A program made the position numbers and the translations under genes. This document shows, piece by piece, positions 1 through 64,000 of a DNA stretch of 64,000 bases. The notes below the pieces were generated by a model, which worked only from the letters and a program-made list of their open reading frames with translations, did no database searches and was not told the origin of the DNA. The DNA is from Acidobacteriota bacterium (lineage in GTDB: Bacteria; Acidobacteriota; Holophagae; Holophagales; Holophagaceae). The stretch is from the NCBI GenBank assembly GCA_016192145.1, contig JACPUT010000002.1:248001-312000 (forward strand), in the 5' to 3' direction. How positions within the stretch are numbered: the stretch's first letter is position 1; each line of letters begins with the position of its first letter.

Positions 1-132
1 GGCAAGGCCTTCGACAAGCTGCCGGGCAAGGTGGTCTCCGGACCCGCGCCCCGTCCGCCCCGCACCATGTCCTTCGATATCCGTGGATCCAAGATCTACA
101 TCACGGATACCGAGGGCGGCGGTGTGGGTTAA
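1..132 (+). CDS. Rieske iron-sulfur protein, C-terminal fragment
   Basis: The reading frame is open from the window edge and stops with TAA at 130-132, giving the last 43 residues. They contain GPAPRPP followed by a short beta-strand tail, which matches the end of Rieske [2Fe-2S] subunits of cytochrome bc/b6f complexes, where a GPAPRP segment follows the cluster-binding loops. The cluster ligands lie upstream and are not visible. It sits 10 bases before a cytochrome b gene, as in petA-petB type operons, so the Rieske call rests on both the motif and the context. The role would be high-potential electron acceptor from quinol at the outer face of the membrane. Confidence 0.8.
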   Translation, partial: GKAFDKLPGKVVSGPAPRPPRTMSFDIRGSKIYITDTEGGGVG

Positions 133-142
133 GGGAGAACCG

Positions 143-1753
143 ATGCTGATCAAGTTCTGGAGCTTTCTGCAGGGCCTCCTCCCCCGCCGCGGGGTGGTGG
201 GCCACGTCTATCACGGCGTCCTGAACGCCCCCGTCAACTTCTTCCAGTGGTTCATGGAGCGCTGGGACAAGATGGACCTCTTCGACGAAACCCACGTCGA
301 GAAGGCCAAGACCAACCCTTTCTACGCCATCGGCGGCATGTGGTACTGGGTCTGGATGCTCGTGATCGCCAGCGGCGTGCTGCTGATGATCTACTACGTT
401 CCCGACACCAGCCAGGCCTTCGTCTCCATCGAGCGCATGCAGGCCAACTGGAAGTGGGGCGAGATCCCCATCGGGGCCCTGATCCGCGGCATCCACAAGT
501 ACGGCGCCGACGCCTTCATCATCCTGGCGACCCTCAAGGTCTACCGCATGTGGTTCACGGGCGGCTACAAGAACGGCCATGAGCTCAGCTTCATCGTGGC
601 CCTGCTCCTGCTCATCATCGGCATGTACTCCGGCCTCACGGGCTACCTGCTGATCTGGAACCAGCGCGCCCTGTGGGCGACCAAGGTGATGGCCACTTTC
701 CCGGGCTACCTCGACCAGAACCCCAGCTGGATCCCCGGCGGCGACTTCATCAACTGGACGAACCAGGGCAAGACCACGGCCCAGATCCTGCTCGGCGGCA
801 CCTCCATCGGCCCCGCCACGGTGACGCGCTTCTACGCGTTCCACTTCATGCTCAGCTTCCTCGTCATGATCTTCTTCGAGCTGCGCGTCTACCATCGCGG
901 CTTCAAGCGGATGAACATCAGCCGCTGGACCAAGTTCATCCTCTTCATGATGCTGGCCGGCATGGCCGTCCTGATCCCCGCGGCCCAGGGCAGCCCCGCC
1001 AACCCCGAGGTGACGCCCAACCCGATCCTCAGCGATTGGTACTTCCTCGCGATGTACCACATGCTCAAGCTCCAGGATCCCTACCTCGCCACGGTGCTCA
1101 CCGTGGGCGTGCCGGCCCTCGTGTTGCTGTCCCTCTTCATGGACCGCCGCCCCGAGACGGGCTTCAAGGAGCGGGCCATCGCGAACTGGATCGGCATTGG
1201 TGGCCTGATCTACTTCATCGTCTTCAGCTTCCTCATCATCAACAGCATCGCGGACCTGCACCGGGACGCACCCCTCTGGTACTACTCCATGGGCCTCTTC
1301 CTGCTCATCGGGTACTTCCAGGACTGGGGCTACGTGATGAAGCGGGATGGCAAGCAGTGGTGGGAGACCTTCCACGTCTTCTTCGTGGCCTTCCTCCTCG
1401 TCTCCATGAGCGCCAACACGCTGTTCCACTACTTCGGCGACATCCGTGAATGGAACGTGGCCGCGGCCGCGGAACTGCCCAAGGTGCTGGCCGCCCACCC
1501 CGGGTTCACCCAGGACCAGGCCCTGGACTTCCTCGAGAAGACCAAGCCCACCCTCAACCTCTGGCTCACGCCCGCCGCCACCCTGGCGAAGGGGATGCCC
1601 AAGGGGATGGAACTCTGGAAGCTCCACGTGGCCCTCTGGTTGATCATCCCTGCCGTGGGCACCGTGGTCGGCCTGTTCCGTTGGGGCGCCAAGCGCGATG
1701 CCCTCCTCGATGCCGCGGCCGCCAAGGCCAAGGCGAAGACCGCCGGAGCCTAG
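143..1753 (+). CDS. Cytochrome b-like subunit lacking bH heme ligands
   Basis: This is a 536-residue polytopic membrane protein of the cytochrome b/b6 family, longer than a typical b6 because it carries the subunit-IV part and extra C-terminal helices. ATG 143 follows a GGGAGAA ribosome site; an upstream in-frame ATG at 83 lies inside the Rieske gene. Helix B has His118, but the residue 14 further on, normally the second heme His, is Lys132. Helix D has His234, but the residue 14 further on is Arg248. By cytochrome b numbering the remaining pair binds the p-side heme bL, and both n-side bH ligands are lost. The Qo-site PEWY motif reads SDWY (297-300), so the acidic residue is kept. It is probably a quinol-oxidising subunit without a complete transmembrane heme wire, working with the second cytochrome b at 2436. 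Confidence 0.9.
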   Translation: MLIKFWSFLQGLLPRRGVVGHVYHGVLNAPVNFFQWFMERWDKMDLFDETHVEKAKTNPFYAIGGMWYWVWMLVIASGVLLMIYYVPDTSQAFVSIERMQANWKWGEIPIGALIRGIHKYGADAFIILATLKVYRMWFTGGYKNGHELSFIVALLLLIIGMYSGLTGYLLIWNQRALWATKVMATFPGYLDQNPSWIPGGDFINWTNQGKTTAQILLGGTSIGPATVTRFYAFHFMLSFLVMIFFELRVYHRGFKRMNISRWTKFILFMMLAGMAVLIPAAQGSPANPEVTPNPILSDWYFLAMYHMLKLQDPYLATVLTVGVPALVLLSLFMDRRPETGFKERAIANWIGIGGLIYFIVFSFLIINSIADLHRDAPLWYYSMGLFLLIGYFQDWGYVMKRDGKQWWETFHVFFVAFLLVSMSANTLFHYFGDIREWNVAAAAELPKVLAAHPGFTQDQALDFLEKTKPTLNLWLTPAATLAKGMPKGMELWKLHVALWLIIPAVGTVVGLFRWGAKRDALLDAAAAKAKAKTAGA

Positions 1754-1756
1754 GCC

Positions 1757-2047
1757 ATGTATTCCAACGGGCGAATCAAGACCAGCAAGTGGGTGGGGAT
1801 CATCCTCGCCGTGATCCTGCTGAGCCAGTGCATCGCCCATTGGAAGGCCTTCTTCGCCAGCGCCGGATTCATGAGCTACTTCGTGTTGATCGCCACCCTG
1901 ACCCTCTTCCTCCTCCTGATGGTGGGGCTGATGGTGGTGGTCTACGCGGAGGAGAAGGTCCAGGGGAAAGTCCAGCACCCCCGGCCGTGGTTCGACCGCA
2001 TGGCTGACCGTTTCTTCCTGATTCATTCCGATTCGACGAGGGGTTGA
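1757..2047 (+). CDS. Small two-helix membrane protein of the bc operon
   Basis: A 96-residue protein I do not recognise. It has two predicted membrane helices, at about residues 11-28 and 38-62, and a charged C-terminus rich in Lys, Arg and Asp. The gene starts three bases after the cytochrome b stop and ends two bases before the next start, so it is translationally packed into the operon. There is no heme or Cys-cluster motif; the single Cys is in the first helix. It is likely an accessory or structural subunit of the bc-type complex, inferred from context only. Confidence 0.75.
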   Translation: MYSNGRIKTSKWVGIILAVILLSQCIAHWKAFFASAGFMSYFVLIATLTLFLLLMVGLMVVVYAEEKVQGKVQHPRPWFDRMADRFFLIHSDSTRG

Positions 2048-2049
2048 CC

Positions 2050-2427
2050 GTGAAAAAACGGAACATCTTCGGAACCATCTTCCTGGTCTCAGGCCTGGGG
2101 ATCTTCTTCGTGCTCGGCGCCAACAGCATCTCCGCGGAGCTGCACGACGTCCTGCATGAGGCCCCCATGGGCGGGAAGATGCGGCAAAAAACGGCCCCCG
2201 CTCCCGTGAACAAGGCGCTCGACGGCATCCTGTTCAAGAGCTATCCGACCGTGGGCGACCTGCCGCACATGCAGGCCGACTTCGGCAACAAGGGCGTGAG
2301 CACCAGCGACAACCCCTTCCAGCAGTTCAACGTCGTCCGGTGGATGGGTTGGGCCTTCGTGATCGCGGCGCTCGCCGAGATCGGCGTGGCCTACTGGACC
2401 CGCACCAAGGTCCAGGTCGAGGAGTAG
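2050..2427 (+). CDS. Small membrane protein of the bc operon, GTG start
   Basis: A 125-residue protein with no family I recognise. An N-terminal helix (about residues 6-24) and a C-terminal helix (about 100-117) flank a soluble segment of roughly 75 residues, probably on the outer side. I chose GTG at 2050 because GAGGGG (2038-2043) lies six bases upstream; a TTG at 2044 has no room for a ribosome site. No CxxCH is present, so it is not a c-type cytochrome replacing cytochrome c1 or f. It follows the preceding gene by two bases and is followed eight bases later by the second cytochrome b, so a role in that complex is inferred. Confidence 0.75.
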   Translation: MKKRNIFGTIFLVSGLGIFFVLGANSISAELHDVLHEAPMGGKMRQKTAPAPVNKALDGILFKSYPTVGDLPHMQADFGNKGVSTSDNPFQQFNVVRWMGWAFVIAALAEIGVAYWTRTKVQVEE

Positions 2428-2435
2428 GAGGCGCC

Positions 2436-3710
2436 ATGTACAAGAAATTCCTCCAGCTCACGAAGAACCTCACGGTCTCCCTGGAAAAGGGCGTCAACTT
2501 CCTCACGACCCATGAGCACAACCCCCTGTATTTCCACGGGGCCCTGCCGCTCTACACCTTCTGGTTCCTGATCTTCTCCGGGATCATGCTGTGGATGTAC
2601 TACATCCCCACCCTGGAGCGCGCCTGGTCCAGCGTGAACTACATCACCAGCCTGCCCGTGTTCCTCAAGGACGCCGCCGGCCACCTGGTGCTCGACAAGA
2701 ACGGGGCCCCCATCGTGGACGCCGTGAACTCGGCCACGGGCATCCCCTACGGCGCCGTCGTGCGCGGCATCCACCGCTGGGGCGCCGCCGCCATGATGAT
2801 CACCACGCTGCTGCACATGTTCCGCGTGTACTTCACGGATCGGCACCGCAGCTGGCGCTGGCTCCCCTGGATCTCCGGCGTGTTCCTGCTCCTCTTCGTC
2901 CTCTTCGTGGGCATCACCGGCTACCTCCTCGTGTGGGACGCCCGGGCCTACCGCATGGTCGTGGAGACCCAGGACTGGCTCCGGGCCATGCCCCTCATCG
3001 GCAACTGGTCCGCCGAGTTCCTCGTGGGCGGCACGGGCATCAACGACTACACCCTCACTCGCTTCTTCTTCTTCCACATCGGCGGGGCCACGCTCCTCTT
3101 CGTGCTGGTCTGGGTGCACTTCATCCGCCTGCACGATCCCGTGGTCACCCCCAGCCGGGCCACGAACTTCCTCACCCTCGGCTTCATCCTCGTGGCCGCC
3201 GGCGCCCTGCCCGCCATCAACATCACCGAACAGCTGATTCAGCAGTTCCCCTCCCTGGCCTCGGATCGCGCCTACATCGGCTCCGATTCCCCCGCCCAGA
3301 TCGGCGTGCTCGTGGAAACCATGCGCTATGACGCCTGGTACCTCTTCCCTTACTACCTGATCAACAAGGCCGGTGTCGGTGGCGCCTGGGCCATCCTCGG
3401 CGCCTCCACCCTGCTGCTCATGGTGGCCCCCTTCTATCCCAAGGACCGCCGCGACAACCTGGCCGCCGTCATCGAAGCCAAGTGCACGGGTTGCACCTTC
3501 TGCTCCCTGGATTGCCCCTTCGAGGCGATCACCATGCAGGAACGGGCCCCCGGATCCAAGTTCAAGCTCATCGCGGTCGTGCAGGAAGCGCGCTGCTCCG
3601 AGTGCGGCGTCTGCGTGGGGGCCTGCCCCTTCCAAGCCATCGAGTTGCCGAACACGCATTCCAAGACCATCGAAGCCGAAGTGCTCGACCTTCTGAAGAC
3701 GGGGGCCTAA
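2436..3710 (+). CDS. Cytochrome b fused to a 2x[4Fe-4S] ferredoxin domain
   Basis: A 424-residue fusion. Residues 1-335 are a cytochrome b N-domain with extra helices. All four heme ligands are present at the expected 14-residue steps, His113/His127 in helix B and His214/His228 in helix D. The Qo-type motif reads DAWY (299-302), so the usual Glu is Ala. Residues 345-405 are a bacterial-type ferredoxin with two CxxCxxCxxxCP motifs (C350, C353, C356, C360 and C387, C390, C393, C397). ATG 2436 follows GGAGG. With the helices placed as in cytochrome b, the clusters are likely on the cytoplasmic side, next to heme bH, which would link the quinone pool to a soluble or MvhD-type iron-sulfur chain. 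The next gene starts directly after the stop. Confidence 0.9.
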   Translation: MYKKFLQLTKNLTVSLEKGVNFLTTHEHNPLYFHGALPLYTFWFLIFSGIMLWMYYIPTLERAWSSVNYITSLPVFLKDAAGHLVLDKNGAPIVDAVNSATGIPYGAVVRGIHRWGAAAMMITTLLHMFRVYFTDRHRSWRWLPWISGVFLLLFVLFVGITGYLLVWDARAYRMVVETQDWLRAMPLIGNWSAEFLVGGTGINDYTLTRFFFFHIGGATLLFVLVWVHFIRLHDPVVTPSRATNFLTLGFILVAAGALPAINITEQLIQQFPSLASDRAYIGSDSPAQIGVLVETMRYDAWYLFPYYLINKAGVGGAWAILGASTLLLMVAPFYPKDRRDNLAAVIEAKCTGCTFCSLDCPFEAITMQERAPGSKFKLIAVVQEARCSECGVCVGACPFQAIELPNTHSKTIEAEVLDLLKTGA

Positions 3711-4127
3711 ATGAGCGAAGCCAATGTGAACACGGGCGAAAAGAAGCCCCGCGTCATCATCGGGTTCGTCTGCGAACGGTCCATCCCCATCACGGAGATG
3801 ATCGACGCGCAGAAGGCCCTCGTGGATGACCCCGAGACGAAGATCGTCATCCTGCCCTGCTCGGGCATGGTGAAGCCCACCCAGATGGAGCTGGCCCTCA
3901 CCAAAGGCGCCGACGCCACCTTCGTGTGCGGCTGCGCCATTGGCGACTGCCACTACCGCACGGGCAACATCATGATCCGCGAACGCCTCGAGGGCGAACG
4001 CAACCCCAAGCTGCGCAAGGCCACCGACAAGCGCCGCGTCGGCATGTTTTTCTACACCATGAAGGACCGCCGCACTTTCCTCGACGCCCTGGCCCAGTTC
4101 AAGGCCGCGGTTTCCGATATCCAGTAG
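3711..4127 (+). CDS. MvhD-like hydrogenase/heterodisulfide reductase iron-sulfur subunit
   Basis: A 138-residue soluble protein of the MvhD (FrhD/MvhD) family, which carries electrons between hydrogenases or other donors and heterodisulfide reductase-type modules. The family core is visible: PCSGMVKP (Cys50), then an ALTKGAD segment, then CGCAIGDCHYRTGN (Cys73, Cys75, Cys80). The N-terminal CxxC of classical MvhD is reduced to one Cys (Cys21), so cluster ligation may differ. The gene begins at the base after the stop of the ferredoxin-cytochrome b gene, which suggests the product docks on that ferredoxin domain. No hydrogenase or HdrABC gene is visible nearby, so its redox partner is unknown. 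Confidence 0.85.
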   Translation: MSEANVNTGEKKPRVIIGFVCERSIPITEMIDAQKALVDDPETKIVILPCSGMVKPTQMELALTKGADATFVCGCAIGDCHYRTGNIMIRERLEGERNPKLRKATDKRRVGMFFYTMKDRRTFLDALAQFKAAVSDIQ

Positions 4128-4136
4128 GAGACGACG

Positions 4137-4283
4137 ATGGCCGCCCCCACTAAAACGGCAGGCAAGAACGCCGAGCCCAAGGTCAGCAGCTACATGGTCA
4201 TGCTGCGCTACCTGGCCTTCTACCTCTTCTTCTTTGGTGTGCTCTACCTCGTCGGCCTCTTCGGCGAAGTGGCTGAAAGCTAG
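4137..4283 (+). CDS. 48-residue single-helix microprotein
   Basis: A short gene with ATG at 4137 after GGAGACGACG and stop TAG at 4281-4283. The product has an Ala/Lys-rich head of about 18 residues, then one hydrophobic helix rich in Phe, Tyr and Leu (about residues 20-42), ending in a short acidic tail. It lies nine bases after the MvhD-like gene and ten before the next microprotein. Its size and topology resemble the single-helix small subunits of bc/b6f and oxidase complexes, but I recognise no specific family. Confidence 0.65.
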   Translation: MAAPTKTAGKNAEPKVSSYMVMLRYLAFYLFFFGVLYLVGLFGEVAES

Positions 4284-4293
4284 GGAGGTCCAT

Positions 4294-4473
4294 ATGACCG
4301 AGATCCACGAACATCAGACCCCGGACACCAACACCGAGGACGCTCCCATCACCAACAAGGAGATCCTCAAGGAGAACTGGGTGCTTCGCAACGCCCTGAT
4401 CGTCTTCATCCTCATGCTGGCGGTGCCCCTCATCCTGGCCTGGAAGTTCAACTGGTTCCTCATCGCCGGCTGA
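4294..4473 (+). CDS. 59-residue single-helix microprotein
   Basis: ATG 4294 follows a strong GGGAGG ribosome site. The first 35 residues are polar, rich in Thr, Asp, Glu and His; the rest forms one membrane helix (about residues 36-57) ending AG. It belongs to the same tight operon. No known family is recognised. A structural subunit of the bc-type complex is the simplest reading, by context only. Confidence 0.65.
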   Translation: MTEIHEHQTPDTNTEDAPITNKEILKENWVLRNALIVFILMLAVPLILAWKFNWFLIAG

Positions 4474-4587
4474 GCCATCCCCGAGCGGGGGGACCGCCTG
4501 CTCGCGTGGCTCGCGATGTCCCCCCAAGCCCCCACCAAGGGGGCCCGGCCAAGCCGGCCCCCCTTGCTCCACTCCCCGGAGGTCCCC

Positions 4588-4785
4588 ATGGATCCCATGC
4601 AGACCAAGCTCATGGTCATCACCTTCACGGTGGTGGGCCTCGCCTTCGCGGCCGGTTTCGTCATGGTGGCCGTGTGGGCCATCCGCGCCGGGCAATTCAA
4701 GGATGTCGAGGGCGTGAAGTACCGGATGCTCAAGGACTTCAACGCCAAGGGCGAACAGAAGGACGGCGAAGAGTTCAAGGGATAG
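4588..4785 (+). CDS. FixS/CcoS-like small membrane protein
   Basis: A 65-residue protein with one N-terminal helix (about residues 9-29) followed by WAIRAGQFKDVEG, which resembles the WxxxxGQFxDLEG signature after the helix of CcoS/FixS, the cbb3 oxidase assembly factor. I chose ATG 4588 because GGAGGT sits five bases upstream; the frame is open further upstream without a good start. No ccoNOQP genes are in view, so it may serve an oxidase encoded elsewhere or may have been co-opted by this complex. The 114-base gap before it holds a GC-rich imperfect hairpin (about 4539-4563) without a T tract. Confidence 0.6.
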   Translation: MDPMQTKLMVITFTVVGLAFAAGFVMVAVWAIRAGQFKDVEGVKYRMLKDFNAKGEQKDGEEFKG

Positions 4786-4872
4786 CCTGGAGGCCGGAGA
4801 CTGCAGTCCGGAGACCGAATCGCGTCGCGCTCCATGGGCGCCGTTCCTTTGGGGTCGGCAGCCTCCAGCCTA
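4783..4872. repeat. Inverted-repeat element, GGCTGGA family, copy 1
   Basis: The element sits between the converging ends of the FixS-like gene and maf and touches both stop codons. The left arm (from 4783) is made of degenerate CTGGAGGC/CGGAGAC units; the right arm (4855-4872) is their imperfect reverse complement, sharing CTGGAGGC. The unit is the same as in the element at 38280-38414. Confidence 0.6.
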
Positions 4873-5493
4873 CTTCGGCATCCCCACCCACAGGTTCAGC
4901 ACCTTCAGCTCGAACAACAGCCCCGCGAGGCGTTCCACCGGCAGCCCCATGACGGTGGCGAAGCTGCCCTCCACGCGCTCGATGAAGAGGGCGCCGATGC
5001 CCTGGATGGCGTAGCTGCCGGCCTTGTCCATGGGTTCGCCGGTGGCCACGTACCAGCGGGCCTGCTCCTCGGTGAAGGGGCGGAAGAAGACCTGGGCGGT
5101 ATCCACGAAGCTGTGCACCTCGTCGTTGCGGCGCAGGGCCATGCCCGTGTGCACCTGATGGGCGCGGCCCTGCAGCAACATGAGCATGCGCACGGCGTCT
5201 TCCACGTGCTCGGGCTTGTTGAGGGTGTGGTGATCCACGGCCACGGTGGTATCTGCCGCCAGCACCCAGCGCCCGGGGTTCCGCGCGCAGACGACCTCGG
5301 CCTTCGTGCGGGCCAGCCGCAGCACGAGGTTCTCGGGATCCTCATCCATGATGGGCGTCTCGTCCACGTCGGGCAGCTGCACCTCGAAGGGCAGGTTCAG
5401 GGCCTCCAGCCACTGCTTCCGCCGCGGGCTGCCGCTGGCGAGCACGAGGGGCGCCATGATGCGGGTGGTGTCGCCGGTGTGGGCCTGGCTCAT
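4870..5493 (-). CDS. maf: Maf-family nucleoside triphosphate pyrophosphatase
   Basis: A 207-residue Maf/YhdE/YceF family protein, a house-cleaning enzyme that hydrolyses non-canonical or methylated nucleoside triphosphates to monophosphates. The N-terminal ASGSPRRK substrate-binding motif, the VDET motif and the conserved ADTTV and GSYAIQG segments are visible. The ORF start at 5493 overlaps the upstream GNAT stop as ATGA, which favours it over an internal ATG at 5457, although the latter lies closer to the conserved core. It is the last gene of the lnt-GNAT-maf run. Confidence 0.9.
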   Translation of the reverse strand: MSQAHTGDTTRIMAPLVLASGSPRRKQWLEALNLPFEVQLPDVDETPIMDEDPENLVLRLARTKAEVVCARNPGRWVLAADTTVAVDHHTLNKPEHVEDAVRMLMLLQGRAHQVHTGMALRRNDEVHSFVDTAQVFFRPFTEEQARWYVATGEPMDKAGSYAIQGIGALFIERVEGSFATVMGLPVERLAGLLFELKVLNLWVGMPK

Positions 5494-5987
5494 CGGATCC
5501 CCCGGGCGCGGAGCTCGGCGGCCGTCACGCGCATGTGGATGGTGGCGTGGGCTTCGGCATCCTGGAAGCCGAAGCGTTCATAGAGCCGGTTGGCATCGCG
5601 GGTCTCCAGCACGAAGCGCTGCACCTCGCCCCCCGCCGGGTGCCGCAGGGCCCACGTGACGAGGGTGGAAGCGATGCCGTGGCCCGCGAGGTCCTTCGCG
5701 GTGACGACGTCGTAGAGCTTGGCTTCGTAGGCCCCATCGGACCAGAGTCGCGTGGTGGCCACGAGGCGCCCCCCCCGGGCGCCCTCGGGCTCGAGGCGGG
5801 CCGTGAGCAGCCGGCTTCCGGCGAGGAGGCGGCGCCACTGCTCCAGGGTGCGATCGGCGGTCCAGAACACCTCCTCGGCCTGGAAGAAGGTCTGCAGCTC
5901 GCGCGGGTCGATGGTCCACGTCTCGTCCGCGAAGGCCACGCGGCCGAGGGGGGTGGCGAGGGGCTCGGGGGCGCGGTCCGAAGTCAT
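5490..5987 (-). CDS. GNAT-family N-acetyltransferase
   Basis: A 165-residue acetyltransferase of the Gcn5-related fold. The acetyl-CoA loop is seen as DLAGHGIAS, a variant of the usual Q/RxxGxG/A, followed by helix-strand segments and a C-terminal RLYERFGFQ, typical of motif B. The substrate is unknown; small molecules, antibiotics and protein termini are all possible. I chose ATG 5987 because it overlaps the lnt stop as ATGA; another ATG at 5999 is also in frame. Overlaps on both sides argue for co-translation with lnt and maf. Confidence 0.85.
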   Translation of the reverse strand: MTSDRAPEPLATPLGRVAFADETWTIDPRELQTFFQAEEVFWTADRTLEQWRRLLAGSRLLTARLEPEGARGGRLVATTRLWSDGAYEAKLYDVVTAKDLAGHGIASTLVTWALRHPAGGEVQRFVLETRDANRLYERFGFQDAEAHATIHMRVTAAELRARGIR

Positions 5988-7468
5988 CGAGAGCGCCATG
6001 CTAGCACCCCTGTCGCGACCAGCAGGAAGCCACCCAGGAACAGGACCCAAGCTCCACTCCGGGCGGGCGTCCGGATGGGCCGCCAAGCCAGGGAGAAGGC
6101 GTACTCCGCCCGGGTGAGGGGCGCGCCCCACAGTTGGCCGCTGCCGTCCTCGCGGTACACGCCGCTCATGCCGCTGAGGGTGCTGCGGAGCAGCGGCACA
6201 CCGAGCTCCGCGGCCCGCAACCGGATCTGGGCGCCGTGGAGCCGCGTGGCGGGGCTGAGGTCGAACCAGCCGTCGTTGGTGTGGTTGGTGAGCAGGTCCG
6301 CCTGGCTGAGCCCGAGCCCCTCCCGGCTCCGCTCGGGCAGCAGGGCCTCGCTGCAGATCAGGGAGTGGATGCGGATGTCGCCGGTGGGCGAAGGCACGCG
6401 GAAGGCCTCGGCCACGAGCGCGCCCGGCTCCTGGCTGAGGATGCCCATCTGCCGATCCAGGAAGCGGCGCAGGGCCGGAGGCCCGGGATTGCGCTCGCCG
6501 AACCACATGGGCACCACCTTGGCCTGCAGGAAGGAGGGGCGCCCCGGGGCCTCGCCCCGGATGAGGTTGAAGGGCCCGCCTTCGGTACCGAAGAGCCAGG
6601 CCAGCTGGCGGCGCTCGGCTTCCTGATGGAGCCCGGGTTGGGCACCCCGGTGATCCTGGCCGAGGACGGAGCTCTCGGGCCAGAGCAGGAGCAGCGGCGC
6701 GTCGGCGCGGGGGAGGTGGTGGTTCGCCAGGGCGGCATCGGTCTGGGCCCAGGCCCGGGCCGCCATGCCCGGGAAACGCTCCCCCACGGGGAAGTTGGGC
6801 TGGATCATGAGCACGTCCAGGCGGTGCTCGGGCCCTCGGGGCAACAGGAACCAGGCGATTCCGAGCAGGGCCATCAGGCCGAACGCGGCGATGGGCGCGG
6901 ACAGGCGGCGGGGCCGATCCTGCACGAGCCCCGAAGCGGCCAGGGCCCCGGCGCCCCAGGCCAGGGCGCCGAGGAAGGGGGAGGGCAGGAAGGCCGCCGA
7001 GCGCGCCAGGAAGGGCAGGGCCCCGAAGGCGCTGCCCCAGGACCAGTCGTAGATGTGGAAGGCGAAGCGCTCCCAGAGCAGCCAGGCCAGGGCGGTGCCG
7101 CAGGCGGCGGCCCACGGCCCGCGCTTCAGGAGGCGGAACCCGATCCAGGCGACGAGGGCCAGCCCCAATCCCTCGTAGGACCAGAACAGGAGCCCCACGC
7201 CCAGGGAGGCCAGGTGGGGCAGGCCGCCCTTGGTCTCCATCACGGCGGGCACCCAGGCGTAGCCCAGGGCCATGCCCAGCGTCGGCCCCAGCCAGAGCCA
7301 GCCGAAGCCGCGGCCCCGGAAGGCCGCTTCGCAAAGGGCCAGCGGCAGCGCCAGGGCGCAGAGCACCTCCACCCAGCCGCCCAGCATTCCCAGGCTGCGG
7401 AAGGCGCCCACGAAGAGGGCGGCGAGGACAAGGGATTCGAAAGCGTGGCGGAAACGGGGGGCGGTCAT
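5984..7468 (-). CDS. lnt: Apolipoprotein N-acyltransferase
   Basis: A 494-residue inner-membrane enzyme that transfers an acyl chain to the N-terminal Cys of apolipoproteins, the last step of lipoprotein maturation. About six hydrophobic segments fill residues 12-210, followed by a periplasmic nitrilase-type domain and a last helix near 470-490. The nitrilase triad is visible as Glu265 (WPES), Lys317 (KVVPMWFGE) and Cys372 (ICSE). The Cys neighbourhood differs slightly from the common CYE. It is the first gene of a three-gene overlapping set. Confidence 0.93.
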   Translation of the reverse strand: MTAPRFRHAFESLVLAALFVGAFRSLGMLGGWVEVLCALALPLALCEAAFRGRGFGWLWLGPTLGMALGYAWVPAVMETKGGLPHLASLGVGLLFWSYEGLGLALVAWIGFRLLKRGPWAAACGTALAWLLWERFAFHIYDWSWGSAFGALPFLARSAAFLPSPFLGALAWGAGALAASGLVQDRPRRLSAPIAAFGLMALLGIAWFLLPRGPEHRLDVLMIQPNFPVGERFPGMAARAWAQTDAALANHHLPRADAPLLLLWPESSVLGQDHRGAQPGLHQEAERRQLAWLFGTEGGPFNLIRGEAPGRPSFLQAKVVPMWFGERNPGPPALRRFLDRQMGILSQEPGALVAEAFRVPSPTGDIRIHSLICSEALLPERSREGLGLSQADLLTNHTNDGWFDLSPATRLHGAQIRLRAAELGVPLLRSTLSGMSGVYREDGSGQLWGAPLTRAEYAFSLAWRPIRTPARSGAWVLFLGGFLLVATGVLAWRSR

Positions 7469-7518
7469 GGGAGGGGGCTCCGCTGGAAGGCGGGGATGTA
7501 AAGGCCTTTACCTGCATG

Positions 7519-7650
7519 ACGCAGAGGCGCAGAGGCGCAGAGGCGCAGAGGGGTCGCAACCCTACTCCAAGGCGTGGCCAGGGTGGCTCCGCCTTCATTC
7601 CGGGCCTCCCCAAGCCCCTCCGCGCCTCTGCGCCTCTGCGCCTCTGCGTT
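7519..7650. repeat. Inverted-repeat element, CGCAGAGG family, copy 1
   Basis: The left arm 7519-7552 is four consecutive GCAGAGGC-type units; the right arm 7616-7650 is its near-perfect reverse complement, with one mismatch over about 34 bases. The roughly 60-base centre carries no ORF. The element lies upstream of lnt and downstream of the SpoU gene. It belongs to the same family as 35821-35941. Confidence 0.85.
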
Positions 7651-7730
7651 AGGTTTTTCACCCAGCTCAACTCTGCCGGATGCCATTCCCAAGGTCGAGA
7701 TGGCTAACCTTCGGGTTTCGGATCGAAGCC

Positions 7731-8498
7731 TCATCCCAGCCGCCGCGCCACTTCGTAGCAGGCGATGCCCGCTGCCACCGATGCGTTGAGGCTTTCCACG
7801 CCCTGGATGGGAATGGCGAGCTTCTGGACGCTCGAAGGAAGCACCACGCCCTGCCACCCATGCCCCTCATTGCCCACCCAGATCCGGAGGGGCTCCCGCA
7901 GCTCGGCTTCGGGAAGGGATACCGCCTCGGGCCCGCCATCCAAAGCCCACACCTGTCCGCCTTCGGCGTCGAGGCGATCCCGGCGGCGGATGGGCAGTGC
8001 GAAGGCCGCGCCCATGGCGCCGCGCAGGGCTTTCGGCGCGAAGGGATCCGCGCAGCCGGGGCCCAGCAGCGCGTCCGTGAAGCCGAAGGCCACGGCGGCG
8101 CGCAGGAGGGCACCGAGGTTGCCGGGGTCCTGCACGCCCCAGGCGCCCAGGGCGCGGGAGCCCACGGCGGTGCCGGGTTCGGGGCCGAGGGACACGTGCA
8201 GGGCCAGCGTCGGCACGCTGCCCATGTCGGTGAGTTCGCGCATGCGGGGTTCGGGCAGCACGAGGGTGGGCAGCCGCAGGGCGGCTTCCAGCTTGTGATC
8301 GGCGGCATCTTCCAGCCGCACCCAGCCCTCGGGGCGGAAGCGCGCAGCGGCGGGCAGATCGCGAGACTCCCACCACGCCTCGATGAGCTTGGGGCCGAGG
8401 ATCAGCGTGTGGGTGCGGCCTTCGCCGGAGCCCTTCAGGCTGGCGCGCAGGGCCTTGAAGGCAGGGTTGTCCTTGCTGCTGACGGGATGGGCTTTCAC
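7731..8498 (-). CDS. TrmH/SpoU-family RNA 2'-O-methyltransferase
   Basis: A SPOUT-class methyltransferase that uses SAM to methylate ribose 2'-OH in rRNA or tRNA. All three SpoU motifs are seen: motif 1 VQDPGNLGALLRAA with its Asn and Arg, motif 2 IWVGNEGHG, and motif 3 PIQGVESLNASVAAGI forming the knot. The N-terminal domain resembles the substrate-binding domain of rRNA-type members. The ORF is open back to 8678, but that part is low complexity and runs into the divergent transporter's start. I place the start near GTG 8498, giving 255 residues, the usual family length. The exact RNA target cannot be told from sequence. Confidence 0.85.
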   Translation of the reverse strand: MKAHPVSSKDNPAFKALRASLKGSGEGRTHTLILGPKLIEAWWESRDLPAAARFRPEGWVRLEDAADHKLEAALRLPTLVLPEPRMRELTDMGSVPTLALHVSLGPEPGTAVGSRALGAWGVQDPGNLGALLRAAVAFGFTDALLGPGCADPFAPKALRGAMGAAFALPIRRRDRLDAEGGQVWALDGGPEAVSLPEAELREPLRIWVGNEGHGWQGVVLPSSVQKLAIPIQGVESLNASVAAGIACYEVARRLG

Positions 8499-8655
8499 CT
8501 CGTCATTGTAGGCAAAAGACGAGGTGGGCGGACGGCTGGCTGCAAACCCAGGTTGTGACGGGGGTGGCGGAGATGGGCGTGACCGCAGACAGGCCCCCTG
8601 AACCCAGGTAATCTTGTCGGACTGTCCAAAATCCGTGCACCACCCAGGAGCTTCC

Positions 8656-10725
8656 ATGGCTGACCAGGAGCAGTTCAAACCCTATGTGCCCGATGAGGCC
8701 ACCGTGGCGGAATTCACGCCCAAGGCCATCTTCTTCGGGGCGCTATTCGGGATCATCTTTGGCGCTTCCACCGTGTACCTGGCCCTCCGCGCCGGCCTCA
8801 CGGTGTCGGCCTCCATCCCCATCGCGGTGGTGGCCATCAGCCTCCTCAAGCGCTTCGGGGGGAGCACGATCCTCGAAAACAACATGGTGCAGACCATCGG
8901 CTCCGCCGGTGAGTCCATCGCCGCGGGCGTGGTGTTCACCCTGCCGGGCTTCCTCTTCCTGAGCCCCGGCGCCAACGGCCCCGGCTTCTTCAACTACTGG
9001 ACCATCTTCACCCTCGCCCTGCTGGGCGGCGTGCTGGGCATCCTCATGATGATTCCGCTGCGCCGGGCCCTCATCGTGAAGGAACACGGCGAACTGCCCT
9101 ATCCCGAAGGTGCCGCCTGCGCCTCGGTGCTCATCGCCGGCGAGAAGGGCGGCAACCTCGCCAAGACCGCCTACCTGGGCCTCGGCACCGGCCTGCTCTA
9201 CGCCGTGGGCCAGCTCATCCTGAAGGTCATCGCCGAGACGCCCACCTGGGTCTCCGATATGAAATCCAAGGTCTTCCCCGCCGCCACGGTGAACGCCAAC
9301 ATCACCCCCGAGTACATGGGCGTGGGCTACATCCTGGGCATCAAGAACTCCGGCCTCCTCGTGGCCGGCGGCGTCATGGCCTGGCTGGGCCTCATCCCCC
9401 TCCTCGCCTCCCTCGTCCCCGGCGACGCCATCGCCGCCCAGCTCGTGAAGCTCGGCTACCTGAAGGACGTGGCGGTCGCCGGCGCCTACGGCTGGAACCC
9501 CGCCACCCATGACTTCGCCCAGCTCAACCGCGCCATCTACTTCGCCTACGTCCGCCAGATCGGCGCGGGCATGGTGGCCGCCGGCGGCTTCATCACGCTC
9601 ATCAAGACCATTCCGACGATCATCTCCGCCTTCAAGGGCGCCCTGGGCTCCATGAAGGACAACGCCGCGGGCATCGCCGTGAAGCGCACGGAGAACGACC
9701 TGCCCCTCACGGTGGTCATCGGCGGTTCCATCGCCCTCGTGGTGGTGGTGGCCCTGCTGCCCTTCATCCCCGGCAGCGGCGTCGTCAGCAAGATCATGCT
9801 GGGCTTCCTCATGGTGGCCTTCGGCTTCTTCTTCGTCACCGTGAGCAGCCGCATCGTGGGCATCATCGGCTCCTCCTCCAACCCCATTAGCGGCATGACC
9901 ATCGCCGCCATCATGGCCACCTGCCTCATCTTCGTGGGCCTCGGGTGGACCGGCGACGTGTTCCAGCCCATGGCCCTCTGCGTGGGCGGCATGGTGTGCA
10001 TCGCCGCCGCCAACGCCGGTGCCACGAGCCAGGATCTGAAGACGGGCTACATCGTGGGCGCCACGCCCCGCAACCAGCAGATCGGCCTCATGATCGGCGC
10101 CGTGGCCGCGGCCGTCGTCATCGGCCTCACGGTGAAGGTGCTCGACAACGCCCACGTGGATTCGGCCACCGGCCTGATGGTCCACGCCATCGGCGGCGAG
10201 CGCTACCCCGCCCCCCAGGGCACCCTCATGGCCACCCTCATCAAGGGCCTCCTGGCCCACAACCTGGATTGGCAGTTCGTGCTCGTGGGCGTGTTCTTCG
10301 CCGTCACGATGGAGCTCTGCGGCGTGCGCGCCTTGGCCTTCGCCGTGGGCGCCTACCTGCCCCTCTCCACCACCCTGCCCATCTTCTGCGGCGGCGTCCT
10401 CCGCTGGGTGGCCGACAAGAAGAACGGCAACGGCAAGGAGAAGGCCCACACCGCCGAGGAAGAGGAGCTGGGCCCCGGCAACCTCTTCGCGACGGGCCTC
10501 GTGGCCGGTGGCGCCCTCGCGGGCGTGCTGGTGGCGATCCTCGTGGCCTCCGGCGACAAGTTCCCCGCCCTGGCGAACCTCCTGAAGTCCATGGACCTGG
10601 AGCACAGCCTCACCCACACCCTCGGTGCGGGTGGCTTCGCCATCCTGGGCGTCATCGCCTTCGCCGCCATGGGCGCCTACCTCTTCCGGGTCGCCACCCG
10701 CAACGGCGGCAAGGTCGACGGTTAG
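8656..10725 (+). CDS. OPT-family oligopeptide transporter
   Basis: A 689-residue integral membrane protein of the oligopeptide transporter (OPT) superfamily, proton-coupled importers of peptides or metal chelates. About 14-16 hydrophobic segments run through the protein. The N-terminal GALFGIIFGASTVYLALR segment and the later PISGMT are typical of the bacterial branch. ATG 8656 follows AGGAG; an upstream in-frame ATG at 8614 lacks a ribosome site. A perfect 16-bp terminator stands 15 bases after the stop, so it is probably monocistronic. The substrate cannot be assigned. Confidence 0.92.
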   Translation: MADQEQFKPYVPDEATVAEFTPKAIFFGALFGIIFGASTVYLALRAGLTVSASIPIAVVAISLLKRFGGSTILENNMVQTIGSAGESIAAGVVFTLPGFLFLSPGANGPGFFNYWTIFTLALLGGVLGILMMIPLRRALIVKEHGELPYPEGAACASVLIAGEKGGNLAKTAYLGLGTGLLYAVGQLILKVIAETPTWVSDMKSKVFPAATVNANITPEYMGVGYILGIKNSGLLVAGGVMAWLGLIPLLASLVPGDAIAAQLVKLGYLKDVAVAGAYGWNPATHDFAQLNRAIYFAYVRQIGAGMVAAGGFITLIKTIPTIISAFKGALGSMKDNAAGIAVKRTENDLPLTVVIGGSIALVVVVALLPFIPGSGVVSKIMLGFLMVAFGFFFVTVSSRIVGIIGSSSNPISGMTIAAIMATCLIFVGLGWTGDVFQPMALCVGGMVCIAAANAGATSQDLKTGYIVGATPRNQQIGLMIGAVAAAVVIGLTVKVLDNAHVDSATGLMVHAIGGERYPAPQGTLMATLIKGLLAHNLDWQFVLVGVFFAVTMELCGVRALAFAVGAYLPLSTTLPIFCGGVLRWVADKKNGNGKEKAHTAEEEELGPGNLFATGLVAGGALAGVLVAILVASGDKFPALANLLKSMDLEHSLTHTLGAGGFAILGVIAFAAMGAYLFRVATRNGGKVDG

Positions 10726-10739
10726 GTTCCTTTACTTGC

Positions 10740-10775
10740 AATAAGAACGGGCCCCGGTCGGGGCCCGTTCTTATT
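10740..10775 (+). terminator. Rho-independent terminator after the OPT gene
   Basis: A perfect 16-bp inverted repeat (10740-10755 and 10760-10775) with a four-base GGTC loop. The stem base is AT-rich, ending TTCTTATT, so the U-rich side is part of the stem. It could work in both directions. Confidence 0.9.
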
Positions 10776-10904
10776 GAGGACCCTCAATGGCATGGGTGGG
10801 CCGCCAACCCAGGTGTGACGCGGCTCAAAAACCGGAGAAAGGGTGGCGCCGATCAATGCTTTAGACCCCTTCGCCCCCCCAGGCTGGGGCATCTGGAGGT
10901 TCCC

Positions 10905-13646
10905 ATGAGCACTGCCACCGTCGCCCCCGACGCTGTCCGCATCGACGCCTGGCGTGGCGAGCACGAGCTGGCCATGGGTCAGCTGGAGGCCCTCAAGGTG
11001 GCCCTCCGCACCCAGGACTGGGCCATGGTGGATGGGGTGGCCCGCTGGATGTACGAGGTGCAGAAGCCCCACCACGAGGCCGAGGAGCGGGACCTCTTCC
11101 CCCTGCTGGAGGAGATCGGTGCCGAGGCGCTGCACGAGCGGCTCCGCGAAGATCACCGCCGCGTGTGGGTGCTCACCCTGGATCTGCTGGCCGGCATCGT
11201 GGATGGCAAGGTGGCCAACCTCAAAGCCACCCAGGGCACGGCCCGGGAGCTGCTGGAGCTGATGACGGCCCACGTGGAGATCGAGGAGGAGCTGATGCTG
11301 CCCCTGCTGCGGGGCAAGTCCCTCTACACGCCGGAGGCCGTGACCGAGGAGGGCTACCTCATCCTCGAAAAGAAGCTGCTGGCGCCGGAGACCTGGTCCT
11401 TCATCGTGCAGGCGCCCATGGTGGCCCGGGGCCGCAAGCCCGGCCAGTTCCTCATGGTCTCCCCCTTTCCCAACAGCGAGCGCATCCCCCTCACGCTGGC
11501 CGGCGGCGATGCCCGTGGTGGCTGGATCCGCTTCATCATGCAGGAGGTGGGCGCCACCACCCAGGCCCTCGCCAAGTTCCAGGCGGGCGATCGCCTCTTC
11601 GCCGTGGCGGGCCCCATGGGCCATCCCACGGAGCTGGTGGACTCGGGCACCGTGGTGCTCGTGGCTGGCGGCTACGGCAGCGCGGCGGTGCTGCCCGCGG
11701 CAGAACTGCTCCACGCCCAGGGTCGGCGCGTGATCTCCATCCTCGGCGGCCGCAGCAAGGAGCGCGTGCTCCTCGCCCTCGAATTGGGCAACGCCTCCGA
11801 CGAACTGATCGTCACCACGGATGACGGCTCCCTGGGGCGCCAGGGCATCGTGACCCAGGCCCTGAAGGAGGTGCTGGAGCGCGAACCCGTCGCCCAGGTG
11901 GTGGCCGTGGGCCCGCTGCCCATGATGCGGGCCATCAGCGACCTCACGAAGCCCTTCGGCGTGCACACCCTCGTGAGCCTCAACGCGCTCATGGTGGATG
12001 GCACGGGCATGTGCGGCGGCTGCCGCGTGGCCGTGGACGGCGAAATGAAGTTCGCCTGCTTCGATGGCCCCGACTTCGACGGCCACAAGGTGGACTACGA
12101 CATGCTCAAGAACCGGCAGGACTGGTACCGGGGCATGGAGGCCGAGGCCAAGGACCACGCCTGCCACATCGGCCGCGCCACCGCGGGCGTCGGTTTCCAG
12201 ATGCCCGATCTGGGCGAGGCCGAAACGGAATTGGACTGGAAGAATCTGGACCTGGCCACGCTGAAGCCCAGTCAGAAGATGAAGATCCCGCGCCAGAACG
12301 TGGCCTGCCAGGACCCCGTGATCCGCGTGACCAACTTCAACGAGGTGACCCTCAGCCTCAGCCCCGAGCAGGCCCAGCTGGAAGCGTCGCGCTGCCTCCA
12401 GTGCAAGGCGCCCCACTGCATCGACGGCTGCCCCGTCTCCATCGACATTCCCCACTTCCTGCGGGAGATCGTGGCCGGCAACCCCCAAGGCGCCGCCATG
12501 GTCATCAAGCAGAGCTCCAGCCTCGGCTCCGTTTGCGGCCGCGTCTGCCCCCAGGAGAAGCAGTGCGAGGCCAAGTGCGTCGTCGGCATCAAGGGCGAGA
12601 GCGTGGCCATCGGCCGCCTGGAGCGCTACGCCTCCGACAGCCTCCTGGGCACGGACACCCTGCCGCCCCAGTTGCCCCCCACGGGCAAGAAGGTGGCCGT
12701 CATCGGCGCGGGCCCCGCGGGCCTTACGGTGGCGGGCGAGCTGGCCTGCAAGGGCCACGACGTCACCGTCTACGAGGCCCTGCACAAGGCGGGCGGCGTG
12801 CTGCTCTACGGCATCCCCGAGTTCCGCCTGCCCAGCGCCGTGGTGGATCAGGAGGTGGGCACCCTCAAGAAGCTGGGCGTGAAGATCGTCCTCAACACCC
12901 TCGTGGGCCGCTCCATCACCCTCGATGAACTGCGCGAGCAGAACGACGCCATCTTCATGGGCACGGGCGCCGGCCTGCCCAAGATGATGGGCGTGAAGGG
13001 CGAGGATCTGAAAGGCGTCTACACCGCCAACGAGTTCCTCACCCGCATCAACCTCATGCGCGCCGACCTCTTCCCCCACCACGGCACGCCCATCACCGTG
13101 GGCAAGGACGTGATCATCGTCGGCTGCGGCAACACGGCCATGGACGCCGCCCGCTGCGCCCGCCGCATGGGCGCGGAAAACGTCACCGTCGTCTACCGCC
13201 GCACGCAGAAGGAGAGCAGTGCCCGCCACGAGGAGCTGGAGCATGCGATGGAGGAGGGCGTGAAGTTCGCCTGGCTCCACACGCCCATGGAGCTGATCGG
13301 TGAGAACGGCTGGCTGAAGTTCGCCGAGTGCGCGCGCATGGAGCTCACGGAGCCGGGCCCCGACGGCCGCCGCGGCGTGCGCACCACCGATGAGCGCATC
13401 CAGATCCCCTGCGACACCCTCGTCATCGCCCTGGGCTTCGACGTGAACCCCCTCCTCACCCGCAACGAGCAGGGCCTCAAGACCCTCAAGGGCGGCGTGG
13501 TGGTGGTGAACGAAGAGACCGGCGAAACGAGCCTTCCCCAGGTCTTCGCCGGCGGCGACGTCATCACCGGCGGCGCCACCGTCATCCTCGCCATGGGCCA
13601 GGGCCGCCGCGCCGCGGCCGCGATGCATTCGCAGTTGAGCCACTGA
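10905..13646 (+). CDS. Hemerythrin-NfnA-NfnB fusion flavoprotein
   Basis: A 913-residue three-part fusion. Residues 1-140 form a hemerythrin-like HHE four-helix domain with candidate di-iron ligands His20, His57/Glu61, His84 and His123/Glu128. Residues 145-430 match the NfnA/PyrK-type ferredoxin-NAD(P) reductase, with an FAD domain, the NAD-site GGYGSA and a [2Fe-2S] motif Asp365, Cys370, Cys373, Cys385. Residues 455-913 match NfnB/glutamate synthase small subunit, with C497/C500/C505/C509 and C544/C548/C554/C558 regions, an FAD motif GAGPAG (601-606) and a second nucleotide motif GCGNTAMDAAR. NfnAB is a flavin-based electron-bifurcating NADH-ferredoxin:NADP transhydrogenase; the related SudAB acts on sulfide or polysulfide. 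ATG 10905 follows GGAGG. The hemerythrin part may sense or bind O2 or NO. Confidence 0.88.
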   Translation: MSTATVAPDAVRIDAWRGEHELAMGQLEALKVALRTQDWAMVDGVARWMYEVQKPHHEAEERDLFPLLEEIGAEALHERLREDHRRVWVLTLDLLAGIVDGKVANLKATQGTARELLELMTAHVEIEEELMLPLLRGKSLYTPEAVTEEGYLILEKKLLAPETWSFIVQAPMVARGRKPGQFLMVSPFPNSERIPLTLAGGDARGGWIRFIMQEVGATTQALAKFQAGDRLFAVAGPMGHPTELVDSGTVVLVAGGYGSAAVLPAAELLHAQGRRVISILGGRSKERVLLALELGNASDELIVTTDDGSLGRQGIVTQALKEVLEREPVAQVVAVGPLPMMRAISDLTKPFGVHTLVSLNALMVDGTGMCGGCRVAVDGEMKFACFDGPDFDGHKVDYDMLKNRQDWYRGMEAEAKDHACHIGRATAGVGFQMPDLGEAETELDWKNLDLATLKPSQKMKIPRQNVACQDPVIRVTNFNEVTLSLSPEQAQLEASRCLQCKAPHCIDGCPVSIDIPHFLREIVAGNPQGAAMVIKQSSSLGSVCGRVCPQEKQCEAKCVVGIKGESVAIGRLERYASDSLLGTDTLPPQLPPTGKKVAVIGAGPAGLTVAGELACKGHDVTVYEALHKAGGVLLYGIPEFRLPSAVVDQEVGTLKKLGVKIVLNTLVGRSITLDELREQNDAIFMGTGAGLPKMMGVKGEDLKGVYTANEFLTRINLMRADLFPHHGTPITVGKDVIIVGCGNTAMDAARCARRMGAENVTVVYRRTQKESSARHEELEHAMEEGVKFAWLHTPMELIGENGWLKFAECARMELTEPGPDGRRGVRTTDERIQIPCDTLVIALGFDVNPLLTRNEQGLKTLKGGVVVVNEETGETSLPQVFAGGDVITGGATVILAMGQGRRAAAAMHSQLSH

Positions 13647-13649
13647 GTG

Positions 13650-13759
13650 TTAACCGCGAATGACGCGAATTGACGCGAATTAAAAACTTGAAGAGGTTTG
13701 TCGAGGCCCCGCCACCGGCGGGGCCCTTTCATTCGCGTGCATTCGCGTCATTCGCGGTT
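13650..13759. repeat. Inverted-repeat element, GACGCGAAT family
   Basis: The left arm 13650-13681 holds CGCGAATGA/CGCGAATT units; the right arm 13731-13759 is the reverse complement with two or three mismatches. It begins four bases after the stop of the NfnAB fusion gene. A compact terminator hairpin sits in its centre. Confidence 0.8.
13705..13729 (+). terminator. Terminator nested in the repeat element
   Basis: GGCCCCGCC (13705-13713), loop ACC, GGCGGGGCC (13717-13725), then CTTTC. A 9-bp GC stem and a short T run suit rho-independent termination of the NfnAB gene. It lies exactly between the two arms of the larger inverted repeat. Confidence 0.7.
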
Positions 13760-13773
13760 CCAATGGTTTTTGA

Positions 13774-15288
<1,515 letters not shown>

Positions 15289-15295
15289 AAGCCTG

Positions 15296-15377
15296 TTAAC
15301 CACAGAGGTCACAGAGGCCACAGAGAAAATCCGAAATGGCGGATGGTTCAATCCTTCTCTGTGACCTCTGTGGTTAA
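15296..15377. repeat. Inverted-repeat element, CACAGAGGT family
   Basis: Left arm from 15296: TTAACCACAGAGGTCACAGAG followed by another CACAGAG unit. Right arm 15355-15377 is the exact reverse complement of the first 21 bases. It starts eight bases after the tpl stop and ends 35 bases before the next start codon. Confidence 0.9.
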
Positions 15378-15412
15378 TTCATTCCCTTTGGCACGGCGCT
15401 AGACTGTCGGCC

Positions 15413-17422
15413 ATGCTCCCGACCTGGCCACCCGCCGTGCTGCAGGTGTCGGATACGCCCGACGCCGCCTTCCAGAGCTACCGCGCCCACATCGCGGCGG
15501 CCCATGAGGCCCTGCGGGCGGGCGATGTCCGCAGGGCCCGGGCCTGGCTGGAGCAGGCGCCCGCGGCCCCCCGGGGCTGGGAGTGGTCCCACCTAATGGC
15601 GGAGACGGACCTCTCGGAAGGGGCCTCCCAGGTGGGTCCCGCGGCCATCACCCAGGTGGAGCTGAGCCCGGATGGCCGCCTTCTTGCCACCGCCGGAGCC
15701 GATGGTGTCGTGCGGCTCTGGGACGCGGCCACCCTGGTCCCGAAGGGAGAACTGAAGGGGCATTCGGCCGCGGTCTCCGCCCTGGCCTTCTCCCCGGATG
15801 GGAAGCTCCTGGTGAGCGCCGGGCGGGACAACGTCCTCCGCCTCTGGGATCCGGTCCTGGGAAAGGAACTGGGCCCCCTGGGCGATCATCCGGCCGCGCC
15901 CTACGCCTGCGCCTTCACCCCGGATGGGCGGAAGGTGGTCTCCGTGGGGTGGCGGATGCACCCGGAGCAGCGCCAGCCCGTGGGCCTCATCCGCGTGTGG
16001 GACGTGACTACGCGAACCCTGCTTCAATCCTTGGACCACACGACCCACCCCATCAGCAGCCTCGCGATCGCCCCGGATGGGCGCACAGCCTACCTGGGCT
16101 GCTGGGAGGAGTCCGTGGCCGTGCTCGACCTGGGCACCTCCACGGTCACCGCCACCTGGAAGCCGAAGGCGACGCCCGCTTACAAGGCCGTGGACTTCGT
16201 GGCCCTGGATCCCCGAGGGGGCCGCCTTCTGGCGGCCTGCAAGGACAAGACGGCCAAGCTCTTCGACCTGGGCACCGGGCAAAATGTCCTGGATCTGGGG
16301 CATGGAGGCCACGTGACCTCGGCCCGGTTCACGCCCGATGGGAGCCACATTGTCACCGCCAGCCAGGATGGCGCCGTGCGCCTCTTCACCCGAGCCGGGG
16401 AGGAGGTGGCCCGGCTCCTGGGGCAGGGGGCCCCGGTCACGGCCCTCGCCGTGGCGGCGGATGGCCGCCGGGCCTGGTCCACGGATGGCGAGGGCCGCCT
16501 TCGCACCTGGGACCTCTCCGCCCCCGCCGCCTTCGCCCCCACCTTCACCATGGCGGGGGCCTGGTCCTGCGTGTTCAGCCCCGACGGCACGCGCCTCGCT
16601 TCGGGCACCAATGCGAAGGTGATCCAAGTGCGGGACGCCCGGACCCTGGCCCTCACGGCCACCAGCGGGCCCTTCGGATCCCTGGCCGTGGACGTGGCCT
16701 GGTCGCCGGATGGAAATCGCTTCGCCGGGGGCTCCAACGACGGCACCTTCCGGGTCTTCGAGGCGGCTACGGGCCGCCAGCTCTGGTCCGCCCCGGGGCA
16801 GGGGCAGGTGCGAAGCGCCGCCTGGTCCCGGGATGGACGCTTCGTGGCCGCCGGGGCCGGCGGCTCGGGTCTCGCGAAGGTGTGGGACGCCACCACGGGC
16901 CGGGAGCTCTGCCAATTGGCCCTGGCCAAGGGGACGATCAGCGCCGCCTTCCATCCCCAGGGGGCGTGGGTGGCCTTCGCCTCGGATCGGGAAATCCGAC
17001 TGGTGGAGCCCCTCACGGGGACGCTGGTGCGCAGCATCCCGGCCGCCAGCGGAGTCCTCGATCTGGCCGTGAGCCCCGATGGTGCATGGCTCGCCGTGGG
17101 CGGCACGGGGGGCCACGTGGAGGTCTTCGCCACCGGGGACGGGCGCCGAGCCTGGTCCGTGAAGACGGAGGGCGCCCAGTGGGGGGTGGCCTTCAGCCCC
17201 GACGGCAGGCGCCTCGCCTCCACGGGCTACGACTTCGCCCTCCACCTCTGGGAACCCGGCTCGGGCCAGGAGGTCTTCGCATTGCGGGACCTCCCCCATC
17301 AGGGCTTCGACGTGAACTTCTCTCCGGATGGGCACCGGCTCGCCTTCATGGGGGGCACGGGGCAGGTGTGGATCCTGGACCGGCGGCCCTGGCCTCAGCG
17401 CCGCCAGGTGAGGGTGAGGTAG
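15413..17422 (+). CDS. WD40-repeat propeller protein
   Basis: A 669-residue protein. An N-terminal helical segment of about 70 residues contains AARAWLEQAP-like spacing and RGWEWSHL; this module precedes WD40 propellers in many large bacterial Ser/Thr kinases. Twelve or so WD40 blades follow, with repeated FSPDGxxL and xLWD endings, enough for two propellers. No kinase, membrane or signal segment is visible, so it is a free-standing scaffold, probably cytoplasmic. Its 3' end overlaps the opposite-strand TonB receptor gene by 28 bases. Partner and role are unknown. Confidence 0.85.
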   Translation: MLPTWPPAVLQVSDTPDAAFQSYRAHIAAAHEALRAGDVRRARAWLEQAPAAPRGWEWSHLMAETDLSEGASQVGPAAITQVELSPDGRLLATAGADGVVRLWDAATLVPKGELKGHSAAVSALAFSPDGKLLVSAGRDNVLRLWDPVLGKELGPLGDHPAAPYACAFTPDGRKVVSVGWRMHPEQRQPVGLIRVWDVTTRTLLQSLDHTTHPISSLAIAPDGRTAYLGCWEESVAVLDLGTSTVTATWKPKATPAYKAVDFVALDPRGGRLLAACKDKTAKLFDLGTGQNVLDLGHGGHVTSARFTPDGSHIVTASQDGAVRLFTRAGEEVARLLGQGAPVTALAVAADGRRAWSTDGEGRLRTWDLSAPAAFAPTFTMAGAWSCVFSPDGTRLASGTNAKVIQVRDARTLALTATSGPFGSLAVDVAWSPDGNRFAGGSNDGTFRVFEAATGRQLWSAPGQGQVRSAAWSRDGRFVAAGAGGSGLAKVWDATTGRELCQLALAKGTISAAFHPQGAWVAFASDREIRLVEPLTGTLVRSIPAASGVLDLAVSPDGAWLAVGGTGGHVEVFATGDGRRAWSVKTEGAQWGVAFSPDGRRLASTGYDFALHLWEPGSGQEVFALRDLPHQGFDVNFSPDGHRLAFMGGTGQVWILDRRPWPQRRQVRVR

Positions 17423-19572
17423 GCCCGGAAGGGGGGCTGGAGGGCGACGGCGTTGTAGGTCTTGCCATCGGCGGTGCGGGCGCCGGGATCGTAATAGGCT
17501 CGGTTCAGCAGGTTTTGGATGGAGAGACGCAGATCCAGGCCCCGCGCGAGCTGGAAGGCGGTAACCGAGGCTTCCCAGGTGGCGTAGGGGGAGACGCGGC
17601 GCACCACGTAGGGGCTGGGCGAGTCCCAGTTCACCGTATCCCGGGGGCCCACGTAGTGGCCCCGGAGGCTGAGGCCCCAATGGGGAGCGGGGCGCCAGGT
17701 CAGGCCCCCGTTGAGCTTGAGGGGGGCGATATCGCCCACCTTGCGGCCCGTGCCGGAATCCTCGGCGCGATGGCTGCCCGCGTTGAACCAGCCCTCTCCC
17801 CACTCGCCCCGGTAGCGCACCTCCAGCTCAGCTCCCTCCATGGTGACGCCGCCGAGGTTGCGGTACTGGGTAGTAGACCCCGTGCCGAAGGGCACCGTGG
17901 TCAGGGTGATGAAGCCCTTCACCCGGCTGCGGAAGAGGTTCAGGCTCGCCTCCCATCCCAGGGCGGGCCCGAAGCCGTACATGAATTCCCAGGATTGGAG
18001 TTTCTCCGGTTGAAGATCCGGGGCGGGGAGATCCCGGATGGCGGGCGCCGTGGAGAATTTCTGGAAGGCGGGAGGGGCCTGGTAGCCCTGCCCCCAGATG
18101 AGCTTCAGATGGTGGTCGGGGTGGGGCGCCCAGATGCCCGCCAGGCGGGAGGTGGAGAGGTTGCCGAAGCCCCCGGGCTCTCCGGCATGGAAGTTCCGGT
18201 CGAAGCGCGATCCGGCGGAGAGCTCGAAGCGGGGATGGAGCTTGAACTGGGCGTTGGCGAAGATGCCGAGGTTCCGCTCCTGGTGCCGGGGCGTGGCGCT
18301 CCAGGCTTCCGTGTCCCGGCTTCTCACGTGGTAGTCCTCGGGTAGATCCGCTGCGATGAACTCCCCGCCCAGAACGGCGTCGAATCGGGCCCGCTGGAGA
18401 GTGGATCGGTGCCCGAAGCGCAGTTCCCGGGCAAAGAGTTTAGAAAAGAGGGAGGGATCCGTGCGCGTGAGCTTGAGGTCCCGGGGGTCGGTGGGGTCCG
18501 ATGTGAAGAGCACGCGGTGGCGGAGCCCGAAGGAACGGTCGCCGTCGATACCGGCGTAACGAAGGTGGGCGTAGGTTCGTTGGACCCAGGGCCCATCCGT
18601 CCCCCGCTCGTGGGCCAGTTCCAGGGCGCCGCCGTAGGGAGTCCAGGGGCTCTGCACCTTGTTCAGGGCCGTGTACCACTGGCCCTGGCCTTCCTCCGTG
18701 GACCAGGCGAAGGCCTTGAGGCTGAGGCCCCGCCAGGCCGCGGCGCCGGATACGTACCAATCCCGAGTGGGGTTGGAGTAGCGGCCGTCCAGGATCCGGG
18801 GCTGGCCGTTGTGGGAGTAGGTCGGAAACCCGCCGGAATAGTTGAGGGCGTTCGCGGGATCCGAGGGGGGGATCAGGTCGCCGGGGATGCGAAGGTCGTA
18901 GGCACGGAAGCGGCCCGCCGCATCGGTCCAGCCCTTCCCATTGAAGTTGGCCTCGTCGCTGCGGAAGGCCCGGGCGGCCACTTGGAAGGACCAGGGGCCA
19001 AGGCCCCCGGTCCAGGAGGCATCCAGGGCCCGAGTATTGAAGGCGCCGGCGGTGGCCTCCGCCTCCACCCCGCGGACCTCCTCAAGGGGCCGGAGGATCA
19101 CGTTAATGATCCCCGCCATGGCGTTGGCCCCGTAGAGGAGGCTCGCGGGGCCGTACATCACCTCCACGCGCTGGACGCGGGCCAAGGGGTACTGGCGGGA
19201 GAGCCAGACGTTCTGCTTCCACGGATCGTTCTGGATCACCCCATCCCAGATCAGGAGGAAGCGATCGGAGTTGCTGCTGCGGAAGCCGCGCATGAAGATC
19301 GTGGACCATTCGATGCCCATGGTCCGGTTGAAGTCGAAGCCGCCCAGGTCATGAAGGAGCTCCTCCAGATCGAGGTAGCCGCGTCGGCGGATTTCCTCCG
19401 CCCTGAGGGTGACCACCTTGGCCGGCGTGGCCACGAAGGGCTGGCTGAACCCGCTGGCGGTGATCACGTGCGTGCGCCGCAGCTCCTCCAGCCGCTTCCG
19501 GCTCCAGTCCTCCTCCTGGGCCGAAAGGGTGGGGGTCACGGCCCCCAACAGGATGGTCGCCTTCAGCCACAT
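17395..19572 (-). CDS. TonB-dependent outer-membrane receptor
   Basis: A 725-residue receptor (732 from the upstream ATG at 19593). The N-terminus is a signal peptide with a hydrophobic stretch near residues 4-18. A plug domain follows, with the usual VTLRAEEI, LEELLHDLGGFD and RVEVMYGPASLLYGANAMAGIINVI segments, then a beta-barrel of alternating Tyr/Trp/Arg strands to the end. I favour ATG 19572, which has GGGAGG five bases upstream. No clear TonB box, TonB-ExbBD genes or substrate genes are adjacent. Siderophores, cobalamin or other ligands are possible. It ends TLTWRR rather than with an aromatic residue. Confidence 0.9.
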   Translation of the reverse strand: MWLKATILLGAVTPTLSAQEEDWSRKRLEELRRTHVITASGFSQPFVATPAKVVTLRAEEIRRRGYLDLEELLHDLGGFDFNRTMGIEWSTIFMRGFRSSNSDRFLLIWDGVIQNDPWKQNVWLSRQYPLARVQRVEVMYGPASLLYGANAMAGIINVILRPLEEVRGVEAEATAGAFNTRALDASWTGGLGPWSFQVAARAFRSDEANFNGKGWTDAAGRFRAYDLRIPGDLIPPSDPANALNYSGGFPTYSHNGQPRILDGRYSNPTRDWYVSGAAAWRGLSLKAFAWSTEEGQGQWYTALNKVQSPWTPYGGALELAHERGTDGPWVQRTYAHLRYAGIDGDRSFGLRHRVLFTSDPTDPRDLKLTRTDPSLFSKLFARELRFGHRSTLQRARFDAVLGGEFIAADLPEDYHVRSRDTEAWSATPRHQERNLGIFANAQFKLHPRFELSAGSRFDRNFHAGEPGGFGNLSTSRLAGIWAPHPDHHLKLIWGQGYQAPPAFQKFSTAPAIRDLPAPDLQPEKLQSWEFMYGFGPALGWEASLNLFRSRVKGFITLTTVPFGTGSTTQYRNLGGVTMEGAELEVRYRGEWGEGWFNAGSHRAEDSGTGRKVGDIAPLKLNGGLTWRPAPHWGLSLRGHYVGPRDTVNWDSPSPYVVRRVSPYATWEASVTAFQLARGLDLRLSIQNLLNRAYYDPGARTADGKTYNAVALQPPFRAYLTLTWRR

Positions 19573-19698
19573 CCCTGCCTCCCAGGGCTTCATCGGAGGG
19601 CCTCGCCGGAGACTGAATTCCGCGGGGCCGGCGCGATACTCTTTTCAGGCATCGCGCCGTTCGCGCCTACCCCACCCCTTCCCGGACCTGGAGCCTCC

Positions 19699-20013
19699 AT
19701 GGCCCGCACCACCCCCGCCGAACTTGGCGACGTGCTCACCCAGAAGAAGGCGGCCCTCAAGGCGCCGCGGATGTTCAAGGTGCTGCTGCACAACGACGAC
19801 TTCAGCACCATGGATTTCGTCGTGTTCATCCTAAAGACCGTGTTCCGCAAGCCGGAGGCCGAGGCCCAGGGGATCATGCTGGCCGTGCACCGCCAGGGGG
19901 TGGGGGTGGCCGGAGTCTACACGCGGGACGTGGCGGAAACGAAGGTGGCGCAAGTGAAGGCCCTGGCGGAACGCGAGGGCTACCCCCTCCTCTGCACGGC
20001 GGAGGCCGAATGA
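19699..20013 (+). CDS. clpS: ATP-dependent Clp protease adaptor ClpS
   Basis: A 104-residue adaptor that binds N-degron substrates and delivers them to ClpAP. The core FKVLLHNDDFSTMDFVV is the family signature, including the NDD residues of the peptide-binding pocket, and the downstream helix with AVHRQG and GVYTRDVAE matches. A long N-terminal extension of about 25 residues precedes it, as in other ClpS proteins. The stop overlaps the clpA start as ATGA, showing co-translation. Confidence 0.95.
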   Translation: MARTTPAELGDVLTQKKAALKAPRMFKVLLHNDDFSTMDFVVFILKTVFRKPEAEAQGIMLAVHRQGVGVAGVYTRDVAETKVAQVKALAEREGYPLLCTAEAE

Positions 20014-22259
20014 GCCCCCGCCTCACGCCCGGCCTCCAGCGGGCCCTGCAGGGCGCCCTCCAGGCGGCGGCCCAGCGGCGCCACGAACTGGCCAGTTTGG
20101 AGCACCTCCTCCTCGCCCTCCTGGAGGATCCCGAGGCCGCCTCGGCCCTCAAGGCCTGCGCCGTGGACCTCGCCACATTCCGGGGGGAGCTGGAGGCGGA
20201 GCTCCAACGCCTTCACCCGGCCGTACCCGCGGGGGAGGCCTTCGAAGTTACCCCTACGCTGGGCCTCCAGCGCGTCGTCGAGCGGGCCTGGGCCCAGGCC
20301 CTCTCCTCCGAACGCGCCGAGGTGGATGGCGGCCTCGTGCTGGCCATGCTGCTGGAGGAGAAGGACAGCCACGCCCGCTTCCTCCTGCGCAGGCATGGCG
20401 TCGTCCGTTTGCAGCTCCTTCGGGCGCTCAGCCACAGCCAACCGGCCGGTGCGCCCTCCGCCGCGCCCGAAGGTGAAGGGGAAGAAGGGCCTGAGATCGC
20501 GCCGGACCCCTTGACGGCCTACGCTTCCGACCTCGTGGCCCGGGCCAAGGCCGGCGAGTTGGATCCCCTCGTGGGCCGCGAACCGGAGCTGAAGCGCGTG
20601 CTCCAGATCCTCCTGCGGCGCCGCAAGAACAACCCCCTCCTCCTGGGCGATCCCGGCGTGGGGAAGACGGCCCTCGTGGAAGGCCTCGCCCAGCGCCTGG
20701 CCACGGGCGACGTGCCCGAGGCGCTGGCCGCGGCCAAGCTCTACGCCCTGGATCTGGGCTCCCTCATGGCGGGCACCCGCTACCGGGGGGACTTCGAGCA
20801 GCGCCTCAAGGCCCTGCTGAAGGCCCTGCAGGATCAGGAGGCCCAGGGCGCTCCCGTGATGCTCTTCATCGACGAGCTGCACACGGTCGTCGGCGCCGGC
20901 GCCACCTCGGGGGGGAGCCTCGATGCCGCGAACCTGCTGAAGCCCGCCCTGTCGGGGGGCAGCCTCCGCTGCCTCGGCGCCACCACCTTCCAGGAGATGA
21001 AGCAGAGCTTGGACAAGGACCGCGCTCTGGCCCGCCGCTTCCAGGCCGTGGACCTGGCGCCGCCTTCTGAAGCCGACGCCGTGGAGATCCTCAAGGGACT
21101 GCGCTCCCGCTTCGAGAAGCACCACGGCGTGAAGGCGCCGGACGAGGTGCTGCAGGCCGCCGTGCGCCTAGCCGCCAAGCACCTCACGGAACGCCACCTG
21201 CCGGACAGCGCCTTGGACGTGCTGGATGAAGCCGGTGCCGCCGAGCGCCTGAAGCCCAAGAAACTTCGCGCCAAGCTGCTCACCGTGGCCCACATGGAAG
21301 CCGTGGTGGCGCAGCTGGCCAAGGTGCCCGCCGAGAGCGTGGGGGCCGACGACCGCGAGGCCCTGCGAACCCTCGAAGCCACGCTGAACGCCAAGGTCTT
21401 CGGCCAAGGCGACGCCATCGCCAAGGTGGCGCAGACGGTGAAGCTGGCCCGGGCCGGCCTGCGCAGCGCGGACAAGCCCATGGGCTGCTTCCTCTTCGCG
21501 GGCCCCACGGGGGTCGGCAAGACGGAGCTGGCCAAGCAGCTGGCGGCGACGCTGGGCATCGCCTTCCTGCGCTTCGACATGAGCGAGTGCATGGAAAAGC
21601 ACGCCGTGGCCCGCCTCATCGGCGCGCCGCCGGGCTATGTGGGCTTCGAGGAGGGCGGCCTCCTCACGGACGCCGTGCGCCGCAGCCCCCACGCCGTGGT
21701 GCTGCTGGACGAGATCGAGAAGGCCCACCCCGACCTCCAGGGCATCCTCCTGCAGGTCATGGATCGCGCGGCCCTCACGGACAGCCACGGCCGCACGGCC
21801 GACTTCCGCCACGTGATCCTCGTGATGACGACGAACGTCGGCGCCCAGGACCTCAGCGGCCGGCGCCTGGGCTTCACGGGGGATGCCTCTCGCAGCGCCA
21901 AGGGCGCCCTGGAGAAGGCCTTCAGCCCCGAGTTCCGCAACCGCCTGGACGCGGCGCTCACTTTCCACGCCCTGCCTCTGGAAGCCGTGCGCCAGGTGGC
22001 GGCGCGCCAGCTGGGCGAACTGGCGGCCCAGGTGAAGGGCCGCAAGGTGGACCTCACCTGGACCGAAGCCGCCCTGGACTGGCTGGCGAAGCACGGCTAC
22101 GAGCCCGCCTTCGGCGCGCGGCCCATGGCGAGGTTGCTGGAACAGAAGGTGAAGCAGCCCCTCAGCGAGGCGCTGCTCTTCGGGGAGTTGCGGGGAGGCG
22201 GTCGCTGCGATCTCGCCGTGGATGGAGATGACCTGGTGTTGGGGTACGCTGCCTCTTGA
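20010..22259 (+). CDS. clpA: ATP-dependent Clp protease ATPase ClpA
   Basis: A 749-residue AAA+ unfoldase, close to the usual ClpA length. The N-terminal double Clp_N repeat (about 1-145) binds ClpS. AAA-1 has Walker [14 protein letters not shown] and Walker B MLFIDE; AAA-2 has [13 protein letters not shown] and [13 protein letters not shown] ClpP-binding IGL/IGF loop could not be assigned with certainty. It has no ClpB-type coiled-coil M domain, which supports ClpA over ClpB. clpP is not in the window. Confidence 0.95.
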
Positions 22260-22353
22260 TTCCTTGACATTGGTTCACCGGCTCACCAAGGCTGGGATCT
22301 GCACTCCAGGGAGTGGCCGGAAGCAAAATGACCCCTCACCTCGCCGAGGTTGG

Positions 22354-23079
22354 ATGATCTACTCACGTCTCTTTCCGGGAGGCCCCTGGCTGCTGGGAGG
22401 TGCGCCCCGCTTCCCGGATCCCGAGGCCACGGATGAGAATGGCCTCCTGGCCGTGGGCGGCGATCTTTCGGTGCCCCGCCTGCTCGCGGCCTACCGCGCG
22501 GGCATTTTCCCTTGGTTTTCCAAGGGCGAGCCCATCCTCTGGTGGTGCCCCCCCGTGCGCAGCTGCCTGCATCCGGCCGAGGCCCACATCTCCCGGAGCC
22601 TCGCGAAGGCGATGCGCCAGGGCGTGTTCGAGCTGCGGATGGACACTTCTTTCGCCCAGGTGGTGCGGGCCTGCGCCAAGACCCCTCGCGTGGGTCAGCG
22701 CGGCACCTGGATCACGGCGGAGATGCAGGCCGCCTACACCACGATGCATCACCGGGGCTGGGCCCACAGCATCGAGGCCTGGCGGGAGGGCCGCCTCGTG
22801 GGCGGGCTCTATGGCATCGCCCTGGGCGGCGCCTTCTTCGGCGAGAGCATGTTCAGCCTGGAGCCGGACGCCTCCAAGGCCTGCTTCGCCCTGCTCGCCG
22901 AGCGGCTCGACGCCTGGGGCTTCACGCTGCTGGATTGCCAGGTGGAGAACCCCCACACCACGAGCCTGGGAGCGAAGCCGCTGGCGCGGATCGAATTCCT
23001 GGCGCGCCTTGCCGAAGCCCTGGCCCTGGAGGTTCAGTGGGGCGGGGCGGCAGGAAGCGAGGCACCGCCCCCTCAGTGA
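22354..23079 (+). CDS. aat: Leucyl/phenylalanyl-tRNA-protein transferase
   Basis: A 241-residue transferase that adds Leu or Phe from charged tRNA to proteins with N-terminal Arg or Lys, making them N-degrons for ClpS. Family motifs are seen: FPDPEATDENGLLAVGGDLS, AYRAGIFPWF, WWCPPVRSCL and GGLYGIALGGAFFGESMFS. I chose ATG 22354 because homology begins there; upstream in-frame codons to 22222 look non-coding. It lies 94 bases after clpA, so the three genes form a functional N-end-rule cluster. Confidence 0.95.
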   Translation: MIYSRLFPGGPWLLGGAPRFPDPEATDENGLLAVGGDLSVPRLLAAYRAGIFPWFSKGEPILWWCPPVRSCLHPAEAHISRSLAKAMRQGVFELRMDTSFAQVVRACAKTPRVGQRGTWITAEMQAAYTTMHHRGWAHSIEAWREGRLVGGLYGIALGGAFFGESMFSLEPDASKACFALLAERLDAWGFTLLDCQVENPHTTSLGAKPLARIEFLARLAEALALEVQWGGAAGSEAPPPQ

Positions 23080-23951
23080 CTGGAGCCGGTGCCTTCGAGA
23101 CCCTGGGGACCGACTTGTGAAGCCTCGAAGTGGCGGGCATGGAGCCGAAGGTGCCAGGCCCAATCTTCGGTGGGACCGGCCGAGATATGGAAGCGCTGAT
23201 CGGATCGGATGGGGGGGGTGTCGCCCGCGAAGCCATGCTGGGGGCCGAGCCAACGGGTTCCCGAGGTGTAGGCGAGCTGGAATTCTCCTTCGGGGGCCCG
23301 GCCGAGGTAGGGCGTACCACCCTGCAGGAAGAGGGTCATCAGGATCGTCTGTGTCTTCGCGTCCAGCAGGGTGATGAGGTAGTCCCGACCCGGATCCGTT
23401 TCGATGCGCCAAGGAACCCGGGGCAGAATCGCGGGTTCCATCTGAAGCCATCCATGATGGGGGGAAGCCGCCGTCGGGAGTTCCTCCTTGGCGGCCGGGG
23501 GGGTGGCGGGATCTGAGGAAGGGGCTGCGGGCCGCCCGGGTGGTGCGAAACCCTCTACCGGAGCCGCCATCGACCTGGGTGCGGGGGGTGGGTCCATCCA
23601 GGCTCGGGCACCCCCAATTGCCAGGGCCACCAGCCCCAGTGCGACCATCGCCAGGATTCCATGGCCAGAGGGGCGCTTTCCCGGATGTTCGAGAGCTAAG
23701 CGGAGGGGGGATGGCGATTGGGCTGGAAGGAGGCCATCCGCGGGAAGCTGGAGCTGCCGCCGCACCCCCGCCAGTTCCATGGATCTTTCCAGGATCCAGT
23801 CGTAGCGGGCCTTGCGGCTGGGATCCAGGAGGATGAAACGGACCCGATCCTCAAGATCGCGGTTTCCCCGGGCTTGGGCGAGGGCGCGTTGGATCTGCTG
23901 GGGATCGCGAACGATGCCTGGGAGACCCATGGCGAGGTAGAGGTTCCTCAT
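23073..23951 (-). CDS. Membrane protein with a degenerate J-like N-terminus
   Basis: A 292-residue protein I cannot name. Residues 1-60 resemble the second half of a J domain (FILLDPSRKARYDWIL) but lack the HPD tripeptide, so it should not stimulate DnaK in the usual way. One membrane helix spans about residues 98-117, then a Pro/Ala-rich linker, then a compact Trp-rich domain of about 120 residues that looks extracytoplasmic. Its start overlaps the stop of the upstream true J-domain gene as ATGA, and its end overlaps the aat stop by seven bases on the other strand. Confidence 0.7.
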   Translation of the reverse strand: MRNLYLAMGLPGIVRDPQQIQRALAQARGNRDLEDRVRFILLDPSRKARYDWILERSMELAGVRRQLQLPADGLLPAQSPSPLRLALEHPGKRPSGHGILAMVALGLVALAIGGARAWMDPPPAPRSMAAPVEGFAPPGRPAAPSSDPATPPAAKEELPTAASPHHGWLQMEPAILPRVPWRIETDPGRDYLITLLDAKTQTILMTLFLQGGTPYLGRAPEGEFQLAYTSGTRWLGPQHGFAGDTPPIRSDQRFHISAGPTEDWAWHLRLHARHFEASQVGPQGLEGTGSSH

Positions 23952-24700
23952 CGGGGGGACCTCAACAGGAAATCGTAGGCTTCTTTGATTCGGCGGAAGG
24001 CCTGCGTCGCCGCTTGGGTGGCCTCTTCGCCCAGGGGCTGGAAGTGATCCGGGTGATGGACCTTGCTCACCCGGCGGAAGGCCTGCCTGATCTCATCTTC
24101 GGTGGCCTCCTCATCGAGCCCGAGCATGGCGAGGGCCTTGATGCGGGCGATGCGGGGATCATCCACGTGGGGCTGCTTCGACATGCTTGGTGGGGAACCG
24201 CCCCCGCTCCGGTGGCCCGAGGTGCCATGCGGGTCGCCGTGGGGCCAGGCTTCGGGGCGACTTGGATCCCATGGTGGAGGCAAGAACCCGCCCGTCCTCT
24301 CCTTGAATATCTGTTCAAGGAATCCGGGTTCCATCGCCAACGCTTCTACTGCCGTCCGCATCGCAAGGTGCTGAGGCAGGGAGAGGGCTTCGGTGTCGAG
24401 GGCCACCTCGAGAGCGCACTGGAGGGCCAGCTTCCGGCTTGCCCAGGGGGCGGTGCGGAGGTCGTCCAGCGCACGGGCAAAGTGTTCCACGTCACAAGGA
24501 AGCCCGGGGATGGCGGGAGGAGCGCCCAGTTGCTCCCGCAGGGCTAAGCGTTCCGCACCGTGTCGGAAACGCGCTTCGGCGGTCGTGGGATCCATGGGAT
24601 CCCAACGAGTCATTGCGGCCATGAGCTTCCATATGGCTGCGGTATGAGCCGGCGCGCCATATTCCTCGCGTGCTGATGGCGGATCCGCTGGTGATTTCAT
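23948..24700 (-). CDS. Protein with C-terminal J domain
   Basis: A protein of about 250 residues. Residues near 180-250 form a J domain with an intact HPD in VHHPDHFQPLG, followed by AFRRIKEAYDFLL, so it can act as an Hsp70 cochaperone. The N-terminal 110 residues are helical with unknown function, and a Pro/Gly-rich linker joins the two, an order similar to DjlA-type proteins. Two starts are possible, ATG 24700 and ATG 24712; the AGGGG site is far from the first and directly abuts the second, so the choice is weak. The downstream J-like membrane gene overlaps by four bases. Confidence 0.75.
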   Translation of the reverse strand: MKSPADPPSAREEYGAPAHTAAIWKLMAAMTRWDPMDPTTAEARFRHGAERLALREQLGAPPAIPGLPCDVEHFARALDDLRTAPWASRKLALQCALEVALDTEALSLPQHLAMRTAVEALAMEPGFLEQIFKERTGGFLPPPWDPSRPEAWPHGDPHGTSGHRSGGGSPPSMSKQPHVDDPRIARIKALAMLGLDEEATEDEIRQAFRRVSKVHHPDHFQPLGEEATQAATQAFRRIKEAYDFLLRSPR

Positions 24701-24712
24701 GCCGATGGTCAT

Positions 24713-24781
24713 CCCCTATGATTCATTTAGACTGAACATCTCCAAATTCAAAAATCTTCCTTCATTTCAAGGGTGTGCCAA
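24713..24781. promoter_or_regulatory. AT-rich divergent promoter region
   Basis: A 69-base gap between divergent genes that is far richer in A and T than its surroundings, with stretches such as TTCAAAAATCTTCC. Both genes must be transcribed outward from here. No single -35/-10 pair stands out. Confidence 0.4.
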
Positions 24782-26911
24782 TTGAGCGAGCAGGATTCTG
24801 AATTCAAACTCATCCCATTGGACCTTTCCCACGTCCCAGGGGTTCCACGCCCAGCGCCTCCAGATGGATTGGAGAGGATCGAGCTCGGAGAAATCCCTGA
24901 ACCCCGGACGCCCACCTATCGCCCGCCGGAAACCGCCCCGGTGGAACCCTTCGCTTCCAGCTACCAGCCGGTGATCGCGGAGCCAGCCAGACCCTCCAAG
25001 CTCGCACCCATTACGGGATTGGTGAAGGAGTGCTACTTCGACCCTGCGTCGGCCTTCGAAACCCAAGTGGATTGGCCCCGGTTCCGGAATGCGCAGATCA
25101 AGCTATTCCTGATCTCTCTGGTGATGCCGTTCTTCATGATGCTGCTCTTGGGGGTGGTCCTGGGCATCGTGTACATGACGGGCGCCTCCCTCTACAGCGC
25201 CAATGCTCCGAACCCCATCTACCAGTTGATCCTGTACCCCATCGTCTTCGTGTTGGCCCGCGGATACTGGGTGGCCTACCTGGCGCTCCCCCTCGGGTTG
25301 TTTGCCATGGGTTGGCTCTGGGCGGTGCCAACGGCCTGGATTCTTTCCAAGTACCAGGGAGGGGCCCACATCAACTTCCAGAAGGCCCTGAGCGTTCTCG
25401 CCATGTTCGGCGCGATGCTCGCCCCCTTCACGATGTTCCCCTTCCTGCGGCTCCTCGCGCTGGCGGTGGTGCTCTGGATCATCGTGAAGCGGATGGAGGA
25501 CACCTTCGACATCGGATTCTGGCACTTCGTGGGCCGGGGCGGGCTGGTCTTCATCGCGGCGATCACCCTCTATGGCGCCTACGAACGGAAGGTCGAAACC
25601 TACTTTTCCGGGGCGGAGGAGTTGCAAGCCAACCTGAGCGGCTTCATCCGCCACCGGAAGATGCTCGAATGGCCCTCTTTCCGGCGGGCGGTTTTCGTGG
25701 ATCCAAACGAACGGCTCTATGCCGACCTCTCCGACTTCACACCCCAGGTCCGGGAACCGGCGGTGGCCAAAGCCATGGGAATGCTGAAGGAAGGCGGTGG
25801 TACCCCCGAACTCCGGTTCCGCTTTGCCAAGTCCATGTCTGATCACGGGCAGACGGAGGCTTTCATCTTCCTCTCCCGCTACTACGCCACGGGGCAGGGA
25901 ACCCAGGCTGATCAGGCGCTGGCGCTGGAGTGGTCCAAGCGATTCACCGACGTGAACCGCGGCAATCTGGAAGCCGGACTGGAGCGGGTTCGGTTGTTGG
26001 TCCAAAACAACCAGCGGCTGGATGGGAAGCGCTACCTCGTGGGGCTCGCCAAGGATCAGCCGATCCTGATTTCCAAGATCGCCGACTTCATCCAGAAGGA
26101 GGGGTTGGGCCGGGCAGACGCCACCTACACCTATGACGTCCAAAGCCTCTACCAGAACGGGAACACCACGACAACGCTCGGGAATTACGTCCGGGATTCC
26201 TATTCGGGGCAATACACCTACGAGACCCAGACCAAGCAGGGCACGTTGATGGCCCGTCTCTACACCAATGCGCACGATCAGTCGCTGTGGTTTTATCGGG
26301 CCCTGGTGGGTGAATACGGCCGGAGCACCTCCGCGGGGCCGGAGGCCTACGGGGAGGCCGCAACGGACTTCGGCCAGGATGAGTTGGCCCAAAAGATCCG
26401 GGAGGGGGATTCCGTGGCCATGGATATCGTCGCGGATCGATGCGCCCGGGAAGGTGACATCGCCAAGGCCCGCCAATTCTGGATTGCGGCCACCCAGGTC
26501 CTGGATAACGACAATCGCTATAGCAATGTGGCCTATTACATGAAGCTCGCGCTGAGCTATGACCCGGGCGAATCCTCCCCCTCGCCGGATGTCCGCGAGG
26601 CGACGAAGTACTACCTGGCTGCCCTGTTGATCTCCAGTTGGCAGGGAAGGGCCGCGCCCGTGGGAATGGCCTCCCTGCAGCGCCTTCAGCCCGGAAAGAT
26701 TCCCGATCCCATGGGCCAGCCCTTCCTGGACCAATGCCTCAAGTACGACATCCCGGAAGCCTGGGTGATGATGGGGTCCCGCCACCTCAATGGGGATGTC
26801 CAGGGTGTTCCCAAGCATGAGGGGAAGGCCAAGGAATGCTTCCTGAAGGCGAAGGCCCTGGGCTACAAGGGGCCTCAGTTCAAGAAGCAGGTCGAGGTCA
26901 TGGGGGGATAA
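24782..26911 (+). CDS. Polytopic membrane protein with Sel1/TPR-like repeats
   Basis: A protein of about 709 residues. Residues 1-75 are Pro-rich and polar. A membrane domain with five or six helices (about 105-280) resembles Yip1-like or zinc-ribbon-adjacent domains in layout. Residues 330-709 are helical and contain Sel1/TPR-like stretches such as AFIFLSRYYATGQGTQADQ, ARQFWIAATQVL and EAWVMMGSRHLNGDVQG. No ATG is available; TTG 24782 has AAGGG eight bases upstream, and GTG 24773 is the alternative. A terminator follows. No function is known; Sel1 repeats usually mediate protein contacts. Confidence 0.75.
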   Translation: MSEQDSEFKLIPLDLSHVPGVPRPAPPDGLERIELGEIPEPRTPTYRPPETAPVEPFASSYQPVIAEPARPSKLAPITGLVKECYFDPASAFETQVDWPRFRNAQIKLFLISLVMPFFMMLLLGVVLGIVYMTGASLYSANAPNPIYQLILYPIVFVLARGYWVAYLALPLGLFAMGWLWAVPTAWILSKYQGGAHINFQKALSVLAMFGAMLAPFTMFPFLRLLALAVVLWIIVKRMEDTFDIGFWHFVGRGGLVFIAAITLYGAYERKVETYFSGAEELQANLSGFIRHRKMLEWPSFRRAVFVDPNERLYADLSDFTPQVREPAVAKAMGMLKEGGGTPELRFRFAKSMSDHGQTEAFIFLSRYYATGQGTQADQALALEWSKRFTDVNRGNLEAGLERVRLLVQNNQRLDGKRYLVGLAKDQPILISKIADFIQKEGLGRADATYTYDVQSLYQNGNTTTTLGNYVRDSYSGQYTYETQTKQGTLMARLYTNAHDQSLWFYRALVGEYGRSTSAGPEAYGEAATDFGQDELAQKIREGDSVAMDIVADRCAREGDIAKARQFWIAATQVLDNDNRYSNVAYYMKLALSYDPGESSPSPDVREATKYYLAALLISSWQGRAAPVGMASLQRLQPGKIPDPMGQPFLDQCLKYDIPEAWVMMGSRHLNGDVQGVPKHEGKAKECFLKAKALGYKGPQFKKQVEVMGG

Positions 26912-26963
26912 ATTCCCCGGGTCTGCGGTGGGAGGAGCCAGCCTCCCTCGCATCCTCCGAAAT

Positions 26964-26999
26964 GAAGGAGGGGCCCTGGGGATTTCGGGACCCCTCCTT
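26964..26999 (+). terminator. Rho-independent terminator
   Basis: AAGGAGGGG (26964-26972) pairs with CCCCTCCTT (26990-26998) around a 17-base GC-rich loop; TTTG follows. It lies 50 bases after the Sel1-like gene. Confidence 0.75.
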
Positions 27000-27109
27000 T
27001 GTTCGAGAGGGTTTGAATTTCCCCGATGCGCCGAGCTTTCAGGCGCTTTCCGGGTCCCTAGGGCGTGGCCCTGGAGAACGCCTCGGGTTGATTCGGGATC
27101 CGGGGTACT

Positions 27110-27556
27110 TCATGGATTGAGCTCGCAGAGTGCCTTGAGCCGCTGCAGGGCCTTCGGGAAGGTTTCCCGCATGAACGACTCCCACTCGGGGACCACCTCC
27201 AGGCTGACCTCGAGGAGGGTGCCTTCGGGGGTCTCCGAGAACCCGTAGTTCTCATAGGCCGGGGCCCAGGCCTTCACCGCCTCGCTGTCCGTGATCTCGA
27301 CGCCGCCTTGGATCTCGCCCAGGTGGCGGATGGAGAGGAACTCGCCGGGGCGGTTCTCCGCGATCTCGGAGGTCATCCCATCCCCGCTGGGGCCGACGAA
27401 CCGGATCTTCGCCCCGGAGGCCCAGGAGCCCTCGAAGGTGGAGCCTTCGCCGAAGGCGGCGGTCCAGAGCTTGTAGGTTTCGAGGGCGATCATCGTGTCC
27501 CAGACCCGCGCCCGGGGGGCTCGGATGGACTGCGTGAAGTTCAGGGTGGTCTTCAT
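27110..27556 (-). CDS. SRPBCC (START/AHSA1-like) domain protein
   Basis: A 148-residue single-domain protein of the SRPBCC fold, a hydrophobic-cavity family that binds lipids or aromatic ligands or acts in stress responses. The N-terminal FTQSIRAPRARVWDTMI and LETYKLWTAAF segments match the usual start of AHSA1-like members, and the C-terminal WESFMRETFPKALQRLKALCE helix closes the cavity. Ligand and role are unknown. It lies 12 bases after the tricorn protease gene on the same strand and may be co-transcribed. Confidence 0.85.
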   Translation of the reverse strand: MKTTLNFTQSIRAPRARVWDTMIALETYKLWTAAFGEGSTFEGSWASGAKIRFVGPSGDGMTSEIAENRPGEFLSIRHLGEIQGGVEITDSEAVKAWAPAYENYGFSETPEGTLLEVSLEVVPEWESFMRETFPKALQRLKALCELNP

Positions 27557-27568
27557 GGGGCCCTCGGC

Positions 27569-30500
27569 TCAGCGCTTTCCGAGATCCGCGAGGAGGCTCT
27601 TCACGGCCTGCTCCAGCTGCGTGTCCCGGCCCGCGGCCATGTCCTCGGGGGCGATGGGCACGCGGAGGTCGGGCTCCAGCTGGGTGTTCTCGCAGTACTT
27701 GCCATCGGGGGTGATCCAGCCGCCCTGGGGGATGCCGAAGACCAGGGTGGGGTCGATCTGGGTCTCCCACCACACGAAGGTGCCCGTGCCTGGGACGGGC
27801 ATGCCCACGGTGCGGCCGAGGCCCTTGAGCTTGTAGGCCACGGGGAAGAGGTGGGCGTCGGAGTAGTTGGACTCGCCCATGACGACGATGGAGGGCTTGA
27901 TCCACTTCATGAGGGGCTCGTGGCCGTAGGCCTGCCCCCGGGGCACCACGTCGAAGTACTTTTTCCCGGAGAGGAAGTCCGAGAGCTGCTCGTGGATGTT
28001 GCCGCCGCCGTTGAAGCGGGTGTCCACGACGAGGGCCTCCTTCCGCCCCTGGCGGCCGAGTACCTCATCGATGACGGTGCGCATGCTGGGGTCGTTCATG
28101 GCCCGCACGTGCACGTAGCCGAGGCGGCCGCCGGAGAGTTTCTCCACGGCCTCGCGGCTGCGATCCACCCAGCGCGTGTAGAGCAGCTCGTTCTCCTGCT
28201 GGGCATTGAGGGGCTTCACGGATTGATCCCAGCGGCTGCTGTCCTTGGGATCCATGAAGGTGAGCAGGGTGGGCTTGCCGGCCTTGCGGTTGAGCAGGGT
28301 GGCCGGATCCTCCTTCGGCGTGAGGGCGATGCCATCGATGGCGACGAGGAGGTGGCCCGGTTTCACCTTGGAGCCCGAGACATCCACGGGGCCCTTCTTC
28401 AGCACCTCGGTGACCTTGAGGCCGTTGGCGGCGGGCTCTAGGAAGAGCCCCAGGGAGGCGGTGGCGTCCTTGCCCTCCTGGGGCGGGGCGTAGCGGCCGC
28501 CCGTATGGGAGGCGTTCAGCTCGCCCAGGAGCTCGCTGAGGAGCTCGGCGAAGTCGTGGTTGTTGGAGACGTGGGGCAGGAAGCGGCGGTAGGCGGCCAC
28601 GTAGAAGGGCCAGTCCACGCCATGGAGGGTGTCCACATAGAACTTCTTCCCGGCCTGGCGCCAGGCGTGCTCGAAGATGTAGGCCCGCTCCTCGGCGGCG
28701 CGGAGCACCATCTCGCCGTTCACGGAAATGGGATCCTTCTTCCCGGATTCCGGATCCACCTTGGCGAGCTTGCCATCGGCGAGCACGAGGATGGACTTGC
28801 CATCGGAGCTGCGCTCCAGGCCCACGGGGTGGTTGCCGGGGCGGGTCTCCACCTTCGTAAGGAGCTTCAGCTCCCGGGTGCGCAGATCCAGGCTCCAGAG
28901 GTCGTAGCCCTTGTCGAAGCGGTTGAGGGTGTAGAGCTTGTCGGCGGTCTTGGAGAGGAGGGCGTCGCCCAGCTCCGCGGCCTGGACGGTGAGGCGGACG
29001 GCGCGGTCCTCCAGTCCCTCCCACTCGATGCGCAGATCCTTCACCTTCTCCTTGGGTTCCTCCTTCTTGTCCTTGTCACCATTCTTGGGTTTGTCCTTGT
29101 CCTCCTGCTCCTTCAGCAGCGCGAACTCCTCCTTGTTCAGACGGTAGCGATCCCAGGCCTCCTGGGTGAGGAAGGCGGCGTACACGTCGAAGGTGGAGGA
29201 CTGCTGCGCCGCGTTGCGGAGGCCCTGGCGATCCGTGGTCCACATGACCATGGAACCATCGGGGCTGAACCTGGGGCTGCCATCGAAGTTGCCGCTGCGG
29301 CTCAGGTTCACGAGCTTGCCCGTGCCATCGGCGGCGAGGATGCCCACGTCCCGGATCCAGCCCATGTGGGTGTTGAAGGAGAGGGTGATCCACTTGGAAT
29401 CCGGCGACCAGGCGAAGTCCTGATCTCCATCGGCGTAGGAGTAGCTTTTGCCCGTGGGCAGGAGGGTGCGGGCCTTGCCTGTGGCGAGGTTCAGCACCTT
29501 GAGGGAGGTGCGTTCCTCCAAGTAGGCGACTTCCTTGCCATCGGGGCTGAAGAGGGGTTGGAACTCGTCGGCGGGGGTGCCGAGGATGACCTTCTCCTCT
29601 AAAACGGTGGAGGCGTAGAAGACCTTCTCTTCGACCCGCGTGAGCCTGCTGGTGACGAGGTCCCAGCTGCCGTCCCGCTCGGCGGCGTAGATCAAAGTCC
29701 GGCCATCCGGGCTGAACCCCACGCTGCGCTCCTGGCCGGGGGTATTGGTGATGCGCCGGGTGTGACCGCCATCCAGGCTCGCCACGAAGATTTCACCCCG
29801 GAAGACGAAGGCCACCTCCTTGCCGGTGGGGGAGGGCACGAACTCCGTCATCCCGCCGTTCACGGGGAGGATGCGCTCCAGTTGGGCGCGGCCATCCACG
29901 CCGATCCGAACGTCCACCTTCTTCGCCTTGGCGCCGGGGGCCTGGGTGTAGAGCTCGCCATCCCAGGCGTAGCAGAGGGTGCCATCCTTGGCCGCGCTGA
30001 GGAAACGCACGGGATGCTTCTCGTATCGGGTGAGGGGGGTGGCTTCGCCGGGGTTCGCGAGGCTGCTGCGGTACACGTTGAAAGTGCCGCTGCGCTCGCT
30101 GAGGAAGAAGTAACCCTGGCCATCCGGCGCGTAGATGGGGTTGCGGTCCTCCGCGGGGTTCGTGGTGAGCTGGCGGTGCTTGCCGGAGGCGACGTCGTAG
30201 CTCCAGAGGTCCCGGGTCACGGAGGAGGTGTGGTGCTTGCGCCAGGCGTTCTCGAAGCCCTTCAGATCCTGGTAGAGGATGTGCTTGCCCGAGGCATCCA
30301 TCACCGCCGCTTCCATGGGGGTGGGATCGATCATCCGCGCCGCGCCCCCGGCAACGCTCACGGCGTAGAGCTGGGGGAAGCGGGAGGGGAAGCGGACGCT
30401 GGCGGCCGTGTCCTGCCTTGGCGCGTTGAAGATCACCTCGCGGCCATCGGGCGTGAAGGCGGTCGGGATGTCCCGGGAGGCGTTGAAGGTCAGGCGCCGG

Positions 30501-30796
30501 GCCTCGCCGCCCTCGGCGGGAAGGATGAACACGTCGAAATTGCCGGTGCGATCCGAGGCGAAGGCGATGGATTTCCCATCCGGCGACCACACCGGCGCCA
30601 TCTCATGGGCCTCGCCCACCGTGAGCGGAACGGCCTGCCCGCCGGAGGCGCTCACCCGGTAGAGATCTCCCTGGTAGCAGAAGGCGAGGGTCTTCCCATC
30701 CGGCGAGAGCGCCGGATAGCGCAGCCAGAGGGGGCCCTGGGCGAGGGCGGGGAGGGTCGCGAGGAGCAGGGGCGCGATACGACGGAGGTTCAGCAT
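27569..30796 (-). CDS. Secreted tricorn-type S41 protease
   Basis: A 1075-residue protein with a signal peptide (LLLATLPALAQ). Two TolB/WD40-like propellers (about 20-310 and 320-670) have repeated SPDGK blades. A charged Lys/Glu linker follows, then a C1 segment, a PDZ domain (about 795-880) and the S41 catalytic domain. Tricorn active-site residues are visible: Ser-His in LNASHTGG, the nucleophile Ser in GESNYSDAH, and Glu in ENTQLEPD. In tricorn the propellers gate peptides into a degradation chamber. The signal peptide suggests a periplasmic place, unlike cytoplasmic archaeal tricorn. It is likely involved in peptide degradation. Confidence 0.9.
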   Translation of the reverse strand: MLNLRRIAPLLLATLPALAQGPLWLRYPALSPDGKTLAFCYQGDLYRVSASGGQAVPLTVGEAHEMAPVWSPDGKSIAFASDRTGNFDVFILPAEGGEARRLTFNASRDIPTAFTPDGREVIFNAPRQDTAASVRFPSRFPQLYAVSVAGGAARMIDPTPMEAAVMDASGKHILYQDLKGFENAWRKHHTSSVTRDLWSYDVASGKHRQLTTNPAEDRNPIYAPDGQGYFFLSERSGTFNVYRSSLANPGEATPLTRYEKHPVRFLSAAKDGTLCYAWDGELYTQAPGAKAKKVDVRIGVDGRAQLERILPVNGGMTEFVPSPTGKEVAFVFRGEIFVASLDGGHTRRITNTPGQERSVGFSPDGRTLIYAAERDGSWDLVTSRLTRVEEKVFYASTVLEEKVILGTPADEFQPLFSPDGKEVAYLEERTSLKVLNLATGKARTLLPTGKSYSYADGDQDFAWSPDSKWITLSFNTHMGWIRDVGILAADGTGKLVNLSRSGNFDGSPRFSPDGSMVMWTTDRQGLRNAAQQSSTFDVYAAFLTQEAWDRYRLNKEEFALLKEQEDKDKPKNGDKDKKEEPKEKVKDLRIEWEGLEDRAVRLTVQAAELGDALLSKTADKLYTLNRFDKGYDLWSLDLRTRELKLLTKVETRPGNHPVGLERSSDGKSILVLADGKLAKVDPESGKKDPISVNGEMVLRAAEERAYIFEHAWRQAGKKFYVDTLHGVDWPFYVAAYRRFLPHVSNNHDFAELLSELLGELNASHTGGRYAPPQEGKDATASLGLFLEPAANGLKVTEVLKKGPVDVSGSKVKPGHLLVAIDGIALTPKEDPATLLNRKAGKPTLLTFMDPKDSSRWDQSVKPLNAQQENELLYTRWVDRSREAVEKLSGGRLGYVHVRAMNDPSMRTVIDEVLGRQGRKEALVVDTRFNGGGNIHEQLSDFLSGKKYFDVVPRGQAYGHEPLMKWIKPSIVVMGESNYSDAHLFPVAYKLKGLGRTVGMPVPGTGTFVWWETQIDPTLVFGIPQGGWITPDGKYCENTQLEPDLRVPIAPEDMAAGRDTQLEQAVKSLLADLGKR

Positions 30797-31217
30797 GGCG
30801 ACTCCGGGGTGGGGATGAGTTCGGGGAGTTTATCAGGGCGCCTTTGAAGCTTCGGCGCAGCTCGCCCCTGGGAGTTGCGCCTTGCCATGGGGTGAACCGC
30901 ACCCGATTGGACTGCCATGGTCGACCTTCCCTTCGGCCTCCTACCCCACAGATGCCATGGCCCTTCCTCCTTCGGTCCCCCGGCTCGTCTATCCGGATTC
31001 GGGCCACCCTCCCGCGGGGGAAGCCTCGGTGGAGGGGCTTCTGGCAGCGATGCACCAAGGCCTCCTGGGGACGGCGGTCCGCGTCCGGTTCACGGAAGGC
31101 ATCGGCGCCCGCAACCGGCGGGCCTGGCTGGAGGCCGCCCCCATCGCCCGTTCTCCCAAGGGGATCCGGGAAGGCAATGGAAGGTCTCTGGCGGGGGATG
31201 GGATCCCGCCTGGGAGT
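30797..31217. other. 421-base gap with a weak ORF
   Basis: This gap holds the upstream region of the tricorn gene and the region after ftsZ. A + strand frame from ATG 30957 reads like protein for about 60-70 residues (for example GLLAAMHQGLLGTAVRVRF) but then runs on antisense to ftsZ with no natural end. It may be a gene remnant. No terminator or repeat was seen. Confidence 0.4.
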
Positions 31218-32525
31218 CTACTCCATGGGCAACCGGCCCTGACCGAACCGGATGATGGCCGGGACGTGGAGATCCTCATTGAATCCGGCCACTTCGCCGC
31301 TGGGCGTGGGGGCCTGGGGGAGGAGGCGGGTGGGGGTGGGGGGATTCAGGGCGGCGGGGGCGCCGGGGACGGCGGGCATCTCGCCGTAGACGGACCCGCT
31401 GGTGACGGTCGTGGGGAGCACGACATTGGCGGCCGCGGCGTGGGGCATGGGCGCCACGTTGTAGGTGCGATCTTCGCCCCCGAGCCCACGCGGGCGCGGG
31501 TTGGGATCATCGGAGAGGTTCAGGCTGTGCCGGCGCTCCCGCAGCATGAGTTCCTCGCCATCGAAGCCGCTGGCGAGGATGGTGACGAGCACGCGGTCCT
31601 CCATCTCCGGGGCGTCCACGGTGCAGGGCTTGATATCGGGGCGATGGCCGTAGTGCTCCTGCAGGAAGTTCATGGCCGTCTCCACCATGGAAAGCTCCAT
31701 GCGCTCCCAGTTGGCGGTGATGGAGAGCATCACCTGGCCGGCGGCGCCGCCCTGGGCGCGCTCGAGCAGGGGGCAGGCCAGGGCCTTCTTGAGGGCGTCG
31801 AGGATGGCCTCCTCGCCGCGGCCCTGGCCGGTGCCGATGAGGGCCTCGCCGCCATCCCGCAGGACGGCTTCCACATCGGCGAAGTCGGCGTTGATCATGC
31901 CGGGGCGGAGGATCATGTCGGCGATGCCGCGCACACCCTGGATGAGCACGCCATCGGCCATGCGGAAGGCATCCTTCATCCCCACGCGGGCATCGCAGAC
32001 GGCCTTCAGCCGCTCATTGCTCACGACGATGACGGTGTCCGCGGTCTGGCGGAGGTTGTCGAGGCCGGCGAGCGCGCGCTCGCCCTTGCCCTTGCCCTCC
32101 CAGGCGAAGGGGGTGATGACGACGGCGACGGTGAGGGCGCCCTGTTCCCGGGCATAGCTGGCGATCATGGGCGCCGCGCCGGTGCCCGTGCCGCCGCCCA
32201 TGCCGGCGGTGATGAAGACCATGTCGGCACCCGCCAGGCAGCCGAGGATCTCGTCCCGGCTCTCCTCGGCGGCGAGGGCGCCCTTTTGCGAACTACCGCC
32301 GGCGCCGAGCCCGCGGCTCGTGGCGGGGCCGAGGGGGAGCTTGAGGTGGGCCGAGCTGGTGGCAAGGCTCTGCTGATCGGTGTTCATGGCGATGAGCTGC
32401 ACGCCCGTGACGCCGCCCTCCACCATGCGGTTGAGGGCGTTGCAGCCCGCGCCGCCCACGCCCACGACCTTGATGTTGGCGCCGGGGAGGTCTGCGGGTA
32501 CGGGCAGGAAAGGGATCTCGCTCAT
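31218..32525 (-). CDS. ftsZ: Cell division protein FtsZ
   Basis: A 435-residue tubulin homologue that polymerises with GTP into the division ring. The GTP-binding GGAGCNALN, the tubulin signature GGGTGTG (110-116) and the T7 loop NADFADV are intact. A variable Pro/Ala linker leads to a C-terminal peptide with VPAIIRF, corresponding to the conserved IPAFLR-like tail that binds FtsA, followed by nine more residues. ATG 32525 has AGGAG eight bases upstream; GTG 32534 is also in frame. It follows ftsA by 11 bases. Confidence 0.97.
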
Positions 32526-32536
32526 CTCGACCACTC

Positions 32537-33751
32537 CTAGAACATTTCCTTGAGCTTCCCGAGGAAGCCCTTGCTGCGGTCCTGGTGCTTGCCCCGCTCC
32601 TGGAGATCCCGGGCGAGGGCCTTCACCGCGCCCAGCGCGGTCGTGCAGTGGGGGTTGCCGGTGGCCTGGGGCAGGCCGCTCACGCCATGCACGCGGCCCA
32701 GCACCACGCGGGGCCGGCCGAGCACCGTCTGCGCCATGAGGGGCAGGTGGGAGAGGAGGCTGCCGCCGCCCACGAGGTGCACGCCGCCGTGGATTTCATA
32801 GGTGAGGCCCGTGCGGCCGATCTCGGCGGTGACGTGGTTGAGCAGCTCCGCGGCCCGGGCATGGAGCACTTCCGCGATCTCGCGGCGGCTCACCTGGCGG
32901 CCCTCGTCCTCCAGCTCGATGTACTCCTCCGCGACGAGGTGCGGGGGCAGGACGTGGCCGTAGCGCACCTTGATGCGCTCCGCGATGCTGAAGCCGCCCA
33001 GGTGTTTGGTGATCTCCAGATCCTGGGTGAAGTGCTTGCCGCCGATGGGGATCACGGCGGAGTGGAAGAGGCTGCCGTGGAGGAAGATGCCCACGTGGGT
33101 GAGTTCGGCGCCGATGTCCACGACGACGGCGCCGTTCTCGCGGTCCTCGCGGTTGAGCACGGCCTCCGCGCTCGCCAGGGGGGCGTGGATCAGCTCCGCG
33201 CCGGCGAGCCCGGCGTTCTTGAGGGCCAGCTCGATGTTCTTCACCACGGGGCCGGGGGCCACGATGATGCGGGCCTCGGCCTCCAACGTCTCGCCGTACA
33301 TGCCCACGGGATTGCGGACGTTGGACTGCCCCTTGATGTGGAACATCTGGGGGATGCGGTGGAGGACCTGCTGTTCCTTGGCCAGCTTGCTGCCGGCGGT
33401 GGCCTGGTCCAGCACGCGGTCGCGATCCGTGCCGGTGATGATCTTGTCGGGATTCGAGATGGTGATGGTGTCGCGGAGGTTCTCGCCCAGGAACTGGATG
33501 CCGTCCACCGCCACGCGGATGCCATCCACCTGGGTCTGCCCCGCGGTGTTCATGGCCTCTTCCACGGCCCGGCGGATGGCCTTGGTGGCGAGGTCCATGT
33601 CGTTGATCTCGCCGAGGCGCAGACCCCCCTGCGGGTCGGCCTGTCCAGCACCGGTCACCGTCAGCGTCCCGTCCTCCCCGAGCACCGCCACGACCGCAAC
33701 CACCTTGCTGGCGCCTAGATCGAGGCCGAGAAGCACTGCACGTTGAACCAT
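32537..33751 (-). CDS. ftsA: Cell division protein FtsA
   Basis: A 404-residue actin-like protein that tethers FtsZ to the membrane. It starts with the ATPase motif LGLDLGASKVVAVVA; the phosphate-2 region VVVDIGAELTHVGIF and the adenosine motif HLVGGGSLL are clear. A SHS2 (1C) domain lies at about residues 85-165. The C-terminus KGFLGKLKEMF is the amphipathic membrane-targeting helix. It is upstream of ftsZ in one operon, with AAGGGG before the ATG. Confidence 0.96.
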   Translation of the reverse strand: MVQRAVLLGLDLGASKVVAVVAVLGEDGTLTVTGAGQADPQGGLRLGEINDMDLATKAIRRAVEEAMNTAGQTQVDGIRVAVDGIQFLGENLRDTITISNPDKIITGTDRDRVLDQATAGSKLAKEQQVLHRIPQMFHIKGQSNVRNPVGMYGETLEAEARIIVAPGPVVKNIELALKNAGLAGAELIHAPLASAEAVLNREDRENGAVVVDIGAELTHVGIFLHGSLFHSAVIPIGGKHFTQDLEITKHLGGFSIAERIKVRYGHVLPPHLVAEEYIELEDEGRQVSRREIAEVLHARAAELLNHVTAEIGRTGLTYEIHGGVHLVGGGSLLSHLPLMAQTVLGRPRVVLGRVHGVSGLPQATGNPHCTTALGAVKALARDLQERGKHQDRSKGFLGKLKEMF

Positions 33752-34055
33752 GAAACCCCTTGATGCTGATTGGAAACTTTAACCGAATTCGAACAGGGAA
33801 AGGAGGGGGATGGGGAAAAAGCGGAATTAATTTTTAGGGAAATGGGGAGCGGCCCTACCCGGAGATCCCGGGGGTGGGCCGTCGGAATTCCCAGGCCGGG
33901 TGGGCCTCCCAATGACATGGCCCCGAATGGGGCCCGAAAAGGGGCTGTGGAACATCGCGAAAGGGGCATGTTCCATGGATTTTAGCGGCGGCTTCCCCGG
34001 CCATGGAAGGGCCCGAAGGGGTCCCCCGCTCCTCGAAGGCCGGAGCGCCGGATCC
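33752..34055. other. 304-base gap between ftsQ and ftsA
   Basis: No gene seen. Next to ftsA, 33770-33840 is AT-rich and could hold an ftsA promoter. Two inverted repeats lie further in: GGCCCC-GAAT-GGGGCC (33919-33934) and GGAACAT...ATGTTCC (33949-33974, 12-base loop). Confidence 0.5.
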
Positions 34056-34847
34056 TCAGCGGCTTCGCTGGGTTGGCGGCGCTTCCTCGTCGGTGCCCAC
34101 GGCCACGTAGTTATCGGTGCCCCAGCGCAGGTCCACGTAGTGGATCCGGTCGAAGTCCTTCCGCTTCACGAGGTCATCCACATAGATAGCCTGAAAATTC
34201 GGGATGTTATTGCAGGGGTCGAAGCGGGATAGATAAATGGGAGCTTGAAATCCCTCGATGTAGGCTACGGGCCCCTTGGGGTTCCATCTCAGCTCCGAAA
34301 GCCGGTCAAAAAAGCCCGGTTGCCGTTCCTTCAGCCGGGAGGCGGTGCGGAGGAGCTGCACCAGGGCCGCGTCGGACTGGCTGCCGGGGTCCGCCACTAC
34401 GGGGATGGGGGTCAGATTGGCGGGGCTCACCCTATCCAGGAGGATGCCATCCTCGCTCAATAAGTAGGTTCCCTTGGGCCGTACGATCCAAAGCAGGGGT
34501 TTCCGTTCTTCCACCACGAGGCTGAGGCGATCGGGGGGATCCTTGCGGATCAGGAGGGTGCGCACCCAGCGGCGGGATTCCACCTGGCTCCGGAGGCTCT
34601 CCACGTCCACCCAGAAGAGGGGCTTGCCCAGGCAGGCCTGCTCGGCCACGCGCTGCACCTCGGCCAGGCGCTCGCCGCGGCAGCCGGTGACCGTCACCTG
34701 CTCGATGACGAGGCGCTGAAGGCCCAGGAAGCGGTGGCCCAACTCCAAGGCGCCCCAGCCGGCCGCGCCCAGCAGCCCCAGCACGATCACCCCCTTGGCC
34801 CAGGGCATCCAGGCGGGGCGAACGCGTTTGACGGGGAGGAGGGACAC
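34056..34847 (-). CDS. ftsQ: Cell division protein FtsQ/DivIB
   Basis: A 263-residue bitopic protein. One membrane helix (about 18-37) follows a short basic cytoplasmic tail. A POTRA domain comes next (LVIEQVTVTGCRGERLAEV...), then the beta domain with PDRLSLVVEERKPLLWI and an SEDGILLDR segment, all usual for FtsQ. It links the Z-ring to the periplasmic cell-wall machinery (FtsB/FtsL). It lies between murB and ftsA, but a 304-base gap separates it from ftsA. Confidence 0.9.
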   Translation of the reverse strand: MSLLPVKRVRPAWMPWAKGVIVLGLLGAAGWGALELGHRFLGLQRLVIEQVTVTGCRGERLAEVQRVAEQACLGKPLFWVDVESLRSQVESRRWVRTLLIRKDPPDRLSLVVEERKPLLWIVRPKGTYLLSEDGILLDRVSPANLTPIPVVADPGSQSDAALVQLLRTASRLKERQPGFFDRLSELRWNPKGPVAYIEGFQAPIYLSRFDPCNNIPNFQAIYVDDLVKRKDFDRIHYVDLRWGTDNYVAVGTDEEAPPTQRSR

Positions 34848-34886
34848 GGAAGGGGAGGCCTGGTGGAGGAAGGATGAAGGAAGAGG

Positions 34887-35771
34887 TTAGCGCCAGATCT
34901 CGACTTCCGGCTCCAGCTCCACGCCGTGGACCGCACGGACCTTCTCCCGGACGGTGGCCATGAGCTCCGCGAATTCCGCCGCCGTGGCGTGGCCGTGGTT
35001 CACGAGGAAGTTGGCGTGTTCGGGGCTCACTTCGGCATCTCCGATGCGGAAGCCCTTGAGGCCCGCCTGATCGATGAGCCGGCCGGCGGAGCTGCCGGTC
35101 GGATTCTTGAAGATGCAGCCGGCGTTGCGCTTCGAGAGGGGCTGGCTGGTGCCCCGCTTCTCCATGTTGACGGCCACGGTGGCGGCGATGGCTTCGGCGT
35201 CGCCTTCGGCCAGGGCCACGGTGTAGCCCAGGGCCACGTGGCCGCCCGTCAGGAAGCTCCAGCGGTAGCGGAACTCCCCGGGCTCCGGGCGCTTCTCCAC
35301 GAGCTCGCCCTCGGGGGTGAGGAAGCGGAAGGTCTGGAGGACATCCACCAGTTCGCGGCCGTAGGCCCCGGCGTTCATGCGCAGGGCGCCGCCCGTGGTG
35401 CCCGGGATCCCCGCGGCGAATTCCAGCCCCGCGAGGCCGGCCTTCGCGGCGTCCTGGCTGAGGCGGATGTGGCCGTAGCTGGCGGGGGCCGAGAGGCGGG
35501 TGCCCTCCCGGATGACCTCCTTGGGGAGGGCGAGGCGCAGCACGGGGATCTCGATGTCATCGAGCACCACGAGGTTGGAGCCGCCGCCCAGCACCTTGTA
35601 GGGAAGGCCTTCGCGGACGCAGGCCCGCACGAAGGATTGAACCTCGCCTTCCGTGGTGGGTTCGAAGAGCCAGCGGCAGGTGCCGCCCACGCCCAGGGTG
35701 GTGAGCTTGGCGAAGGGCACGTCCCGGCGGTGGGGCAGCTTCAGGAGGTCGTCGGGCAGGGGGCGCGGCAT
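34887..35771 (-). CDS. murB: UDP-N-acetylenolpyruvoylglucosamine reductase
   Basis: A 294-residue FAD enzyme that makes UDP-MurNAc with NADPH, the second committed step of peptidoglycan synthesis. The N-terminal TLGVGGTCRWL, FAD-binding VLGGGSNLVV, GIPGTTGGALRMNAGAYG, YRWSF and SAGRLIDQAGLKG are visible. The catalytic-acid segment reads NAGCIFKNP, with Cys where enteric enzymes have Ser, a variant seen in type II-like MurB. It is the first visible gene of the murB-ftsQ-ftsA-ftsZ order; murC and ddl are absent here. Confidence 0.95.
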   Translation of the reverse strand: MPRPLPDDLLKLPHRRDVPFAKLTTLGVGGTCRWLFEPTTEGEVQSFVRACVREGLPYKVLGGGSNLVVLDDIEIPVLRLALPKEVIREGTRLSAPASYGHIRLSQDAAKAGLAGLEFAAGIPGTTGGALRMNAGAYGRELVDVLQTFRFLTPEGELVEKRPEPGEFRYRWSFLTGGHVALGYTVALAEGDAEAIAATVAVNMEKRGTSQPLSKRNAGCIFKNPTGSSAGRLIDQAGLKGFRIGDAEVSPEHANFLVNHGHATAAEFAELMATVREKVRAVHGVELEPEVEIWR

Positions 35772-35820
35772 CGCCTTCAGTGTAAGGGGGGATGGGGCCC
35801 TGATCGGTGCGGGAAAGGCG

Positions 35821-35941
35821 AAACGCAGAGGCGCGGAGGCGCAGAGGCGCAGAGAGGACGTGGGTCGATCCAGTGGAAGTAAAAGATCCTTGTGAAAGTC
35901 CGCTTTTCTCTGCGCCTCCGCGTCTCTGCGCCTCTGCGTTT
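35821..35941. repeat. Inverted-repeat element, CGCAGAGG family, copy 2
   Basis: The left arm 35821-35857 has four GCAGAGGC/GCGGAGGC units; the right arm (about 35906-35941) is the reverse complement with a few mismatches. The right end coincides with the ogt stop codon. It is the same family as 7519-7650, though the centre differs. Confidence 0.85.
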
Positions 35942-36425
35942 ATGTCTTCCACGCTTTTCCGTCCGGAGCCTCCAGCGCCCGCAGCCGCCGCAGCCGTTCC
36001 AGGCTGCCGAAGGCGCTCCAACCGCCTTCACCCGTGGCGGAGACCACCCGGTGGCAGGGCACGAGCAGGAGGAGGGCGTTGGCCTTCACGGCCTGGCCCA
36101 CGGCCCGGGCGGCGCCGGGGCGGCCCAGGCGGAAGGCGATCTCTCCATAGCTGAGGAGGTCCCCGGGTGCCGTGTTGCGCAGCAGCTCCGCCACCTCCCG
36201 GCGGAAGGGGCTGAGGCCCTCCAGATCCACGGGCAGGTCCGCCGGAAGGGGCCCCCGACCTTCCAGAAAGGATTGAATGCACTCGGCGCCTTGGCGGGCC
36301 CATTCGGGGGCTCCCTGGGGCAGTCCCGTGGGGTTCGCACCGTCCAGGAAGGCGAGGGTCCTGAATCCCCGATCCGTCCAGGCGAGGCCGAGGGGCCCTT
36401 CGGCGGTCTCGAGAATGGCGTCCAT
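35940..36425 (-). CDS. ogt: Methylated-DNA-protein cysteine methyltransferase
   Basis: A 161-residue suicide enzyme that takes the alkyl group from O6-alkylguanine onto its own Cys. The active site PCHRV is at 123-127 with acceptor Cys124, preceded by the DNA-binding helix ARAVGQAVKANA and GDLLSYGEIA. The C-terminal part is standard; the N-terminal domain is short. The frame is open further upstream, but ATG 36425 begins the homology. It is divergent from ruvX by 33 bases. Confidence 0.93.
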   Translation of the reverse strand: MDAILETAEGPLGLAWTDRGFRTLAFLDGANPTGLPQGAPEWARQGAECIQSFLEGRGPLPADLPVDLEGLSPFRREVAELLRNTAPGDLLSYGEIAFRLGRPGAARAVGQAVKANALLLLVPCHRVVSATGEGGWSAFGSLERLRRLRALEAPDGKAWKT

Positions 36426-36458
36426 GCGTCCAGGGTAGCCGTCTGATAGGTTGAACCC

Positions 36459-36908
36459 ATGCGCTGGCTCTCCATCGATCACGGCACCCGGAAGATCGGC
36501 CTCGCCTTTTCCGACGAGCTGGAGATCCTCGCCAGCCCCTTCGAGGTGTGGCCCGTGCCCGCCCAGGGCGAGGGGCCCCTCCTCGATCGCCTGGCCCGGC
36601 TCTGCAAGGAGGAAGGCGTGCAGGCCCTTTGCGTGGGGCTGCCCCGGCACAAGGACGGGGCCGAGAGCGCCACGGCCCCCGCGGCCCGGGCCTTCGGCGA
36701 GGCCCTGGCCCTCCGCACGGGCCTGCCCCTGCGCTTCGCGGACGAACACCTCAGCAGCGCTGAAGGGGACCGCCTGCTCCGGGAGCGGGGCGTGAAGCCT
36801 GACAAACGGAAGGCCCTACTTGATGCCGCCGCGGCGGCCGTGATTCTGCAGGACTTGCTCTCCCTCCGGCGATCGTCGGGGACCCCCCCGGCTCAAATGG
36901 GGGATTGA
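36459..36908 (+). CDS. ruvX: RuvX/YqgF-type nuclease
   Basis: A 149-residue RNase H-fold protein, called Holliday-junction resolvase RuvX, also linked to pre-16S rRNA maturation. The start WLSIDHGTRKIGLAFSD carries the first catalytic Asp7; CVGLPRHKDG, FADEHLSS and the final LLDAAAAAVIL supply the other acidic residues. The His after Asp7 (DHG rather than DyG) is a small variant. The C-terminal tail is short and low in complexity. Confidence 0.92.
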   Translation: MRWLSIDHGTRKIGLAFSDELEILASPFEVWPVPAQGEGPLLDRLARLCKEEGVQALCVGLPRHKDGAESATAPAARAFGEALALRTGLPLRFADEHLSSAEGDRLLRERGVKPDKRKALLDAAAAAVILQDLLSLRRSSGTPPAQMGD

Positions 36909-36969
36909 AAATCCCGTCACGAAGCCGAAGCTGGGGCATCCCATTCCCTATCGCCTGACTGGAGACCCC

Positions 36970-37596
36970 ATGCGCCGACCCTTCCTCTTTCTCGCTGCCC
37001 TCGCCCTCGTGGGGAGCAGCCTCTTCTCCCAAGACCGCACCATCGTCGTGGATCGCAACCACACCATGATCGGCTTCAAGGCGGCCACGTTTCTCTTCGG
37101 GGTGCCCGGCCGCTTCGAAAAATACACGGTGGACCTCAAGGGCGATCCGGATGCCGCGGATGGGGCGTCTGTGAAGGTGAGCATCGACACGGCTTCCATC
37201 AACACCGCCATCAAGAGCCGCGACGAGCACCTGCGCACGGCGGATTTCCTGGACGCGGTGAAGTACCCCAAGATCACCTTCACCTCCACCAAGGTCTGGC
37301 ACGAGGGCGGCAAGCTGATGACCACGGGGATGCTGGACCTCCACGGCGTGAAGAAGGAGATCGTGCTCGCCTTTGAAGAGGCCAAGGGCAAGAACGGCTC
37401 CGGCAATGACAGCTGGTCCTACGCGGCCACCCTGCCGCTCAACCGCAAGGAGTTCGGCATCGGAGCGGACACCATCGCCGCCAAGATCAGCCTCAAGGAC
37501 ACCGTGGAGCTGAACCTCCTGCTGGTGGTCTACGCGGAGGATGCCAAGCCGGAGCCGATCCAATTGAAGAAGGCGCCTGCGCGCAAAAAGGGCTGA
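36970..37596 (+). CDS. YceI-family periplasmic protein
   Basis: A 208-residue protein with a signal peptide (FLFLAALALVGSSLFS). The lipocalin-like YceI barrel is clear: VDRNHTMIGFKA, VKVSIDTASINT, RDEHLRTADFLDAVKYPKITF and LTMHGV-like MLDLHGVKKEI. The family binds isoprenoid or fatty ligands such as polyprenyl chains. The tail is Lys-rich. It seems monocistronic; ATG 36970 follows GGAGA. Confidence 0.9.
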   Translation: MRRPFLFLAALALVGSSLFSQDRTIVVDRNHTMIGFKAATFLFGVPGRFEKYTVDLKGDPDAADGASVKVSIDTASINTAIKSRDEHLRTADFLDAVKYPKITFTSTKVWHEGGKLMTTGMLDLHGVKKEIVLAFEEAKGKNGSGNDSWSYAATLPLNRKEFGIGADTIAAKISLKDTVELNLLLVVYAEDAKPEPIQLKKAPARKKG

Positions 37597-37606
37597 TCCC
37601 CCCGGC

Positions 37607-38260
37607 TCACCCCAACCGCACCGTCCGCTCACAGCGCGCGGCCAGCTCGGGGTTGTGGGTGACGATGAGCGTGGTGGGGCGCAGTTCGCCGTGGAGCTTC
37701 AGCAGGAAGCCGAAGACCTCCTCCGCCGTTTCGGGATCGAGGTTGCCCGTGGGTTCGTCCAGGAGCCAGAGGCCGGGCTTGCGCACGAGGGCGCGCACGA
37801 GGCCCACGCGGGCGGCCTGGCCGCCGCTGAGCTGGCTGGGGAAGCGGGCACTGAGGTCGGCGAGGCCCACGGTGTCGAGGAGGTGGGAGATCCAGGCTTC
37901 GTGGGCCTCGGTGACGGGGCCTTCCGCCAAGAGGGGCAGGCTGAGGTTCTCCCGCACGGTGAACTCGGGCAGCAGGTGGGGCGATTGGAAGGCGAGGCCG
38001 ATGTGATGGCGCCGCCAGAGGCTGCCGGCGGTGGGATCGGCCTGGGGCACGGGGTTGGCGCCGAGGGTGATGGCGCCGGAATCCCAATGGTCCAGGGCGG
38101 CCACGCAGTTCAGCAGCGTCGTCTTGCCCACGCCGCTCATCCCCACGAGGGCGCAGAGGGTGCCCGCGGACACGGCCAGATCGAGCCCCTTGAACACGGG
38201 GTGCTCGGCGCCGGGGTAGGTCTTGTGCAGGCCCTGGATGGCGAGGTTGAGGCCGATCAT
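37607..38260 (-). CDS. LolD-like ABC transporter ATPase
   Basis: A 217-residue ABC ATPase of the LolD/MacB/FtsE group. The Walker A reads GMSGVGKTT (common form GPSGSGKST), the signature is LSGGQAARVGLVRAL, and Walker B is LWLLDEPTGNLD, followed by a switch His in THNPELA. Its likely partner is the LolC/E-like permease at 38972-40195. An exonuclease gene and a repeat element separate the two. The pair would extract lipoproteins from the inner membrane. The ORF extends upstream into the repeat, so I chose ATG 38260. Confidence 0.85.
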   Translation of the reverse strand: MIGLNLAIQGLHKTYPGAEHPVFKGLDLAVSAGTLCALVGMSGVGKTTLLNCVAALDHWDSGAITLGANPVPQADPTAGSLWRRHHIGLAFQSPHLLPEFTVRENLSLPLLAEGPVTEAHEAWISHLLDTVGLADLSARFPSQLSGGQAARVGLVRALVRKPGLWLLDEPTGNLDPETAEEVFGFLLKLHGELRPTTLIVTHNPELAARCERTVRLG

Positions 38261-38279
38261 TTCGCTCCCTGGGGTCGCG

Positions 38280-38414
38280 GGCTGGAGACCAGAGGCTGGA
38301 GGCTGGAGGTTGGGAACGGACTGCGGGCGGATCGCCCGCAGATGAAGGCTGAATGCGGGGCTCCGCCCCGCCGCGCTTTCCACCTCCAGCCTGCGGTGTC
38401 CAGCCTCCAGCCTC
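38280..38414. repeat. Inverted-repeat element, GGCTGGA family, copy 2
   Basis: The left arm 38280-38315 is made of GGCTGGA(G) units; the right arm 38380-38414 is the imperfect reverse complement. Two perfect hairpins lie inside: CTGCGGGCG-GAT-CGCCCGCAG (38321-38341) and GCGGGGC-TCC-GCCCCGC (38355-38371). It ends at the base before the exonuclease stop codon. Confidence 0.85.
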
Positions 38415-38975
38415 TCATCGCATCAGCTCCACGAGCCTGCCGTAGAGCTCGGCGGTGGCGAGGGCGTCGCCCAGGGCCGTGTGGCGCTTCTCGGTGGGCA
38501 CTTCGATGCCGAAGTGGGCGAAGAGGCCATCGCTGCTGAGGCGCAGATCCGCGGGCAGGCGGCCGGCCTGCTGGAGGCCGAAGGCCAGCGCGTGGGTATC
38601 CACCGTGCGGTGGTGGAAGCGGGGCTCCAGCGCGACGCCCTGGGAGGCGAAGAAGGCCCCCAGGAAGGCCCGGTCGAAGGCGATGTTGTGGCCCACGAGG
38701 GTGATGGCACCACCGCCGAAGTGGCGGGTGCAGAAGGTCTCCAGCGCCACGATCACCTGGGCGGGCTCCGCGGCGAGCGCGTGGTGGGTGGCGAGGTCGA
38801 TGCGGTTCACCTTCATGCCACCGCCGGTGACGACGTAGGGCTCGTGCTTCACGGCGAGCTCCACGGCTTCGAGGACGCGGCCGTCCTCCCAGGCGACGAG
38901 GCCGAGCGTCAGCAGGCTGTGGCGGCTTGCGTCGAGGCCGCCGGTTTCGGTGTCGAAGACGAGGAGGCGGGTCAT
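38415..38975 (-). CDS. DEDDh 3'-5' exonuclease, DnaQ-like
   Basis: A 186-residue exonuclease of the RNase T/DnaQ fold. Exo I is VFDTETGG (Asp8, Glu10), Exo II HNIAFDRAFL and Exo III HTALGDALAT with the His and Asp. It has no polymerase-binding extension, so it may be a stand-alone DnaQ-like nuclease or the proofreading subunit; this cannot be decided here. The start overlaps the permease stop as ATGA, which is odd for unrelated functions. Confidence 0.87.
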   Translation of the reverse strand: MTRLLVFDTETGGLDASRHSLLTLGLVAWEDGRVLEAVELAVKHEPYVVTGGGMKVNRIDLATHHALAAEPAQVIVALETFCTRHFGGGAITLVGHNIAFDRAFLGAFFASQGVALEPRFHHRTVDTHALAFGLQQAGRLPADLRLSSDGLFAHFGIEVPTEKRHTALGDALATAELYGRLVELMR

Positions 38976-40195
38976 TCGGCCCTCAGCGAATCCACGGGAT
39001 CCACGCTGGCGGCGCGCCGGGCGGGGAGGCGGCTGGCGAGCCAGGCCACCAGGAGGGGGAAGGCGGCGGCGAAGAAGATGTCCAGGGCGGTGAGGCGGAA
39101 GGGCACGTAGGTGATGAAGTCGTAGACGCTGGGGGGCAGCTTCACCAGCTTGAAGCGGTCGGCGATCCAGCAGGCGGGGAGGGCGAGGGCGAGGCCCCAG
39201 GCCGTGCCGACGAGACCGATGCGCAGGCCCATGCGCTGGAAGAGGCCCGCCACCTGATCGGGCGTGGCGCCCAGCGCCAGGAGGGTGCCCAGATCCCGCC
39301 GTTTCTCGGTGATGAGGAGCACGAGGCTCGCCACGATGTTGAAGGCGGCGATGCAGACGATGAGGCCGAGGATGCCCGTGAAGATCCACTTCTCCACCTT
39401 GAGGGCGGCGAAGAGCTGCTTGTTGGTGTCGCGCAGATCCGCGGAGAGCCAGCCCGCGCCCAGGGCCTTCGTCGCCCGCGCCTTCACCTCGTCGATGGCC
39501 TCCAGGTTTTCCGCGCGGACCTCCAGGAACTCGGGCCCCTCGGCCCGGGCGATGCGGAGGCCATCGGCCAGGGAGATGAAGGCCCAGCCGCGATCGTACT
39601 CGGAGATGTGGCTCTGGAAGGTGCCCGCCACCTTGAAGGCGGCGAATTTGGGCTGCACGCCGCCCAGGCCCAGTTCCAGGCGCATGAAGGCCACCGTCAC
39701 CGTGTCTCCCACGCGCAAGGCGAGGGTCCGGGCCAGCTCCTGGCCGATGAGGATCTGGCCCTCCTGGAGCTCGGCGATGCGGAGGGGCGTGGTGCTTTCG
39801 AAGATGCTGCTGGTGCTGGCGGCGGTCCTGGGATCCACGGCCTTGATCACCACGCCCTCCGGCGGGGCATCCGGCGCGCCGCCCTTGAGCAGGCCCTTCT
39901 CCAACCGCATGGGGCTCACGCCCGCAACGCCCGGCACGGCGCGCAGCTTCGCGGCCGCGGCGTCGGCCTCCCGGATGTCGCCCGCGTAGGGGGCCAGGCT
40001 GAAGTGGGCGGTGGCGCGGAAGAGCGTCGACTGGATCTCCTCGCGGAACCCGTTCATGAGGGCCATGCAGACAACCATGGCGAAGACGCCCAGGGCCGTG
40101 CCCACGAGGGCGAAGCGCACCATCACCTTCACGAAGGCGCCCTTGCGGCGGGCCCGGAGGTAGCGGTCGGAGACGACCTGGATGAACGAAGCCAT
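38972..40195 (-). CDS. LolC/LolE-type ABC transporter permease
   Basis: A 407-residue permease of the FtsX/MacB fold. One helix near 20-45, a large periplasmic domain (about 50-270) and three helices near 275-300, 320-350 and 370-395 fit LolC/LolE. The start MASFIQVVSDRYLRARRKGAFVKVM resembles the RYLRARRKxGFVS opening of that family. It would release outer-membrane lipoproteins together with the LolD-like ATPase at 37607-38260. Only one permease gene is visible, so it may act as a homodimer. Confidence 0.9.
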   Translation of the reverse strand: MASFIQVVSDRYLRARRKGAFVKVMVRFALVGTALGVFAMVVCMALMNGFREEIQSTLFRATAHFSLAPYAGDIREADAAAAKLRAVPGVAGVSPMRLEKGLLKGGAPDAPPEGVVIKAVDPRTAASTSSIFESTTPLRIAELQEGQILIGQELARTLALRVGDTVTVAFMRLELGLGGVQPKFAAFKVAGTFQSHISEYDRGWAFISLADGLRIARAEGPEFLEVRAENLEAIDEVKARATKALGAGWLSADLRDTNKQLFAALKVEKWIFTGILGLIVCIAAFNIVASLVLLITEKRRDLGTLLALGATPDQVAGLFQRMGLRIGLVGTAWGLALALPACWIADRFKLVKLPPSVYDFITYVPFRLTALDIFFAAAFPLLVAWLASRLPARRAASVDPVDSLRAE

Positions 40196-40229
40196 GTCCC
40201 TAGGCTAACCCGCCCCGGGTTGGAATCGC

Positions 40230-43049
40230 CTATCTCAGCCCTTCGACCAGGTACAGCTCGCTGAGCTGCTTGTCGTAGGTGAAGGCGAAGGCCTTGGCCT
40301 CGGGATTGATGAAGACGCCCCGGGTCTGCAGGTGGCCCGCGGGGTCGGGGGGGGTGAAGGCCATGAGCTGCTTCCGGGCGCCCGTCTTCAGCTCCAGGCG
40401 CGTGAGCGTCACCGGGAGCACGGAAAGCTCGGGCCGGAGGTGGATGGCGGCGCCATCGGCGCTCCAGCCGACGACCCGCTCGCCGGGAAGCATGCCTTGG
40501 ATGGCGGTGGGCGGGCCTCCTTCCATGGGCTGGATGAACCACTCCCGCGAGTTGCCGGAGACGATGAGGCGGGAGCCATCCGGGGAGATGGGGTTGAGGC
40601 CCGCGTAGAACAGTCCCAGGCCCTCGGACGTGAGGAGGCGGGGCGCTCCGCCCTTGCGGTCCAGGAGCACCCAGTGGTCGCCGCCCTTCGTGGTGAGGGT
40701 GGTCGCCACATGCCGGCCGTCGGGGAGCAGGTGGGCGTAGCCGGGGTCCTCGAAGCCCGTGGGGATGGGCACGGCGAAGGGGCGGCCCAAGCTCGTGGGC
40801 ACGAAGAGGATGAACCGGGCCCGGGCCCCGGGATCGCCGAGGCGCTGAGGGTCCAGGCCCGCTTCCTGGAGGGCGGTCGCCCAGGCCGGATCCAGATCCT
40901 GGGCGCCCAGCGCGGCCAGATCCATGTGCACCCAGCGCCCATCGGCCGAGAGGCTCTGGGGGAGGCCGCGGCCCAGCTTGAGGGGTGGACCGCCTTCCAG
41001 GGGGCGCAGGAAGGCGCCATCCCGGGGGGTGCCCCCTTCCATGACGGGGGATTCCAGGAGCAGGAGGCTGCGGCCATCGGCGCTGAGGCCCTTGGCCTGG
41101 GTGCCGCCCAGGATGGAGAGGTCCCGGGCCTGGGCCTCGCCAGCCTTCAGGGCCAGCACGCCACGGCGGACCTGATGGTGGGTCAGAAGGGCGCGGCCTC
41201 CGGCGGAGACATCCATGAGCTGATAGGTGCCGCCCCCCCGCCAGAGGTAGCGCTGCCTGCCGGACAGGGAAAGGGCCCACAAGGCGGTCTGATCCCCCTG
41301 GAGTTCCGAGATCCACAGCTCGCCGCCCGGGCCCCAGGCGAGGCCCGTGAAGGTGTCGCCGTTGCTGTCGCCCTCCTTCACGAACAGGGAACGCCGCTGG
41401 CCGTTCCGGTCGTAGACGGCGATCTCGGACCGGGCCGCGGAATCCGAATCCAGCAGGGCCAGCAGGGCGCCGTCCTTCGAAGGATGGAGCTGCCGGAGCG
41501 TCCGCGAGCTCCAGCTGCCGCTGAGGATCTCCTTGCCAGCCGGGAACTGGAGGTGGAACTGGACCTTGGGATCCACGCTGAGGGTGGCGAGCCCCTCGCC
41601 ATCCCAGAAGGCCTCGGTGACATCCTCCTGCAGATCCCGATGCGCGCCGCCGCCACCGGGGGCCCGGGCGAGGAGCCCCTGGTAGCGGCCGCCGAAGCGG
41701 AAGCGGGGCCCCCGGAGGAAGGCGAGCTCATTGGTCGGGGAGACCCCCAGCAGCAGGGCATCCGGGATGCCGAGGGCCTTGGGTTCCGTGTTTCCGGGGT
41801 GGAGCACGAAGAGCTCCGGCCGGCCGCCAGCCACCCGCTGGGAGAAGTAGATGGTCTTGCCATCGGGGCCGAAGCGGGCGGATTCGATGCTGCCGGGCTC
41901 GAAGCTCAGGCGGTGGAAGGCGGGCGGGGGATCGGGCCGTCCCAGGTGGAGGAGGTTGGCGGCGCCGAGCGCCACGGCGAGGAGGGCGCTCGCTCCCACG
42001 GTGAGGGCGACGGTGCCCGAAGCCCTCCGTCGTGCCTGGGCCCTGGGTTCAGCCCCTGGAGGCGAGGAGAGGCTGGAGAGGGTCGAGAGCCCGTAGGCCA
42101 GATCCTGCATGGACTGGAAGCGCCGGGAGGGCTCCTTCTCCAGGCAGTGGTGGACGAGGCGATCCAGGGCCGGGGGGATCAGGCCCCGGGTGCCCGTGAG
42201 CTCCGCGGGCTCCTCCTCCAGGATGGCGGAGAGGGTCTGGGTGGCGGTGTCGCGGTGGAAGGCCTTGCGGCCCGCCAGCATCTCGTAGAGCACCACGCCG
42301 AGGGTGAAGATGTCCGAACGGTGGTCGGCGGCCTGGCCCTTCACCTGCTCGGGGGACATGTAACCCACCGTGCCGAGGATGGCGCCCACCTGGGTCTGGC
42401 CGCCCTGGGAGCCGCTGCCGGCCTGCGTGGGCAGCGTGGAGAGCGGAACGCTGGAACCGGACCATCCGGAGAACTCCCCGGGAGGCCGCTCGGAGCCGGA
42501 CCACTCGGAGATCTGGGTCTGGGGGCCCTCGCCTTCGAGCGCCTGAACGGGGGCCTCGACGATGGCCGGGGATCGGACCTTGGCCAGGCCGAAGTCCAGC
42601 ACCTTCACGTGGCCGTCGCGGGTGAGGATCACGTTGTCGGGTTTGATATCGCGGTGCACGATGCCCTTGGCATGGGCGGCGGCGAGCCCCTCCGCCATCT
42701 GGCGGGCGATCTCCACGGCCTTCTTCGGGGCCAAGGCGCCCGCTTTCAGGCGCTCCCGGAGGGATTCCCCCTCGAGGAGCTCCATCACCGCGTAGGTGTG
42801 GTCGCCTTCGCGGCCGAAGTCGTAGATGCCGAGGATGTTGGGGTGGTTGAGCGCCGCGACGGCCTTGGCCTCCCGCTCGAACCGCGCCAGGAGATCGCCG
42901 CTCCGGGCCAGGGAGGGCGGCAGAACCTTGATGGCCACCATCCGGTCGAGCTTGGGGTCCCGGGCCTTGTAGACCTCGCCCATGCCCCCCGCCCCGATCT
43001 GGGACAGGACTTCGTAGGGGCCTAGGCGGGTGCCGGGGGCGAGAGTCAT
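40230..43049 (-). CDS. Ser/Thr kinase fused to a TolB-like propeller
   Basis: A 939-residue membrane kinase. Residues 1-270 are a PknB-type (Hanks) kinase with P-loop GAGGMGEVYKARD, Lys41 in AIKVLP, catalytic HRDIKPDN (Asp134) and DFGLA (Asp152). A Ser/Gly-rich insert sits in the C-lobe (about 165-215). A juxtamembrane segment and one helix (about 340-365) lead to an extracytoplasmic beta-propeller of about 570 residues with LSPDGSRL-like blades. The frame is open upstream; ATG 43049 starts the kinase fold. The substrate is unknown; it ends 34 bases before the LolC/E-like gene. Confidence 0.92.
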   Translation of the reverse strand: MTLAPGTRLGPYEVLSQIGAGGMGEVYKARDPKLDRMVAIKVLPPSLARSGDLLARFEREAKAVAALNHPNILGIYDFGREGDHTYAVMELLEGESLRERLKAGALAPKKAVEIARQMAEGLAAAHAKGIVHRDIKPDNVILTRDGHVKVLDFGLAKVRSPAIVEAPVQALEGEGPQTQISEWSGSERPPGEFSGWSGSSVPLSTLPTQAGSGSQGGQTQVGAILGTVGYMSPEQVKGQAADHRSDIFTLGVVLYEMLAGRKAFHRDTATQTLSAILEEEPAELTGTRGLIPPALDRLVHHCLEKEPSRRFQSMQDLAYGLSTLSSLSSPPGAEPRAQARRRASGTVALTVGASALLAVALGAANLLHLGRPDPPPAFHRLSFEPGSIESARFGPDGKTIYFSQRVAGGRPELFVLHPGNTEPKALGIPDALLLGVSPTNELAFLRGPRFRFGGRYQGLLARAPGGGGAHRDLQEDVTEAFWDGEGLATLSVDPKVQFHLQFPAGKEILSGSWSSRTLRQLHPSKDGALLALLDSDSAARSEIAVYDRNGQRRSLFVKEGDSNGDTFTGLAWGPGGELWISELQGDQTALWALSLSGRQRYLWRGGGTYQLMDVSAGGRALLTHHQVRRGVLALKAGEAQARDLSILGGTQAKGLSADGRSLLLLESPVMEGGTPRDGAFLRPLEGGPPLKLGRGLPQSLSADGRWVHMDLAALGAQDLDPAWATALQEAGLDPQRLGDPGARARFILFVPTSLGRPFAVPIPTGFEDPGYAHLLPDGRHVATTLTTKGGDHWVLLDRKGGAPRLLTSEGLGLFYAGLNPISPDGSRLIVSGNSREWFIQPMEGGPPTAIQGMLPGERVVGWSADGAAIHLRPELSVLPVTLTRLELKTGARKQLMAFTPPDPAGHLQTRGVFINPEAKAFAFTYDKQLSELYLVEGLR

Positions 43050-43122
43050 GCGATCACCGGAGGGTGGAGGCAGTATTGCAGAGGTCGGGGCACTAACCGA
43101 CGCCACCTTCCCAGGCACGCTC

Positions 43123-44424
43123 CTAGAGCCCCACCAGGCCATCGATCATGGAGGAGAGGTTCTCGTCGTGGTCGTAGGGCTTCACGAGGATCTGATCCAC
43201 GCCGGCCCGCTTGGCGGCGAGCACCATGACCGTTTGCACCGTCTCCGCCGCGAGGAGCACCGGGGGCTTGGAGTCCCCCAGGCGCTGCTGGAGGAAGTCG
43301 GCAAGCTCCATGCCCTTGAGCTCGGCAACGCCACCATCGATGAGAACGAGGCTGAGGCCGGGCTGTTCCAGGGCTTCGAGCATCTCCGTGAGGGTTCCCG
43401 CGAGATAGATGCGCTGGTAGCCCTGATCGAGGAGGAAGGACTGGAGCCAATCCCGGTCGGGGTGATCTTCCATGGCGACGAGGATGGCGCGGGTGCGTTT
43501 CTTCAGGTTGGACAGGGCCGCGGAGCGGTCCTGCTTGGCGTCCCCGTTTCCGAGGGCCGGGGCGGCTTCGGCAGGCATGGCGGAGGCCGGGGAAGGGGCG
43601 GCGGAGGGGGGCGCAGGCGGCGCCGGAGCTGGAGCCGGGGGCTCCTGCCGGGGCTCCGGGCGCGGGGGTTCGGGTTCCCGGGGTTTTTCCGCGGCCCGAC
43701 GGGCCTTGGGGGGCACGGTGGAGGGGATGGCCGTGCTGCGCGAGGCGACCAGGCCCTTCAGGGCACCTTGCTCACTGCTGAAGCTGATGCCCAGGTAGAG
43801 CGTGGCCCCATCCATCTGGGCGTAGGCCACCTTGCCATCGGTTTCGATGTTGGGCGCCTTCGGCAGCTTGCTGAGCTTGACCATCATCAGGGGGGTGCCG
43901 GGCATCATGAGGTTCTGGGAGGGGTGCAGCTTGCGCTCGCCCTTGATCTCCATGGCCTTTTCCACCTTGAGGCGGAAGCCGCCTTCGCTGACGTTCTCCA
44001 CGGTGCCCGTGGCGCCGATGCCATCGAAGAGCCCGGTCAGGGCGGTGCCGGTGGCGCCTTCCTTGGAGCTGATGCGGGCCCGGGGTTTCTTCCGCCGCTC
44101 GGCCAGCTCGATCTCGGTGGGAGGGGCCACCTGCAACACGCCGTTCTTGATCTCGAAGGCCCGCAGCTTGATGCGCAGGCGCAGCCCATCGATCACCAGC
44201 AGGACGGTGAATTTGTCGCCCTTCTCCACGGGCATGAGGCCGGAGGCGGAGAAGCTCACGCGGTCATCGAGGATGGCCTGGACGTGGGCCGGGAGTTCCC
44301 GCCCCTTGGGATCGATGAGGGTGAGGGCCATGCGCTTGGCTTGGGCATCTTCCAAATAGGCGAGGGCCAGATCGGATCCCCCCCGATCGTCCTTCTCCTT
44401 GCCGAATAGCTTGGCGATCACCAT
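43123..44424 (-). CDS. PilZ domain plus receiver-like domain protein
   Basis: A 433-residue protein. A PilZ-like domain at about 105-225 has RRKKPRARI and, later, ENVSEGGFRL, close to the RxxxR and [D/N]xSxxG c-di-GMP-binding motifs. A Pro/Ala-rich linker (about 235-305) joins a receiver-type domain (about 315-433). The receiver has acidic residues in MEDHPD, a candidate phospho-Asp in LVLIDGG and the Lys in LVKPY. An N-terminal 95-residue YcgR-N/flagellar brake-like domain is possible. It could couple c-di-GMP and phosphorylation, for example in motility. Confidence 0.78.
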   Translation of the reverse strand: MVIAKLFGKEKDDRGGSDLALAYLEDAQAKRMALTLIDPKGRELPAHVQAILDDRVSFSASGLMPVEKGDKFTVLLVIDGLRLRIKLRAFEIKNGVLQVAPPTEIELAERRKKPRARISSKEGATGTALTGLFDGIGATGTVENVSEGGFRLKVEKAMEIKGERKLHPSQNLMMPGTPLMMVKLSKLPKAPNIETDGKVAYAQMDGATLYLGISFSSEQGALKGLVASRSTAIPSTVPPKARRAAEKPREPEPPRPEPRQEPPAPAPAPPAPPSAAPSPASAMPAEAAPALGNGDAKQDRSAALSNLKKRTRAILVAMEDHPDRDWLQSFLLDQGYQRIYLAGTLTEMLEALEQPGLSLVLIDGGVAELKGMELADFLQQRLGDSKPPVLLAAETVQTVMVLAAKRAGVDQILVKPYDHDENLSSMIDGLVGL

Positions 44425-44555
44425 GGATGTGCGGGCCCTATTGATGCTTCCTAGCGGGGCCTATCGGTCGGGCCTGGGAGGGACATGACAACGGTTCAAT
44501 ACAACCTGAGCTTTGCTGGGGAGTATAGGCGCGCGGACGGTGCGATAATCGGGGG

Positions 44556-45767
44556 ATGACAGGATCCCTCGAATTGCCCCGCTGCCTGCTCGTTGCCCAC
44601 CAGGGGCCGGAGGATCGGGAGGAATTCATTGAGGACCACCTGGAGGAGCTGGGCGAGCTGGCCCGGTCCTGCGGTTATTCCGTGATGTCCCGGCACCGGC
44701 TGAAGCGCTCCCAGGTGGCTTCCAAGACCTTTTACGGCTCCGGCCAGCTGGAGGCCCTGGCCTCCGAGGCCCGGCGCAGTGGCTGCATGCTGCTCATCTG
44801 CGATGACGAGCTCACGGGCTCCCAGGTGAACGCCATCGAGAAGATCACGGGCCTCAAGTGCATGGACCGCACGGGCCTGATCCTCAACATCTTCGAGCAG
44901 CGGGCCCAGACCCGGGAGGCCAAGGCCCAGGTGGAACTGGCCCGCTGCGAGTACGAGCTGCCCCGCCTCAAGGGCCAGTGGACCCACCTGGAGCGCCAGG
45001 GGGGCGGCGTGGGCCTCCGGGGTGGCCCCGGTGAGACCCAGATCGAGGTGGACCGCCGCATGCTGCGCACCCGCATCAGCCAGCTGAAGCGGGAGCTGGA
45101 ACACCTGGAGACCGTGCGGGAGACCCAGCGCCAGGGCCGGCCCAAGGGCCTGCCCCGGGTGGCCCTCGTGGGCTACACCAATGCCGGCAAGACCACCCTC
45201 CTCAAGGCTTTGACCGGGGAGGGCGAGCCCCAGGACCTGCTCTTCGCCACCCTGGACACCACCACCCGCAAGGCCTGGCTGGGGGCCGACTTCAACCCCG
45301 AGACGGGGGAGGGGGATCCCACCCCCAAGCACGCCCTCGTGGCCGATACCGTGGGTTTCATCCGCAAGCTGCCCCATCAGCTGGTGGCCGCCTTCCGCAG
45401 CACCCTGGGCGAGGTCCGCACGGCGGACGCCCTCCTGGTGGTGGCCGACGCCAGCCATCCGGAGGTCGAGGACCACCTCAAGGTGGTGGGGCAGACCCTC
45501 CGGGAAATCGGCTGCATGGATGATGGGGATCTGGCCCAGCCCCGCCTCCTGGTGCTCAACCAGATCGATAAGCTGCCCCGGCCCAAACGGCTGGATCTCA
45601 AGCGGCGCCACCCCATGGCCGTCCATGCCGTGGCCGTGGAGGGCCTGGGCCTTGATGAGATCCGGGAGTGGCTGCGGGAGCTGATCCCCGGCCCCATGCC
45701 CGCCCGGGCCCTGGAGTGGTGGGAGCTGCCCAACGGCCAGCCGCCGAGGGCCGTGGGGCAGGAGTAG
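44556..45767 (+). CDS. hflX: Ribosome-associated GTPase HflX
   Basis: A 403-residue GTPase that rescues stalled or stressed ribosomes. The N-terminal HflX domain and glycine-rich GGGVGLRGGPGETQIE linker region are diagnostic, followed by a coiled helical segment. The G domain starts GYTNAGKTTLLKAL (G1), DTVGFIRKLP (G3) and NQIDKL (G4). A 15-residue insert after switch I, ETGEGDPTPKH, is not usual. It stands alone; hfq is not adjacent. Confidence 0.95.
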   Translation: MTGSLELPRCLLVAHQGPEDREEFIEDHLEELGELARSCGYSVMSRHRLKRSQVASKTFYGSGQLEALASEARRSGCMLLICDDELTGSQVNAIEKITGLKCMDRTGLILNIFEQRAQTREAKAQVELARCEYELPRLKGQWTHLERQGGGVGLRGGPGETQIEVDRRMLRTRISQLKRELEHLETVRETQRQGRPKGLPRVALVGYTNAGKTTLLKALTGEGEPQDLLFATLDTTTRKAWLGADFNPETGEGDPTPKHALVADTVGFIRKLPHQLVAAFRSTLGEVRTADALLVVADASHPEVEDHLKVVGQTLREIGCMDDGDLAQPRLLVLNQIDKLPRPKRLDLKRRHPMAVHAVAVEGLGLDEIREWLRELIPGPMPARALEWWELPNGQPPRAVGQE

Positions 45768-45788
45768 GGAGTTCCGCCCGCTTGGGGA

Positions 45789-47777
45789 TCAGGGCCCGAA
45801 GGGGTGGATGAGGAGGCCTTCCAGGGAGGGCACCGTCGACATGCCATCGGGCACCAGCCACACGAGCAGGCCGCCCGAGGCATGGGCCGTCAGCCGGGGG
45901 TACATGGCGTTCCAAGGGGGGCCCAGCCAGAGATCCCCCCGGCCGCTGGCATTCACCAGGGTGCCATCGGCCTTGATCCGGGCCCCCCGGAGGGAGGGAT
46001 TTAGCCCGATCCCCGGGGCCTCGAGCCAGGCGATCCAGGTTTCGCCTTGGACCCGGGCCAGGGTCACGTTGGCGTTCTGGACCCCGGGGGCCGTGGTGAC
46101 GGGGAACCCGCTGCTGGCGGGCGTTCCATCCAGCAGTTGGCCCAGGGTGGAGACCCGGGCCACGAAGACATTGTCGTTGCCCGTACCTCCCTGGAGCCGG
46201 GGATCCACCCAGGCCACCCGATAGGTGGCGCCATCGAAGAGCAGCTCGGGGGCCGCGGTGATCGTGGATTGCACGAGGATGCCCGCGGGGTCGAGCACCA
46301 CCCCGCCGGGCGAGACCCGGGTGCCCTGGATGCCGTGCCCTTGGGTGTCCCAGGCGGACTGGGCCCAGAGCACGAGGTAGTTGGTGCCATCGAAGGCCAC
46401 CGCGGGATGGGTTTGATAACCCGGGGCCGGGGCGATGGGGAAGGGGCTCCCGGAACCCTGGCCGGAGGGCGTCACGAACACGCCGAAGATCTGGCCGTAG
46501 CCCTCCACGTAGGGGGAAGCGGAGTACACCACCAGGAAGCGGGTGCCGTCGAAGGCCAGGGCCGGGGAATTCGCAGGGTCGGCTACCACCTGGAAGCCCG
46601 AAGGTCCATCCAGGGTGGTGCCGGTGGTGGAGATGCGTTGGGCCATGAGGGGGTGTTGCACGTCTCCGGGCGTGCCCATCACGGCCAGGTAGTTCGTCCC
46701 ATCAAAAGCGAGGGCCGCCTGCATGGCGACCTCATCGGTGGGCTGGGTGGTGGGGGCGGGGGCGGTCACGTCGAAGGTTGCACCTTCCCCGGTGCTGTCC
46801 AGGGTCCACAGGGTGCCGCGCCAGTTCACCGAATAGGTGGGGGAAGTGCCGGTGGCCCGCCGCCCCAGCACGAGGAAACGGGTGCCATCGGTGGCGACCA
46901 CGGGCCGCCCGGAGGGGTGGGGGAAGATGTGGTCATCGGGTGCCAGGCCCATCATCACCGGCAGGGGCAGCCCGAGGCCGCGGCGGATTCCATCGATGGC
47001 ATAACCCCGCGCTTCGGAATGGAGGGAAAGGGTCTCGGAGAGGCCCTGGAAGGAGACGGTGGTGGTGGTAGTGGTCTTGATGGGGCCCACGCCGGGGGCG
47101 GCCCAGGTGGTCTGGGTGGCCTGGAGGGTGGCCGTCTGGGGCACCGAAGAGAGGCGCAGGGTGCCGTTCAGGGTGGTGATCCGTTTGCCGGCGGTGGGGA
47201 AGACTCCAGCCGGAACGGAGATGGGCTCGAAGCCCGTGATGGCGGAACTCTGGGTGAGATCGATCTTCTCCGGGATCCCATCGCCATCCAGGTCCTCTCC
47301 GAAGTTCAGGCCCGTCCGCGTGAAGCTGGCGATGGGGCCCACGAGCGGCGGAAAGAGCAGCTCCGGGTTGGGCACCGTCTGGGCCGTCAGGAGGTCGGTG
47401 GGATCGTTGGTCCCCAGGAAGGTCACACCGCCAAGGCTCTTGTGGTAGTAGCTCTCCAGGGGGGAGGCGCCGGATCCCTCCGTCAGCACGGTGGCCTGCA
47501 CCCCGAAGACCATCCGGGTTCCGGTCACGGCCACGGACGTGAAGGGGTGGGCGGGAGGATCGGAGGGATCGCTGGTGGAGACGTTGAGGTACCAGGTATC
47601 CCCGGGCGCATTGGGGAAGTAGTGCTCCGTATCCCCAGGGCCGGTGGCGGGCGCGAATCCGGCCCCTCCCGTAACGGGGGGCGGCGGGGCATCGCTGCCA
47701 CCACCCTCACCCTTGCAGCCGGGCAGGAGCAGGAGCGCCACGACTCCCAGGGACAGGACGCCCGATGGCTTGCGCAT
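45789..47777 (-). CDS. Large secreted lipoprotein, unknown function
   Basis: A 662-residue protein with a lipoprotein signal, LLLLPGC (Cys about 20). Residues 40-270 form a beta-rich domain with a calcium-like DLDGDGIPEK stretch. From about 300 on, repeated blades of the form LAFDGTNYLVLW/FDGTRFLVVY suggest a beta-propeller of six or seven blades. ATG 47777 follows GGGAGG; the frame is open further upstream, without signal sequence. No known family; likely anchored to the outer or inner membrane facing out. The 251-base upstream gap to the divergent gene shows no feature. Confidence 0.8.
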   Translation of the reverse strand: MRKPSGVLSLGVVALLLLPGCKGEGGGSDAPPPPVTGGAGFAPATGPGDTEHYFPNAPGDTWYLNVSTSDPSDPPAHPFTSVAVTGTRMVFGVQATVLTEGSGASPLESYYHKSLGGVTFLGTNDPTDLLTAQTVPNPELLFPPLVGPIASFTRTGLNFGEDLDGDGIPEKIDLTQSSAITGFEPISVPAGVFPTAGKRITTLNGTLRLSSVPQTATLQATQTTWAAPGVGPIKTTTTTTVSFQGLSETLSLHSEARGYAIDGIRRGLGLPLPVMMGLAPDDHIFPHPSGRPVVATDGTRFLVLGRRATGTSPTYSVNWRGTLWTLDSTGEGATFDVTAPAPTTQPTDEVAMQAALAFDGTNYLAVMGTPGDVQHPLMAQRISTTGTTLDGPSGFQVVADPANSPALAFDGTRFLVVYSASPYVEGYGQIFGVFVTPSGQGSGSPFPIAPAPGYQTHPAVAFDGTNYLVLWAQSAWDTQGHGIQGTRVSPGGVVLDPAGILVQSTITAAPELLFDGATYRVAWVDPRLQGGTGNDNVFVARVSTLGQLLDGTPASSGFPVTTAPGVQNANVTLARVQGETWIAWLEAPGIGLNPSLRGARIKADGTLVNASGRGDLWLGPPWNAMYPRLTAHASGGLLVWLVPDGMSTVPSLEGLLIHPFGP

Positions 47778-48028
47778 GGGATCCTCCCAGCGTTTTCGCG
47801 GCCGGGCCTGACCCACTGCCGCGGAATTCCGCTGAACACCCCAGCTTGCTCCCGGGGGTGGGCCCGTAAAGGGCAATGTCGGTGACCCAGCGCAACTCCG
47901 CCGGAAGCGGATCAGGACTGGATCCGCGACTCAACCGCGCGGCACCCTGAGGCCAGGGGTGGGGCGAGCCCCGTGGTTCCGTCCGGGGATGCAACGGTAG
48001 GATGGGCCATCGCCACCCAGGAGTCGCC

Positions 48029-51000
48029 ATGCACCTTCGCCCCATCGCCGGCCTCGCATGCATGCTCGTCGCATCCCAGCCCCTGATGCTTCCGGCCCAG
48101 GCCCCCGCCAAAGCCAAGGCCGATGCCAAAGCCGAAGCTTCGCCCCTGGCCGCGCTGGGGGAACTGCCCTTCCGCAGCATCGGCCCCGCCCGCACCTCGG
48201 GCCGGGTGGTGGACATCGTCGTGGATCCCGCCCGCCCCGCCACCTGGTACGTCGCCGCGGGCAGCGGCGGCGTCTGGAAGACGGAAAACGCAGGCACCAG
48301 CTGGACGCCCATCCTCGAGCGGGAGGGATCCTACGCCATCGGTTGCCTCACCCTCGATCCCCAGGACCCCCTCACGATCTGGGTGGGATCGGGCGAAAAC
48401 AACAGCCACCGCAGCGTGGGCTTCGGCGATGGCGTCTACCGATCCGTGGATGGCGGCAAGACCTGGGAGAACATGGGCCTCAAGACCTCCGAGCACATCG
48501 GCAGGATCCTCGTGGACCCGAAGGATTCCCGCGTCGTCTACGTCGCCGCCCAGGGGCCCCTCTGGAGTGCCGGCGGCGAGCGCGGCCTCTACAAGACCAC
48601 GGATGGGGGCAAGTCCTGGAAGGCCGTGCTCACGATCAGCGAGCACACGGGCATCACCGACGTGGTGATGGACCCCCGGAACTCCGCCGTGCTCTACGCC
48701 GCGGCCTACCAGCGCCGCCGGCACGTGTGGACGCTCATCGACGGCGGTCCCGAGAGTGCCATTCACAAGTCCACGGATGGCGGGCTCACGTGGAAGAAGC
48801 TCGCGGGCGGGCTGCCCAAGGAGGAGATGGGCCGCATCGGCCTGGCCATCTCCCCCCAGGATCCGGACGTGGTCTACGCCACCATCGAGGCCGCCAACAA
48901 GGAGGGCGGGTTCTTCCGTTCCACGGACGGTGGCGCCAGCTGGGAGAAGCGCAGTCCTTGGGTGTCCGGCGCGGCCATGTACTACCAGGAGCTCTTCGCG
49001 GATCCCACCCGGGCCGATCGCGTGTACGCCATGGATACCTTCATGCAGGTCTCCGACGACGGGGGCAAGACCTGGCGCCGCGTGGGCGAGAAGGACAAGC
49101 ACGTGGACAACCACGCCCTCTGGATCGATCCCGCGGATGGCCGCCACCTGCTGGCGGGTTGCGATGGCGGCGTGTACGAAAGCCACGATCAGGGCGCCTC
49201 TTGGTCCTTCATCGCCAATCTCCCCATCACCCAGTTCTACCGCGTGGCCGTGGACAACGCGCTGCCCTTCTACAACGTGTACGGCGGCACCCAGGACAAC
49301 TTCAGCCTCGGCGGCCCCAGCCGCACCATCAAGGCGCACGGGGCCACCAATGAAGATTGGTTCGCCACCCAGAGCGGCGATGGGTTCTACAGCCAGGTGG
49401 ATCCCGAGGACCCGGACACGGTGTACTCCGAATCCCAGTACGGCGGCTTGGCCCGCTTCGACCGCCGCACCGGCGAGGCCATGGATATCCAGCCCGTGGC
49501 GGCGCCCGGCGAGGCCCCCCTCCGCTGGAATTGGGACAGCCCGCTGCTCCTCAGCCCCCATCAGCCCAAGCGGCTCTACTTCGCGGCCAACAAACTGTTC
49601 CGCAGCGACGACCGGGGCAACACGTGGGTGCCCGCGAGCCCCGACCTCACCCGCCAACTGGATCGCAACAGCCTGAAGGTCATGGGCCGCGCCTGGAGCG
49701 TGGATGCCGTGGCCCGGCACGCCAGCACGTCCAACTACGGCAATATCGTGGCCCTGGCCGAATCCCCCAAGGTGGAGGGCCTGCTCTTCGTGGGCACGGA
49801 CGATGGCCTCCTCCAGGTGAGCGAGGATGGCGGCAAGGGCTGGCGCAAGCTGGACACCTTCCCCGGCGTTCCCGATCGCACCTACATGGCGAGCCTGTCG
49901 CCCTCCCCGCATCGGGCCGAGGTGGTCTACGCCGCCTTCAACAACCACAAGAACGGCGACTTCAAACCCTACCTGCTCCGCAGCGGGGATCGGGGACGCA
50001 CCTGGGCCTCCATCGCGGGAAACCTGCCCGTTCGGGGGCCCGTGCACGTGATCCGCGAAGACCCCGCCCGGGAGGGCCTGCTCTACGCGGGCACGGAGTT
50101 CGGCCTCTTCTTCAGCCTGGATGGCGGCAAGGCCTGGACCCCCTTCAAAGGCCTACCCACTATCCCCGTGCGCGACCTGGCCATCCAATCCCGGGAGGGC
50201 GATCTGGTGGTCGGCACCTTCGGGCGCGGGATCTACATCCTCGATGACCTCGCGCCCCTGCGGGAAGCCAAGGCCGAGGCCCTGGCCGCCGAGGCCCACC
50301 TCTTCGCCACCCGGCCGGCCCCGCTCTACGTGGAAGCCAAGCCCTTCGGCTACCCGGGCAAAGGCTTCATGGGCGGGGATTTCTACACCGCGCCGAACCC
50401 GACCTTCGGAACCACCTTCACCTACCACTTAAAGGCGGAGCTGAAGAGCCTCCGCAAGCAGCGCCAGGCCCGAGAGCAGGAAGTGCTCAAGGGGGGCGGG
50501 GAGCCCAAGGCCCCCAGCTGGGCGGAGCTCACGGCGGAAGCCCGGGAGGCCGCGCCCCAGGCGGTGCTCACCATCTCCGATGCCGAAGGAAAGGTCCTCC
50601 GGCACCTCACGGGCCCCGCGAAGGCGGGCCTCCAGCGGGTGGCCTGGGATCTGCGGCGGGGTGCGCCGGATCCCATCAACCTGAAGCCCAAGGAGGAGGG
50701 GGATCCCTGGGATGAGAGCGTCAACGGCGCCTTGGTCCCCCCCGGCACCTACCGTGCCCAGCTGGGCCTGCGGGTGGATGGCATCCTGCGCCCCGTGGCC
50801 GCCCCCATCACCTTCGAGGTGAAGGTGATGCCCGGCCGCTCCGCCGAAGGACTGCAGGCCATCACCGGGTTCCAGGCCACGGCCTCGGAACTGCTGCGCC
50901 AGGGCAACCAGGTCGCGGCCTCTCTCCAGGAGGCCTTGAATCGGCTGGCCCACGTGCGCAAGGCCCTTCAGGAGACGCCGGGCATCGCCCCGGAGTTGGG

Positions 51001-51310
51001 CGATCGGGCCAGGGCCCTAGACCTCCGACTCCGGGATCTCCAGGTGCTTTTGAAGGGCGATGGGGTGAAGGCGGCCTACCAGGAGCCCCCGCATCCCGGC
51101 CTGCTGGAGCGCATCGAGCGCGTGACCGGCGGCGTGTGGTCCACGACCCAGGCGCCCACTTCCACCCAGCGCCAGAACCTGGCCTGGGCGGAGGCGGGGC
51201 TCACGGCCCTGAAACCCCAGATCCGCGAGGCGGTGGAGCGGGATCTGAAGGCCCTGGAAGCCGCCCTGGACCAGGCCCGGGCCGTGCATACCCCCGGCCG
51301 TCTGCCCTGA
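48029..51310 (+). CDS. Sortilin/BNR-repeat secreted propeller protein
   Basis: A 1093-residue protein with a signal peptide (cleavage likely near APAKA, residue 24-30). Residues 45-760 carry many Asp-box/BNR repeats (YRSVDGGKTWENM, YKTTDGGKSWKAV and so on), the VPS10/sortilin-like propeller type common in Acidobacteriota and Bacteroidota. The C-terminal 300 residues hold a beta domain and helical coil. Catalytic residues of sialidases are not identifiable, so it is not called a glycosidase. It may bind polymers or peptides. ATG 48029 follows CAGGAG. Confidence 0.88.
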   Translation: MHLRPIAGLACMLVASQPLMLPAQAPAKAKADAKAEASPLAALGELPFRSIGPARTSGRVVDIVVDPARPATWYVAAGSGGVWKTENAGTSWTPILEREGSYAIGCLTLDPQDPLTIWVGSGENNSHRSVGFGDGVYRSVDGGKTWENMGLKTSEHIGRILVDPKDSRVVYVAAQGPLWSAGGERGLYKTTDGGKSWKAVLTISEHTGITDVVMDPRNSAVLYAAAYQRRRHVWTLIDGGPESAIHKSTDGGLTWKKLAGGLPKEEMGRIGLAISPQDPDVVYATIEAANKEGGFFRSTDGGASWEKRSPWVSGAAMYYQELFADPTRADRVYAMDTFMQVSDDGGKTWRRVGEKDKHVDNHALWIDPADGRHLLAGCDGGVYESHDQGASWSFIANLPITQFYRVAVDNALPFYNVYGGTQDNFSLGGPSRTIKAHGATNEDWFATQSGDGFYSQVDPEDPDTVYSESQYGGLARFDRRTGEAMDIQPVAAPGEAPLRWNWDSPLLLSPHQPKRLYFAANKLFRSDDRGNTWVPASPDLTRQLDRNSLKVMGRAWSVDAVARHASTSNYGNIVALAESPKVEGLLFVGTDDGLLQVSEDGGKGWRKLDTFPGVPDRTYMASLSPSPHRAEVVYAAFNNHKNGDFKPYLLRSGDRGRTWASIAGNLPVRGPVHVIREDPAREGLLYAGTEFGLFFSLDGGKAWTPFKGLPTIPVRDLAIQSREGDLVVGTFGRGIYILDDLAPLREAKAEALAAEAHLFATRPAPLYVEAKPFGYPGKGFMGGDFYTAPNPTFGTTFTYHLKAELKSLRKQRQAREQEVLKGGGEPKAPSWAELTAEAREAAPQAVLTISDAEGKVLRHLTGPAKAGLQRVAWDLRRGAPDPINLKPKEEGDPWDESVNGALVPPGTYRAQLGLRVDGILRPVAAPITFEVKVMPGRSAEGLQAITGFQATASELLRQGNQVAASLQEALNRLAHVRKALQETPGIAPELGDRARALDLRLRDLQVLLKGDGVKAAYQEPPHPGLLERIERVTGGVWSTTQAPTSTQRQNLAWAEAGLTALKPQIREAVERDLKALEAALDQARAVHTPGRLP

Positions 51311-51322
51311 GGGCGGGTTGAT

Positions 51323-51447
51323 GTTGGGCTTTGGGCTCTAGGCTCTGGGCTCTGGCTGGTTCCGAATGTGCATTGATTCGCCAAGGAACGAATCGAAAGG
51401 AAATGCCGTACCCAGCCAGAGCCCAAAGCCCAGAGCCTCAGCCCTTG
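51323..51447. repeat. Inverted-repeat element, GGGCTCT family
   Basis: The left arm 51323-51361 is built of GGGCTTT/GGGCTCT/AGGCTCT units; the right arm 51410-51447 is the imperfect reverse complement, with a 13-base exact core GGGCTCTGGCTGG. It overlaps the last codons of the DUF4149 gene. Confidence 0.8.
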
Positions 51448-51953
51448 GCCCCGGGCCGCGGCAGTTTCTCCACGAGCAGGCCGAGCCCCAGGGCCAGCGC
51501 GATGCGTACGAAGAACGCGATGTTGCTGACCTTGTGGTTCCGCTCGTAGATGGCGCGCAGCGGGTTCTCCAGGGGGAAACTCTCGATGGGGCCCCCCATC
51601 TGGGCGCGCAGCTCGGCGAGGCGGGGAGTCACGAGGTTGTGGCTGATGAGGGTGAGGAGGATCGGCACCAGCATGGCCAGGGCCCAGAGCTTGGCGGGCC
51701 CGATGGGGCCCTCGTCCAGCTCGCCGATCCAGCGGCCCCCGTAGCTCAGGACGAGGGGCACGAGAAAGGCGAACCAGGCGAGGGTGTCCAGCCGGTGCAC
51801 CATGGCGCCGGCGACCTGCCCCGCGAGGTCGCGGCTGGGCAGCTTGGCGAAGAGGAGGGGGGCCATGGCCCCGAAGCCCAGGCAGGCGCCCGCCCACAGG
51901 AGGAGGACCAGCATGGAGGCGCGGTCCAGTCGGCGAAGGAGGGTGTCGTTCAT
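51438..51953 (-). CDS. DUF4149 membrane protein
   Basis: A 171-residue protein with four helices (about 13-35, 53-72, 87-107, 147-165). The pattern of a conserved FGAMAPLLF near the first helix and HNLVTPRL before the last matches the DUF4149 family of integral membrane proteins of unknown role. The C-terminal codons lie within the repeat element, so the tail may have been altered by it. It is 35 bases from the O-methyltransferase, same strand. Confidence 0.8.
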   Translation of the reverse strand: MNDTLLRRLDRASMLVLLLWAGACLGFGAMAPLLFAKLPSRDLAGQVAGAMVHRLDTLAWFAFLVPLVLSYGGRWIGELDEGPIGPAKLWALAMLVPILLTLISHNLVTPRLAELRAQMGGPIESFPLENPLRAIYERNHKVSNIAFFVRIALALGLGLLVEKLPRPGAKG

Positions 51954-51988
51954 ACCCTACAGAATCTCATGCCCAGCGGCCCGGAGCT

Positions 51989-52642
51989 TCACCGCTTGAT
52001 CCCGATGAGCAGGCCATCCGGCGTGGGCACCACGCAGGTGTCGAAGGCCTCGGCGGCCTCGTGGTGGAAGCGGCGCACGGCCTCCGCTTCCTCGTTCTCT
52101 TCGAGCAGCCGCCCGAAGAGGTAGACGTTGTCGGCGATGAGGAGGCCGCCCGCCCGGAGGTTCTGGGCGGCCCAGGCGCCGTATTCGGCGTACCCGGCCT
52201 TGTCGGCGTCCAGAAAGACGGCATCGAAGGGGCCCTCGATCTCCAGCTTGGGCAGCGTCTCCTTCGCATCCCCTTCCAGGAGCTTCACGGTGACGCCGGG
52301 CGGGGCGGCCACGAGGGCCGGGCGGGCCACCATGGCGTGGCGGGGGTGGTATTCCAGGGTCCAGAGGCGACCCCCGGGCTGCAGGCCGCGGGCGAGGCGC
52401 AGGCCGGAATAACCGGCGAGGGTGCCGACTTCCACCACGCGCCGGGCGCCGATGAGGCGCATCAGCAGGGTGAGGAGGCCCCCTTCCTGCTGGCCCAGCT
52501 GGATCTGGGGCAGCCCCGTGCGCTCGGGCGCGGAAAAGGCGAGGCCGAGCGCCTTGTCGTGGGGGCCGTGGAGGGCATCCAGAAAGGCGTGGATCTCGGC
52601 GGTGTCGTAGCGCTGGCCCTCGCGGGACTTGGGATCGGCCAT
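51989..52642 (-). CDS. SAM-dependent O-methyltransferase
   Basis: A 217-residue class I methyltransferase close to the caffeoyl-CoA/catechol O-methyltransferase type. SAM motif VVEVGTLAGYSGLRLA, the acidic residue in TLEYHP, and the metal-site FDAVFLDADKAGYAEY plus ADNVYLFG are seen, as expected for Mg-dependent members. The substrate is not predictable. ATG 52642 starts eight bases after the pseudopilin gene's stop. Confidence 0.9.
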   Translation of the reverse strand: MADPKSREGQRYDTAEIHAFLDALHGPHDKALGLAFSAPERTGLPQIQLGQQEGGLLTLLMRLIGARRVVEVGTLAGYSGLRLARGLQPGGRLWTLEYHPRHAMVARPALVAAPPGVTVKLLEGDAKETLPKLEIEGPFDAVFLDADKAGYAEYGAWAAQNLRAGGLLIADNVYLFGRLLEENEEAEAVRRFHHEAAEAFDTCVVPTPDGLLIGIKR

Positions 52643-52650
52643 GTCAGCCC

Positions 52651-53067
52651 TTACCACTCGTTGTAGGGGATGCCATTGGTCCCCAGATCGGTGCTCGTGC
52701 TCCGCACCCGCCGGATGCCCAGCTCCGCTTCGGGATTGGACGGATCCGCATCCTCGAGCTCGGTGGCCCACGTGTCCTTGGATTGGGTCATGGGGTCCAT
52801 GGGGATCTCCCGCAGGTACTGCAGGTCCCGCAGGGCGGAGAGGCTGGCGGGATAGCGCCCGCGATCCACCCGGTGCTGCTCCAGGGCGTTGTGCATCTGG
52901 AAGAGGTTCTCCTTCAGCACCGCCTCCCGGGCCACCTTCGTCTTGTACCGGTAGCCCGCTAATCCCACCGTGGCGAGGATGCTGAGGATGCTCATCACCA
53001 CCAGCAGCTCCATGAGCGTGAAGCCGCCTTGGCGGCGGGACGCGGGGCTGATGGAAAGGAGGGACAT
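52651..53067 (-). CDS. GspG-like type II pseudopilin, orphan
   Basis: A 138-residue protein with a short basic leader and the prepilin motif GGFTLMELLVV, cut by prepilin peptidase after Gly, then a 20-residue helix and a C-terminal domain with PMDPMTQSKDTWATE and an ending PYNEW, as in major pseudopilin GspG. The Ca-site region typical of GspG could be the acidic DADPSNPEAE. No other type II secretion genes are near. ATG 53067 follows GGAGG. Confidence 0.88.
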   Translation of the reverse strand: MSLLSISPASRRQGGFTLMELLVVMSILSILATVGLAGYRYKTKVAREAVLKENLFQMHNALEQHRVDRGRYPASLSALRDLQYLREIPMDPMTQSKDTWATELEDADPSNPEAELGIRRVRSTSTDLGTNGIPYNEW

Positions 53068-53134
53068 GGGAATCACCTTACCATTCCCGTGAGGTGATCC
53101 GCCTCGAGGTGCCCCATGGGGCTGGAAAAGAAAT

Positions 53135-53155
53135 GAGGCCGCACCAGGCGGCCTC
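53135..53155 (-). terminator. Terminator after hppD
   Basis: GAGGCCGC-ACCAG-GCGGCCTC hairpin. On the minus strand it is followed by ATTTCTTTTCC, so it suits termination of hppD, whose stop is 25 bases upstream in that direction. Confidence 0.85.
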
Positions 53156-53179
53156 GTTCCCAATGTGATCCATGAGGCG

Positions 53180-54289
53180 TTACAGCACGCCGCGGCGCTT
53201 CTGATCCAGCTCGATGCTGTCGTAGAGGGCCTGGAAGTTGCCCTCGCCAAATCCCATATTCCCCCGCCGCTGGATGATCTCGAAGAAGAGGGGGCCGATC
53301 TGGTCTTCGGTGAAGATCTGTAGGAGGTAGCCGCTCGCGTCGCCGTCGATCTGGACGCCGAGGTGCTCGGCCTCGGCGAGGTCCTCGCGCACGGTGTAGC
53401 CGCTCTTCTCGATGCGGCCGGGCAGGAGCTCGTAGTAGGTCTTGGGCACGCGGAGGAACTTGAAGCCCTGCTCGCCGAGGGTGCGCAGGGTGTGGAAGAT
53501 GTCGTTGGTGGAGAGGGCGATGTGCTGCACGCCCTGGCCCTTGTGGCGCTTGATGTACTCCTGGACCTGGCTCTTCTCGTCCGTGGGCTGGTTGATGGGG
53601 ATGATCACGCGGTTGTTGGAGGACTGCACCACCTTGGAGTCGAGGCCCGTGCCCAGGGCTCCGCGGATGTGGAACTCGCGGGTGACGACGAAGCCATAGA
53701 CGTTCTCGTAGAAGGCCACGAGGGCCTCCATCTCCTCGGGGCCCACGTTGTTAGTGAGGTGGTCCACGCGCACGAGGCCGGGGTCGCAGAAGGCGGGGGC
53801 GGGGTCGGCCTGGAAGCCGGGCCAAAAGGCGGCGAGCTCGCCCTTGCGCTCGATGAGGTAGTTCCACACGTCACCCACGCCCTGAATGGCGGCGAAGCGC
53901 AGCGTTCCGGCGCCGAGGGTGTGGGTCTCGGGCTCGGCGAGCACCTTGGCGCCCTGGGCCCGGGCGCCGGCGATGGCGACGTCGAGATCGGCCACTTCGA
54001 AGTTGAGGGCGCAGACGCCCTCGCCGTGTGCCTGGAAGTAGCGCCCGGCGGGGTGGGTGTCGTTGGAGTCGAAGATGAGGATGTCCATGCGCTGCTGGTG
54101 CAGGTGGACGGCCTTGCCCCAGGGGCCGGAGGCGCTGGCCACGCGGGCGAAGCCCAGCTTGCGGTAGAGGGGCTCCAGGCGGGCCAGCTCGCCCGTCATC
54201 TGGAAGTGGTCGATGCGGCTCAGGCCCAGGGGGTTGGACGCGGTCTTGTCAGTGGCGGGGGCGCTGAGGGCAAAGGAAGGCGTGGACAT
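53180..54289 (-). CDS. hppD: 4-Hydroxyphenylpyruvate dioxygenase
   Basis: A 369-residue iron(II) enzyme that converts 4-hydroxyphenylpyruvate and O2 to homogentisate and CO2. The three metal ligands stand in RVDHLTNN, GVQHIALST and FFEIIQRRG (His, His, Glu). The C-terminal FGEGNFQALYDSIE is a family signature. Homogentisate 1,2-dioxygenase is not in the window, so further breakdown or pigment/quinone use is unknown. It is monocistronic between two hairpins. O2 dependence implies an aerobic phase in the life style. Confidence 0.96.
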   Translation of the reverse strand: MSTPSFALSAPATDKTASNPLGLSRIDHFQMTGELARLEPLYRKLGFARVASASGPWGKAVHLHQQRMDILIFDSNDTHPAGRYFQAHGEGVCALNFEVADLDVAIAGARAQGAKVLAEPETHTLGAGTLRFAAIQGVGDVWNYLIERKGELAAFWPGFQADPAPAFCDPGLVRVDHLTNNVGPEEMEALVAFYENVYGFVVTREFHIRGALGTGLDSKVVQSSNNRVIIPINQPTDEKSQVQEYIKRHKGQGVQHIALSTNDIFHTLRTLGEQGFKFLRVPKTYYELLPGRIEKSGYTVREDLAEAEHLGVQIDGDASGYLLQIFTEDQIGPLFFEIIQRRGNMGFGEGNFQALYDSIELDQKRRGVL

Positions 54290-54406
54290 GCGGACTCCAT
54301 TTCAGTCGAACCTCCAGCATGGGTTTCCGACCCGGTGACAGGCATCACAGCGTATCGATTATTAACAAGACCGACGACTCTGAAATAATCTGGTTCCGCG
54401 GGCCAT

Positions 54407-54461
54407 CCCCCCAGCAACTGCAAAGGGCCCGCAACGCGGGCCCTTTGCAGTTGCTGGGGGG
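54407..54461 (-). terminator. 26-bp perfect hairpin after infB
   Basis: Arms 54407-54432 and 54436-54461 are perfectly complementary over 26 bases with only AAC between. It starts one base past the infB stop. On the minus strand no T tract follows, so it may terminate by stem strength or act to protect the mRNA end. Confidence 0.8.
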
Positions 54462-54462
54462 A

Positions 54463-57400
54463 TTAAAGGCTGGTCTGGGCGTACTTCTCGGTGGTGTGGA
54501 ACTCGAGGGTGTCACCTTCGCGGAGGTCATCGAAGTTCTGCAGCGAGATGCCGCACTCGAAGCCGTTCTTGACCTCGGTGACGTCATCCTTGAACCGCTT
54601 GAGGGCGGAGATGAGGCCTTCGAAGATCTGATCCTCGCCGCGCTTGACGCGCACCTTGGCGTTCTTCTTGATGAAGCCGTCGGTGACGCGGGAACCCGCG
54701 ATGACCGTCTTGCCGGCCTTGAAGATCTGCAGCACCTCGGCGCGGCCCTGGTAGACCTCGCGATCCAGGCTGTCGAGCTTGCCGATCATGGCCTGCTCGA
54801 TCTCCTCGGACACCTTGTAGATGATGTCGTGGAAGCGCAGGTCCACGCCCTCTTCCTTAGCCAGCTCCTCGGCCTTCTTCTCGGCCTTGGTGTGGAAGGC
54901 GATGACGATGGCCTTGGAGGCCTCCGCCAGGAGGACGTCGTTCTCGTTCACGGTGCCGGCGGCGGCGTGGATGATGCGCACGCGCACCTTGTCGGTGCTG
55001 AGCTTCTCGAGGGAGCCCACGAGGGATTCCACGGAGCCCTGGGTGTCGGCCTTGATGATGAGGGGGAGTTCCTTGATGGAGCCCTCCTTCATCGTGCTGA
55101 AGATGTTCTCGAGGGTGACGCGCTGCTTGGCGAGCGCGGCGGCCTTGAGCTTCTCCTGGCGGAACTGGGCGATGGTGCGGGCCTTGCCTTCGGACTCGAC
55201 CACCTGGAAGTTGTCGCCGCTGGAGGGCACTTCCTCGAAGCCGAGGATCTGCACCGCCGTGGAGGGACCGGCTTCGGTGATGCGGTTGCCGCGGTCATCG
55301 AACATGGCGCGGACGCGGCCCATGGTGGCCCCGGCCACGAAGATCTCGCCGGCGCGGAGGGTGCCGTTCTGGACGAGGACGGTGGCGACGGCGCCGCGGC
55401 CCTTGTCGAGGCGGGCCTCGATGATGGAACCGGCGGCGGGGCAGTCGTAGACGGCCTTGAGATCCTTCATGTCGGCGACGAGGAGCAGCGTCTCGAGGAG
55501 TTCATCGAGGCCCTGCTTGGACTTGGCGCTGACGGGCACGGCGGGGACGTCGCCGCCGTAGGCTTCCGTCTGCACGCTGTGCTGGAGCAGGCCCTGCTGG
55601 ACCTTGTCCGGGTTGGCGCCGGCCTTGTCGATCTTGTTGATGGCCACCACGAGGGGGACATCCGCGGCCTTGGCGTGGTTGATGGATTCCACCGTCTGGG
55701 GCATGACGCCGTCGTCCGCCGCCACCACGAGGATCGCGATGTCGGTGACCTTGGCGCCGCGGGCGCGCATCTTGGTGAAGGCTTCGTGACCGGGGGTGTC
55801 GAGGAAGACCACCGTGCGCATGAGGCCCGTGTTCTTGTCCTTGACGTCCACGTGGTAGGCGCCGATGTGCTGCGTGATGCCGCCGGCTTCGCCCGCGGCC
55901 ACCTTGGCGCTGCGGATGGCATCCAGCAGCGAGGTCTTGCCGTGGTCGACGTGGCCCATGATGGTGACGACCGGGGGACGGGGGCGCTTCTCGCCCTGCA
56001 CCTCGGTGGCCTCGTCCATCATCTGCACGTCTTCCTCAAAGGAGACGATGTCGGCCAGGAAGCCGAACTCACGGGCGATCTCCTTGGCCAGCTCGGTGTC
56101 GAGGGGCTGGTTGATCGTGGCGAAGATGCCGCGGTGCAGGAGCTTGGCGACCACGTCCTTGGCGGGGCGGTTGCACTTCTCGGCGAGTTCCTTGACCGTC
56201 ACGCCCTCAGAGAGCATGACGATGCCGATCTCGTCCTCGATGTACTCGGTGGCGATGACCTGCGCGCGGCTGCGGGGCTGCCGCATCTTGATCGCGAGTT
56301 CCTCTTCTTCAGTGCGCTCGTGCTTGCCCTTCTTCTTGCCGCCGCTGGGACCCCGGCCGGGGCCCTTCTGGGAGTTGGGATCGATGGGGCCCGCGGGGGC
56401 GCCCAGGCCAGGACGGCCCCCAGGGCCGCCGGGACGGGAGCCGAAGCCACCGGGGCGGGGGCCGCCGGGACCGCGGTTGGGACCACCAGGGCCACCGGGA
56501 CGGGGACCGCCGAAGCCGCCCGGACGGGGGCCGCCGGGACCGCCAGGCCCGCGGCCGGGACCGCCGGGACGGCCACCCGGGCCGCTGGGGCGGGAGGGAC
56601 CGCCCGCAGGACGGGCCTGGGGCAGCTGGATGTAGCGGGCGGGACCCTGCTCCCGGGGTTCGGGGGGCGGGGTGTCGCTCATCTTCAGGCGGCTGAAGCC
56701 CTGGTCGGGCTGGAGCTGGCTGATGGAGGGCAGGTTGGACATGCGGGAGCTGGTCACGGCGGGCTTGGGGGCCTCGTGCTTCACTTCACCGCGGCTGGTG
56801 TTGGAGGCCATGGGCAGCACGGCCTTGGGCTGGGGCACGCCGGATCGCTGGACGTGCGAGGGCGTGGTGTGGGTGCCGGGGCGCTGGAGCACGGCGCGGG
56901 CGCCGGCTTCGGGGCGGGGGCCCGAGGCTGCCTGGGGAGGCCGGGCCTGGGGCAGCTGGATGTAGCGGGCGGGCTTTTCCTCGGGCTTCGCGGCCTGGCT
57001 GGGGGCCTGGCTCACCCGCAATCGGGAGAAGGACTCGCCTTGGGCGGGAGCCGGGGCGGGGGCGGCCTCGGGGGCCGGAGCCGGGGCGGGAGCAGCGGGG
57101 GCCTCGGCCTTCTTGATCAGCACCGTGGGGGGCTTGGGAGCCTCCACCTTCGGGACCTCCACCTTGGGGGCCTCGACCTTGGGCTCGGGCTTGGGCTCGG
57201 CCTTGGGGGCCTCCGCCTTCACGGGCTCAGGCTTGGGGGCTTCCAGGCGGGGAGCCACGGCCTCGGCCTTGGGGGCCTCCGGGCCCTCGGGGCCGCGGGG
57301 GGCCTTCACCACCTTGATGGCGGCGTGGGGCTTGTGGACGGCCAGGGGGGCCGCTTCGGGCTGGCCCTTGGCCTTGGCCTCGAGGACCCGGCGGATCTGG

Positions 57401-57531
57401 GCTTCCTGGTCCTGGCTGAGGTTCGAGCTGTGGCTCTTCCCGGTGACACCGAGGCGCTTCTCGAGCACGTCGATGACGTCGTGATTGCTCACGCCCAGGT
57501 CTTTGGCAAGTTGGTTGATGCGAAGGGTCAT
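54463..57531 (-). CDS. infB: Translation initiation factor IF-2
   Basis: A 1022-residue IF-2 that places fMet-tRNA on the 30S subunit. The N-terminus has an IF2_N helical segment ([22 protein letters not shown]), then about 350 residues of low complexity: KxEAPKxE repeats, two copies of an [11 protein letters not shown]-like box, and a Gly/Pro/Arg block. A second IF2_N follows, then the G domain with [20 protein letters not shown] and NKID. The C-terminal domains are normal. Third gene of rimP-nusA-infB. Confidence 0.97.
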
Positions 57532-57605
57532 GTGGGAGGGGGTCCTCAGGTCTTAACAGCTCGTGCGTGGAGCGGGCGGGGAAGATGCGCGCGGAAGGAG
57601 GGCGC

Positions 57606-58934
57606 TCACTCCCCGAAACGGGCGTGGGCGGCGTCGATGAGGCGGAAAGCCAGTTCCTGATCCACGCCCTCCACCCCGAGGAGCTGATCAGCAGTCACAG
57701 TGTAGATCGTTTTCGCGTCCGCGAAGCCGGCGGCGGCCAGACGATCGGCCAGCTCGGGGGTAAGTCCCTCCACCGTCAGCTCCTGGAGGAGGCTGGAGGT
57801 GGGGGCGGCCGGGGCGGCGGAGGCCTCCTCGGAAACGGGCATGTCGGGCAGGGCGAGGCCGAGGGCGACTTCGTTCTCCCGGCGCTTCTCGCTCTCGGAG
57901 CGGACGTCGATGTTCCAGCCCGTCAGCTTGGCGGCGAGGCGCACGTTTTGGCCCCGCTTGCCGATGGCGATGGAGAGCTGCTCGTCGTCGACCACCACTT
58001 CCACTCGGCGCTCGTCGGGGTTGGTGATGTTAACCCGGATGGCTTTGGCGGGGTTCAGGGCGTTGGCGATGAAGCGGGTGACGTCGTCGTCGTAGCGGAC
58101 GATGTCGATCTTCTCGTTCTTCAGCTCGCGGATGATGGCCTGCACGCGGGAGCCCTTGAGGCCCACGCAAGCGCCCACGGGATCCACGTCGGGATCGAGG
58201 GAAGCCACGGCCACCTTGGCGCGGTCGCCGGCTTCGCGCACGCAGTTGCGGATGACGACGGTGCCATCGTGGATTTCGGGCACCTCGTTCTCGAAGAGCT
58301 TGATGAGCAACCTCGGATCGGTGCGGCTCACCTGCACCTGGGGATCCTTGGCGCTCTTGTCGACGCTCTGGATCACCACCTTGATGCGCTGGCCCTTGTC
58401 GAAGCGGTCGCCGCGCAGCGCCTCGGAGCGGCGGAGCATGGCTTCCACACGGTCGATCTCGAGGATGATGGCGGCCTTCTCGAAGCGCTTGACCTCGGCG
58501 ACGACCACCTCGCCCATGCGGTCGGCGAAGTCGGTGTGGATGCGCTCGCGCTCGGCCTCGCGCACCTTCTGCACGAGCACCTGCTTGGCGGCCTGGGCGG
58601 CGATGCGGCCCAGCATGCTGGTGTCCTGGGGCAGCCAGAGCATGTCGCCCTCTGCGGCGTCGGGGTTCAGCTCCTGGGCTTCGGCCAGGCTGATCTCCAG
58701 ATCCTCTTCCTCCACCTCGGCCACGACCTGCTTGAGGGCGTAGACGTGGAATTCGCCGGTCTCACGATCCATCTGGGCTTCGAAGTTGCCGTAGAAATCC
58801 TGGGCGTTGAAGTACTTGTCCGCGGCCTTGGCGAGGGCTTCCTCGACGGCCTTGAACACGTCCTCTTCGTTGATGCCCTTTTCAGCGGCGATCATCTTCA
58901 CGGATTCGAAGAATGTGGTTTGAACGGTTGCCAT
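57606..58934 (-). CDS. nusA: Transcription elongation/termination factor NusA
   Basis: A 442-residue factor that binds RNA polymerase and nascent RNA. The N-terminal domain, an S1 domain (about 135-205), and two KH domains ([20 protein letters not shown] and [18 protein letters not shown]) are in order. A C-terminal helix-hairpin acidic repeat ([19 protein letters not shown]...) is present once, shorter than the E. coli double repeat. Gap of 74 bases to infB. Confidence 0.97.
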
Positions 58935-58936
58935 GG

Positions 58937-59539
58937 TTATTGCTCCTCCCCGGCGCTTGTCTCTACGCCGGCGTCGTTTTGATCTTCAAATTCAGGATTC
59001 CCGTTCAGGTGGCTGGTGAGCCGGGCCTGCACTTGCTTGGGCTTGGGGGTCTTTGCTTCGTCGAAGGGGGCGAGCTTGGCCTTCTGGATCTCTTCAAGGG
59101 GCACGCGTTTCATGGCGCCGTCCTCTTCGATCACGACTTCGGTGCCTTCAACACCGGCGATCCAGCCCTTGAACCGCTTCTGGCCATTCACCGGGGTCTT
59201 GGTCTGGATGCGGCAGAGGCAGCCCTGGAAGCGGAGGAAATGCTCGGCCTTGGCCAGGGGACGCTCGATGCCGGGGCTGGACACCTCGACGCCCGTGGTC
59301 TCCCGCAGGTCGGGGAATTCCACGTCCATCCAGGCGAGCAGGCCCTCGTTCACGGCCACGCAGTCGTCCAGGGTGATGCGGCGATGGGAGGTGGCGGCAT
59401 CCAGGTGATCCACGTAGAGGCGCAAGATGTCGTCGCCGCCCTCGCGGGCGGTTTCCAAGAGGACAAGCTCATAGCCCAGCAGGGCGAGCTGCCGTTCGAT
59501 CGAAGGCTGGAGCTTCTTCAGGTCCACAGGACTCAACAA
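58937..59539 (-). CDS. rimP: Ribosome maturation factor RimP
   Basis: A 200-residue factor for 30S maturation. GYELVLLE, LRLYVD, the segment ITLDDCVAVNEGL, and VSSPGIERPLAKAEHFLRFQG are characteristic. A C-terminal tail of about 45 residues, mostly charged, extends past the usual end. The start is uncertain: TTG 59539 or 59536, or GTG a few codons on; none has a clear ribosome site. Two bases separate it from nusA. Confidence 0.92.
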   Translation of the reverse strand: MLSPVDLKKLQPSIERQLALLGYELVLLETAREGGDDILRLYVDHLDAATSHRRITLDDCVAVNEGLLAWMDVEFPDLRETTGVEVSSPGIERPLAKAEHFLRFQGCLCRIQTKTPVNGQKRFKGWIAGVEGTEVVIEEDGAMKRVPLEEIQKAKLAPFDEAKTPKPKQVQARLTSHLNGNPEFEDQNDAGVETSAGEEQ

Positions 59540-59696
59540 AAAAGGTGGGACGAGCCCACCGGATCAGGGCGCCGGGCGGCACCTCGCCAGATTGAGAATT
59601 CCAAGCTTAGCCCTCGAATCGCCTATCGGCAAGGAAAATCAAGGTGATTGAGGCCACTGGCCCCCTCTGATGGAATGGAATTTCGAGGTGGATCCC

Positions 59697-60611
59697 ATGG
59701 GCAGCATCCTGGACGGCAAGGCCTACGCAGACCGCATCCTGGCCGAGGTGAAGGTCGGGGTGGAAGCCCGCTTGGCGAAGGGTCGCCGCGCGCCCTGCCT
59801 GGCCGTGGTGCTGGTGGGCGAAGATCCCGCCAGCCAGGTCTACGTCCGGGGCAAGGTGAAGGCCTGCGCGGAAACGGGCATCACGAGCTTGGAGCACAAA
59901 GTGCCGGCCACCACCTCCCAGGCGGAACTGGAGGCCCTCATCGACCGCCTCAACGGCGACCCCGGCGTGGATGGCATCCTCGTGCAGCTGCCCCTGCCCA
60001 AGGGCCTGGATGCCAAGGCGGCCCTCCACCGCATCAGCCCCGCCAAGGACGTGGACGGCTTCCATCCCATGAACCAGGGCCTGCTCTTCCAGGGGCTGCC
60101 GGCCCTCCGCCCCTGCACTCCCAGCGCCGTCATGCGCATGCTGGAACTGCACGGCGTGAGCCTCAAGGGCCAGCGGGCCGTGGTGCTGGGTCGCAGCGAG
60201 ATCGTGGGCAAGCCCATGGCCCTCATGCTGCTCGAACAGCATGCGACGGTGACCATCGCCCACAGCCGCACCTCGGATCTGCCCGCCGTCTGCCGGGAGG
60301 CGGATCTGCTCGTGGCCGCCGTGGGTCGCCCGGGCATGGTGGAGGGCTCCTGGATCAAGCCCGGCGCCGTGGTCATCGACGTGGGCATCAACCGCGTGGA
60401 GGACCTCGCCCTCGGCGAGCGGATCTTCGCCGCGGAGCCCCGGAAGCTGGAGACGCTGAAGGCCAAGGGCGCCGTGCTCTGCGGCGACGTGCGCTTCGGG
60501 GAAGCCATGCAGGTGGCTTCCGCGGTGACGCCCGTGCCCGGCGGCGTGGGCCCGCTCACCATCGCGGGTCTCATGCGCAACACGCTGCAGGCCAGCGAGG
60601 CCCTGGGATAG
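59697..60611 (+). CDS. folD: Bifunctional methylene-THF dehydrogenase/cyclohydrolase
   Basis: A 304-residue FolD that interconverts methylene-, methenyl- and formyl-tetrahydrofolate. The signature [14 protein letters not shown] with the catalytic Lys, the GILVQLPLP motif and the NADP-binding GRSEIVGKP are clear, as is the final [15 protein letters not shown] 59697 follows GAGG; an upstream ATG 59670 is unlikely. It converges with the PQQ-propeller gene, with three bases between. Confidence 0.96.
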
Positions 60612-60614
60612 ACC

Positions 60615-61910
60615 TCAGGGGATGGCGGCGATGCCGCCTTCCAGCAGGGGCAGCAGGATCCCCTGGGGACCCCCGAGGATGAGGCCTGCCCCGATCCTTT
60701 CCCTGAGCTGGGTGGCTCCGCTCTCGCTGCCATCGGCGGTGCGGATGGCCACCAGGCGGGAACCGCCCTTGGCCCGGTGGACGGCGAGCACGGTGTCGCC
60801 TTGCACCTGGAGGGGCAGCAGGAGCGCGCCCCCCAGATCCCGGCGCCAGAGTGGCGCGCCCGTGGCGAGATCCAGGCCCAGGAGCTCCTCCTTCGCGTTG
60901 AGGATCACCCGACCACCCTGGATCCAGGGGAGCCGTGTTGCTTCCGCCTCCCACTCCCAGGCCTTTTCCCCCGTGCGGGCGTTGAAGGCCACCACCCACT
61001 CGCTGGGATTGAAGGCGCCCCGGGTGGTCGTGTAGACGAGGCGGTCGCCGGAGCCGAGCAGGAGGGAAGAGCCGGGGGCTTCCTGGGACCAGAGGATCCG
61101 TCCAAAGACGGGATCGATGGCGACGATTTCCTGGGCGGTCCGGAGGAAGAGGCGATCCTCGATGAGCTGGCAGCTCTCGAAGGTCCCCCGCTTGGGCGTT
61201 TTCAGGCCCCAGAGCATCCGTCCCGTGGGCAGGTCGAAGGTCATCACCTGGCCGCTGCCGCCCACGAGGACCCGGTCTCCCAGGATCAGGGGGTGGAGCT
61301 CGGAGGCGCCGGGCAGCGCCACCGACCAGCGCATCGCCCCCGTGGTGAGGTCGAAGGCGAAGAGCCCCAGCTCGGGGCGCATGTCCTGGGAGGCCGTGGA
61401 CCAGCCCGCCACGAGGGTGTTCCCGCTGGCGGCGGGAAAGAGGAGGCGGGGTTTGGCAGGGGCGAGGGATCCCTTGGCGGGCTTCCAGGCGGGCAGGGTG
61501 AGGAGGTTGCGAAGGGCGCCCGTGGTGGCGTCCAGCACGCCGATCCGTCCGCCCTCCAAGGTGAAGATCACCCGGTTCTCGGCGAGCTGGGGCGGCCCAT
61601 CCAGGAGGCCGGTGAAGGGCACTTCCCAGATGACCTTGCCCGTGGCCGGGTCCAGGGCCTGCACCTTCTTGGGGCTGGCTTGCACGACCACGAGGTGGGT
61701 GCCGTCGAAGGCCGGAGGGATCTCAACCTGCCCCGTGGAGACCTGCCAGGGCTGCGTGGGCTTGCCCGGGTCGCCGCCCTGGCCGGCCCGCAGGCGCAGC
61801 AGCCACTGGGCCTGCCAGGAGGGACTGAGGGCCGTCATCGGGGCGGGTGCCTGGGCGCTGGCGGCGAGGGCGGTGAGGCTGAGGACCCAGGAGGTGAGGC
61901 GCAGGGGCAC
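60615..61910 (-). CDS. PQQ/BamB-like beta-propeller protein
   Basis: A 431-residue secreted protein with a signal peptide (SLTALAASAQA). Blades carry the tryptophan-docking-like pattern ALDPATGKVIWEV, DLTTGAMRWSV, AIDPVFGRILWSQ, eight or so in all, as in PQQ-dependent and BamB-type propellers. No catalytic Asp or lipobox is clear, so it is a binding or scaffold protein, not a proven dehydrogenase. Confidence 0.85.
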   Translation of the reverse strand: MPLRLTSWVLSLTALAASAQAPAPMTALSPSWQAQWLLRLRAGQGGDPGKPTQPWQVSTGQVEIPPAFDGTHLVVVQASPKKVQALDPATGKVIWEVPFTGLLDGPPQLAENRVIFTLEGGRIGVLDATTGALRNLLTLPAWKPAKGSLAPAKPRLLFPAASGNTLVAGWSTASQDMRPELGLFAFDLTTGAMRWSVALPGASELHPLILGDRVLVGGSGQVMTFDLPTGRMLWGLKTPKRGTFESCQLIEDRLFLRTAQEIVAIDPVFGRILWSQEAPGSSLLLGSGDRLVYTTTRGAFNPSEWVVAFNARTGEKAWEWEAEATRLPWIQGGRVILNAKEELLGLDLATGAPLWRRDLGGALLLPLQVQGDTVLAVHRAKGGSRLVAIRTADGSESGATQLRERIGAGLILGGPQGILLPLLEGGIAAIP

Positions 61911-61976
61911 GGAGACTCCGGTCAGGCGTTCAGGGACGTTGGGGCGAATGGGGCCATGGGTGGGGAAACCTGGAAC

Positions 61977-62735
61977 TCAGGGGCAGAGCCCGCCATCCAC
62001 GTTCACGATCTGGCCGCTCATGTAGCTGGACCAGTCGCTGCAGAGGAAGGCCACCACCCGCGCCACTTCCTCGGGTTCGCCCACCCGCTTGAGGATGGTG
62101 GGGGCCAGCAGTTCCTTGATCTGCTCCGGCTTCAGATCCGAGGTGAGCTCCGTGTGGATGATGCCGGGGTTCACGGCGTTCACCAGCACCCCGAAGGGGG
62201 CCAGCTCCCGGGCGAGGCTCTTGGTGAGCGAGATCACCGCGCCCTTGCTGGCGCCGTAGTTGGTCTGACCCGCCATGCCGATGACGCCGGTGGGGCTGAC
62301 GATGTTCACCACCCGGCCCCACTTGCGGGCCATCATGCCGCGCACCATGGCCTTGGTGGCGAGCACGGTGCCCTTGAGGTTCACGCTCATGACCTCCTCC
62401 CACTTGTCGTCGCCCATGAGGATGAAGGGGCCGTCCTTGCGGGTGCCGGCGTTGTTCACGAGGATGTCGATGGGGCCCAGCTCCGCCTCCACGGCCTTCG
62501 CGCAGGCGTCCATGGCGAGTTTGTCGCGGACGTCCCCCTGCACGGCGAGGGCCCGGCCTCCCTGGGCCCGGATGCCCTCGGCGACCTCCTGGGCGAGGTC
62601 CAGGTTTTTGAGGGCATGCACCGCCACCCCGGCCCCCCAGGTGGCCAGCTCCTGGGCGATGGCCCGGCCGATCCCCCGGCTGGAACCGGTGACGAAGGCC
62701 ACGCGCCCGGACAGGGGGGGATTTGCAAATGGCAT
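61977..62735 (-). CDS. FabG-like 3-oxoacyl-ACP reductase
   Basis: A 252-residue SDR enzyme. The nucleotide motif [12 protein letters not shown], the NNAG motif and the active-site Tyr and Lys in NYGASKGAV are intact; the Ser is in [14 protein letters not shown]-dependent reduction of 3-oxoacyl-ACP or a related ketone is expected. ATG 62735 follows GGGAG; upstream codons are unlikely. No acyl-carrier genes are adjacent, so the exact substrate is open. Confidence 0.88.
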
Positions 62736-62900
62736 GGGGGAAACTCCCATGGCCCGGATCCGGGCCAACAGACAAGTGTACTGGCCTGGCACGGGATGGA
62801 TCAGGCCTCATCCCGGGTCCCGGCCGCCGGGTGGTGTCATATTGACCAGGCGTTCCGAGCCCCGGTGTGGCATTCCCTCCGGTGGCCCCAAGGGGAATCC

Positions 62901-63212
62901 ATGACCAAGTCCGGCCTTGTGACACCCGCCTCCCTGGAGGCTTTCCTCATGGCCCATCCCGGATGGGTGGCCCAGGGGGAAGCCCAGGGTCTCACCCTGC
63001 GGAAGCGCTTCACCTTCTCGGCCTACACCCGCGCCCTGGGCTTCGTGGTGGCTGCCGCGGAGCACGCCGAGCGGGCGGATCACCACCCCGATCTCACCCT
63101 GGGGTGGCGCTGGGTGGTGGCCCAGCTCACCAGCCATCACGAACGGGGCGTCACCGACCGGGATCTCGTGCTGGCCGTGGAACTGGATCGGATCTATCAG
63201 GAATACATCTGA
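62901..63212 (+). CDS. phhB: Pterin-4a-carbinolamine dehydratase
   Basis: A 103-residue protein with the family motif EHAERADHHPDLTLGW, in which the His residues catalyse dehydration of 4a-hydroxytetrahydrobiopterin during phenylalanine hydroxylase turnover; some members act in molybdopterin or other roles. ATG 62901 follows AAGGGGA. Phenylalanine hydroxylase is not in view. Confidence 0.92.
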   Translation: MTKSGLVTPASLEAFLMAHPGWVAQGEAQGLTLRKRFTFSAYTRALGFVVAAAEHAERADHHPDLTLGWRWVVAQLTSHHERGVTDRDLVLAVELDRIYQEYI

Positions 63213-63215
63213 GGT

Positions 63216-63653
63216 TCAGCGCCGGGGCTCGGCCTTCACGTCCAGGCTCCAGGCGCCCCAGGTGGGTCGGACCCGGGGCGGATTGAAGAGGTCCTGCAGC
63301 GCCTTGGATTGGGCGTTGGCCAGGCCCTGGATGTTGGCGGCGTTGAAGCTGCTGAAGGTGGCCAACATGATCCGACCCTCCAGGGATCTCCGGCCCGAGA
63401 GGTTGACCGTGTCCCGGGCCAGGGCCGTGAGGCTCAGGCGGAGCTGGGTGCGGGCGGTGAATTCCTCGTTCAGGCCCGGCGCCACCACCTCGACGGTGGC
63501 TTCCCCAGCGCGGCGGCTTCGCGCCTGGGCCTTGGGATTCCACGCGAGGAAATCCATCTGGACCGGTGGCAGCGGGGCCCTGAACACGCCGGGTCGCCAA
63601 CCCTCCTCCCCCAGGGGAGGAGGCGTCTGGAGGGCGAGGGCCAGGAGGATCAC
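63216..63653 (-). CDS. Hypothetical small secreted protein
   Basis: 145 residues from GTG 63653, the only start possible because a stop lies five codons upstream. A short hydrophobic start (ILLALAL) may be an export signal. The body has a beta-rich stretch with Arg/Ala, then SSFNAANIQGLANAQSKALQDLF. No family is recognised. Confidence 0.5.
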   Translation of the reverse strand: MILLALALQTPPPLGEEGWRPGVFRAPLPPVQMDFLAWNPKAQARSRRAGEATVEVVAPGLNEEFTARTQLRLSLTALARDTVNLSGRRSLEGRIMLATFSSFNAANIQGLANAQSKALQDLFNPPRVRPTWGAWSLDVKAEPRR

Positions 63654-63692
63654 AGAGCAGTCATGTCACGGGACCGCCGGGCGTTCCCGAGC

Positions 63693-64000
63693 TCAGAACT
63701 TCTTGGGCTTGCGGGGGCCGCCGGGCTTGGCGCCCGCCCTGCCCCGGGGGGCGGGGCTGGACGTGCCGCGGGGGCCTGAGGCCGCACGGGGGCCCGAGGG
63801 ACGGGCACCGGCGGGACGACTGCCAGCTTCCTTGCGGGGGCCGCGCCCCGGGCGCGCATTGCCTTCGCTGCGGGGGCGGCTGGACCGATCGCCAAAGTCC
63901 TTGCGGGGACCGCGGGCGGGGCGCTCATCACGATCGGCCCGGGGGCGCTGGGGACGGTTGCCCTCGGTGCGGGGGCGGCTGGGGCGGTCGCCGAAATCCT
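63693..64000 (-). CDS. C-terminal basic tail, likely RNA helicase or pseudouridine synthase
   Basis: The last 102 residues of a gene running off the window, stop TGA at 63693-63695. The tail is Arg/Gly/Pro-rich with two copies of a unit like GPRKDFGDRSSRPRSEGN and ends GGPRKPKKF. Such tails are found at the ends of DEAD-box RNA helicases and RluB-type pseudouridine synthases and bind RNA; the catalytic part is outside, so the family is not decided. Confidence 0.6.
   Translation of the reverse strand, partial: DFGDRPSRPRTEGNRPQRPRADRDERPARGPRKDFGDRSSRPRSEGNARPGRGPRKEAGSRPAGARPSGPRAASGPRGTSSPAPRGRAGAKPGGPRKPKKF

Follow-up and report, generated by a model that had tools for sequence, protein, structure and literature searches.

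Complex III usually contains a pair of identical cytochromes b. The locus described here seemingly encodes two different ones, b1 and b2, which have lost opposite halves. It lies at the start of a 64,000-nucleotide stretch of a genome of the family Holophagaceae, Acidobacteriota (GCA_016192145.1, contig JACPUT010000002.1, positions 248,001 to 312,000; hereafter the window). The question raised by this locus was by which route electrons would pass through such an unequal pair, and whether they could enter or leave it on the cytoplasmic side through the iron-sulfur centres fused to one of its members.

Organization of the gene cluster

The window begins inside a unit of 12 genes, all on one strand and separated by short gaps: ccoN, ccoOP, diheme cytochrome c, Rieske protein, b1, two small transmembrane proteins, b2-ferredoxin, MvhD, two tiny transmembrane open reading frames and a CcoS-like gene (Table 1). 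The first four genes, including a ccoO-ccoP fusion, were located in the genome sequence upstream (L002). CcoN and CcoO/P of a cbb3 (C-type) oxygen reductase are present (COX1, E=2.8e-84; FixO, E=2.3e-28), with the ccoN match to TIGR00780 (E=5.5e-89) falling under the equivalog cut-off. Both Cys-X-His motifs are found in the Rieske protein, which matches TIGR01416 with E=6.7e-11, under the curated cut-off; its Melainabacteria homologue matches the Pfam Rieske family above the cut-off.

Table 1. Features of the cluster inside the window (window numbering, except where the locus L002 is given).
Feature	Position	Strand	Remarks
Rieske [2Fe-2S] protein gene, 3' end	1-132	+	Whole gene L002:11476-12132, begins upstream of the window; CPHLGC, CPCHLS
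Cytochrome b1, 536 aa	143-1753	+	bL ligands H118, H234 kept; K132, R248 at bH positions; Qo WA and SDWY kept
b1 H118	494-496	+	bL ligand of helix B, invariant
b1 K132	536-538	+	bH-ligand position of helix B; K or R in 14/14
b1 R248	884-886	+	bH-ligand position of helix D; R or Y in 14/14
tmA, small membrane protein	1757-2047	+	Conserved in the cluster; no family match above cut-off
tmB, small membrane protein	2044-2427	+	Position conserved in the cluster
Cytochrome b2 with C-terminal ferredoxin, 424 aa	2436-3710	+	ATG 2436, stop TAA 3708-3710
b2 heme ligands and Qo motifs			H113, H127, H214, H228 all present; Qo motifs altered: RM in cd1, DAWY
2x[4Fe-4S] domain of b2, HdrA-like	3471-3650	+	C350, C353, C356, C360, C387, C390, C393, C397
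MvhD/FlpD-like protein, 138 aa	3711-4127	+	Invariant C21, C50, C75, C80
Tiny one-helix membrane protein, 48 aa	4137-4283	+	Conserved in Holophagaceae clusters
Tiny one-helix membrane protein, 59 aa	4294-4473	+	Conserved in Holophagaceae clusters
CcoS/FixS-like cbb3 oxidase assembly protein	4516-4785	+	Pfam FixS E=9e-9

Cytochrome b2 carries an HdrA-like ferredoxin and is followed by MvhD

The original prediction had described a cytochrome b with a C-terminal 2x[4Fe-4S] tail, followed without a gap by an MvhD-like subunit. The open reading frames, Pfam, the NCBIfam HdrA2 model and solved HdrA chains all confirmed this description. The start codon of MvhD begins at the base right after the b2 stop codon, so that the two codons touch. 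The main Pfam matches lie above the curated cut-offs: Cytochrome_B (E=1.7e-27) and Fer4_7 (E=9.7e-10) on b2, and FlpD on MvhD (E=1.7e-18; 67.3 bits vs a cut-off of 22.3).

MvhD serves electron transfer in hydrogenase/heterodisulfide reductase bifurcating systems. Segment 572-639 of the HdrA2 model aligned with the ferredoxin tail of b2, followed by segment 643-771 on MvhD. Furthermore, the tail is matched by the ferredoxin region at the C-terminus of HdrA in the solved chains 5odc_A (residues 573-637), 9sfi_A and 7bkb_A, and MvhD is similar to chains 5odc_D and 8rvv_F. Because the model spans tail and MvhD in succession, and the tail matches solved HdrA chains, b2-ferredoxin and MvhD together resemble an electron-input arm of HdrA type attached to a cytochrome b. 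The order of ferredoxin and MvhD is shared with the HdrA/HdrA2-MvhD input module of methanogens and their relatives. Unlike that module, the arm sits here on a membrane cytochrome b, in a cluster without the FAD-binding HdrA body, MvhAG or HdrBC.

b2 keeps the ligands of both hemes, and its cytochrome b part stops after helix F. The predicted structure (pLDDT 81) folds as a bc1-type cytochrome b. Since the ferredoxin domain comes after helix F and the basic stretch YPKDRRDN, a positive-inside mark, it is predicted to face the cytoplasm. The four heme histidines and the eight ferredoxin cysteines were invariant in 48 sequences from many phyla, and the four cysteines of MvhD in 16 sequences; the latter would be enough for one predicted [2Fe-2S] cluster. 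With ligands invariant in 48 sequences and the gene order recurring in Rieske-containing loci (referred to as type I), these features are not due to chance.

Complementary losses in b1 and b2

A partner without heme bH had also been predicted, and b1 is indeed such a protein, with lysine and arginine in place of the ligands (Table 1). In a MAFFT alignment of 105 cytochromes b, the bL histidines were found in every sequence, and both bH histidines in 91 of 91 non-b1 proteins and in none of the 14 b1 proteins. When b1 was aligned to cytochrome b6 structures, the change in helix B fell on the bH ligand. Inspection of the alignment by eye gave no conserved, shifted replacement histidine in helix D of b1. 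An AlphaFold model of b1 was discarded (pLDDT 48), so that the assessment of its bH pocket relied on the sequence only. The best PDB matches of both b1 and b2 are cytochrome b6 or the cytochrome b of bc1.

At the Qo site the picture is reversed. All 14 b1 proteins keep the Trp and the small residue (Ala) of the cd1 helix as well as S-D-W-Y. All 14 b2 proteins have Ile, Leu or Met at the Gly/Ala position of the cd1 helix. Similarly, motif comparison showed that PEWY is replaced in each b2 by D-A-W-Y, D-V-W-Y or x-D-W-F-Y (DWFY), with the acidic residue retained as Asp. The small-residue position is presumably that of G143 in mitochondrial cytochrome b and G158 in R. capsulatus; the effect of Ile, Leu or Met there is extrapolated from the Trp mutant. 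The losses are complementary, with bH ligands gone in b1 and Qo residues altered in b2, in 14 of 14 proteins each and in two phyla. The divided labour postulated for the two subunits is thereby strongly supported.

Loss of ligands could also reflect decay, with b1 a degenerating paralogue in a declining bc1 cluster. b1 is strongly conserved, with 73-76% identity between genera, 41% to Melainabacteria and long invariant stretches. Its Qo and bL residues are intact, and it is retained in genomes of about 1 Mb. Decay is thus a most improbable account, and the reading of b1 as a decayed paralogue was rejected on the strength of its conservation.

A Rieske/cytochrome b complex has four heme ligands per cytochrome b. 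b2 carries all four and b1 does not, and for this reason we file this natural pair with complementary losses as a new variant among Rieske/cytochrome b complexes. In the open-licence literature, neither a description of such a pair nor biochemistry of this gene set was found. Nor was a publication of the set as an ordinary bc1 found there, the nearest being PMC6349859, which covers petB and petC only.

Distribution and origins of the two cytochromes b

Every Holophagaceae locus of sufficient length had the same gene order. Five genomes of the Melainabacteria phylum share the nine core genes, ccoN to MvhD, in that order as well; in one of the five (L162), tmA was not detected by tblastn. Rieske, bH-less cytochrome b, b-ferredoxin and MvhD genes hence co-occur in other genomes, a check that the original prediction had proposed. 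In type I clusters, the Rieske gene, b1 and b2 each occur once and in constant order. Of 93 genomes of the class Holophagae, 14 contained b1; in the large genus labelled g4 it was not found. In the window genome, b1 and b2 were the only cytochromes b of this kind found; the same search found canonical ones in relatives. Three Holophagaceae genomes of about 1 Mb (G009, G017 and G024; loci L020, L018 and L017) retain the cluster, complete where the contig allows, and it holds their only detected Rieske-type cytochrome b genes.

For two Melainabacteria, HO7A and BJ4A, petB/petC of b6f beside a C-type oxidase were reported and named a "Complex III/IV combination"; the main text makes no remark on missing bH ligands, ferredoxin or MvhD (PMC6349859). 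The likeness to the present cluster lies in the C-type oxygen reductase genes beside cytochrome b and Rieske genes.

The direct search for b1 covered the class Holophagae, samples of the Melainabacteria phylum and of Planctomycetota, and 11 other genomes. These 11 genomes, which contain a Rieske-free relative, gave only weak matches to b1 (E no better than 3e-25, vs <1e-170 for full-length b1). In 392 Planctomycetota genomes no bH-less b1 was found: the best match had E=1.6e-42, and it and several other translations that were read keep the helix B histidine. A scan of viral contigs with b2 gave no relative. Of the five Melainabacteria-phylum genomes, four escaped the whole-GTDB scan, which was run with b2 motifs; more members are therefore likely.

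In a quick maximum-likelihood tree, b1 formed one clade (support 100) nearer the canonical bc cytochromes; type I b2 lay nearer a family of cytochrome b-ferredoxin-MvhD proteins. Both b1 and b2 divided into a Holophagaceae and a Melainabacteria group. Branch support in this tree is SH-aLRT only, and some deep joins involve long branches. The tree rules out a recent tandem duplication as the source of b1 and b2, which have separate phylogenetic origins.

Relatives of b2 were found in Myxococcota, Verrucomicrobiota, Planctomycetota, Balneolota, Betaproteobacteria and other Acidobacteriota. Most are one polypeptide, cytochrome b-2x[4Fe-4S]-MvhD, often encoded beside a heme-copper oxidase subunit and SCO/SenC, and beside most of them no Rieske gene was detected. 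Cytoplasmic wiring of cytochrome b is wider than the Rieske-containing form, and probably older. In Betaproteobacteria, one gene joins a cytochrome b with [2Fe-2S], FAD-binding and NAD-binding domains of a reductase (L080:6456-8402). Next to this reductase fusion and to a heme-copper oxidase subunit lies another cytochrome b, to which 2x[4Fe-4S] and MvhD are fused (L080, 8923-10479); the same is seen in L079, L089, L090 and L109.

Some minor features of the Rieske-free family were recorded (L024:6736-8829, L031, L070-L113, L128-L134). Its members often have a further C-terminal domain and often stand beside COX1, COX2-like and SCO/SenC genes. The neighbouring COX1 carries an unusual motif, GHQSQQVN, and may be a NO reductase.

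Proposed electron transfer through the b1-b2 pair

The cluster resembles bc1/b6f in its Rieske protein, cytochrome b fold, bL ligands, Qo motif (in b1) and c-type cytochrome partner. It differs from them in having two non-identical cytochromes b with complementary losses, no bH in b1, and an iron-sulfur domain and MvhD on the cytoplasmic side. We incline to the view that it encodes a modified Rieske/cytochrome b complex based on two unlike cytochromes b, with electrons crossing from bL to bL, an iron-sulfur wire at the bH of b2 and its own co-encoded cbb3 oxidase. Starting from gene content, ligands, motifs and conservation, we infer the heterodimer, the bL-bL transfer, the function of the wire and its direction.

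In such a complex, quinol would be oxidised at the P side on b1. The first electron would pass via the Rieske protein and the diheme cytochrome c to cbb3, and the second, low-potential electron to heme bL of b1. Because b1 has no heme bH, crossing to bL of b2 would be obligatory. From there the electron would reach bH of b2, where it would meet both the quinone-reduction side of b2 and the cytoplasmic wire, consisting of the 2x[4Fe-4S] domain and then the [2Fe-2S] cluster of MvhD. The wire could either inject electrons into the quinone site or drain them (bifurcation).

A heterodimer is favoured since the bL electron of a b1 homodimer could not get to the N side, and in a b1-b2 pair it could. 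A second argument comes from R. capsulatus, where G158W inactivates Qo and H212N the bH/Qi branch, and where an engineered dimer with one mutation per half still works via bL-bL transfer (PMC4330944). The natural pair repeats the pattern of this cross-inactivated R. capsulatus / R. sphaeroides fusion (PMC4330944), in which one half is blocked at bH/Qi and the other at Qo; at the level of sequence, this argues for a heterodimer. Electrons would be obliged to pass between its subunits, and an iron-sulfur wire would connect on the cytoplasmic side at bH. Unlike in the engineered protein, the halves are natural separate genes, the cd1 residue is Ile, Leu or Met instead of Trp, and the pairing is deduced from sequence. 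More tentatively, and just short of an even case, an obligate natural heterodimer may send all low-potential electrons from bL to bL and on to the HdrA-like ferredoxin/MvhD wire, which would make it a membrane complex for quinol bifurcation or confurcation, linked to the co-encoded cbb3.

b1 and b2 may instead belong to separate complexes. The co-encoded enzymes would then be a non-bifurcating quinol:cytochrome c reductase of b1 and Rieske protein, and an independent cytoplasmic-donor:quinone reductase of b2-ferredoxin and MvhD. The separate origins of b1 and b2 speak for this arrangement, as does the b2 family itself, found mostly as b-ferredoxin-MvhD fusions beside heme-copper oxidase and SCO/SenC; because this family is mostly Rieske-free, b2 can work without b1. 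However, b1 alone would leave the bL electron without an exit, and complementary losses and co-occurrence in two phyla fit mutual dependence. We regard two separate enzymes as unlikely.

Electron crossing between the bL hemes of complex III has been called "a still controversial issue" (PMC4330944). The debate on this bridge in vivo has so far rested mainly on engineered mutants. Should b1 and b2 share one complex, electrons would have no other route than the bridge, nature would have run the cross-inactivation experiment itself, and the two phyla would provide two systems for measuring the bridge.

Possible directions of the cytoplasmic wire

The original prediction proposed that electrons enter or leave bH through iron-sulfur centres instead of a Qi site, coupling quinol oxidation to a low-potential carrier. 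Sequence, topology and the HdrA match support the cytoplasmic wiring. The wire may also replace the Qi site and reach a low-potential carrier, and electrons could flow along it in either direction. Bifurcation to a low-potential carrier is possible given the arrangement of the predicted cofactors.

In the b1-b2 heterodimer, the wire could run inward. Ferredoxin, or NAD(P)H via a flavoprotein docking on MvhD, would donate through the ferredoxin domain to bH of b2, and quinone would be reduced there. A ferredoxin:quinone reduction has been discussed for cytochrome b6f in cyclic electron flow, and the inward wire would be its hard-wired counterpart. The betaproteobacterial fusion of cytochrome b with [2Fe-2S], FAD and NAD domains, which adjoins b-ferredoxin-MvhD, points in this direction, reductase domains of this type normally being fed by NAD(P)H; however, it sits in a Rieske-free relative and not in type I. 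Furthermore, no NuoF was found in the five Melainabacteria-phylum genomes, which makes oxidation of ferredoxin by the chain plausible. An inward wire is possible on this evidence.

The same heterodimer with the wire running outward appears rather unlikely. Quinol would drive a low-potential cytoplasmic carrier via bL, bH, ferredoxin and MvhD, and the second electron, going to O2, would pay for it. The architecture permits this, and the co-encoded cbb3 would exert a strong high-potential pull. A parallel proposal exists for the Rieske/cytochrome b complexes of anammox bacteria (Kuenenia), for which NAD(P) oxidoreductase subunits were described, bifurcation was proposed and Rieske potentials were measured (PMC12954380). 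As in those complexes (PMC12954380), a cytoplasmic redox module is tied to cytochrome b by iron-sulfur clusters. They are modelled as homodimers with a flavin/NAD(P) subunit, whereas the present cluster has ferredoxin and MvhD and no flavoprotein. Against an outward wire, the cluster is without an NAD(P) or flavin subunit, and Holophagaceae possess a NuoF-type complex I and would have no obvious need for reverse electron flow.

Both directions are forms of the preferred heterodimeric complex, and their likelihoods are contained in its own. We lean slightly to injection because of the betaproteobacterial reductase fusion and the NuoF-less Melainabacteria. Through the ferredoxin/MvhD tail, a Rieske/cytochrome b complex would be linked to soluble carriers of low potential in a way fixed by its genes. 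This link bears on ferredoxin:quinone reduction in cyclic electron flow and on the proposed NAD(P)H-forming anammox complexes.

Candidate partners and neighbouring genes

A hydrogenase or heterodisulfide reductase as partner of MvhD, as the original prediction had evoked, was not borne out by the operon, which contains no such gene. MvhD is the sole FlpD gene in six of the seven type I genomes searched (the window genome and five others), with two more in G006. No HdrA flavoprotein, MvhAG or HdrBC was found in the type I clusters examined. Likewise, there was no flavoprotein or NAD(P) oxidoreductase gene within the type I cluster and none consistently adjoining it, and no constant cytoplasmic partner gene was found near type I clusters. 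NuoD was present in each of the eight type I genomes tested. The most likely counterpart of the wire, with which it would exchange electrons, is a soluble ferredoxin or an NAD(P)H flavoprotein; our best guesses for the partner are ferredoxin, or NAD(P)H via a separate flavoprotein.

Two candidates for a general partner were rejected. For an AprAB-like flavoprotein/ferredoxin encoded near the Melainabacteria clusters, nothing closely similar was found in the type I Holophagaceae genomes searched. Several type I genomes lack the other candidate, a fused hemerythrin-NfnAB protein, which occurs also in genomes that do not have the cluster.

In all five Melainabacteria-phylum genomes, the vicinity of the cluster includes AprA/AprB-like adenylylsulfate reductase genes, encoded on the other strand (L069:11844-14118, L160-L163). 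In the window, about 6 kb downstream of the cluster, positions 10893-13646 (+) encode one polypeptide with a hemerythrin-like N-terminus and NfnA-like and NfnB-like halves (sulfide/dihydroorotate dehydrogenase-like and GltA-like). Its relatives occur also in genomes without the cluster. Also downstream, at 13855-15288 (+), a tryptophanase/tyrosine phenol-lyase-like protein was recognised by eye.

Follow-up and report, generated by a model that had tools for sequence, protein, structure and literature searches.

Anaerobes are considered the main bearers of Nfn transhydrogenase. Among described systems, fused Nfn (Pattern B of PMC6405883; model PRK12778; PDB 4YLF and 5JCA) has the same NfnA-NfnB order, cofactor motifs and fold as the protein considered here, which adds to them an N-terminal hemerythrin-like (HHE) domain. 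In the parts of PMC6405883 covered here, none of its four Nfn patterns includes an HHE domain, hemerythrin occurs 0 times and ferritin is likewise unmentioned. A di-iron four-helix domain is also joined to fused Nfn in Nfn-ferritin (PRK12775, 'trifunctional ... ferritin domain-containing'), but there it is rubrerythrin-like, of another family, and lies at the opposite, C-terminal end of the chain with Cys-pair motifs before it.

Other precedents come from the di-iron side. The oxygen-carrying hemerythrin site comprises five His, one Glu and one Asp (PMC9388753), and PMC4919030 describes 56 architectures of O2-binding hemerythrins, none with Nfn in the parts covered. YtfE binds iron through His84, His129, His160, His204, Glu133 and Glu208, and its in vivo donor is described as unknown, ferredoxin with an associated reductase being what the authors propose (PMC9052748, in the parts covered). 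According to the portions of the Campylobacter jejuni literature covered, the hemerythrin HerA shields the oxidoreductases Por and Oor from O2 and was shown not to promote repair; HerA and HerB thus resemble the present protein in belonging to the hemerythrin family and in their link to protection of a pyruvate:acceptor oxidoreductase, but they are free proteins without a reductase fusion, and HerA is described as having its hemerythrin His ligands conserved. An HHE-Nfn fusion was not found in literature searched for hemerythrin together with NfnAB, Nfn, Geothrix, Holophaga, or glutamate synthase and ferredoxin-NADP reductase, and the parts of PMC8787282 covered contain nothing on one.

An HHE domain on a fused Nfn transhydrogenase

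The gene lies at 10905..13646 on the forward strand of the window, by which we mean the whole 64,000-nucleotide stretch analysed, and is a single open reading frame from an ATG at 10905 to a stop at 13644-13646, encoding 913 aa. The stop-to-stop frame extends further upstream (GTG 9945); we take ATG 10905 as the start because a ribosome-binding-like GGAGG lies immediately 5' of it and relatives begin there. Along the chain, HHE (aa 13-135) stands at the N terminus, ahead of fused NfnA-NfnB (aa ~151-913), so that the coordinates and the domain order HHE-NfnA-NfnB proposed by the initial annotation are borne out by the reading frame, Pfam and NCBIfam alike. Besides Hemerythrin (PF01814) at 13-135, with 42.1 bits against a cut-off of 25.3, Pfam returns above cut-off DHODB_Fe-S_bind (361-397), Fer4_20 (474-579) and Pyr_redox_2 (595-900). 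The fused Nfn model PRK12778 aligns over residues 152-912 with 926.8 bits, under its cut-off of 1103, and the top PDB matches of the whole protein are Thermotoga maritima NfnAB (4ylf) and Pyrococcus furiosus NfnI (5jca). Against PRK12775 it scores 781.7 bits (cut-off 1895), ending with NfnB at residue 913 and lacking the C-terminal ferritin-like domain. An AlphaFold2 model of the whole protein, built from 72 rows, has a mean pLDDT of 86.6 and a pTM of 0.79.

The Nfn half was compared with the cofactor motifs printed in PMC6405883 (parts covered). In the NfnA part (aa ~151-440, 11355..12224, forward strand) the a-FAD strand motif ERxPxT appears as ERIPLT at residue 192, and the [2Fe-2S] motif DGTGMCGxCRx10C, with its Asp, occupies 365-385 and ends in CF rather than the published CV. 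The NfnB part (aa ~455-913, 12267..13643, forward strand) carries RCx2Cx4Cx3CPV at 496-511 and GRVCPQExQCx3C...Gx2ER at 545-574, both [4Fe-4S] motifs, the latter with a spacing of x11 against the printed x13, as in 5jca_L. The FAD motif GAGPAGL follows at 601, and Arg641 is by alignment the counterpart of Tm Arg187, which bonds to N5 of the bifurcating flavin (b-FAD). In the NADP site (740/764), the NADP-phosphate arginines are Arg765-Arg766 in YRR, placed by motif and not by a ligand-bound structure. The modelled NfnA part superimposes on 4yry_C (Z 28.7, rmsd 2.4, 259 residues aligned) and the NfnB part on 5jca_L (Z 46.2, rmsd 1.7, 455 residues aligned). With every tested published motif present, the Nfn half looks functional, and the protein is probably an electron-bifurcating, fused Nfn transhydrogenase; the PRK12778 match, the two PDB structures and the motifs all uphold the NfnAB-type identity first assigned to it.

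The HHE domain (10941..11309, forward strand), predicted alone, forms four helices with a mean pLDDT of 95.3. Its predicted iron ligands, all encoded on the forward strand, are His20 (10962..10964), invariant in 36/36 rows that reach this residue, and His56 with Glu60 (HxxxE, 11070..11084), His84 in helix C (11154..11156) and His123 with Glu127 (HxxxE, 11271..11285), each invariant in 37/37 rows. The six ligand columns all fall among the 26 of 124 HHE columns that are invariant in 36 rows (hypergeometric P 5e-5, from rows that are close relatives), and the same residues are invariant even in the divergent second HHE-Nfn copy of genome G070. Four residues after His84 comes Trp88 (HRRVW at 84-88), a Trp in 36 of the 37 rows. 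Helix C of O2-carrying hemerythrins has HxxxH spacing, and Trp88 presumably stands at the position of their second helix-C His. The ligand set expected by the initial annotation is therefore complete as the H, HxxxE, H, HxxxE (4 His + 2 Glu) pattern of the YtfE/RIC type and incomplete as the classical O2-carrier set of five His with HxxxH in helix C, where Trp88 replaces the fifth His.

Set and spacing of these ligands are common to YtfE/RIC, and YtfE is the best match in a PDB profile search with the HHE domain, though weak (E 0.07); the alignment pairs His56/Glu60, His84 and His123/Glu127 with YtfE residues and leaves His20 outside the aligned part. YtfE/RIC differs in possessing a ScdA_N domain with a Cys pair. 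That RIC-specific domain is absent here, where just 12 residues precede HHE, and residues 1-150 contain no Cys, with no Cys pair or other relay seen in the HHE domain. Fold alone says little on the type of HHE: the model matches PF0695 (Z 14.6) and NMB1532 (Z 13.4), many unrelated helical bundles score close behind, and YtfE is not among the 50 structural matches listed.

Between the two halves lies a linker (aa 136-150, 11310..11354, forward strand) of fixed length, the region aa 124-165 showing neither gap nor insertion in 36 rows, with a pLDDT of about 59-71 in the AlphaFold2 model. Median dN/dS is about 0.30 for HHE against 0.19 for Nfn, with single pairs up to 1.1; these values are near saturation at high G+C and serve solely for the statement that HHE is under constraint, though less than Nfn.

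Distribution and phylogeny

A match to the HHE-Nfn protein is present in 73/77 genomes of the window's family, and in 57 of them the HHE-Nfn architecture itself can be seen, 47 at full length (from residue 33 or earlier to residue 911 or later) and 10 cut, with HHE joined to Nfn and broken by a contig end or, in G064, by a frame break. By hand count the full-length set comprises 48 proteins from 47 of the 77 genomes, all with the same architecture, so that HHE-Nfn is neither a chance nor a chimaeric assembly. An HHE profile search finds 58/77 family genomes, the one beyond the 57 being G069, to which we return below. In G040 and G048, HHE genes that look free sit at contig ends and are most likely cut fused genes.

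Genus g11 is the exception: G073, G074 and G075 have orthologues, 66-68% identical, that start after HHE, and no HHE remnant was seen upstream of the g11 Nfn genes. In an Nfn tree, made by a quick method that gave warnings on five long rows, 20 HHE-bearing rows lie on one side of a single branch and g11 is their sister; because the HHE-less g11 is sister to all HHE-bearing rows, the tree does not separate gain of HHE from loss.

Beyond the family, the picture is uniform. In a sample of 396 genomes of the phylum, the family included, all listed matches that begin in the HHE part belong to the window's family, and the HHE profile outside the family hits frames of 156-212 aa only. Across 296 Bacteroidota, 338 Bacillota and 294 Planctomycetota the profile finds frames of 161-565 aa, too short for a fused Nfn, and no HHE of this kind occurs in 11 genomes of relatives. 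These samples span four phyla, and a strongly diverged HHE could escape the profile. A scan of the whole collection, with peptide patterns derived from the window protein, returned among the best 80 of at least 588 relatives fused Nfn of Bacteroidales that lack HHE. The initial annotation had called an HHE domain on Nfn unusual, and had allowed that the architecture might prove widespread and already characterised; across the genomes sampled from four phyla none was found outside one family, nor did the literature searched yield a paper on it. HHE-Nfn is thus a family-wide conserved fusion that is undescribed in that literature. It is also duplicated in G070, whereas according to PMC6405883, in the parts covered, no sequenced genome has a duplicated fused nfn.

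Three loci from other Acidobacteriota (L123, L125 and L132) encode fused Nfn with a C-terminal domain that has two ExxH motifs in each. The Rubrerythrin match of this domain is weak (21.5, 22.3 and 26.6 bits, respectively; cut-off 22.8, passed by L132 only), and L123 and L125 align over the full length of PRK12775 with 1638 and 1629 bits, under its cut-off of 1895. This union of Nfn with a rubrerythrin-like domain is a second, independent di-iron fusion, unrelated to HHE-Nfn. L124 and L133 also have long frames, with no second domain found before Nfn, and the in-frame stops (TAG, TGA, TAA) of many Acidobacteriota Nfn matches, considered as recoding, are the nfnA/nfnB gene boundary in the loci read.

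Gene neighbourhoods and the upstream region

The neighbourhood comparison took in 19 genomes of g3 together with G057 (g6), 20 in all, and also G036 and others. In all 20 g3 loci fetched (L142, L148-L166), the next genes on the same strand after HHE-Nfn encode pyruvate:ferredoxin oxidoreductase (PFOR; 1186 aa, with a split frame in G005) and a DHOD-like protein. G053 has PFOR first, then the DHOD-like gene and HHE-Nfn. No such linkage exists in the window genome, where PFOR lies on contig C5, or in G057, G061, g7, g9 and g11. The second HHE-Nfn copy of G070 lies within a beta-keto acid/thiolase/CoA-transferase cluster.

In G069, the locus syntenic to the fused gene of sister genomes (neighbours F2 and F3) contains nfnA, nfnB and then, all on one strand, an HHE gene of its own. 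The G069 nfnAB groups in the Nfn tree with that of G072, far from the family's fused Nfn, while the nearest relatives of its HHE are the fused HHE domains of the same genus (48-52%) and a C-terminal GYLML stretch resembles the start of NfnA. We read this as a replacement of the Nfn part by a foreign, split nfnAB in which HHE would have been kept.

The COX1 superfamily (PF00115), which we take to span haem-copper oxidases and NO reductases, is represented in 72/77 family genomes and missing in G060 and four g11 genomes. A member occurs in 56/57 HHE-Nfn genomes against 0/3 genomes with HHE-less Nfn orthologues, and within the family g11 is both the only genus with such orthologues and the only one without COX1-superfamily enzymes, a pattern that amounts to a single evolutionary contrast in genomes that are also small. 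Three independent lines, namely the G069 locus, the rubrerythrin-like fusion and the COX1 pattern, connect HHE with Nfn and with O2/NO.

Upstream of the gene, a CRP-type palindrome, TGTGACGCGGCTCAAA (10814..10829, forward strand), with one mismatch to TGTGA-N6-TCACA, forms a putative operator at -91 of the start codon. In 20/20 g3 loci the start codon is preceded at -91 or -92 by a TGTG-N8-CACA palindrome, and in G057 at -94. Three g9 loci have copies with two mismatches, at -82 or -84, and even at that tolerance L141, L147 and L138 show none. With one mismatch, as in the copy at -91, the pattern occurs 3 times within the window against 0.67 expected. Between the OPT transporter gene and the HHE-Nfn gene there is also a terminator-like, 16-bp perfect inverted repeat (10740..10775, forward strand).

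Possible roles of the HHE domain

Architecture, ligand set, Nfn motifs, family-wide conservation, PFOR linkage in one genus and the shared operator position come directly from the analysis; iron loading, electron transfer from Nfn to the di-iron site, a substrate and a protective effect are what we infer, as follows. Nfn would convert NADH, reduced ferredoxin and 2 NADP+ to 2 NADPH, with PFOR supplying the reduced ferredoxin. The di-iron HHE domain on the NfnA end would be reduced from the NfnA side (a-FAD / [2Fe-2S]), to which electrons come from NADH or, by way of the bifurcating flavin, from NADPH. It could pass them to O2, NO or some similar oxidant beside the flavins and Fe-S clusters, so protecting Nfn and the co-encoded, oxygen-labile PFOR during brief exposure to O2 or NO. 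Published potentials of +80 mV for the NfnA [2Fe-2S] cluster (PMC6405883) and of +110 and +260 mV for the YtfE di-iron couples (PMC9052748), both from the parts covered, would allow a downhill flow of electrons from NfnA into the HHE site and on to O2, NO or peroxide. We favour such an Nfn-fed, O2/NO-scavenging module over all rivals, with a confidence that stops just short of even. It is supported by six invariant ligands that match the YtfE list, intact Nfn cofactor motifs, PFOR adjoining HHE-Nfn in g3 and G053 together with the HerA precedent, the COX1 pattern, the separate HHE of G069 and the independent rubrerythrin-like fusion; against it count the absence of PFOR linkage in the window genome, G057, g7, g9 and g11, the lack of a Cys pair or relay in HHE, and an oxidase pattern that is one contrast.

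A more specific proposal, which we hold to be possible but doubtful, is that Nfn is the missing donor of a YtfE/RIC-type site, making the fusion an NAD(P)H/ferredoxin-driven O2/NO reductase in which HHE may even be an extra, high-potential acceptor for bifurcation.

Alternatively, HHE might act as a sensor or gate: binding of O2 or NO at its site, or a change in the redox state of that site, would turn Nfn off or on by way of the fixed-length linker, with no electron transfer. Constant linker length and strong conservation speak for such a gate, as do a CRP-type putative operator suggestive of a regulated gene and the common occurrence of N-terminal HHE on output domains of sensors, diguanylate cyclase fusions for example (PMC4919030, parts covered). 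The ligands, however, are YtfE-like, whereas known sensors rest on the O2-carrier set (PMC9388753, parts covered), and the separate HHE protein of G069 fits a linker-borne gate less well, which leaves this reading rather improbable.

Two further alternatives we consider quite unlikely, and equally so. A role in cis as an iron reservoir for Fe-S repair, as once proposed for RIC/YtfE, would have HHE return iron to damaged Nfn or PFOR clusters, and the RIC-like ligand pattern and the many Fe-S clusters of the partner enzymes would suit it; HerA, however, was shown not to promote repair, and the RIC-specific ScdA_N domain with its Cys pair is missing. A structural or vestigial HHE without redox role would agree with retention of Nfn without HHE in g11 and in Bacteroidales, and with the faster evolution of HHE relative to Nfn noted above at near saturation, but not with six ligands that stay invariant down to the divergent G070 copy, nor with HHE kept as a separate gene in G069. 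Least probable is an HHE site serving as a third bifurcation branch, in which an O2/NO-driven acceptor pulls the exergonic branch to drive ferredoxin reduction from NADPH: the published potentials would permit it and HHE does sit on the NfnA, exergonic side, but it would risk a short circuit, and there seems little to gain from reducing ferredoxin under O2.

Returning to the favoured scavenging module, the initial annotation had offered protection of the O2-sensitive centres, sensing of O2/NO and an added O2-reductase activity as functions, and of these the gene neighbourhood and the phylogenetic pattern lend indirect support to O2/NO protection, while sequence cannot separate sensing from O2 reduction. 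The likeliest role of the fusion would be protection of Nfn and its partner enzymes. Should Nfn indeed prove to be the donor, di-iron domains would have been recruited to it at least two times, as HHE at the N terminus and as a rubrerythrin-like domain at the C terminus. A natural fusion of Nfn with a YtfE/RIC-type domain, retained in a family that is equipped with haem-copper oxidases or NO reductases, puts the question of how Nfn lives with O2/NO and that of the di-iron donor into one soluble protein. Its rubrerythrin-like parallel suggests that low-potential flavin/Fe-S metabolism has a general means of coexisting with O2 or NO.

Di-iron domains joined to and apparently freed from Nfn

The fused HHE-Nfn gene is usual in the family of the window's genome. 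One family member (G069, loci L134/L127) carries in its place a foreign split nfnAB, that is, separate nfnA and nfnB genes, and retains HHE as a separate gene, which apparently represents a domain set free after fusion. In Acidobacteriota other than this family, three loci (L123 in genome G392, L125 in G237 and L132 in G128) encode Nfn with a C-terminal Cys-pair and rubrerythrin-like di-iron domain; a literature search pairing rubrerythrin with NfnAB found no paper on such a C-terminal fusion.

Additional HHE genes and a doubtful record

A second, more divergent HHE-Nfn copy, with all six HHE ligands retained, occurs in family member G070 (L138), where it ends a cluster of genes for a CoA-transferase, a beta-keto acid cleavage enzyme and a thiolase. 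The window's own genome encodes two more HHE genes, overlapping and of 275 and 159 aa, on contig C16 (L143:6352-7655), with a RelA/SpoT-type gene near both. The title 'Bacillota bacterium' of record JAJTBC010000318.1 (L006) looks wrong, because the length and gene coordinates of its contig are identical to those of contig C57 of family member G061.

Putative CRP-type operators and a regulator gene

In sampled genome G072, a Crp/Fnr-family regulator gene (L128:3439-4191) lies directly upstream of split nfnAB on the same strand. Within the window, a second CRP-type palindrome with one mismatch (13813-13828) is located 78 bp ahead of the tyrosine phenol-lyase gene (13891-15288; TIGR02618, 745.6 bits). 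Since such a palindrome precedes each gene, HHE-Nfn and tyrosine phenol-lyase may share a regulator.
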